This document shows positions 1 through 27,944 of a stretch of 27,944 nucleotides of DNA, in pieces. The DNA lies in IMG/VR virus record IMGVR_UViG_3300044675_001380, positions 1 through 27,944 of that record, one strand, 5' to 3'. Origin of the DNA: a virus. Positions within the stretch are counted from its first letter, which is position 1; every line of letters begins with the position of its first letter. The notes beneath the pieces are model-generated. The model had not been told where the DNA came from and made no database searches. It worked only from the letters and a program-made list of their open reading frames with translations. A program made the position numbers and the translations under genes.

Positions 1-990
1 GTTGTTAAAGCCAATAAATAAGTAATCCAATTCTGCCTTTTTCGCAAATACCGAGTACGTATTTAATCCGCTTGCAACTATTTGAAAGCATCCGTAATCA
101 ACTACGGAAGCATTGGTTACTGCCATCTTGTCTGCATTTGTAGTCCCATCGGGTGAAACTATTGCATTTGCCGTAATACCAATGTTAGCACGCTTCAACC
201 AAGCCGCATTATCAAACTGCTCACTAAACGTAACCAAATTAGTCCTCTGCGGTTCTAACAACAAACTCGGACAGCCACCGCCCGTGTAGTCTAATCGGGG
301 GATGTCGGCTGTAATGCCTACGGATACAGCTGCGGTAGTAGTGGGGATGTAGTCGGTGGCTATATCGCCAGCTTCAAGTTGTGCGCCAAAGGCGATAAAT
401 GTACCGGTTGAAGCAGTTGGCAAAAATCTTGTAGCACCTAAAGAATCAATGCCAAGCATAATTACATTTGTGCCAATAACTGATGTAAAGGACATTGAGC
501 ATCTATACCACCCGTTTCCTACTGCGACAATGCTTGCAGTACTACTTGTTGCGCTTGCTGTTCCGTTTACTAAATCAAAATTGGCAAATGGCGCAGGGTC
601 AGTACCAAGAAGAAATTGAACGAATTGATGAGTTCCAGCCTTTAAATAAACGCTTGCAGTAAAATTTCCACTTAATACTATCCCTTGTTCAATATACTTT
701 TGAATTGTTCCCGCACTAAGTGTAATTGTATCTGCGGTTAGTGCAGCATTTAATGGGTTAGCGGTCGTGTTGGGCGTAACGCTCATTGATACAACATTCC
801 AAGTTGTATTAAACGCTTCGGACTGCAAAATTAAATTAGTCCGCACCTTCTCAATCAACCCTGCGGAGTTTACTCTCGTGGCGTTTGAGTTTCTTGCAAA
901 GGTCAAATCGCCTGCACCGCTGTCGGGTATTTGTGAATATAGCTTAGCAGCTTTGTAGCGGTCGGGTATTAGTAATAACGATGGGTTCAT
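1..990 (-). CDS. Phage fibre / surface protein with duplicated binding-type domain (partial, 3' end outside window)
   Basis: The frame is open from ATG at 990 to the window edge (330 codons, no stop), so the C-terminus is missing. The N-terminus contains the motif ARNSNATRVNSAGLIE, which I know from phage fibre or collar proteins. Two related segments follow. The first starts RTNLILQSEAFNTTW (about residue 50) and the second RTNLVTFSEQFDNAAW (about residue 257). Each continues with a T-rich stretch and an ADK/ADT-type motif, so the protein carries an internal domain duplication of the beta-sandwich type common in head or tail fibres. Its ATG overlaps the TGA of the preceding 54-aa gene (ATGA), implying coupled translation. 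The likely role is a virion surface or receptor-contact protein. The exact attachment site is unknown. Confidence 0.75.
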   Translation of the reverse strand, partial: MNPSLLLIPDRYKAAKLYSQIPDSGAGDLTFARNSNATRVNSAGLIEKVRTNLILQSEAFNTTWNVVSMSVTPNTTANPLNAALTADTITLSAGTIQKYIEQGIVLSGNFTASVYLKAGTHQFVQFLLGTDPAPFANFDLVNGTASATSSTASIVAVGNGWYRCSMSFTSVIGTNVIMLGIDSLGATRFLPTASTGTFIAFGAQLEAGDIATDYIPTTTAAVSVGITADIPRLDYTGGGCPSLLLEPQRTNLVTFSEQFDNAAWLKRANIGITANAIVSPDGTTNADKMAVTNASVVDYGCFQIVASGLNTYSVFAKKAELDYLFIGFNN

Positions 991-1151
991 ATTCTTTTAA
1001 GTAAAGTGATGAATGAAGATAAAGCGCAAAGGTTGCTGTCTGCTAATGCGTCATCGTCCTCGGCACGAAGGTTGTAGGCTGCGAATAAAACAGCCAAGTC
1101 ACCAGCACCAAAGAGCGCAGTAAGAGGGTAGCCGTAGCCGAGCCTTACCAT
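987..1151 (-). CDS. Small hypothetical phage protein, 54 aa
   Basis: A short gene reading MVRLGYGYPLTALFGAGDLA at its start and ending LLKRI. It fits exactly between its neighbours: its ATG shares one base with the TAA of the upstream 89-aa gene (TAATG), and its TGA overlaps the ATG of the fibre gene (ATGA). This packing is the main argument that it is real. It is mildly hydrophobic in the first half with an acidic patch (AEDDDALAD). I do not recognise the family. Position among virion genes suggests a small structural or assembly protein, which is inference only. Confidence 0.6.
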   Translation of the reverse strand: MVRLGYGYPLTALFGAGDLAVLFAAYNLRAEDDDALADSNLCALSSFITLLKRI

Positions 1152-1420
1152 TATATGTTTGTGTAACCGATTACGCTTCCAGCAGATACCGCAACAGCCG
1201 TGATGTTTTGACCTTTTGCGCCACGGATAACCATACCCGATGCGATAGGCGCAGCAGTTAGGTTATACAAAGTAACCAAGTCAGTACCACCTGATGTTAA
1301 GGTAGTAAAGGTCGCTGCCTCGTTTACCACTAAAAAGTCGTAGTTTTTCTCGGTAACGGAAGATGAAATGTATTCCATCGTTCCTACTGAACCCATTATT
1401 TCTTGCAAGATAGTTGCCAT
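1151..1420 (-). CDS. Small putative virion protein, 89 aa
   Basis: The protein starts MATILQEIMGSVGTMEYISS and is rich in T, G, V and A, with alternating hydrophobic residues that suggest beta strands, ending SAGSVIGYTNI. No catalytic motif is visible. Upstream there is a promoter-like TTTG-N17-TACATTTA element with its -7 box 13 nt before the ATG. The gene lies between a neck-type protein and the fibre gene. It is probably a small structural protein such as a decoration or fibre-attachment protein. The family is not recognised. Confidence 0.65.
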   Translation of the reverse strand: MATILQEIMGSVGTMEYISSSVTEKNYDFLVVNEAATFTTLTSGGTDLVTLYNLTAAPIASGMVIRGAKGQNITAVAVSAGSVIGYTNI

Positions 1421-1433
1421 GTCTTTTTTCTTT

Positions 1434-1462
1434 TAAATGTAGTTAGTCGGGAATAATGCAAA
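1434..1462 (-). promoter_or_regulatory. Candidate late promoter TTTG-N17-TACATTTA
   Basis: On the minus strand TTTG (1462-1459) is followed after 17 nt by TACATTTA (1441-1434). This is one base away from the Bacteroidota -7 consensus TAnnTTTG. It lies just upstream of the gene starting at 1420. The same layout recurs before the genes starting at 5875 and 9737. Confidence 0.4.
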
Positions 1463-1937
1463 TGTCACGAGAAAAAGGCATTTCGAAATTAAAAGTCGCT
1501 CTCCAGCCTGCAACCTTGTCATCCCTCGCCTCTAAGAAACGATTCAAAGAAACGCTGCTGTTTAGAGTATAATTGAACTCTGGGTCGTCTTGGAAAAAAG
1601 AGATATAGTCGGTAGCTATTTCAAGCATATCCGAAATTACTTCATCTTCGTTATCCTTCCAATACTTCAAAGGGTCTGCATCTTTGTTTCGAATATCTTC
1701 TACTCGATCCATAAAGTAAACGCCCACGCTCATTGTACGGCTTGTATTAGAGGTGCTTGCGCTTTCCAAGTCAACGTACACCAAAGGGTAAGCAATGCGG
1801 TCTAAGGTAGGCTGTTTTAGGTTGGTAGTGTTATCCGTGCCAATCGACAACGGGTCACCACAACCAAAGCTATTTACCTGCTCGTGTGCTTGGCTTAGTT
1901 TTAGTAACTGCGTCTTTAGCTGATTCCAACTTGGCAT
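1443..1937 (-). CDS. Putative tail-completion / head-tail joining protein, 164 aa
   Basis: The protein starts MPSWNQLKTQLLKLSQAHEQ and contains a Y-V-D-L strand and a Y-F-M-D-R segment, then an acidic helix-rich part, ending FSRDICIIPD. The N-terminal helix followed by strands and a C-terminal strand fits the general pattern of tail-terminator or neck proteins. The gene stands two places downstream of the portal, after a connector-like protein, which is where such proteins often sit. I assign the role from size, composition and position. No diagnostic motif supports it. Confidence 0.55.
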   Translation of the reverse strand: MPSWNQLKTQLLKLSQAHEQVNSFGCGDPLSIGTDNTTNLKQPTLDRIAYPLVYVDLESASTSNTSRTMSVGVYFMDRVEDIRNKDADPLKYWKDNEDEVISDMLEIATDYISFFQDDPEFNYTLNSSVSLNRFLEARDDKVAGWRATFNFEMPFSRDICIIPD

Positions 1938-1976
1938 AATAAATCTTTAGTTTTTCGATGTTCTTTTTATGAAACT

Positions 1977-2558
1977 TCATAGACAATCATTACAAAAAGG
2001 GTTGTCGCCTTGGTATCTTTCCTGAAATGAACGAGGGATTCGGTAAGGGTTGGACAAGTTCAAGCCAGTATTATAGTTGTCCCTGCGAGGTCTAATCGTG
2101 TCCACCTTTACGGAAGGGTTGTTAAATAAAGGATAGTCGGTGCGGTACTCAATTAAATAACGTGTGATTCTTTCGCTGTACCATTCCGCATCGTTCTTGG
2201 CTTTGTTAATCAACCTTTCGATTTCCTCCATTGACATTGAGTCGCTCTCCTCCGACCTTCTGCGCACCATTCCTTTGTTCATGTATTTGAACGCAAGAAC
2301 GTGTGGCAGTTCAAAGTAAATCCATTCCCTAATGGCTGGCTGGAGGTAGTCGTATAGCAAAGTTTGATTCAAAGCACTAATGCTACCGCTTACGATTTGA
2401 TTAGCTATCTCTTTGTATAAGTCCGAACCGATAATAGACTGAATCCGCATCTCCTGCACCTTTACGATTGTCGGTCGTAGTTGGGTATAAGATACGTTCT
2501 CATTAATTATTGAGTTCGCGATTAAGTCTTGCTCCGTTATGAATAGTGCCTTTGTCAT
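1977..2558 (-). CDS. Putative head-tail connector protein, 193 aa
   Basis: The sequence begins MTKALFITEQDLIANSIINE and is mostly alpha-helical, with a tyrosine/arginine-rich C-terminal part (SNPYRIPRSFQERYQGDNPF) ending CNDCL. Proteins of this kind follow the portal gene in many Bacteroidota phages (I associate it with DUF6712-type proteins, from memory) and probably form the adaptor ring below the portal. The ATG overlaps the portal stop codon by 4 nt, so the two are translationally coupled. The C-terminal CNDC motif could bind a metal or form a disulphide. That is speculation. Confidence 0.55.
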   Translation of the reverse strand: MTKALFITEQDLIANSIINENVSYTQLRPTIVKVQEMRIQSIIGSDLYKEIANQIVSGSISALNQTLLYDYLQPAIREWIYFELPHVLAFKYMNKGMVRRRSEESDSMSMEEIERLINKAKNDAEWYSERITRYLIEYRTDYPLFNNPSVKVDTIRPRRDNYNTGLNLSNPYRIPRSFQERYQGDNPFCNDCL

Positions 2559-4870
2559 ACTAATTCTATTTTATTGCCCTTACGAACAACGATTTGTTGC
2601 TGCCAAATGTGTCTGCAAGATGGTCTTGAAACATCCGTACCTGGTAGGGTGTACCAACCGCCTCTGCGCTCCCAAACACTAAAGCCCATGATTGAACTCA
2701 TTTGGTCAATGTCTTGGCGAGTATAAAGTTTGTTGAGCCTTATAAGCGTTCTGCAAAAGTCACGTGTTGTGTCAATCACTTTCGCACCAGTAGCATCAGG
2801 GCGAAGGTCGTACCGGTAACGTATCTCAAACGCTTCCTCTGCCTCGGTATCGGGTGTGTCAGCTATCCGTGCAACTCTATCTTGAATTGTTACTTGCCCT
2901 TTAGAGATAAGGTACTCAATACGCTCGCTCACTTTTTCCAACGGCACATCTAATCTGCGTGAGATTTGGTCGGCTTCTACCTTTTTAGTCCGCTTTATCT
3001 CGGCTAAAATCTTTTTGTCAAGTTCTTTATTCTCAGGCTCGACTTCCATAAACTCCGCCATTACTGAGTTGTCAGCTTCGAAGCGTACTGGCTTAGAGCG
3101 CAAAACTTGGTAGTTGTCGGCACTTACACCGAACTCCATAGCAACGCTTTCAAACGCTTCCATTTCGTCAAGTTCGCCTAATTCTCTTAGTTTGTTTCGT
3201 GACCAGCCTAAAGCTGCTTTTCCGCCCCATAGGAGATACGAAATGTATCCGCAGTCGCTTTGGCTGTCTGCGTTGTCGTAATACGTTTCAGCACGGCTCA
3301 AATAGCTGTGCATCCTTTTAATTGTTTCTAAGGATACACCCTCTCCGTTGGCTAACTGCTGCGCCCTTACTTTACCAGTTTGGGTAGCGCATTTATTATC
3401 ATTCTTTTCGTTTAGTTCGATTCCTCTTTTGGCGTTGTTTCTTACACCCTCTCCGTAGTCGGCAAATGTTTCAAACTCTTGATTAAACTCCATCGGCTCG
3501 CCTAAAAACAAATCAACCTGCTCGGCTGGTAAACCGAAGCCTTGCAGCATTATAGTCGCTTGCTCCTTAGTCAAATCTCCTTTGGAATACTTGCGTACCA
3601 CTCGCAACATTTTGTCTTGCTGTGAGGCAGATAAACCAGCGAGAACGCTATTCCCCATTTCTTGTGGTGCTACTGCTTCCGTTGGCTTTAAGAGTTCAGG
3701 CTCATATCCAGCCTTTTCTCTAAGTTCGTCACGGGTTAAAATCTGCAATAATGAAGCCTCGGTCAACTGCTCGCTAATCGGCTCGGTTGGCTGTAATTTC
3801 AAACCAGTTACTCCGTTAAAAGAAGCAAGGTAATTTACTGAACGCTCGATTCTTTGAACCCGATCTTCGATATAAGTAGCTTTGAAGATTTCGTATGACT
3901 CAACCATTTCGGCTCTGCCTCCAAGTTGCGATTCGGTTTTCACACCAAATAACATCGGTGAGGTAACTCGGTGAGCAACGAAGATTTCCTGCTGAACTGT
4001 CTTATTTAGAATGTCAAACTGCTTGTCTAAGTCACTTGGAGTTAAAGGAGTCAATTCGGGTTTGGTTTCGGGGCTATCCGAAAAGTTCACAAGGAAACGA
4101 CCAGCGTTGTCCGTGCCTCCAAACTTCATCTTCATCTGCCGTTCGATGGCATCCGATTCTTCGGGGGTGGGGATTCCGTTTGGAAAGTTGATAAGGTACG
4201 AACCCCAAAAGTTATTTTTGATATTGTTGACGTGGAAATTAGCAATCTCCACATCTAACTCAATATAAGCCGTACCGCCAAGATATTCAGGCAATGGGTA
4301 AACCTTAACCCCTGCGCTGTACGCTCGATAGTAAAACAGCTGCTTGCCGATTCTATTTTCTGGATCGAAAGCTGGGATTTGGCTTACTTGGTTCAGCTGG
4401 GGGAATTGCCTAACCTCATATTCGTCATACCAATCGTAAACGTAAAACATCTTTTCATCCTTGTCCGCACGAACTCTATGAAAGTCCACGTGACAAATCT
4501 CTGCAATCCCCCCACCTCTACTCCAAGTTACTTCTAAAGCAAAGCCGTTGTAGATTTCCATATCCAACGTTAGCTTTTGCGTTAGGTCGTTCATTGAGTC
4601 GTAGGCATTCGGAAACGTAGGCGAATCCAAAAAGGCTTTGGCTTGCGGTGTTTCTTCTTCCGATGTCCATCCTTTACCTACGATGTAACCGACTTTACCA
4701 TTCACGATGGCGTTGTGCTTTGCGCTCCTTCGGTAAAGATTTAAGAGGTAGTTAGGGTAGTCGTTTTCAACTCCATAGCTTACCCATTGCTGGCTTTTGT
4801 TTTCGATAAACAAAGGCACTTTATGCTGGTAGCCTTGCCAAGAAAAGGCAAAAGGTTTTTTAGAACTCAT
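2555..4870 (-). CDS. Portal protein fused to additional head-morphogenesis domains, 771 aa
   Basis: Residues 1-400 read as a phage portal: an N-terminal NDYPNYLLNLYRRSAKHNAI region, strands around 100-150, and the VQQEIFVAHRVTSPMLFGV segment near 292-310 typical of the portal wing/stem. This ring protein is the DNA entry channel of the head. The gene is much longer than the usual 450-520 aa. Residues 475-560 carry a conserved phage module (NAKRGIELNEK, KVRAQQLANG, TIKRMHSYLSR, LLWGGKAALGWSR) that I know near portals and proteases. Residues 635-665 look like a small winged helix. Residues 690-771 form a C-terminal module with FCRTLI, WERRGGWY and CRHIW, resembling minor-head (MuF/gp7-like) tails. 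No separate minor-head gene is visible, so this fusion may supply that function. Confidence 0.85.
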   Translation of the reverse strand: MSSKKPFAFSWQGYQHKVPLFIENKSQQWVSYGVENDYPNYLLNLYRRSAKHNAIVNGKVGYIVGKGWTSEEETPQAKAFLDSPTFPNAYDSMNDLTQKLTLDMEIYNGFALEVTWSRGGGIAEICHVDFHRVRADKDEKMFYVYDWYDEYEVRQFPQLNQVSQIPAFDPENRIGKQLFYYRAYSAGVKVYPLPEYLGGTAYIELDVEIANFHVNNIKNNFWGSYLINFPNGIPTPEESDAIERQMKMKFGGTDNAGRFLVNFSDSPETKPELTPLTPSDLDKQFDILNKTVQQEIFVAHRVTSPMLFGVKTESQLGGRAEMVESYEIFKATYIEDRVQRIERSVNYLASFNGVTGLKLQPTEPISEQLTEASLLQILTRDELREKAGYEPELLKPTEAVAPQEMGNSVLAGLSASQQDKMLRVVRKYSKGDLTKEQATIMLQGFGLPAEQVDLFLGEPMEFNQEFETFADYGEGVRNNAKRGIELNEKNDNKCATQTGKVRAQQLANGEGVSLETIKRMHSYLSRAETYYDNADSQSDCGYISYLLWGGKAALGWSRNKLRELGELDEMEAFESVAMEFGVSADNYQVLRSKPVRFEADNSVMAEFMEVEPENKELDKKILAEIKRTKKVEADQISRRLDVPLEKVSERIEYLISKGQVTIQDRVARIADTPDTEAEEAFEIRYRYDLRPDATGAKVIDTTRDFCRTLIRLNKLYTRQDIDQMSSIMGFSVWERRGGWYTLPGTDVSRPSCRHIWQQQIVVRKGNKIELV

Positions 4871-5393
4871 TGATAATGACGTTTAAGTTGTCTAAGGTAA
4901 TCGTGATGGCGTGCGTTGAGCATTTAACATATACTTGAATCGTGTCACCTGAGCTTAAAGGCACAACGCATTGCGAAGGAATAGTCACCTCGCTTACCGA
5001 GCCAGCAGCTTGCGCAAACTCCGAACAAGGCCACAACTCACCATTTTTAAAAAGAGCAACGTGCATCTTCCTATTTGTTTGCGCTAATATTGCAGCGATT
5101 GCACTGGTTCTAAAATACTTCAAATCACCGGTATAAGTAACAAGACCCGAAGCGTTAACGCTTAATCCGTTTCTATTGAATCCAGTTGTAATAGTAGCGT
5201 TAATTGGTGACCATACGTTCTGCGTTAATACGGTTGTTCCTGACGTAGCAAAGTCAAAAAAGTTAAGCGCACTCGGAGAATCCTCGACTTGTATCGCACA
5301 ATTTTGCATCCACGTTCCAACTCTCGTTGCGGTGTTTGCACCTTGTGTCGTTTCGTTTTTGATGACAAGCGCATCGGTAAGTAGTTGTCCCAT
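4860..5393 (-). CDS. Virion surface protein with C1q/TNF-like jelly-roll fold, 177 aa
   Basis: The C-terminal 110 residues alternate strands in the order typical of C1q/TNF-type jelly rolls in phage fibres: NASGLVTYTGDLKYFRTSA, MHVALFKNGELW, VPLSSGDTIQVYVKC and ITITLDNLNVII. Such domains make trimeric heads on fibre or receptor-binding proteins. The N-terminal part (residues 1-60) probably attaches it to the particle. The gene overlaps the portal start by 11 nt and its own ATG shares a base with the TAA of the preceding gene. The fold is inferred from the strand pattern. Whether it sits on head or tail is not known. Confidence 0.6.
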   Translation of the reverse strand: MGQLLTDALVIKNETTQGANTATRVGTWMQNCAIQVEDSPSALNFFDFATSGTTVLTQNVWSPINATITTGFNRNGLSVNASGLVTYTGDLKYFRTSAIAAILAQTNRKMHVALFKNGELWPCSEFAQAAGSVSEVTIPSQCVVPLSSGDTIQVYVKCSTHAITITLDNLNVIINEF

Positions 5394-5875
5394 TAGTTAA
5401 AGGTATAGTCAAAGGTGTTATCAAACGTGCCAGTCGATGGCTCTGCGTAAGTAATTGTATTGGTTGCGCTCACAAAGGCTTGCTCACCCATTTGTATATA
5501 AGCCAGCCCAGTTTCTACTAAAGCAATATCTCCCTCGTATGCTGTGTAGGTGTATTGACCTTTGGATAAATCACCAACCGAAATACTAAACTTGTCGTAT
5601 CTACTTAAGCCTTGAGATTGATTAGACGAGCGTAAAATGCTAAACGATGTAGTTTCGGCTGTTGCCATTGACCTCAACTCAAACTCAAAAGTAGTAGGAA
5701 TGAACAACGCTTCTGCATATCTATCTATTCCGCAAGTCACCTCCGCTGGAAGCGCACCATCTTCGTTACATCTTAGCTGGTAGGCTGCCCACCCCTCAAA
5801 GGGGAATGTGGTCGTGCATCGGTCACTCCAAGTGACTACGATTTCATTCGACTGGTTAGATAGTAGGTAAAGCAT
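5393..5875 (-). CDS. Hypothetical virion-associated protein, 160 aa
   Basis: The protein starts MLYLLSNQSNEIVVTWSDRC and is strand-rich, with the segment KGQYTYTAYEGDIALVETGL near residues 105-125 and a T/Y/F-rich end. The look is of an Ig-like or beta-sandwich structural protein. It is preceded by a TTTG-N18-TACATTTA element and followed, with a one-base overlap, by the jelly-roll protein. The two may work together as fibre base and tip, which is inference from adjacency. Confidence 0.55.
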   Translation of the reverse strand: MLYLLSNQSNEIVVTWSDRCTTTFPFEGWAAYQLRCNEDGALPAEVTCGIDRYAEALFIPTTFEFELRSMATAETTSFSILRSSNQSQGLSRYDKFSISVGDLSKGQYTYTAYEGDIALVETGLAYIQMGEQAFVSATNTITYAEPSTGTFDNTFDYTFN

Positions 5876-5883
5876 CTTAAAGG

Positions 5884-5913
5884 TAAATGTATCACCGAAG
5901 CGAATGATACAAA
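5884..5913 (-). promoter_or_regulatory. Candidate late promoter TTTG-N18-TACATTTA
   Basis: TTTG at 5913-5910 and TACATTTA at 5891-5884 (minus strand) are separated by 18 nt. The -7 box starts directly after the stop codon of the glycosyltransferase gene and lies 8 nt before the ATG at 5875. It would start a transcript for the 160-aa, jelly-roll, portal and connector genes. Confidence 0.4.
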
Positions 5914-6944
5914 TCCATCCGCTTTGCTCCCCAATAATCGATGTTAAATTCCGTTTCGATTGTTTCTTTTAAATTAGCTGCCAAGGTCAAACGCAAGTCC
6001 TTTTCGTGGATTAAAGTTTTGATATACTTGTGCCAATCTTTACTCCTTGCCTCCCGAACTAAAAAGCCATTTAAGCCGTGGTCGATTATAGTGTTATAAG
6101 GGTAAACATCGGAAGCAATAATAGCCTTACCCATTGTGCCAGCTTCGACCAATTTTAACTCACTCTTGCAGCGGTTAAAGGTCGTATCCCTCAAAGGCGC
6201 AAGGCAAACATCCACAAAGTTATACCCTCCGACATAAGAGTAGATATCCGCAGCTTCTATTCTGCCGTAATTCTCTTGCTTGCCGTTGCTTGTAAAAACT
6301 CTCTCATACGCTTCGTACATTGGGTTTTCGTTCCAGCCTCCTAAATACAGCCTATACAAGCCGTTTAACGAACGATCGTCTGCAAGGATACCCATACCCG
6401 ATTCCATTAGAATAATGTCCTCATAGTGCTGTGCGCCACCAAACCAGCCAAACCTAACAAACTCACTTGGTTCGGGTTTAGACTTGTACTGCTCGTAACC
6501 TGAAAAGGTGCAATTCGGAATTACTGAAACATTAGGATTTAAAATAGATACCTTTTCTTTTAGATAGGCATTGGTGCAGATAACGTGGTCAACTACCCTG
6601 ATGTGGTCACGGATTATATTGGAGATATTCTTTTCTCTATAAAGAGAATACATCGGATGACCTGATTCCAATACCCAATAATCGTCAAGGTCGAGAATCA
6701 AAGTCACATTAAACTGGTTACATTTATCCCTAAGCCATTTAATTTGTTCGGGTGTTTCGCCCCACATCCTACTCACTAAAACGATGTCCATCTGCTCGAA
6801 GGATTCATCGGAGATTCTAAAGGGGTCAGGTGCTGAATAAAACGTAAGACCTTTGTACGCTGCATCTAAGTGAGCGTGGGGGAGTTCCAATCGGTAAAGT
6901 GCCGAACCCGTACTTTGTACGTTGTGTATTAGTGCTATTTTCAT
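5892..6944 (-). CDS. GT-B (GT4-like) glycosyltransferase, 350 aa
   Basis: The protein starts MKIALIHNVQSTGSALYRLE, a typical first strand and loop of a GT-B glycosyltransferase. It continues with TLILDLDDYW, HVICTNAYLKEKV, VSVIPNC, RFGWFGG, and the C-terminal donor-binding motif KSELKLVEAGTMGKAIIASD (about residues 275-295), which matches the E-x7-E region of GT4 enzymes. It should transfer a sugar from an activated donor. The ATG at 6944 is chosen because longer starts at 6965 or 7043 add no recognisable sequence and the latter would run through a terminator. A glycosyltransferase placed between tail-tube and fibre genes suggests modification of virion proteins or host glycans. Confidence 0.8.
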   Translation of the reverse strand: MKIALIHNVQSTGSALYRLELPHAHLDAAYKGLTFYSAPDPFRISDESFEQMDIVLVSRMWGETPEQIKWLRDKCNQFNVTLILDLDDYWVLESGHPMYSLYREKNISNIIRDHIRVVDHVICTNAYLKEKVSILNPNVSVIPNCTFSGYEQYKSKPEPSEFVRFGWFGGAQHYEDIILMESGMGILADDRSLNGLYRLYLGGWNENPMYEAYERVFTSNGKQENYGRIEAADIYSYVGGYNFVDVCLAPLRDTTFNRCKSELKLVEAGTMGKAIIASDVYPYNTIIDHGLNGFLVREARSKDWHKYIKTLIHEKDLRLTLAANLKETIETEFNIDYWGAKRMDLYHSLR

Positions 6945-7045
6945 TGTCGTTAATAAAGTCACCATGTTGTCGTTTAGTAGTAAATGTATAAACACAAAAA
7001 AAGGCGCACCCCGTAGGATGCGCCCGTGCTTGATTAACGACAACG
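6944..7045 (-). promoter_or_regulatory. Long-range inverted repeat that can pair with the glycosyltransferase start codon
   Basis: TTGTCGTTAAT at minus-strand 7043-7033 is the exact reverse complement of ATTAACGACAA at 6954-6944. Including flanking bases (7045-7044 with 6943-6942) gives a 13-bp stem with one G-U pair, and the glycosyltransferase AUG (6944-6942) lies wholly inside it. The terminator hairpin is enclosed between the arms. RNA reading through from the tail-tube gene would therefore hide the start codon, whereas RNA begun within the interval would not. Confidence 0.45.
6996..7024 (-). terminator. Rho-independent terminator after tail-tube gene
   Basis: On the minus strand GGCGCATCC (7024-7016) and GGGTGCGCC (7011-7003) form a 9-bp stem (one G-U) with loop TACG, followed by seven T (7002-6996). 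It closes the protease, scaffold, capsid and tail-tube transcript. Confidence 0.85.
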
Positions 7046-7050
7046 AAGCA

Positions 7051-7569
7051 CTATGCGTTAGTAAGAGCAGGAATGATGCTGGCTAATACGCTAAACATCG
7101 GCTGTTCTTCCATACCAGTAAAGGTAACATCAAAGCCATTGCGGTCACCAAAAGCGGTACCACTTTGACCAGTACCAGCAGATAACTCCAAACCATTACG
7201 GCTTCCGAGCATCCAGTTGTTACCATTTCTATCAGTTACAATTGCAATCAAACGATTTTGACCTAAAAGGCGCAGTTCGTTGCGAAGTGCAGCGGTCATC
7301 TTGTTTAAGATAACCTGAAGGTCTTGCTGATAGAAAATCGTGCCGTTCTCCATAGAAGGGGTAACGGTTTCAGTAAATTGTGAGGTTTGCTTGGTTAAAT
7401 CGTACTTCCAAAACTTGGTAGAACCTGAAGTGGTAATGCCTGAAACGACATTTCCGCTTGTTACTGCGATACCAGTTACGTTAGCAAATTCAATGAAACG
7501 AACCTCCTTAATGCCACCGACTGAATCGCGACATCCTAAAGTATATCCTTGTGTCAATGCACAGCTCAT
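7051..7569 (-). CDS. Putative major tail tube protein, 172 aa
   Basis: The protein starts MSCALTQGYTLGCRDSVGGI, a start I associate with tail-tube-like proteins of Bacteroidota phages, and ends with a strand pattern around GFDVTFTGMEEQPMFSVL. The middle contains IFYQQDLQVILNKMTAALRN, a helix, then RLIAIVTDRNGNNWMLGSRN, resembling the beta-hairpin and helix layout of tail tube subunits. It follows the capsid gene after a stem-loop and precedes a strong terminator, so it is the last gene of a highly expressed unit. Tail tube is the best assignment. A head protein remains possible. Confidence 0.6.
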   Translation of the reverse strand: MSCALTQGYTLGCRDSVGGIKEVRFIEFANVTGIAVTSGNVVSGITTSGSTKFWKYDLTKQTSQFTETVTPSMENGTIFYQQDLQVILNKMTAALRNELRLLGQNRLIAIVTDRNGNNWMLGSRNGLELSAGTGQSGTAFGDRNGFDVTFTGMEEQPMFSVLASIIPALTNA

Positions 7570-7597
7570 ATTTGTATTTATTTAAGAGGTTAGTAAA

Positions 7598-7617
7598 GGG
7601 GAGGTGTTACCCTCCCC
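7598..7617 (-). terminator. Stem-loop between capsid and tail-tube genes (leaky terminator or RNA stabiliser)
   Basis: Minus strand GGGGAGG GTAACA CCTCCCC gives a perfect 7-bp GC-rich stem. It is followed by TTTACTAACC, which is a weak T-tract. Partial termination or 3' end protection here would raise capsid mRNA relative to tail-tube mRNA. Confidence 0.5.
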
Positions 7618-7623
7618 ATTGAA

Positions 7624-8556
7624 TTAGGCTAAGATGAAGTTTACGATTTCAGTTGCGTATGCAAACTGAACACCAGCTTTGAACTCGGCAACGTAACGCA
7701 CCTCGTCAGCTTCTTTTGCGAAGAAGATTTCAAAACGCTCGTCCTCGTTCAACAAATCCGTTCCGAAGAACATATTGCTCAAACGCATAGCGAAGATGCG
7801 GTTTGTTCCGTTCAAGCCATTCAAAGCAACAACGGTTACGTTTGTACCAGGAAGAACTACTTCGCCTGCTGCATCAACGCTCGGGTTGTAATGGAACAAG
7901 TTCAAGTTAGTCAAGTTAGCAACCAACTTACGGAATGTGTCCCAACCGCAAACGATTTTCAAATCCTCTTTGTCCAAAATGGTTGTAGGGATTTGGTTGT
8001 AAACACCCTGCATAACTGCGAAAGCGTTAGCGTTAGTGATACCTGAAACAGCACCAGTGTTACCTGATACGGTAGAACCTGAAGCAGCGTTGATTAACTT
8101 GATGAAACCATCAAACTTGTTCGTGTTTGCGTTGGTGTTACCTGAAGCGGTATCGCCCTGCCAAATTGCAGTTTCGATTTGCTCGGCTGTCTTACCAGCT
8201 TTCAACTCTGCGTACTGCTGCTCGAAAGGAATAGATGTGTAACGGCTGCCGATAGGAAGCTGCGTTTGCATCCAATACTCTTCGAGTTTCTTAGGGCAGA
8301 TAGCCTCGTTCACTTTGATGCGACCAACGGTCAAGCTACGGTTGCTGAAGGTAGTTGTACCTGAAGCTGTAAAACCGCAGTTGTCACCGCTTTGGAATAC
8401 CGCATCGGTGTCCATAAGGTTAACTGACTTTGAAGATTTGATACCGGTCATCGGTGTCAAAATAGATGCGCTTTTTGCGCTGAACAATGACTTCACTACA
8501 AGTGGAAGCGATTGTTGCTCGGTGTAAACGGCTAAGTTGCCAAAATTGTATGCCAT
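7624..8556 (-). CDS. Major capsid protein (HK97-fold), 310 aa
   Basis: A 310-aa protein starting MAYNFGNLAVYTEQQSLPLV. Recognisable parts are the early EEYWMQTQLPIGSRYTSIPF region, a G/S/T/N-rich middle loop, KEDLKIVCGWDTFRKLVANL, the VVLPGTNVTVVALNGLNGT strand-loop, and the C-terminal EIFFAKEADEVRYVAEFKAG. This order (peripheral domain, VLPGTNVTVVAL strand, late E-loop-independent C-terminus) fits the capsid proteins of Bacteroidota siphoviruses. It builds the icosahedral shell. The gene follows protease and scaffold genes, the usual head-assembly order. Confidence 0.85.
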   Translation of the reverse strand: MAYNFGNLAVYTEQQSLPLVVKSLFSAKSASILTPMTGIKSSKSVNLMDTDAVFQSGDNCGFTASGTTTFSNRSLTVGRIKVNEAICPKKLEEYWMQTQLPIGSRYTSIPFEQQYAELKAGKTAEQIETAIWQGDTASGNTNANTNKFDGFIKLINAASGSTVSGNTGAVSGITNANAFAVMQGVYNQIPTTILDKEDLKIVCGWDTFRKLVANLTNLNLFHYNPSVDAAGEVVLPGTNVTVVALNGLNGTNRIFAMRLSNMFFGTDLLNEDERFEIFFAKEADEVRYVAEFKAGVQFAYATEIVNFILA

Positions 8557-8558
8557 GA

Positions 8559-9143
8559 TTATTTAGTTTTTAAGTTTTTAAGGATTGATGCAACTTTGTT
8601 TAGGTTGCCTACTTCGTCTTTCTTGAACTGACCGAACATTACTTTTTGCTCTTTTACGGTTGGTTCTTCTGCGAGTGCTTCGATAAGTGCAAACATTGAC
8701 TTCTCACGCTCTTGTCCAGCCATCATCTTCTTTTTCAGCTCTACAAGTTCGCTTGCCATTTCATCCAGCTTGTCCATGATCTCGCCAACTACTTCGGTTG
8801 AAATAGCAGCTACCACTTCGGCTGGCGCTTCAGGTGCAATAGTTTCTACCGCAGATACGATTTCTTCAACCGCTTCTGCTGGTACTTCTTCAGCTTCAAC
8901 TACCATTGGGGTAATTGATTCGATTACTCCGTTTGCAACAACGATTGTTCCGAGTTCAGGAATAACGTGTTCGCCCGTTGCATCGAGGGGGTTTCCATCG
9001 GCATCTAAAAGAGTTACAGCAGTACCAACTACTGGTTCTCCTTCGATACGCACAGTCAATTCACCGAGCATATAGTCAGCGAATTTTAAAGAGGCTTGCT
9101 CGAAAGCTGCTCTTAGTGTTTGCAATTTTTCAAGGATGTTCAT
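8559..9143 (-). CDS. Putative capsid scaffolding protein, 194 aa
   Basis: The middle of the protein is strikingly rich in E, A, V and P (residues about 80-130), followed by a predicted coiled-coil stretch, VGEIMDKLDEMASELVELKK, and a basic C-terminus (VASILKNLKTK). Acidic, helical, low-complexity proteins with a basic capsid-binding tail between protease and capsid genes are typical scaffolds. They guide procapsid assembly and are removed by the protease. It sits 12 nt downstream of the protease gene and 2 nt upstream of the capsid gene. Confidence 0.75.
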   Translation of the reverse strand: MNILEKLQTLRAAFEQASLKFADYMLGELTVRIEGEPVVGTAVTLLDADGNPLDATGEHVIPELGTIVVANGVIESITPMVVEAEEVPAEAVEEIVSAVETIAPEAPAEVVAAISTEVVGEIMDKLDEMASELVELKKKMMAGQEREKSMFALIEALAEEPTVKEQKVMFGQFKKDEVGNLNKVASILKNLKTK

Positions 9144-9155
9144 TGCTTATAAATA

Positions 9156-9737
9156 TTAAAGTTTAAATTGTTTGCAAAAAAGGTCAATGGCTTTTTCCAG
9201 GCGGTGCATCTCGACTTCGATGGCATCTTCTACTTTCTCCATGCCAAACATCCCCTCAACCGAAAAGCCTTTGAATTTCCCAGTAGTCACAAAGGCATCC
9301 CATACCTCGTTGTTATCTACTTTGTAAGAACCAAACCAGCTTCCATCGGTTACGTCCTCAAAGCCTTTAGGTGGGTTGATTCCACGCTCTCGGTCTATAA
9401 TGTAACTCTCAAACATAAACACGCCTTCGATTGGCGTTTGGTGATAAGCGTTTACGTTTTGGGTAGCGTTCTGCTTAAAGAACTTCTGCACGATTTTATA
9501 AACGGTGTCCTTATCAAAGACAACCATATACTCGCCCATCTTGGAATCGTTTCGGTAGATAGGCACATCGGCTAACATCAAAGCACCCGAAATAACTCTT
9601 TTAGCGGATTCTTTGAACCTTTGCTTTTGTGAGAATGCCTGAAAGTTTCTTTCGATTGCTGGCATATCGGTCAGCGCAACGTAATCAACGCCCTCGCTTT
9701 CCTCGTCTATTGTCAGTTTGTAAAGGGGTAACTCCAT
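9156..9737 (-). CDS. Prohead protease, XkdF-like, 193 aa
   Basis: The motifs MLADVPIYRND, VFDKDTVYKIVQKFFK, YHQTPIEGVFMFESYII and SWFGSYKVDNNEVWDAF are characteristic of the XkdF-like family of putative phage serine proteases. The conserved His is in YHQTPIEG and a conserved Ser in FKGFSVEGMFG. It should cleave scaffold and capsid N-termini during head maturation. It is followed by scaffold and capsid genes. A promoter-like element and a terminator of the preceding transcript lie directly upstream, so this gene begins a head-gene unit. Confidence 0.85.
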   Translation of the reverse strand: MELPLYKLTIDEESEGVDYVALTDMPAIERNFQAFSQKQRFKESAKRVISGALMLADVPIYRNDSKMGEYMVVFDKDTVYKIVQKFFKQNATQNVNAYHQTPIEGVFMFESYIIDRERGINPPKGFEDVTDGSWFGSYKVDNNEVWDAFVTTGKFKGFSVEGMFGMEKVEDAIEVEMHRLEKAIDLFCKQFKL

Positions 9738-9742
9738 GCCTT

Positions 9743-9771
9743 AAAATGTAGAATAAGGCTAAGTATGCAAA
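9743..9771 (-). promoter_or_regulatory. Candidate late promoter TTTG-N17-TACATTTT
   Basis: TTTG (9771-9768), part of the T-tract of the tape-measure terminator, is followed after 17 nt by TACATTTT (9750-9743). The -7 box ends only 5 nt before the protease ATG at 9737, so transcripts would be nearly leaderless. It is the most economical explanation for expression after the terminator. Confidence 0.35.
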
Positions 9772-9796
9772 AACCCCGTACATCTCTGCACGGGGT
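9768..9796 (-). terminator. Rho-independent terminator after tape-measure gene
   Basis: ACCCCGTGCA (9796-9787), GNRA loop GAGA and TGTACGGGGT (9782-9773) form a 10-bp stem with one G-U pair, followed by TTTTG. It ends the tail transcript 30 nt after the tape-measure stop codon. Confidence 0.8.
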
Positions 9797-9826
9797 CAAA
9801 CCTAAAATTATGAAAAGCTAATATAA

Positions 9827-11650
9827 TTATATTCCTGCAAAATCCCTCAACATATTTCTTCTGCTTGATGAATTTTCAATATCTCTGTCTAATACATACG
9901 CCCTTAACGGCTGCTGACCTTGACCTTGTGGATTCGACTGTCCAGTTGGCGTGGTAGCTGTTACGTTCGGATTGAAAGCAGCAGGAGGTAATTGACCGCC
10001 TCCGCCTCCAGCAGCAGGTGCGCTTACGCTTGAACTACTTGGTGCGCTTGTGCTTTGGAATGTTGTTTTCCTAATCTTTACCACGTTAGCCAAGCCAGCA
10101 GTCAAGGCAATACCAGCCTCTACAAACTGCGCACCAGTTGCTAACTTGATTGGGTTGCCACCAGCAGTTAAGGCGTTGTTTACCGCAAGAAAGGTAGATA
10201 TTAACGCTTGTGCTATGCTGAATTTCTTGTTCGCCTCAAACGCTTTCTTTTGGTCTTTTTCGCTTTGCCCTAAACTTGCCGTGTATAAAGACGTCAATGC
10301 GCCTAATGCTTGCATCGTCATTTCAGCAGTCTTAACCATAAACTGCTGGCGGTTTTCAAACTTGGTCTTTTCAGTTGCGGTTAGTATTTCTACATCCTTA
10401 GCAGCATCCATTTGCTGCATCATTCGTGCCGTGTTTTGAGTAAATAGCTGCAACTCTATTTCTGCAACTCCACTTGTTCGCATTAACTCCAGCATCTGTT
10501 GACGCTGCAAAAGGAAATCTTCACGCTCCCTTTGGTAGTCGGTCAGTCTGCTTCTGCGTATCTCGTTTTGAATAGCTGCAAGTTCTTGCGCTGCCTCTCG
10601 TGCTGCGGTTACTTTTTCATCCTCTGCATCTATGGCTATTTGGTCAACTGCCTTTTGATCCTCGGCTGCCTTTAGGCGTTCTGCTTTTGACTTTTCGATT
10701 GCAGCCTTTTCAATTTCCGCACGTTTCTTTGCAGCTTCTTTTGCAGATTCAATGCGCTTGGCTTCTTGGGCAGCAGTAAATAAAGTCAATTCCTCCTCGG
10801 CTTCTGCTAATCCTTCGCCAGTTTCTTTAGCTAACTGAATGCGTAATTCAGCCAAACGCTTTTCAATGAATGTAGTGTTTGCGCCTGCTGCCTCTAATAA
10901 CTTTTGCTGCTTTTCTAAGTCAGCGATCATTTGCTTGGTCGCTGCTTCCGATTCGCTTGGTATTACTCCAATCGCTCTGCCTAAGCTGGTAAAGCCATCC
11001 GAGATATATCCAATGACTTTTGTAAGCATCGGTGATCCGCTAATAAAGTCGGTAACAGCCTTTGTAAGTTTACCCCAATTAGCAACCAGTGCGCCAATCG
11101 CAACTACGGCTGCACCTATTCCAGTAGCAGCCAATGCAATTCTAAACAGCTTTAGTGCGCCAGTTGATGCACCTACTACTACATTATAAGCTGCTGTCCT
11201 TGCTGTCAATAAGGCTTGTCCTGCTGCGCTTTCTTTTCTTAGCAACTGCACAGCTTGCTCCGTGCCTTGTAATAAAGCCAGCGATGCTTGCACCTTAACG
11301 AGTGCTTCTTGCAGTTCCTCGTTGCCTTCAGCAAATAAAGCAGCCGTGCCTTGTGCGATAGCAAAGCCAGCAGCGATGCCTTGAACAGCACCGGTAAAGA
11401 CTTCAATCTTGTTTGCGCTTTTGCCTAAACCATCAACCGTTTGTTCAACCGATTCAATCTTTCCCTTTAACGCACCAGCTTCAACAGCTAACGCCCTAAA
11501 CTCCTTTGAGCCTTGCTTTCCAGCCATAGCCAAATCGAGCATCGCCTTCTTGGCTTCGGTCAGCCTTTCCTCCGCAGACTTTAAAGCGGTTGTGGTTTGA
11601 CCTACATCGGTCGTGACCTTTAGTGCTATTTCCTTTTGTACGTCTGCCAT
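9827..11650 (-). CDS. Tail tape measure protein, 607 aa
   Basis: A long, almost wholly helical protein. Residues 1-100 start MADVQKEIALKVTTDVGQTT and contain coiled-coil heptads. A hydrophobic segment around ALAATGIGAAVVAIGALVANW (about 170-190) is the membrane-active stretch typical of tape measures. Residues 230-420 are A/E/K/Q-rich coiled coil. The C-terminus is rich in G, P, Q and S. Using the usual 0.15 nm per residue this predicts a tail near 90 nm. It determines tail length and probably helps DNA delivery. Its ATG shares a base with the TAA of the preceding tail gene. Confidence 0.85.
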   Translation of the reverse strand: MADVQKEIALKVTTDVGQTTTALKSAEERLTEAKKAMLDLAMAGKQGSKEFRALAVEAGALKGKIESVEQTVDGLGKSANKIEVFTGAVQGIAAGFAIAQGTAALFAEGNEELQEALVKVQASLALLQGTEQAVQLLRKESAAGQALLTARTAAYNVVVGASTGALKLFRIALAATGIGAAVVAIGALVANWGKLTKAVTDFISGSPMLTKVIGYISDGFTSLGRAIGVIPSESEAATKQMIADLEKQQKLLEAAGANTTFIEKRLAELRIQLAKETGEGLAEAEEELTLFTAAQEAKRIESAKEAAKKRAEIEKAAIEKSKAERLKAAEDQKAVDQIAIDAEDEKVTAAREAAQELAAIQNEIRRSRLTDYQREREDFLLQRQQMLELMRTSGVAEIELQLFTQNTARMMQQMDAAKDVEILTATEKTKFENRQQFMVKTAEMTMQALGALTSLYTASLGQSEKDQKKAFEANKKFSIAQALISTFLAVNNALTAGGNPIKLATGAQFVEAGIALTAGLANVVKIRKTTFQSTSAPSSSSVSAPAAGGGGGQLPPAAFNPNVTATTPTGQSNPQGQGQQPLRAYVLDRDIENSSSRRNMLRDFAGI

Positions 11651-13881
11651 TACTGAATATTGTTAGGAGTTACTATTTGTGGTTTCATTTCGCCAAGCAC
11701 TAAAGTAGACGAGTCAAAGAAGGTGTTAACCTCTACTGCGCCAGTCGCTGGTTGTGCAAGATTAAGGATTCTGCGAAGGATTGCTGTGCATTTTTGAGAG
11801 CCTCCGATGGTGTAATCTCTTACCTCCAGCAACCTAAAGAGAATGCCTTCGATATAGATAGGCTTTCTAAAGTCTAATTGGTAAATATCAACGGGATCAA
11901 GTATTACCGGTACTTCAATTTGCAAGGATTCCTTTGATGTGGTTTCCTTAATGTAGTTCAGCCAAAAGGTGTTAAATAGGTTTCTATTATCGTAGTCCTT
12001 AAAACCAGCACCATCAATCACTTTAAAGTAAAGATTCTTTGGCATCCCGAAAGCAAGGTCAAAGGTTGGTGCATAGGGGTTGTCAATATGAGCAATTAAA
12101 GGCAATGATGTAAACTGCGCAAAGGTTGGTGTATAATCTAAAAGCATTGACCACGCAGCCGAAGATGGAATAGCTACATAATTGAATTGCGCTATTCGAT
12201 AGCCAGTCGCCCTTTCCTTTGGTTTGTTGTTTGAATCTATATCGAAAGTCCTACCGATAGGCAATCCCGAACGGAACGAAGCAGGGATAACCGTAGCACA
12301 TTTGGTTTCCACCACTTGCTCGCCTTTTGCGTAGTAGTTGTCAGTTTCAAATATCCGAGAGCCGTAACCCTCCGAAAAGGTGTCATTGTACAACTTGCCC
12401 AAAGCATCGCCCGAATCTCTATATTTAAAAGTGATTTGCTTTCTTGCTTGTGGATCACCCATCTGCAAAAGGTGCTTGTCGGTATTGTCAACCTTCATTG
12501 TCCAATCAACGCTACCGCTTGTATAAAATGTATTAAACGGCTCAATGTAAATAAGGTCGGGGTCGGTAGGAGATTGATAAAAGTAAAGGTTAAACATCTT
12601 TTGCAAGTCGCTCAACAAATCGGCTTGCGTAATGTCGGGAGGTAAAGCACGAACCATATCAGCAGCTAAGTTTGCGCCTGCACTCTCGGTGCAAATCATT
12701 GTGATTTTAGACTTTGCTTCTATTTGTATTGGGTAGTCATTAGGAATGCTAAAGAAAAACGCTCGTAAATCTATGACTTGATTTGGCTCTAACCTTACTA
12801 CTCCCTGAAATTGAAACTTTTTAGTTTGTAATGGCTGTATAAAATCAACCACGGTGTCTTGCAGGGTTTCATTTATAGGCAATCCAGTAACCGAATCGCA
12901 AATGGCAAAGCCTATTTGAACAACTCTATTTGCTAAGTTTTTTAAGGTAAATTCATAGTTTACAGTCCAAGTGCTGTAAAATGCTACGTTTGTAAATTGA
13001 TAAGTAGTATCATCCCAATACCCTTGTGGGTCGGTAATAACCGTGTCAAATGGAAATACACCGCTGTAATAAAAGTCGCCTAAATAATTCCAATTAGCAG
13101 CACCAGGCTCTCCACCAGTCAATTCGCTGCCTTCCATTATGCTGTTTTCACCGCTTAAATCATTCTGCAACATCGCACCGCCAGCGTAAGGAATAACCAG
13201 CTTTTTAAAATTAGCTGTGTTAAAAAAAGCAGATTCGTACCGATACCCACTTTGAGCAAATATTAAATCCACCATTTGCTTGACGTAAAACGATGGCACA
13301 AGCTGAATGTAGGGGATAAGCAAAGAAATGCCAAAGAAACTTAAAGCAGAAGGAAGAACGTCAGTATATCCGTAGCCATCCAAGAAGCCGTAAACGTAAC
13401 CGCTTCCTGCTGGTGCTACCCACGTTCCGCTAACTACTGATGCACCTGATACCGTATGATTAAACCCACTCACTCCAACGGTAGCTGCCAGCTTGGTTTC
13501 GTTTATCTGCCTGAAAAAAGCTATCTCCTCCGAGTATATTCCTACTTCGTAGTTGATTTGCTCATTCATCTTAGTTATACTAAGTAGCTGCAAAGTACCC
13601 GTAAAGGTTTGGATGCCCTCGTTCCATAGCGTACACCTAATTCGTTTATTCGGAGTAAAGCCACCGACAAACGATTGGATATTATAGGCGTGACCGAAGG
13701 CTTGGTTGTTCGCACCAGTACCGGGAAGGGTAATAGTCTTGCTGAACGATCCCCTCCTTTTGGTTACATCTTGGATGTCTTGAACGGAAAAGGTCAAGCT
13801 AATATCTACCTCATCGCAGTCCAAAACATACGGAACTTCTGCGTTTTCATCGTTAAGCGGATAAATGATTAACGTACTCAT
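11650..13881 (-). CDS. Large tail / baseplate protein, 743 aa
   Basis: The N-terminus has VTKRRGSFSKTITLPGT, followed by NNQAFGHAYNIQSFVGGFTP. I know this signature from large tail proteins of Bacteroidota phages, where the gene lies next to the tape measure. The first 110 residues look like a distal-tail-type beta domain. The remainder is strand-rich with aromatic repeats and no evident hydrolase motif. It probably forms part of the tail tip or hub. Start at 13881, whose ATG overlaps the upstream stop by 4 nt. Confidence 0.7.
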   Translation of the reverse strand: MSTLIIYPLNDENAEVPYVLDCDEVDISLTFSVQDIQDVTKRRGSFSKTITLPGTGANNQAFGHAYNIQSFVGGFTPNKRIRCTLWNEGIQTFTGTLQLLSITKMNEQINYEVGIYSEEIAFFRQINETKLAATVGVSGFNHTVSGASVVSGTWVAPAGSGYVYGFLDGYGYTDVLPSALSFFGISLLIPYIQLVPSFYVKQMVDLIFAQSGYRYESAFFNTANFKKLVIPYAGGAMLQNDLSGENSIMEGSELTGGEPGAANWNYLGDFYYSGVFPFDTVITDPQGYWDDTTYQFTNVAFYSTWTVNYEFTLKNLANRVVQIGFAICDSVTGLPINETLQDTVVDFIQPLQTKKFQFQGVVRLEPNQVIDLRAFFFSIPNDYPIQIEAKSKITMICTESAGANLAADMVRALPPDITQADLLSDLQKMFNLYFYQSPTDPDLIYIEPFNTFYTSGSVDWTMKVDNTDKHLLQMGDPQARKQITFKYRDSGDALGKLYNDTFSEGYGSRIFETDNYYAKGEQVVETKCATVIPASFRSGLPIGRTFDIDSNNKPKERATGYRIAQFNYVAIPSSAAWSMLLDYTPTFAQFTSLPLIAHIDNPYAPTFDLAFGMPKNLYFKVIDGAGFKDYDNRNLFNTFWLNYIKETTSKESLQIEVPVILDPVDIYQLDFRKPIYIEGILFRLLEVRDYTIGGSQKCTAILRRILNLAQPATGAVEVNTFFDSSTLVLGEMKPQIVTPNNIQ

Positions 13882-15158
13882 ATGACGTTGTTTTTATAGG
13901 CTATCTTAACTTCGACTTGTAGCTGCTGGAGTTTGTCCTGCGGTCTTGTGTGGAACGTGAATGATGAGGTATTTACGATTGCCTCTACCAACTCCGAATT
14001 AATTTGCAGATAGACTTGTGGTGAGTAAATCAACTCACTCATCCAGTTAGCATCTATTAACCAGTCGCTGTTTAAGGTCATTACCTCCTCAAACTGCCCT
14101 GAGTAAATGGTTTCAGCTACCTTAGTGCCGTAAATGTTTTGATTCTTACCGAAGGTCTGCTTGGTCATATTGCCTACCTTCTTGTTTTTCATCGTAAAGG
14201 TATAGCCATCAAAGCCCCCTAACGAGTTCTTGAAAAACAACCTCTGCGGTACAAACCGCTCGCAGCTTTCAAACTCATAAGCAATCGTGTAGGCTTCGGT
14301 CGTTCTGCCTTCGCTGTAATAATCGGTCACGGATGGCTTTAGATACTTAACCGAAACGGTGTAATTTCCATCGCTGTAAAAGTCAACTAAGCTATCAAAG
14401 ATGTCAAAAGCACAAGGGTTGGATTCACTTACTGCACCATCGGCTGTCGCTCTTGCGTTATAAAAGTCGTATTCCGCTTGATTGTCCCAAGCACCCATTT
14501 GGTAGCTGCCTACTTTACCATCCGAGGTTTGACCGCTTGTCAAAGAAAAGATACCAGCAAGACCAGTATTCCACATTCCATCTAAAGGATCGCTTACCAC
14601 TAAACCCGATGTAACCGAAAAGCTACGCAGGTTGTTTGTTATTACTACTTGCCCCGAAGGAACAACGGAAAGGATGCTAAAAAGAACCGATACAAAGTCA
14701 TTCTCACCTAATCTAATCTTGCGGTCTGATGGCTGCTTTGATAGTATCTTAGCCGTGCTGCCTGATGTGTAATAACCGCTGGAAACGAAATCTTCCCATT
14801 GGCGTTTATAGCCTTGGAATACTATACCGCTTGCCGTGGTTACACCGCTGGCTACTACTGGTGGCGTGCCAAACTCCTCTCTAAAACCTACCCGATATGT
14901 GCTGGCAATTAACGGATCTTGAAAGAAAGTAACCGCAGGCTTTGTGATAGGCACAAGCGTTTCGATAACCCTCGCCACGTTAAAAAAGCCTTGGTTGTTC
15001 GGTAGCTTGTCGCACTTCAGTCGGCTTAGTAAAGTCGTTCCGCTTACATCTGCAACGTATCGGTAGTTACCGCTGGCAAAGTTACTGCCTGAAACAACGA
15101 ACAAAGCGTTGTCTGCGCTTAGAGTAACGTTCGGCTGTGAGATAATAGATATGCTCAT
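13878..15158 (-). CDS. Tail / baseplate-associated structural protein, 426 aa
   Basis: The protein begins MSISIISQPNVTLSADNALF and is made of alternating strands with many Y, F, S and T residues. It includes an aromatic stretch around FESCERFVPQRLFFKNSLGG and ends QVEVKIAYKNNVI. It is probably a beta-sandwich tail-tip component working with the 743-aa protein, to which it is coupled by an ATGA overlap. I do not recognise a named family, and the functional statement is from location. Confidence 0.6.
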   Translation of the reverse strand: MSISIISQPNVTLSADNALFVVSGSNFASGNYRYVADVSGTTLLSRLKCDKLPNNQGFFNVARVIETLVPITKPAVTFFQDPLIASTYRVGFREEFGTPPVVASGVTTASGIVFQGYKRQWEDFVSSGYYTSGSTAKILSKQPSDRKIRLGENDFVSVLFSILSVVPSGQVVITNNLRSFSVTSGLVVSDPLDGMWNTGLAGIFSLTSGQTSDGKVGSYQMGAWDNQAEYDFYNARATADGAVSESNPCAFDIFDSLVDFYSDGNYTVSVKYLKPSVTDYYSEGRTTEAYTIAYEFESCERFVPQRLFFKNSLGGFDGYTFTMKNKKVGNMTKQTFGKNQNIYGTKVAETIYSGQFEEVMTLNSDWLIDANWMSELIYSPQVYLQINSELVEAIVNTSSFTFHTRPQDKLQQLQVEVKIAYKNNVI

Positions 15159-15724
15159 ATTTTTATAGAGATAGAAATGGACTTGCCGAAGGCTTCGGCT
15201 ACATCTTCGGTTAGTGCTTTCATAAGTGATTCGGGTAGTGCCTTGTCTAAGAAAAGGGTTCGGGGTGTGCCAAAGTTATAAATACGCCTTTGAATAACAC
15301 CTGCGAGGGATGCCCTTGCTTCCAACCTATCGCCTCTCGTTCCACCTGGGTTAATCCCCTTGTTTGTTATCCACTCCTCGATAGCTTGACGAGGTGGCAT
15401 TTTAGTCTTGTATTGGAATGGACTGCCTTGCGCCTTTGCTCCGCTCTTTGCTCCCCTTACGCCCTCATTGACAAACTTCCAATAGTCGTTCATTTGAATT
15501 TCGACCATGTAGCCACCGCCTACTTCTTTGACGGGTAGCGGTACGATTGAAGCATTAAGGCTATCCGATGCAATATGGTTGCCCCTGATTAGGTTGCCCT
15601 TAGAATCCTCAACGACCTTTTTGGCAAACTCTGCCAGCACTTTTTTAACGCCAGTAAGCTGCGCTACATCAAGACCGACAAAGTCAGTACCTTGAATAGA
15701 TTCTATTTGAAACAGCTTGTCCAT
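15155..15724 (-). CDS. HK97 gp10-like neck / tail-completion protein, 189 aa
   Basis: A central MNDYWKFVNEGVRGAKSG followed by KMPPRQAIEEWITNKGI is the hallmark of gp10-like tail-completion proteins (usually Y/W-x2-x-V-E/N-x-G and a later P-x-x-A/F helix). The rest is an N-terminal helix and a C-terminal stretch ending KSISISIKI. Members join the completed tail to the head. It lies directly after the tail assembly chaperone. TACATTTA at 15738-15731 precedes the start but without a TTTG at the expected distance. Confidence 0.75.
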   Translation of the reverse strand: MDKLFQIESIQGTDFVGLDVAQLTGVKKVLAEFAKKVVEDSKGNLIRGNHIASDSLNASIVPLPVKEVGGGYMVEIQMNDYWKFVNEGVRGAKSGAKAQGSPFQYKTKMPPRQAIEEWITNKGINPGGTRGDRLEARASLAGVIQRRIYNFGTPRTLFLDKALPESLMKALTEDVAEAFGKSISISIKI

Positions 15725-15749
15725 TACAAGTAAATGTATGGACTTGCTT

Positions 15750-16462
15750 TTATTGGCTTTTCATTGCCTCGACCTCTTTCTTGTCCGAGTAATATTGAAC
15801 GTAGTTAAGAAACTGGCGTGCGTTTAAATTAAAGATGGCATCCCATTTGAGAACGTCACCCATTGCCAAAGAATCCACGACTACTATCCAGCCGTATTTT
15901 TTAGCGAGGTTAACTCCTTGTCCATCGTCTTCAGCACCGCCTCCGAATAATCCTTGATAATCGTCATAAAGCCTTCGGAGGCTAACAAGAAAAAAGATAC
16001 AGCACCCCACACTTCCTTCATTGTAAGCTGCTTAAACTCCTCTGCCCTTTCGTGGTGCTTTGCGCCATCGTAAGGTAGAGTCCTAAACCACTTGCGCTCT
16101 CTTGCAAGCGTAGCCATTATTTTATGAAGGTTTTGAATCACTTGGTACTCGTCTGCCATTTCGTAACTCATCATCTCAATTAACTGACCAGCCGTTAGGG
16201 TATCGGTAAACAACGAAAGCTTGTAACGCTTTTTATTTAGGGTGAAGGTTTCCTTATATTGCAACTTCGGCAAATCCTTCATTTCATCTTCGATGGACTT
16301 ATACGCCTTGCCCACCTCGGTCATAGGTAGCTGTTTCGCTTCGTCTAAGCTAATCCCTTTAAGGACTGCAACGATAGCCACCTTCTTAATTTGCTCGTCA
16401 CCAGTAGCCTCAATGGCTGCGATGCGTTGGAATTGGTCGATAGTTAATGATGTGAATTTCAT
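15750..16462 (-). CDS. Tail assembly chaperone, long -1 frameshift form (GT-like), about 237 aa
   Basis: The short chaperone frame is joined by -1 frameshifting to a second frame ending at 15750. That frame encodes KKYGWIVVVDSLAMGDVLKW and FLNYVQYYSDKKEVEAMKSQ, a tail-chaperone C-terminal domain of the kind I know from Bacteroidota phages. A shift at A AAA AAT (15902-15896) gives 189 + 48 residues. The overlap frame has no ATG and only a GTG at 16010 with no ribosome-binding site, so independent translation is unlikely. As in phage lambda G/GT, the minor long form recruits tail tube protein while both bind the tape measure. A second slippery heptamer, T TTT TTC (15995-15989), is in the same register and would insert about 31 additional second-frame residues. 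Confidence 0.75.
15884..16462 (-). CDS. Tail assembly chaperone, short form (G-like), 192 aa
   Basis: A helical protein starting MKFTSLTIDQFQRIAAIEAT and ending LTSLKNTAG, with the recognisable MSYEMADEYQVIQNLHKIMA segment. The ATG at 16462 is preferred over 16486 because it overlaps the upstream methyltransferase TGA by 4 nt. It is the major product of a frameshifted pair that helps assemble the tail tube around the tape measure. Unusually, three other genes separate it from the tape-measure gene. Confidence 0.75.
   Translation of the reverse strand: MKFTSLTIDQFQRIAAIEATGDEQIKKVAIVAVLKGISLDEAKQLPMTEVGKAYKSIEDEMKDLPKLQYKETFTLNKKRYKLSLFTDTLTAGQLIEMMSYEMADEYQVIQNLHKIMATLARERKWFRTLPYDGAKHHERAEEFKQLTMKEVWGAVSFFLLASEGFMTIIKDYSEAVLKTMDKELTSLKNTAG
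15896..15902 (-). promoter_or_regulatory. -1 ribosomal frameshift heptamer A AAA AAT
   Basis: In the chaperone frame the codons are CTA AAA AAT, giving X XXY YYZ, 15 nt before the TAG of the short form counting from its last base. Slipping back one base enters the frame ending at 15750. Position just ahead of the stop matches lambda G-GT. Confidence 0.75.
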
Positions 16463-16965
16463 GGCTTGTAAAATATAGACAAGCACCTTCCACGCTCGTC
16501 TGCTGTGGTTTTGTTTTCGGGGTAGCCTAAGTCTTTAATAAAGCCAGCTAAGTCTATTTGGTCGGTGTCGTGAATGATAAACGTACCGCCTGACTTTACC
16601 TTTTCCCAAAATAAAAGCAATTCAGGCACTACCGATTGTCCGTGCTGCGCATCGTGCATTATCATTTCGACTGGCTCAATCCAATTTAGAACCTTTGCGC
16701 TCTCGCACATTGCTGCGGTGTTTACTATACAACTGTGGCTTTCCAGCAAATCGGTTACTTTGTCTAAGTAGTCAATATGAATATCAACTAAAGAAACTTC
16801 CATTTTAGCCAAACCCATAGCTAAAGCAGAGTGACCTTGAAAGCAGCCGATGTCCAATGCGTGACCTTTTAGCCTTTTCGCTTCGTCATACACTTGCAAA
16901 ATGTGTTCCTTTGCTGTCACCCACGGATGGGAGTAGTCTAATTTTTCTAAGATTTTGCGTTCCAT
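16459..16965 (-). CDS. Class I SAM-dependent methyltransferase (Methyltransf_24-like), 168 aa
   Basis: Motif I is ALDIGCFQGHSALAMG (residues 36-51). The acidic residue after the second strand is in SLVDIHIDYL, and motif IV-like is EMIMHDAQHGQSV. FWEKVKSGGTFIIHDTDQID follows. This is the pattern of small Methyltransf_24 enzymes that methylate sugars or small molecules. It lies immediately downstream of two glycosyltransferase-like genes and is coupled to them by overlap, so it may methylate the sugar they attach. The acceptor is unknown. Its stop overlaps the chaperone start. Confidence 0.75.
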   Translation of the reverse strand: MERKILEKLDYSHPWVTAKEHILQVYDEAKRLKGHALDIGCFQGHSALAMGLAKMEVSLVDIHIDYLDKVTDLLESHSCIVNTAAMCESAKVLNWIEPVEMIMHDAQHGQSVVPELLLFWEKVKSGGTFIIHDTDQIDLAGFIKDLGYPENKTTADERGRCLSIFYKP

Positions 16966-17540
16966 ATTACGTGGTTTATTCTTTGAATTGGGTATTTATC
17001 TCTAAGCACTAAATTAGTCAAAATAGATTGGTCGTGCCTATGCTCTTTAAAATCGGGATGGTTAGGGATTTGGCTTGGCGCATCGTTCACTAAGTGATCG
17101 TCTTGCATCCACTTTGCCCACTCCTCAACAAGTGCAATGTTTTCATCGTTTGCCCTTAGACCTATCAAGCCAGCTTCTAACTGGTGGTCTATTCTCTCAA
17201 TGCAAGGCAGCATCCCCATTGCCTCTAAGCAGTCGGCTTTAGTCCATTCTCTATGCAAGTACCCACGGCTGACGAATAGATTATCCGAAACGACAACATA
17301 GGCATTCAGCCACTTCCAAAAATCCTCGGTGTGGTAATCGCCAGCATCAATGTAAAGGATAAAATCGCCCTTGTTTTCCTGCATTGTGTTTAGGATTATT
17401 TCAGGCTTCCACCTCCAATAGTTGTCACCCCTTCCGTTTGGTGATTCATTGCTGTAAGTTTTTAAAGGCAGTCCGTTTGTGAATTGGGTTGCTGCCAACT
17501 CTCGCCATTTACCGCTTCCGTAGTTTATCACCTTAATCAT
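16947..17540 (-). CDS. Glycosyltransferase-like protein (GT-A type), 197 aa
   Basis: Recognisable motifs are KVINYGSGKWRELAA at the start, the RGDNYWRWKPEIILN segment, the candidate metal-binding acidic motif FILYIDAGDYH (residues about 60-70) and EHRHDQSILTNLVL near the C-terminus, a signature of eukaryote-like and phage GT-A enzymes. It probably transfers a single sugar from a nucleotide sugar. It overlaps the preceding gene by ATGA and the following methyltransferase by 19 nt. The substrate is not deducible. Confidence 0.7.
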   Translation of the reverse strand: MIKVINYGSGKWRELAATQFTNGLPLKTYSNESPNGRGDNYWRWKPEIILNTMQENKGDFILYIDAGDYHTEDFWKWLNAYVVVSDNLFVSRGYLHREWTKADCLEAMGMLPCIERIDHQLEAGLIGLRANDENIALVEEWAKWMQDDHLVNDAPSQIPNHPDFKEHRHDQSILTNLVLRDKYPIQRINHVIWNAKS

Positions 17541-18199
17541 AGCAGTTTGTATTTTATATCTTGGTATCTATCGCCTCTGCCTTGCGTTCCGTGTGAATCA
17601 GCGTAGAGGTGGGTAAGACCACCAGCAGCCGTAACCTTGAATTGAAAGTATGCGCTGCAATATCGTTCAACGATGTGACCAGCTTGCGGATGCTCTGGAT
17701 CTAAGTCACTCTCCATTAAAGCCTTGACAAATGTGTTAATCCTTTCTGCAAACAAAGTGTAATTGGAGGTCATTGGTAAAGGATCGTTCGTGACCGATAT
17801 TTCCAGCTTTCTTAATTCGGTCTTTATTCCGTTGTAGTTCCACCAAGTATTGTCAGCGTAAGGATGCCAAAAGTAACCAGCCGAAGCCATTGGCTGCTTC
17901 CATCCCAATAAGTTTACATCGTACTCAAATAGGTTAACGATGTCGGCTGTGATTAGTCCGTTTCGTGCTATGGCATACCAGCCAGTCCAAGCCACTAAAT
18001 TAGGGTAGTGTTCGATATTATTAGGTAGGTTTCGTGCTACAATCACTTTCTTTTCTCCGACAAACTGGTCTAATAGGTCAACTGGTCGCTGCCCTAAAAA
18101 CACATATTGGACATCGGGCAATTGGTCAAACTTGCCAGCCTCAATGTAGTCTAAGACAATCTGCTGGTCGTGTACGAAAATAAAGGTCTGCGCTTTCAT
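17537..18199 (-). CDS. Putative glycosyltransferase-like protein, 220 aa
   Basis: The protein starts MKAQTFIFVHDQQIVLDYIE, contains an acidic cluster in NLFEYDVNLLGWKQP that could serve as a DxD-type site (residues about 110-120), and ends with a GHIVERYCSAYF helix and SHGTQGRGDRYQDI. The architecture is like small GT-A enzymes but no motif is decisive. ATG at 18199 overlaps the TGA of the 62-aa gene by 4 nt, so it is preferred over a start at 18229. Genes 18384-16459 form one coupled cassette. Confidence 0.55.
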   Translation of the reverse strand: MKAQTFIFVHDQQIVLDYIEAGKFDQLPDVQYVFLGQRPVDLLDQFVGEKKVIVARNLPNNIEHYPNLVAWTGWYAIARNGLITADIVNLFEYDVNLLGWKQPMASAGYFWHPYADNTWWNYNGIKTELRKLEISVTNDPLPMTSNYTLFAERINTFVKALMESDLDPEHPQAGHIVERYCSAYFQFKVTAAGGLTHLYADSHGTQGRGDRYQDIKYKLL

Positions 18200-18384
18200 T
18201 CGTTCGGCTTTAGGTTGTAGGCTACGCAAATAACTTCTTTCAAAGTAGCCGTTTGACGAATGTCACCTACTTGCGTTCGGTCAAGTATTATTTTGTCAGG
18301 GTTAAGCCAATCAATCTTATGGTGGTGTCGTGCCAGTATTTCCTTGCATTGCTGCTGCGTTAATGGGTAGGGTTCGTGTTTCAT
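18196..18384 (-). CDS. Small hypothetical protein, 62 aa
   Basis: A 62-aa protein starting MKHEPYPLTQQQCKEILARH, with a His/Lys-rich helix and a C-terminal AYNLKPNE. It lies 11 nt after the large terminase stop and is preceded by AAACGACAACGAG. It is coupled to the following glycosyltransferase-like gene. Its compact size and N-terminal helix could fit a small regulator. Nothing in the sequence proves a function. Confidence 0.55.
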   Translation of the reverse strand: MKHEPYPLTQQQCKEILARHHHKIDWLNPDKIILDRTQVGDIRQTATLKEVICVAYNLKPNE

Positions 18385-18395
18385 CTCGTTGTCGT

Positions 18396-19626
18396 TTACG
18401 CCTGCAATATAAAATATTTTCCCGAATTAGCCACCTTTAATTTATTGAGTGCCACATATCTAAGCGCATCAATAGCGTGGTTTTGGAAATCTACTGGCTC
18501 GTCAAGCATTTTGCCATTCTTGTCTTGCTTCCACTTGTATTCTCTAAATTCCTTAATAAGATTCACGCTGTTTTTAGTAACGTGTATCTTTTGCCTTCTT
18601 AATATGTCAATTGAGTTGCGTATGCTATCAGCCCCCTTTTTTGCTGGATGTATGTTAAACCCAAGCCTATGAACTTCTTCAATGCTTTTTGGCTCTGCGC
18701 TGTCTGCAATTATTTCTTGCGTTCGGTTTATAGCCATTGATTTCATTTTTGATGCTATATCTTGATTGGTCAAATTTCTTTCATAAATTAATTCTTCAAC
18801 ATACAAATCATCTCCCTTTTTCCATACAGCAATTAAAGCAGTTGGATCATTGGTAAATCCCCAGTCTAATCCAAGCGAAACAAACTTGCAATTGATTCTA
18901 TCAATGTCATCAACTTGTTCCCAATTCTCAAAAACAGCCCCTTGAAGCGTTCCAATTTGACCAAGGCCATACACCTTCCACCAATTAGCCCAATATTCAG
19001 ATGTCTTTGCTTTTTCCCTTGCTTGCTCTATGTCTTTTTTAATTGTGTCAGGAAGCGCCTCGTTATCTAAATAATTTAAAACAATTAATTCGGAATCAGG
19101 CTCTTTTAAAACTTCGGTATGCGCCCAAAATTCAGCAGTTGGATTAAAGTCCAACCAAATATCTTCACTTGTTCTTATTGCTAATTGATGATATGATTCA
19201 AAAGTTATGTTGTTGCACTCATTGATATAAAGAACCTGCCTTCTTGCGCCTCGTAATTTTTCTTCTTGGTCTGCAGAAAAAAACTCAATATAACTTCCAT
19301 TGCTAAATCTATAAGTCAACAATGTACTATTCCAGCCTTCATTTCTCCATCGATTTGTGGCTACCATTATTTTCTTAAAATCCTTAATCGCACCCCGTCG
19401 AAGATGAGGTATAGATTCCGAAACAACGCTAATTTCTTTTAGCGATGCACGTGCTGCCAAATCTATTAAAATAGGCAATATTCCAAACGTCTTTCCAATT
19501 CACCCCCTCCGTTGCCAAAGGGGGTTAACGCCCTGCAGATGTTCCACCCTGGACTACTTTCTTTCGGGCGGTCATCTGCAGTAGCTTGTTTATTGCGCTT
19601 GTGCGTATAAATGTTTGTACTCCCAT
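18396..19626 (-). CDS. terL: Large terminase subunit (TerL); frame split by a 37-nt insert within Walker A
   Basis: The packaging motor ATPase/nuclease. The first 32 codons (19626-19531) read MGVQTFIRTSAINKLL, then QMTARKKVVQGGTSAG. Then follow 37 nt that are out of frame. The remaining 365 codons (19493-18396) begin KTFGILPILIDLAARA. Joining them restores the Walker A motif GGTSAGKT and a 397-aa protein of normal length. Later motifs are VVSESIPHLRRGA, RQVLYINECNN (Walker B region), GLDWGFTNDPTA, IIADSAEPKSIEE and FQNHAIDALRY (nuclease acidic residues). The 5' end overlaps the HNH gene by 37 nt. Without removal or bypass of the insert no Walker A-containing protein can be made. An internal TTG at 19478 would yield an ATPase-dead fragment. 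Confidence 0.85.
19494..19530 (-). other. 37-nt out-of-frame insert in Walker A codons; candidate translational bypass element
   Basis: Between Gly codon GGG (19533-19531) and Lys codon AAG (19493-19491) lie 37 nt. They contain TAA (19527-19525) in the upstream frame and TGA in the downstream frame. A strong hairpin occupies 19525-19502: 7 Watson-Crick pairs (ACCCCCT/AGGGGGT), two G-U, one G-C and a GCAA tetraloop. The insert ends with GGA, which could be the landing codon for tRNA-Gly. GGAGG (19510-19506), an SD-like sequence, precedes it. All these are properties of the T4 gene 60 bypass sequence. An inactivating insertion or an assembly error is possible. Confidence 0.6.
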
Positions 19627-20159
19627 TTGTATCCGTATGCTGTTTTGTATCGTTTTTCTTTTTTGCAACACTTAATAATACCAACGGTATTATAGCCTTG
19701 TTCACGCAATATTTGCTTTATACTTCCCCATTCTTTTATAATCTTTCCATTTATATCTAACTGCAACACAGCAAGGCTTTGTGGATTGTCTTTTCCCTTT
19801 GCCTTGATATTTAAACCGGTATCAAAAGAATGTTTAATATTTTCGCTTGGTGTAGCCCACTCTAAATTAGAAACGCAATTGTTTATCTTGTTGCCATCTT
19901 TGTGATTAATTTGGCTCTTCAATTCTTTATTTGTAATAAAGGCAAATCCCACAAGCCTATGAACCATATGGTATTTTCTCTCTCCGTTTTTAAACAGCTT
20001 GACTTGATAATACCCAGCCCCCTTTAATCTTAGCGTGATTGGTTTTGCAACACAATGCTGGGGGTTTGTTGAATTTCCATTACCCTTGCTTCTTACGTTT
20101 CCGATATTAGAAACCTCGTAAAGCCCCTCGTATCCAATTATATCTTTCCATTTTTCCAT
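19590..20159 (-). CDS. HNH homing endonuclease (NUMOD4-HNH-NUMOD1), 189 aa
   Basis: Residues 1-25 (WKDIIGYEGLYEVSNIGNVR) are a NUMOD4 domain. Residues 64-110 are the HNH nuclease, with MVHRLVGFAF, QINHKDGNKINN and NLEWATPSENIKH supplying the His and Asn residues. Residues 129-182 form a NUMOD1-type DNA-binding tail ending AYGYKWEYK. It is a free-standing homing endonuclease that nicks or cuts an intron-less target and spreads its own gene. It is inserted between small and large terminase genes, and the large terminase start lies inside its last codons. TATATTTG stands 2 nt before its ATG region (20170-20163). Confidence 0.9.
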   Translation of the reverse strand: MEKWKDIIGYEGLYEVSNIGNVRSKGNGNSTNPQHCVAKPITLRLKGAGYYQVKLFKNGERKYHMVHRLVGFAFITNKELKSQINHKDGNKINNCVSNLEWATPSENIKHSFDTGLNIKAKGKDNPQSLAVLQLDINGKIIKEWGSIKQILREQGYNTVGIIKCCKKEKRYKTAYGYKWEYKHLYAQAQ

Positions 20160-20162
20160 TTA

Positions 20163-20170
20163 CAAATATA
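20163..20170 (-). promoter_or_regulatory. TATATTTG, possible -7 promoter box of the HNH gene
   Basis: This is a perfect TAnnTTTG match, but no TTTG is found 17-21 nt upstream and the start codon at 20159 is very close, so it may be chance in an AT-rich spacer. Confidence 0.25.
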
Positions 20171-20200
20171 ATTGTTTTTCCGTTAACTTTTACCACCTTG

Positions 20201-20620
20201 CTAAGATTCGGGAAATAAAGGCTGTTCTTGTTTGATTTCTGTTTGTTGCTTATCTACCAAGTTGTTTAAACGCTGCGTAATGCTCGCATTGTATTGACCT
20301 ACCATGCCACCTTCAATTTGATCTTGGCGAATTGCACGCCTAATACGTGAACAGATAGCAACATATTCTAAATACCTATTATCACGATTTTCAAAATACT
20401 GACCTAAATCTTGCGCTATTTCGTTGTCAGCACACCAATTTTCAAAGCCCTCCATTGTCAATGGGGTTTCAAGCAACTCATAATCTTTGTTGCCATCTTT
20501 GCCAACAAACACCATTTTCTTTCGAGGGTTAGATTTAGTCTGCTTTCGGTAAGACTCAAAATGTTCCCATAACCTTTCAGGTGTTTCAATGTATTTTGTT
20601 CTTCCTGCTGCTGTTCCCAT
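20201..20620 (-). CDS. terS: Small terminase subunit (TerS), 139 aa
   Basis: The motif series TPERLWEHFESYRKQTKSNP, ETPLTMEGFENWC, YLEYVAICSRIRRAIRQDQI and VGQYNASITQRLNNLVDK is that of the DNA-packaging small-terminase family I know in Bacteroidota phages. The final residues (EQPLFPES) are a typical disordered tail. It recognises phage DNA and delivers it to the large subunit. Its ATG shares one base with the stop of a 46-aa gene (TAATG). In ordinary genomes TerL follows directly, but here the HNH gene intervenes. Confidence 0.85.
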   Translation of the reverse strand: MGTAAGRTKYIETPERLWEHFESYRKQTKSNPRKKMVFVGKDGNKDYELLETPLTMEGFENWCADNEIAQDLGQYFENRDNRYLEYVAICSRIRRAIRQDQIEGGMVGQYNASITQRLNNLVDKQQTEIKQEQPLFPES

Positions 20621-20760
20621 TATAGCTTGTCTATTAGTTCGCTTATCTTATCGATTAACTTCTGCTTTACTTCATACGCATTATCTACCTCCGTGTCGCA
20701 GATAGCCTCCAGCGTATTAGTCAGGATTTGTATTACGTTTGCTGCTTCGCTTGGGGACAT
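20620..20760 (-). CDS. Small hypothetical protein, 46 aa
   Basis: The gene reads MSPSEAANVIQILTNTLEAI and ends KISELIDKL. It overlaps the previous gene by 44 nt in another frame and its TAA shares a base with the small-terminase ATG, which supports translation. The sequence is helical with regularly spaced hydrophobic residues, like a small coiled coil. Function is unknown. Being coupled to TerS it may be a packaging helper, which is speculation. Confidence 0.55.
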   Translation of the reverse strand: MSPSEAANVIQILTNTLEAICDTEVDNAYEVKQKLIDKISELIDKL

Positions 20761-21019
20761 CTGCTTTGACTTTAGCCTCTTGTGAAACAATTACCGGTGC
20801 GCTTTTAGTTTCGTAATTATCAAAAGCAACCATCAATTTTGTAAGTGCTTCGATAACGCAAGCCTGGCACCAGTTGTTAAAGCCACCTCCGTAAAGTTCT
20901 CCGTGTACCTTCTGCATCATTTGTGCGACATCGTGCGGTATAGATACACTACCCACAGCGTGGTATTGGTCAAGGTAAGGTCGTGCTGCCCTTAGTTGTA
21001 GATATTGGTCTTGGTTCAT
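20717..21019 (-). CDS. Hypothetical phage protein, 100 aa
   Basis: A start at 21019 (MNQDQYLQLRAARPYLDQYH) is chosen because it overlaps the TGA of the membrane-protein gene by 4 nt. Longer starts add residues that are only the other frame of that gene. The protein has a Cys near CQACVIEALTKLMVAFDNYE and a lysine-rich C-terminus (KVKADVPKRSSKRN). I do not recognise a family. Confidence 0.65.
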   Translation of the reverse strand: MNQDQYLQLRAARPYLDQYHAVGSVSIPHDVAQMMQKVHGELYGGGFNNWCQACVIEALTKLMVAFDNYETKSAPVIVSQEAKVKADVPKRSSKRNTNPD

Positions 21020-21240
21020 TTTAGTAAAGTTTTTTGTGCCATTGCTGCAAACCACATTGCTCCAAACCCTACGGCTGGTGCGTAAAAAGATGGCTCGACT
21101 AATAAAGAGGTAATCAAGCCAAACCAAAAAGCCATACAAACTTGGCAGTTCAAAGGCTTACCCTTTAGCTTGAAGCCTGCTAACATAACAAATGAATAGC
21201 CAGCCAAGCCAGCAAGTGCGCTAATAATTAAGTGCTGCAT
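21016..21240 (-). CDS. Small membrane protein with CxxC motif, 74 aa
   Basis: Two or three hydrophobic segments are visible: residues 4-23 (LIISALAGLAGYSFVML), 33-48 (CMAFWFGLITSLLV) and 54-68 (APAVGFGAMWFAAMA). The motif NCQVCMAFWFGL resembles the CxxCxxFW signature of DUF1360-type small membrane proteins. A holin-like function is conceivable because no other lysis gene is visible, but the CxxC argues for something else. It overlaps the sigma-like gene by 20 nt. Confidence 0.65.
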   Translation of the reverse strand: MQHLIISALAGLAGYSFVMLAGFKLKGKPLNCQVCMAFWFGLITSLLVEPSFYAPAVGFGAMWFAAMAQKTLLK

Positions 21241-21775
21241 CCTTTAATGATTTATAAATGGTGTCTAAGTTATGACAAACGGTTCGATAAGGAATGCCAG
21301 TCAATCGGCTGACCGCTCGTTTGTTCCTTAATTGTAAATGTAAGTCTAAGAGTTTTTGTTCGTAGGGAAACTCACTTTCGTTGTTCAGTCTAAGATAAGC
21401 CACCTCTAAGCGGTCAATCTTCCCTTGGGTTTCCAAGTCCTTTTGATAGTCGTAATCGGGTGCGGTTAAATCTATTCCGTGGCTTTCAAGATACGATTCG
21501 ACTGGCATTTCGCCTACTTGCCCTAAATGATTAATCGGAATAACCTCATCACGATTTCGGTACTTCTTGTGAAAGCTGGAGTTTTTAGAGTTGGCAAAGT
21601 TCATCACTATTCTAACAACGTAAAACCTAAAATACCCTTTGTCGTGCGCTTCTAAAATCTTGGCTTCGGGTTTCTCAAAAAGACAAAGCAGCACCTCTTG
21701 ACATAAATCGTCAGAGTAAGTGCTGCCTATTGACTTGCAAGCCTTCATCAGTTCGCCTGAATCATAAAGCTGCAT
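21221..21775 (-). CDS. RNA polymerase sigma-factor-like protein (phage late regulator?), about 184 aa
   Basis: The N-terminal part contains SDDLCQEVLLCLFEKPEAKI and FRFYVVRIVMNFANSKNSSF, a layout of sigma region 2 in ECF-type factors. The C-terminal part, LLDLHLQLRNKRAVSRLTGI followed by PYRTVCHNLDTIYKSLK, is a helix-turn-helix like sigma region 4. It may direct host RNA polymerase to late phage promoters. Start: a GTG at 21796 gives 191 aa, but a promoter-like TTG-N18-TATATTAG places initiation near 21795, which favours ATG at 21775. Located just ahead of the packaging and virion genes, as expected for a late regulator. Confidence 0.7.
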   Translation of the reverse strand: MQLYDSGELMKACKSIGSTYSDDLCQEVLLCLFEKPEAKILEAHDKGYFRFYVVRIVMNFANSKNSSFHKKYRNRDEVIPINHLGQVGEMPVESYLESHGIDLTAPDYDYQKDLETQGKIDRLEVAYLRLNNESEFPYEQKLLDLHLQLRNKRAVSRLTGIPYRTVCHNLDTIYKSLKDAALNY

Positions 21776-21801
21776 TATGATTTGCCGTGCTTTCACGGCT
21801 G

Positions 21802-21830
21802 CTAATATAGTTATTTTATTTGATTTCCAA
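21802..21830 (-). promoter_or_regulatory. Candidate promoter of sigma-like gene
   Basis: TTG (21830-21828) is followed after 18 nt by TATATTAG (21809-21802), one or two bases off the TAnnTTTG consensus. The spacer lies in the 50-nt gap between two genes. Confidence 0.3.
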
Positions 21831-21846
21831 CTCTTTAGCTTTTTAA

Positions 21847-22071
21847 TTACAATTTGTCTTTGCCTCCGTAGGCTTGTTCGTAATGCTGGTTAAATGTGTC
21901 ATTAGATACTTCACCCGAACAAAAATCTCTATGGGCAAAGTAGCAGCCTAACATCTGCTGCTTCTCCATTGCTTTGGCTTGTTCAAATAAATAATGTGTT
22001 TGTTGTATTTGATTATCTATAAGAATTTTTAATAATTGTTCATGCAACCACTCTACTGCTGTTTGTTTCAT
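21847..22071 (-). CDS. Hypothetical phage protein, 74 aa
   Basis: The protein starts MKQTAVEWLHEQLLKILIDN, a start shared by many small proteins of Bacteroidota phages. It is helical and amphipathic with no catalytic motif. It overlaps the DUF3310 gene by ATGA. I would expect it in the early region but cannot assign a role. Confidence 0.7.
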   Translation of the reverse strand: MKQTAVEWLHEQLLKILIDNQIQQTHYLFEQAKAMEKQQMLGCYFAHRDFCSGEVSNDTFNQHYEQAYGGKDKL

Positions 22072-22370
22072 ATCTCTTTGGTTTTAAATGTTTCCAACTC
22101 TTTAGCTTTTTTTTCGTACCAAAGAGCCTTCTCTATATCCTTAACCGCATCGTCTTTATGACCTGCCCTCATTCTATATTTAAATGAATTAAGCAAGCAA
22201 AAATGAATAACAGCTTCTTTGCCGTAAATAGATAGCATCATATCAATGACCTCAATCGGCTGCTGGTTGTAGTGCGGTTCTTTCTCTACCAGCTTAAAAT
22301 CGTTAGGGTGGTAGTTTGTATGATTAGGCTGGTCATAAAGCACGCCCGTAGGTACGTGAATGTATTTCAT
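22068..22370 (-). CDS. DUF3310-family phage protein, 100 aa
   Basis: The motif PHYNQQPIEVIDMMLSIYGK, then LLNSFKYRMRAGHKDDAVKD and IEKALWYEKKAKELE, is the classic signature of DUF3310 (sometimes labelled nucleotide kinase-like, SaV). These proteins are found in the early or nucleotide-metabolism regions of phages. Their reaction is not established. Its 3' end contains the 21-nt stretch repeated at 21824-21844. Confidence 0.8.
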   Translation of the reverse strand: MKYIHVPTGVLYDQPNHTNYHPNDFKLVEKEPHYNQQPIEVIDMMLSIYGKEAVIHFCLLNSFKYRMRAGHKDDAVKDIEKALWYEKKAKELETFKTKEI

Positions 22371-22810
22371 ATTTTAGCGTTTAGTTGTTGCAATTTTAAC
22401 TCCTCCAAGCTGTCAAGAAACGACTGCCTTAACTCAATAGCATCGTTGACTATCTTCTTGGCTTCCCCCGTGTATCCTTTGTCCATACACTCCTTTGCTG
22501 CAAATAGCTTCTCTAAGACTTTATCTCCGTAGCCCTTTCCAAGTTCTACATTATTAATCCATCGAAACTGCCCATCGTTAATCGCAAGCGAATCATTTAC
22601 CGCATCCCTTGCGTGGAGTAAGGTAGTGCGGTCACGATTAAAAGGCAACGCCATCGCTTCTTGCTTTAGTTTAGAGCAGTGCTTCATAACTAAATACTGC
22701 GCTCCATGGCGTGCGTTTACTATCTCTTGCTTTCTTGACTTGCCCAGCATTTGCTGGATGCTTACCCCTCGGTAGATAGCTACCCTTTCGATTATTTCAT
22801 TCGGTGTCAT
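22367..22810 (-). CDS. DnaA C-terminal-domain-like DNA-binding protein, 147 aa
   Basis: Residues 1-70 include TPNEIIERVAIYRGVSIQQM, SRKQEIVNARHGAQYLVMKH and RDRTTLLHARDAVND. This matches DnaA domain IV: the helix-turn-helix followed by the R-x-x-E/R-x-V-x-A-R motif that contacts DnaA boxes. No ATPase domain is present. It may bind origin-like sites on phage DNA or act as a regulator. ATG at 22810 is used because earlier starts run into the other frame of the upstream gene. Confidence 0.75.
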   Translation of the reverse strand: MTPNEIIERVAIYRGVSIQQMLGKSRKQEIVNARHGAQYLVMKHCSKLKQEAMALPFNRDRTTLLHARDAVNDSLAINDGQFRWINNVELGKGYGDKVLEKLFAAKECMDKGYTGEAKKIVNDAIELRQSFLDSLEELKLQQLNAKI

Positions 22811-23033
22811 CGTTTGTCCTTTCAGTCTTTTTGTATTTCTTGTTAAACCACATCTCAAAGGATGCCTTTGGTGTTGATTGCCCCTCCATAAATGCAAGCG
22901 TTAAATGCTCTCGTTCGTGTACCGCTGCTTGTTTTAGTAAGCCGATAACGACTTGCTTTATACTCGAAGCGTTTAGCACTTCGGTCGGTAGGTCGGCAAT
23001 CACTTCGATTGCCAATTCAATAGGTGTTTTCAT
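22797..23033 (-). CDS. Hypothetical phage protein, 78 aa
   Basis: The protein starts MKTPIELAIEVIADLPTEVL and has a helical N-terminal region, HEREHLTLAFMEGQSTP and a basic end (FNKKYKKTERTND). The HER-E-x2-x-AF-x-G pattern followed by a WFNKKYKK-type end is familiar from small Bacteroidota phage proteins. Function is unknown. ATG overlaps the preceding stop by 4 nt. Confidence 0.65.
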   Translation of the reverse strand: MKTPIELAIEVIADLPTEVLNASSIKQVVIGLLKQAAVHEREHLTLAFMEGQSTPKASFEMWFNKKYKKTERTNDDTE

Positions 23034-23206
23034 TTGTCTTTAGTGTTAAAGGTTTCATTAAAATATTGATTTGATTTGCCCTCAAATGCCTTCTTTCTAT
23101 TCTCTAATTCACACTGCAAATCAACAATGTACTCTTGTAATAAATTAGTAGGAATGCCCTTTAATCCATTAGACTCCCATTCGATTAATCCTTCTAAATA
23201 TTTCAT
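23030..23206 (-). CDS. Small hypothetical protein, 58 aa
   Basis: ATG at 23206 (MKYLEGLIEWESNGLKGIPT) is preferred to a TTG at 23215. The sequence is acidic in the middle (LQEYIVDLQCELENRKKA) and looks like a helical pair. It is 1 nt after a small membrane-protein gene and is coupled to the 78-aa gene. No family is recognised. Confidence 0.6.
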   Translation of the reverse strand: MKYLEGLIEWESNGLKGIPTNLLQEYIVDLQCELENRKKAFEGKSNQYFNETFNTKDK

Positions 23207-23207
23207 A

Positions 23208-23369
23208 TCACCCAAAGATTAAGCCAATGGCTATTGTGCCAAAGAAGGCTAAGAATATACAAAAAGTTGTCAATGCCAGCGCATCAATTACCCAGCAGAC
23301 AAACTGATCCACTCGGTCGCTTTCGATTAGCACCGCAAAGAATGCAAGGATAAAGTAAAACACTCTCAC
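23208..23369 (-). CDS. Small two-span membrane protein, 53 aa (GTG start)
   Basis: It fills the gap between two genes. GTG at 23369 overlaps the TGA of the 79-aa gene (GTGA), and the frame reads VRVFYFILAFFAVLIESDRV and later ALTTFCIFLAFFGTIAIGLI before its own TGA. Two hydrophobic segments (residues 3-14 and 29-53) are separated by a charged stretch (ESDRVDQ). It could be a holin-like or superinfection-related protein. The sequence alone does not say. Confidence 0.55.
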   Translation of the reverse strand: MRVFYFILAFFAVLIESDRVDQFVCWVIDALALTTFCIFLAFFGTIAIGLIFG

Positions 23370-23605
23370 AACATTTCCTCCTTTTCGGTTACAATGTACG
23401 CTGTTACGCTGTCGTAAGACAACCAGTCATCACCTAACTCGGTGTCCTCTAAATCTTGCGAAAGGTCAAGCAGGTACTGCCGTGCATCTTTCAACGAATC
23501 AAAGTTCTCATAATACTTTAGGTCTAATCGGTTTGACAGCCTAAATCTTTGAGCAGCAACGTGCAAGTGCTGCCCTTGTAAGTCAATTCTAATTTGTGCC
23601 TTCAT
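23366..23605 (-). CDS. Hypothetical phage protein, 79 aa
   Basis: The protein begins MKAQIRIDLQGQHLHVAAQR and ends TAYIVTEKEEML, with a strand-helix-strand look and an acidic centre (SQDLEDTELGDD). It is the first gene after the promoter at 23627-23634. No functional family is recognised. Confidence 0.65.
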   Translation of the reverse strand: MKAQIRIDLQGQHLHVAAQRFRLSNRLDLKYYENFDSLKDARQYLLDLSQDLEDTELGDDWLSYDSVTAYIVTEKEEML

Positions 23606-23626
23606 CTTTAGTTGTTTAATTGTTCA

Positions 23627-23634
23627 CAAATATA
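23627..23634 (-). promoter_or_regulatory. TATATTTG -7 promoter box ahead of the 79-aa gene
   Basis: A perfect TAnnTTTG in a 69-nt AT-rich gap between the methyltransferase and the 79-aa gene, 21 nt before the ATG at 23605, so the expected start site fits a short leader. A clear TTTG at -33 is absent. Confidence 0.45.
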
Positions 23635-23674
23635 CACTTATTCACATTAGTTGTATCTCTTTAAATAAAAATAT

Positions 23675-24790
23675 TTATGGCATTTTTGAAATAGCTTGAA
23701 ATATTTGGTAAACCACTTGCGGAACTATGGCATTACCGGCTGCCTTTATGCTTTCGTTTCTCCATTTAGAAAAGGTAATGTTGTCCAATCGGGAGGAAAG
23801 CCCATCATCTCCAGCACAAATGGGGGGTTGAGTTGGGAATTCTTGCCACCCCATTCTGCGGAATTGTTTGCTATTGTTCTCGTCAAATTTTGTTGCTTGT
23901 ATTTGTTTCCCTTGACTTTCTCTCCCGTGTCCCGATATTCTCCTGCTAATGGAGTCGGTAGCATTCCCATTTTTGCCATTGTCGTTAAATCGTCTATCCT
24001 CGAATCCTCTATCCTTTGATGGCTGTTCCCGTGTCCTTTTACTCTTGGCGTCGGAAGCATTCCTGTAACCATTGCTCTCACCAATGTTACGCTGTGCATT
24101 GATCCCTCCTTCACTTGCGTTGACTTCATATTGGCTGTCGCATTGCTGCTGTCCATTGCAGTCGGAGTTGGTAGCATTTTCCGTAGTGCTAAATCCGCAA
24201 TGTTCAAGCTGTGGCTGTTGCCGTTCAATGCTTTCCTCCGATTGTTTTCCGTTAGTTCGGCTTGAAGGTGTGGCGTTTCTTGAGTGGTTACAGTAGGCAA
24301 CAAACCAAACCCTATCCCTTCGGTGGGGAGCGTTGACGGCACAAGCTGGAAGTACAAACGGTTGTACTTCGTACCCCTCAGCCTCCAGGTCAGCCTGCAC
24401 TTCGTTGAATACCAACCCTCCATTCCAATTAACAAGTCCGAGAACATTCTCGCCCACAACGTAGGTCGGCTGAATTTCTCGTATTGCTCGAAGCATCTCT
24501 GGCCAGAGGTGTCGGTCATCTTCTTTTCCAAGTCGCTTACCAGCCTGTGAGTACGGTTGGCAAGGGAATCCACCTGTGAGGATGTCGATTTTTCCTCGGT
24601 GAATAGTAAAGTCTGTTGTGGTGATATCTTCATAGCTTTTTGCTTTAGGCCAATAATATTTTAAAACTTTTTTTCCAAATTCATTCCATTCGCAATGGAA
24701 CACGTTCTCCCAACCCATCCACTCCGAGGCTAAATCAAAGCCTCCAATACCGCTAAATAAAGAGCCGTGCCTCACATCAACCCCTCCCAC
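23675..24790 (-). CDS. DNA (cytosine-5) methyltransferase, 371 aa
   Basis: C5-methyltransferase motifs are intact: motif I FSGIGGFDL (12-20), motif IV GGFPCQPYS with catalytic Cys77 (73-81), motif VI GENV (113-116), motif VIII HRRDRVW (156-162), and motifs IX/X near the end, RNESIKAAGNAIVPQV. The residues 170-310 are an N/S/G/D/R-rich low-complexity target-recognition region. It probably protects phage DNA from host restriction. It overlaps the HTH gene by 19 nt. A long second frame (24633-23746) is open within it. Confidence 0.85.
   Translation of the reverse strand: MGGVDVRHGSLFSGIGGFDLASEWMGWENVFHCEWNEFGKKVLKYYWPKAKSYEDITTTDFTIHRGKIDILTGGFPCQPYSQAGKRLGKEDDRHLWPEMLRAIREIQPTYVVGENVLGLVNWNGGLVFNEVQADLEAEGYEVQPFVLPACAVNAPHRRDRVWFVAYCNHSRNATPSSRTNGKQSEESIERQQPQLEHCGFSTTENATNSDCNGQQQCDSQYEVNASEGGINAQRNIGESNGYRNASDAKSKRTREQPSKDRGFEDRRFNDNGKNGNATDSISRRISGHGRESQGKQIQATKFDENNSKQFRRMGWQEFPTQPPICAGDDGLSSRLDNITFSKWRNESIKAAGNAIVPQVVYQIFQAISKMP
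23746..24633 (-). CDS. Overprinted 295-aa ORF within the methyltransferase gene (LPTP-repeat protein)
   Basis: In the +1 frame relative to the methyltransferase, ATG at 24633 opens a 295-codon frame with protein-like order: SQVDSLANRTHRLVSDLEKK, LTWRLRGTKYNRLYFQL, LPTEGIGFGLLPT, three LPTP motifs (MLPTPTAMD, MLPTPRVKG, MLPTPLAGE) and LNPPFVLEMMGFPPDWT. I know this series from database proteins next to or within phage C5 methyltransferases, for example TTQE-x-H followed by SHSLN. An 888-nt stop-free second frame in this AT-rich DNA is unlikely by chance. It may be an accessory recognition protein or an ancestral frame. Translation is not proved. Confidence 0.45.
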   Translation of the reverse strand: MKISPQQTLLFTEEKSTSSQVDSLANRTHRLVSDLEKKMTDTSGQRCFEQYEKFSRPTLWARMFSDLLIGMEGWYSTKCRLTWRLRGTKYNRLYFQLVPSTLPTEGIGFGLLPTVTTQETPHLQAELTENNRRKALNGNSHSLNIADLALRKMLPTPTAMDSSNATANMKSTQVKEGSMHSVTLVRAMVTGMLPTPRVKGHGNSHQRIEDSRIDDLTTMAKMGMLPTPLAGEYRDTGEKVKGNKYKQQNLTRTIANNSAEWGGKNSQLNPPFVLEMMGFPPDWTTLPFLNGETKA

Positions 24791-25020
24791 ATTGCTTTAA
24801 TCTCCTTGTCAATGCTTATCCATCCCCTTGCTTTTCTTATAGCCGAATAGATGCTTTGTCTATTAGAGTACCCAAAGGCATCGGTTATCTCCTGGATGGT
24901 GTGCGTTTTGCTTAGTCGATAGATAATTAGATACTTTTTAACCAGCACCGCATCGACTGAAAGCAGGTCGTCAATGCCAAAGTCTAATCGGGTTGCTAAA
25001 TTGTTTATGTCTTGCTTCAT
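24772..25020 (-). CDS. Small helix-turn-helix protein, 82 aa
   Basis: The central part, RLSKTHTIQEITDAFGYSNR followed by QSIYSAIRKARGWIS, is a helix-turn-helix with the recognition helix at SNRQSIYSAIRKA. This fits a small DNA-binding regulator or replication protein, similar to DnaA domain IV-like HTH modules. Its ATG overlaps the VRR-NUC stop by 4 nt. Target unknown. Confidence 0.65.
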   Translation of the reverse strand: MKQDINNLATRLDFGIDDLLSVDAVLVKKYLIIYRLSKTHTIQEITDAFGYSNRQSIYSAIRKARGWISIDKEIKAMWEGLM

Positions 25021-25352
25021 TTCTTTATGTCGTTTACTATTTCTATAAATTTATCCAAGCTGTACACCAAATGATAATGGTATCCGCAATCCTCAATCGC
25101 TTGCTGAAACTCCTTTTGCTTTTCGGTTTGTTTGTTTTTGCCGACTTTTAACTCAAAGAAATCAACACGCCCAAAAGATAACATTGTAAGGTCAGCAACG
25201 CCTGGAACTAATCCCATTGATTTAAGCCTTCCTTGTTCTGCTGCGCTCTTTGCGTTTTGGTGATTCATGTACAGCAAATAGTAGTCTTTTGGGTATTGCA
25301 AGCTGTGCCAGCGTACGCAAGCCTTTTGCAGTTCGGCTTCAACGTGCTTCAT
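25017..25352 (-). CDS. VRR-NUC domain nuclease, 111 aa
   Basis: The motifs LVPGVADLTMLSFGRVDFFE, LKVGKNKQTEKQKEFQQAI and GYHYHLVYSLDKFIEI match VRR-NUC (PD-(D/E)xK) nucleases: VADL supplies the catalytic Asp and FFELKVG the E-x-K. Such small phage enzymes cleave branched DNA or assist replication and packaging. The family length (about 100 aa) is normal. It overlaps the 256-aa gene by 14 nt. Confidence 0.85.
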   Translation of the reverse strand: MKHVEAELQKACVRWHSLQYPKDYYLLYMNHQNAKSAAEQGRLKSMGLVPGVADLTMLSFGRVDFFELKVGKNKQTEKQKEFQQAIEDCGYHYHLVYSLDKFIEIVNDIKK

Positions 25353-26109
25353 AGCATTGCTTTAAAAAGTCGGCAGTCACCTCGTTTGCTCTAAAGTATT
25401 GGCGAAGCAAGTCATCTCTGCAAATCTTTATCTGCTCAAATCTAAGTTCCGGTACATCTTTTGGTCGCTGCTCAATAGCATTTAAGAGGGACTGGATAGT
25501 CCGTGCCTCGTATCGTTCAGCATTGTCCCTTTTGGCTTTTATAGCTGCGATGGCTCTATCCTTGGACTTCTCAAACATCTCGGCTTTCTCGTCTATTGAT
25601 ACGTTTATCTGCCCTATCTTTTCCAGCCACAAATACCCAGCACTACCACCATCCAAAAAGGACTGACCTTTTTTGAACTTGTGATACATTGTCACGAGAT
25701 GCTCGATGGCTGTGTTTAGCTTTTCTTCTTCGCTCATTTCGTAAGGCTGAAAAGATTGATTGTTTCGGTGCGCTGCCAATTCCATCTTCACTTTATCCAA
25801 ATACACACAAACCCATTTTAAGTAAGTAGCTGGTGCGTTGGCTGAATATACCTCGCCTGACCTCATACCTTCGTTTACAGCTATCTTAAACTGCTCAAGG
25901 GTACATCGTGTCTTTTTTAAGTCAGCCTCAATCATACGCACTATAAGGTTAAGTGAGTGCTGGTCGCTGGTTACTTGCTGCCCAGCATAAGCGCAAACCA
26001 TCTTGTACTGGTTAAGGATTTCGGGTAGCAAGTCTTGCTGTGGCATTTCAGCGCATTGCTTGCCTTGGTAGGCTTGAACCGCTTGGCTGTTATTCGTTGT
26101 CGTTATCAT
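25339..26109 (-). CDS. Hypothetical replication-region protein, 256 aa
   Basis: An all-helical protein starting MITTTNNSQAVQAYQGKQCA, with VRMIEADLKKTRCTLEQFKI, GEVYSANAPATYLKWVCVYL and many charged helices. It lies directly after the replisome-organiser-like gene, where a helicase loader is often found. No AAA+ or Walker motif is visible, so a loader of that type is excluded. It overlaps its neighbours on both sides (20 and 14 nt). Confidence 0.65.
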   Translation of the reverse strand: MITTTNNSQAVQAYQGKQCAEMPQQDLLPEILNQYKMVCAYAGQQVTSDQHSLNLIVRMIEADLKKTRCTLEQFKIAVNEGMRSGEVYSANAPATYLKWVCVYLDKVKMELAAHRNNQSFQPYEMSEEEKLNTAIEHLVTMYHKFKKGQSFLDGGSAGYLWLEKIGQINVSIDEKAEMFEKSKDRAIAAIKAKRDNAERYEARTIQSLLNAIEQRPKDVPELRFEQIKICRDDLLRQYFRANEVTADFLKQCYEAR

Positions 26110-26845
26110 AAATAATCATTGAGTGAAGGTCTGCTTTTACTGCTTTTTCAAAGTTGCTTATTTTTGTGTTTAAGGTAGGAATTATTATTTCATCCTCCCA
26201 GCACTTACCATTCAGCCAAGTTAAAGGATTTTTCCTAAACTGCACATCGGGAGTAGAGTGAACGTAAGCTGCAACTTTGTCAAGCGCAGCGTTCTTTTCT
26301 TTTTCATTTAGTTTTGACCACTTGGCTTGGCACTTTTGTAAATCTTGCTTTTTACCAAATGAATCCCAAAAAACATTAAACCATTTATCCTCTTCTCTTT
26401 TCTCTTCTTTTCTCTTCTCTTCTTCTCTCTTCTCTTCTCTTCTCTTCTCTTCTGCATGATTTGGCATTGCGACTTTATGCGACCGCATTGCGACCGCATC
26501 ATTTGGCATTGCGATTGCTTCCTTTCGCACCTTTCTTTTCTGCCAGCCTAACGCAGCATTAACGCTGTTTTTCTTGCTTGTAGCCATTACCTCATCCATA
26601 TTGTCATCAAGAAAGTCAATGTGTACGTTACTGCCAAGCTGCTTAATGATTTTGTATTTAAGAAGGTATTGATACTCTTCTTCACCGCATTCCAGTTCAG
26701 CACGTTCGGCATCCATATTGCACTCCTCTACCCAGTAGATGCAGCACAACCTGAGAAACGATACCTGCACATTTGCAGGCGCTCTGTTTATTCGACCAGT
26801 CAGCCACTTTGTGGGGTCAAACTTAAACCAATTTAATCTTTCCAT
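26090..26845 (-). CDS. Replisome-organiser-like protein (DUF1376/DnaD-type), 251 aa
   Basis: Residues 1-90 (MERLNWFKFDPTKWLTGRIN, VQVSFLRLCCIYWVEECNMD, YLLKYKIIKQLGSNVHIDFL) look like the winged-helix N-terminal domain of phage replication initiators. A repeat-rich linker follows (AMPNDAVAMRS, KVAMPNHA, then EEKR units). The C-terminal domain has FWDSFGKKQDLQKCQAKWSK and NPLTWLNGKCWEDEI, common at the end of such proteins. ATG at 26845 is used because a TTG at 26854 would start within the T-tract of the terminator. It probably opens the phage origin. Expression requires passing a terminator. Confidence 0.75.
   Translation of the reverse strand: MERLNWFKFDPTKWLTGRINRAPANVQVSFLRLCCIYWVEECNMDAERAELECGEEEYQYLLKYKIIKQLGSNVHIDFLDDNMDEVMATSKKNSVNAALGWQKRKVRKEAIAMPNDAVAMRSHKVAMPNHAEEKRREEKREEEKRKEEKREEDKWFNVFWDSFGKKQDLQKCQAKWSKLNEKEKNAALDKVAAYVHSTPDVQFRKNPLTWLNGKCWEDEIIIPTLNTKISNFEKAVKADLHSMIIYDNDNE
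26385..26456 (-). repeat. GAAGAGAA-type microsatellite encoding an EEKR linker
   Basis: A purine-only tract on the minus strand (repeats of AGAAGAGAAG) encodes alternating E, R and K. Such tracts expand and contract by slippage. Loss or gain in units other than three would break the gene. Confidence 0.8.
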
Positions 26846-26886
26846 AAAAAACAAAAACCCCCATATAGATGCGAGCTACATGGGGG
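26846..26886 (-). terminator. Rho-independent terminator / attenuator before replisome-organiser gene
   Basis: An 11-bp stem CCCCCATGTAG (26886-26876) / CTATATGGGGG (26868-26858) with one G-U and a 7-nt loop CTCGCAT, followed by TTTTTGTTTTTT (26857-26846). It ends one base before the ATG of the 251-aa gene. Confidence 0.85.
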
Positions 26887-26944
26887 CGGTTAGGTTAGTT
26901 CCTAACGGACTACCTGAAAGACTCGCATTTCCTTCAGGCAATCA
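26846..26944 (-). ncRNA. Structured leader or small RNA, about 98 nt, with kissing loops
   Basis: Between a good promoter and a terminator lie three hairpins. Hairpin 1 (26938-26913) is CCTGAAGGA/TCTTTCAGG with loop AATGCGAG. Hairpin 2 (26908-26887) is built on GTTAGG/CCTAAC. Hairpin 3 is the terminator stem. The 7-nt loop of hairpin 3 (CTCGCAT) is perfectly complementary to ATGCGAG in loop 1 (26928-26922). Such complementarity of entire loops strongly suggests a kissing interaction. It contains no credible reading frame. It may be a free small RNA or a cis-acting attenuator. Confidence 0.7.
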
Positions 26945-26950
26945 TTTACA

Positions 26951-26981
26951 CAAAAGTACAAAAACTATTGGACTTTCCAAA
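26951..26981 (-). promoter_or_regulatory. Strong promoter TTTG-N19-TACTTTTG
   Basis: TTTG (26981-26978), a 19-nt spacer and TACTTTTG (26958-26951) match the Bacteroidota vegetative consensus (TTTG-N19..21-TAnnTTTG) exactly. The start site would be near 26944, making the structured RNA its first product. Confidence 0.75.
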
Positions 26982-27258
26982 GACTTATCGGTCTATTATG
27001 CGCTTGTTTATTTTGCGCTGTCGTATAACCGCTGTGCTGGATCATCTTTTCTTTTTGTAGGTCTTTGACTACTGCTCCGTAAACTCTCGGCTCGGCAGGT
27101 ATTAGGGTCGTTTGGCTCTCGTATGCTGACCGCAGTATCTCGGTAGTAAAATACCCATGTTCCTTTATCCATCCCTTAGAAAAGTAAAGGATGTTGTCGT
27201 AATAGTTGTCTATCGGTACAACTACTTGCTCAAGTGATTCAAAAAGGGAGAGATGCAT
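26965..27258 (-). CDS. Conserved phage protein, 97 aa
   Basis: ATG at 27258 (MHLSLFESLEQVVVPIDNYY) is preferred to a TTG at 27282. The C-terminal PRVYGAVVKDLQKEKMIQHS, then HNRPISLWKVQ, resembles a conserved small phage family with a winged-helix look (RVWGAV...HxRP...W). It is probably DNA-binding and replication-associated. The -33 box of the RNA promoter lies within its last codons. Confidence 0.65.
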   Translation of the reverse strand: MHLSLFESLEQVVVPIDNYYDNILYFSKGWIKEHGYFTTEILRSAYESQTTLIPAEPRVYGAVVKDLQKEKMIQHSGYTTAQNKQAHNRPISLWKVQ

Positions 27259-27472
27259 CGCCTTGTGGGATAAAAGGTTCAACTGCCTTTGTCTTAGGTT
27301 CTTCCATCCTACCCGAAAAGAACTTACCCTTTGCGCCTTCCTTTACCCACAAAGAGATTCGGTAGGTCGTTCCATCGGGTGCAATGCAAGTACCGGTGTA
27401 CTGCGGTGCTTTCGGGTTTTCAGTGTTGTTTTTGAAGATGCTTACATCTCCAGCTTTAGATTCGTATGCCAT
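27239..27472 (-). CDS. Hypothetical phage protein (DUF736-like), 77 aa
   Basis: The protein starts MAYESKAGDVSIFKNNTENP, contains YTGTCIAPDGTTYRISLWVK and ends EPFIPQGDASLPF. The G-S/D-x-FKN, Y-x-G and Y-x-ISLW pattern is like DUF736-type small proteins that form OB-like folds. The acidic/proline end resembles SSB tails. A single-strand DNA-binding role is plausible but unproven. Confidence 0.6.
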   Translation of the reverse strand: MAYESKAGDVSIFKNNTENPKAPQYTGTCIAPDGTTYRISLWVKEGAKGKFFSGRMEEPKTKAVEPFIPQGDASLPF

Positions 27473-27476
27473 GGTT

Positions 27477-27917
27477 TTAAAATTGGATTGAAATTGAAGA
27501 TTTAGAATATTTTGGCGAAACTTTTTTTACCACCTCGCCAGTAATGGTGTCTATGATTTCTACATCTTTAGCTTTAAAGGCTAACTTGATTAGTTCCTCT
27601 CTTGCTTTGAGTTGCTCTTTGAGTTCTGCCCAAACCGAATCTTCTTCGTAAGTAGGAGTAGTTGCGCCATCCTTTAAAGTAACTTTCGCCCCAAAGGCTT
27701 GAAATGATTTAGCGTTGTATTTATTTGCCTCAATCCTTGCAAGGTCTTCAGTCGCATCTATAACTATTTTGAGTGCAGTATTTATAGCTTTAGCCTTGGC
27801 GTGTGCCTCTAATGGGTCAAGTTCACCCCCTTCGATTAGCTTTATCATTTCATTTGACCAGTCGTTCAGCGCAGCTTTAGAAAGCTGCTTGCTTGTGAGT
27901 TGGATAAGGTCAAGCAT
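27477..27917 (-). CDS. Conserved phage early protein, 146 aa
   Basis: Starts MLDLIQLTSKQLSKAALNDW. A long helical region with ALKIVIDATEDLARIEANKY, then the FGAKVTLKDGATTPTYEEDS hairpin, then LKAREELIKLAFKAKDVEII and an ending of SKSSISIQF. This order is shared by a widespread small phage protein family in the recombination/replication region (function not established). It is the first complete gene in the window. The 27 bases before it hold no gene I can support. Confidence 0.65.
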   Translation of the reverse strand: MLDLIQLTSKQLSKAALNDWSNEMIKLIEGGELDPLEAHAKAKAINTALKIVIDATEDLARIEANKYNAKSFQAFGAKVTLKDGATTPTYEEDSVWAELKEQLKAREELIKLAFKAKDVEIIDTITGEVVKKVSPKYSKSSISIQF

Positions 27918-27944
27918 TGGCTGCCTCTGAGATTAATAATTCAC

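Follow-up and report, generated by a model that had tools for sequence, protein, structure and literature searches.

How a large terminase subunit (TerL) could be made from a gene whose Walker A motif is split by 37 non-coding nucleotides is the question raised by a virus record from IMG/VR (IMGVR_UViG_3300044675_001380), of which a stretch of 27,944 nucleotides was analyzed (this whole stretch is referred to below as the window). A sequence-only reading of this DNA had proposed that the ribosome hops over the insert, and had named a dead terminase or an assembly error as alternatives. On the evidence described here, it is very likely that the insert is a programmed translational bypass element and that it belongs to a mobile cassette with a homing endonuclease, although bypassing itself is inferred, in the absence of protein or RNA data.

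The interrupted terminase gene

The features that are relevant to this question are as follows:

20201..20620, minus strand: terminase small subunit (phrog_606, identified with PHROGs), the upstream neighbor of the TerL region
19590..20159, minus strand: free-standing homing-type endonuclease with NUMOD4 and HNH_3 domains (Pfam); its 3' end overlaps the TerL start
19531..19626, minus strand: TerL 5' coding segment of 32 codons, ending ...VVQGGTSAG, aligned with exon 1 of relatives
19531..19533, minus strand: take-off codon GGG, the Walker A Gly (class-G site)
19494..19530, minus strand: 37-nt non-coding insert, landing codon included (proposed bypass element)
19525..19527, minus strand: TAA in the take-off frame, one codon past the take-off codon
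19502..19525, minus strand: hairpin of 10 bp with a GCAA (GNRA) tetraloop and a G-rich, SD-like 3' arm (predicted fold)
19494..19496, minus strand: landing codon GGA, directly before AAG (Lys)
18396..19493, minus strand: TerL 3' coding segment (KTFG..., the remaining ATPase and the nuclease domain; Pfam)

The split in the Walker A motif was re-read and holds as first described, with GGTSAG ending at GGG (19533-19531) and KTFG following at AAG (19493). On the minus strand, the 5' segment from ATG 19626-19624 to GGG 19533-19531 is MGVQTFIRTSAINKLLQMTARKKVVQGGTSAG; the assignment of the TerL start to this ATG is inferred, and the exon 1 pattern of relatives that aligns with the segment is M-F-x-R-T-T-A-I-N-K...QGGTSAG. 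The 3' segment resumes at AAG 19493-19491 as KTFGILPILID... and is open to 18396, with Pfam matches to Terminase_3C (E 4e-19) and Terminase_3 (E 2e-6). Between them, the 37-nt insert (19530-19494, minus strand) reads CGTTAACCCCCTTTGGCAACGGAGGGGGTGAATTGGA. The earlier account of the reading frames was also borne out: in addition to the TAA in the upstream frame, a TGA (19502-19500, minus strand) is present in the downstream TerL frame two codons ahead of the landing codon, and no stop interrupts the third frame across the insert (ORF 19705-19466).

The 10-bp GCAA hairpin that had been noticed in the insert was reproduced by the predicted fold, and its core occurs only once within the window. 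When the 77-nt region was shuffled, the predicted folds were only slightly less favorable (z -1.46), and the evidence that the hairpin is more than a chance structure is therefore comparative. An Rfam search of the window detected no RNA family and no group I intron core, and a search for tRNAs and tmRNA found none. The portal and tail genes and other structural genes of the window appear intact.

Elsewhere in the window, two long ORFs in different frames (23675-24790 and 23746-24633, both on the minus strand) have about 890 nt in common; one of them is a Dcm-type methylase (PF00145, phrog_363), and the other matches methyltransferase family phrog_1008. Ahead of the tail genes, two ORFs that overlap, 200 and 86 aa long (15750-16486, minus strand), are a candidate tail-chaperone frameshift pair.

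Inserts in related phages

When relatives were searched for the insert, both identical copies and many differing inserts were found at the Walker A site. An IMG/VR search with the downstream part of TerL detected five loci (L001-L005) with the identical insert, which excludes an assembly error, and several loci with different hairpin inserts. With the addition of three further protein searches and two pattern scans, inserts were observed in TerL genes of related Bacteroidota-type phages at no fewer than 168 loci, representing at least 58 distinct elements, a recurrence that cannot be a coincidence. Some of these loci come from one contig and overlap each other, the sample consists only of metagenomic contigs, and sequence relatedness inflates the counts. 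The scan patterns demanded GGGG in the stem and a GGN-Lys landing at Gly sites, so that those counts are partly ascertained; both features are present in every insert found in protein-driven scans that lacked this filter. Protein-driven scans that were blind to the insert found one in 21 of 230 dereplicated TerLs.

No isolate carrying an element was found among cultured phages. The nearest cultured relatives are Flavobacterium psychrophilum phages (identity of 44-56%, varying with the query used), in which TerL is annotated as a single uninterrupted CDS. On the bacterial side, one Chitinophagales MAG contig (L311) carries an element; pattern scans of about 790 bacterial genomes from two orders otherwise returned only look-alikes, many of which are intact GGTSFNP...GKT ORFs that were judged by eye to be DnaA-like. 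A covariance model recovered TerL copies and weak hits from 0.81 Mb of the related phages, with nothing convincing outside TerL. Two weak hits outside TerL were inspected and rejected, one as a terminator-like hairpin and the other as a chance hit. Literature searches found no account of these TerL elements.

Anatomy of the inserts

Across the set of at least 58 elements, the take-off codon encodes the Ser, Ala or Gly of GGTSAGK, three adjacent codons. Gap lengths, counted so as to exclude the take-off codon and include the landing codon, range from 36 to 44 nt, and in the 58 elements listed they fall into all three mod-3 classes (35, 15 and 8 elements in classes 0, 1 and 2, respectively). Reading on in the take-off frame would meet a stop in 55 of these 58, including every element with an in-frame gap. 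This stop directly follows the take-off codon in most of the elements at Ser sites and in some of those at Ala sites, but not in the window.

The position of the hairpin is well preserved. Whichever take-off codon is used, the stem starts 5-7 nt past it in all 54 distinct gaps listed, and the last G of the stem lies 3-11 nt before the landing codon. The latter distance is 6-9 nt in 50 of the 54 gaps, consistent with the SD-like G-rich run that had been recognized ahead of the landing codon in the window, and an SD action of this arm is inferred. The inner pairs of the stem vary (C-G, G-C, A-U, U-A, G-U and U-G) in a manner that includes compensatory pairs; the outer pairs are nearly always C-G, which is partly demanded by the scan pattern. 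The hairpin loops are often GNRA.

The two Gly codons bounding the proposed hop in the window, GGG and GGA, were confirmed; they are synonymous, not identical, and relatives exhibit codon matching throughout the family. At Ser sites, a TCN take-off codon is matched by TCA or TCG at the landing site (10 of 10 listed). Among the 38 Ala-site elements listed, 25 land on GCN and 11 more on GTN, with a middle G-U pair. Gly sites have GGN at both positions, the landing GGN being demanded by the scan pattern. Overall, take-off and landing codons are alike in their first two bases in 45 of the 58 elements listed, and the combination GCN/GTN accounts for 11 more. L323 has a Ser at the Ala position, with codons TCG and TCT, and L409 is an exception in which take-off at TCG is combined with landing at GCA. 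For L409, as well as for Ala elements landing on GTN or ATA, codon re-pairing would be imperfect. The TerL 5' segment is rich in Lys and Arg, and the sequence ARKK is enriched in carriers, yet it also occurs in some non-carriers, and a nascent-peptide signal like that of T4 is not established.

Given that the codon match follows the site, that the distance to the hairpin is fixed, that the spacing of the G-rich arm is SD-like and that the frame is a matter of indifference, these features together implicate the ribosome rather than a nuclease or a splicing enzyme.

Selection on the split gene

Judging by substitution patterns, the downstream TerL of carriers is under strong purifying selection. 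The exon 2 dN/dS has a median of 0.04 and a maximum of 0.14 over 606 carrier pairs, and the exon 1 dN/dS in carriers is 0.15. The inserts are themselves conserved, with a median identity of 1.00 as against 0.72 at fourfold-degenerate sites, and with the higher value belonging to the insert in all 642 pairs. Exon 1 of carriers ends in GGTS without exception (the GGT is demanded by the scan pattern), an ending for which rejoining of the P-loop is the only sensible explanation.

Homing endonucleases and mobility

The association of the inserts with endonuclease genes is observed well beyond the window. Among the loci listed, an HNH or GIY-YIG ORF directly precedes TerL in 26 of 80 carriers versus 1 of 181 non-carriers (p 3e-14). 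These are dereplicated loci with enough flanking sequence, and the endonucleases, which were found by motif, are possibly under-counted; none was detected next to TerL in the other 54 carriers. The neighboring endonucleases belong to two unrelated families, HNH and GIY-YIG, as confirmed by Pfam and PHROGs.

In a tree of 154 TerLs, the presence of the insert changes at least 30 times, and 22 of these changes are forced by well-supported branches. When carriers are paired with non-carriers, exon 1 identity is 0.68 at a median exon 2 identity of 0.89, and exon 1 identity inside either group is 0.89-0.93. This observed linkage shows that the insert and the TerL 5' segment are inherited together, as expected from homing co-conversion. 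Asymmetric co-conversion of one flank is known for phage homing endonucleases (PMC2988022).

In L239, an HNH gene adjoins a TerL without an insert, and the P-loop is recoded as GGSSAGKT. The insert-free TerLs of L087, L090, L093, L118 and others feature GGTSAAKT, in which Ala replaces the Walker A Gly; these are possibly endonuclease-resistant alleles. DNA methyltransferase-like ORFs are found in some carriers, just upstream of TerL in L262 (2234-2878, plus strand) and just upstream of the endonuclease in L423 (1330-1962, plus strand).

Proposed mechanism and alternatives

In the proposed mechanism, the ribosome would translate TerL as far as the Walker A Gly codon GGG. With GGG in the P site, the nearby stop and the hairpin a few nucleotides downstream would block ordinary decoding, the peptidyl-tRNA-Gly would detach, and the ribosome would slide across the gap. 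The tRNA would re-pair at GGA, with the G-rich 3' arm as an SD-like guide, and translation would restart at AAG to yield a continuous GGTSAGKTFG; related elements would follow an equivalent route with peptidyl-tRNA-Ala or peptidyl-tRNA-Ser. Both the bypass event and its efficiency are inferred. However, the original suggestion of bypassing gains support from the recurrence at Walker A of inserts that differ in length and frame, from the constant distance between take-off codon and hairpin, from a landing codon that is usually synonymous and from the purifying selection on TerL, even without proof at the level of protein or RNA.

The cassette would comprise the element, the TerL 5' segment and the HNH (or GIY-YIG) gene that precedes TerL, moving by homing. 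The endonuclease would cut TerL genes without an insert, close to Walker A, and carriers would be shielded by their insert, which would be harmless to them because it is bypassed; the endonuclease target and the protective role of the insert are likewise inferences. More broadly, it is likely that mobile bypass elements are widespread at the TerL P-loop of Bacteroidota-type phages, with dozens of origins or moves, use of Gly-, Ala- and Ser-tRNAs (including landing with a middle G-U pair) and two unrelated endonuclease families.

Any exact excision from the mRNA would also restore TerL, and an RNA-processing enzyme could be directed by a hairpin that is conserved between variable flanks. Nevertheless, removal of the insert before translation as a tiny intron, either self-splicing or enzyme-driven, is unlikely. 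A length of 36-44 nt is far below that of known self-splicing introns, and there is no Rfam match; the junction nucleotides are not conserved, and a synonymous codon pair is kept instead. The site shifts by whole codons while the distance from codon to hairpin remains constant, and neither the take-off-frame stops nor the SD-like spacing have a role in splicing. Excision at the DNA level, in which a subpopulation of genomes sheds the element and expresses TerL, might be suggested by the existence of insert-free alleles of nearly identical TerLs (for example, L275 and L289), but is extremely unlikely: given the strong divergence of insert-free relatives in exon 1 (identity 0.68, with 0.88 in the best pair, at an exon 2 identity of 0.92), these are different alleles and not excision products.

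Readthrough and/or frameshifting would produce a TerL with 12-14 extra residues, and the downstream part could alternatively be reinitiated separately. The fact that 35 of the 58 listed gaps are multiples of three is compatible with the former, and a G-rich arm does lie ahead of the resume site. With gaps in all three mod-3 classes and a stop in every in-frame gap, however, neither readthrough nor one fixed frameshift fits. In addition, ATP binding should be lost if the P-loop were broken or contained extra residues, the resume site shows no conservation of start-like codons, and selection acts on exon 1 as well, all of which make this group of explanations very unlikely. A dead terminase, a defective phage or an assembly artefact would account for an essential motif that is broken on paper, but this is almost certainly incorrect, given the identical insert in other contigs, the carrier dN/dS of about 0.04, inserts that are better conserved than synonymous sites and the intact portal and tail genes of the window. 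Neither of the alternatives first attached to the bypass proposal is thus retained.

Implications

To our knowledge, T4 gene 60 has been the sole well-established phage bypass, and high-efficiency bypassing in bacteria and phages has rested on it. Bypassing of the TerL inserts would be new relative to the logic of T4 gene 60 and MobA in its widespread occurrence and in affecting another gene. If true, bypassing would be a protective device that free-standing homing endonucleases use in general and not a T4 oddity, and the inserts would illustrate how homing endonucleases have repeatedly come to colonize the best-conserved motif of an essential gene. Dozens of compact natural elements, with matched controls that lack the insert, with take-off at three sites and with hairpins that covary, may also provide comparative rules for take-off, sliding and landing. 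In carrier genomes, gene callers will report a truncated TerL, an annotation error that affects a standard phage marker gene.

Comparison with known systems

T4 gene 60 has a GGA take-off codon, a stop, a stem-loop and, 6 nt ahead of the landing GGA, a GAG; its neighbor is the HNH gene mobA, and a link between the insert and the spread of this gene has been proposed (PMC11194080, PMC5009743, PMC3014915). The analogy to this system, drawn initially from the window insert alone, is strengthened by the adjacent homing endonuclease and by the wide family of inserts. In both systems, a non-coding gap parts two ORFs of one protein, a stem-loop is found near the take-off site (albeit with a different geometry), and the landing codon is preceded by an SD-like sequence; like mobA, the HNH gene in the window adjoins the interrupted gene. 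The T4 bypass spans 50 nt and is accompanied by the free-standing HNH endonuclease MobA, whereas the TerL elements span 36-44 nt and are in part accompanied by HNH or GIY-YIG endonucleases. Unlike in T4, the TerL hairpin is wholly inside the gap, 5-7 nt after take-off, the stop is not always adjacent (in the window it is one codon past take-off), and a 5' stem-loop is not established. The TerL elements also differ in their host gene, which is interrupted at the P-loop, in the phage group, in the existence of Ala and Ser versions, in take-off after roughly 30 codons, and in numbering dozens that have been repeatedly gained or lost.

The mitochondria of Magnusiomyces capitatus contain 81 bypass inserts, with take-off and landing codons that are often, but not always, perfectly matched (PMC5009743). 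These are similarly numerous and short, and are tolerated through translational bypassing; however, they are distributed over many genes and seem to be independent of context, whereas the TerL elements have one site, a defined hairpin and endonuclease neighbors. Bypassing has been proposed for a terminase gene, but with a much shorter gap and a link to a rare UUA codon (PMC5009743). That case lacks a hairpin insert in the P-loop, and the review that describes it reports no homing endonuclease. Finally, phage group I introns and inteins with HNH or GIY-YIG endonucleases also occupy highly conserved motifs and undergo asymmetric co-conversion (PMC2988022), but the TerL element is neither an intron nor an intein, is only 36-44 nt long, and has its endonuclease gene outside it.
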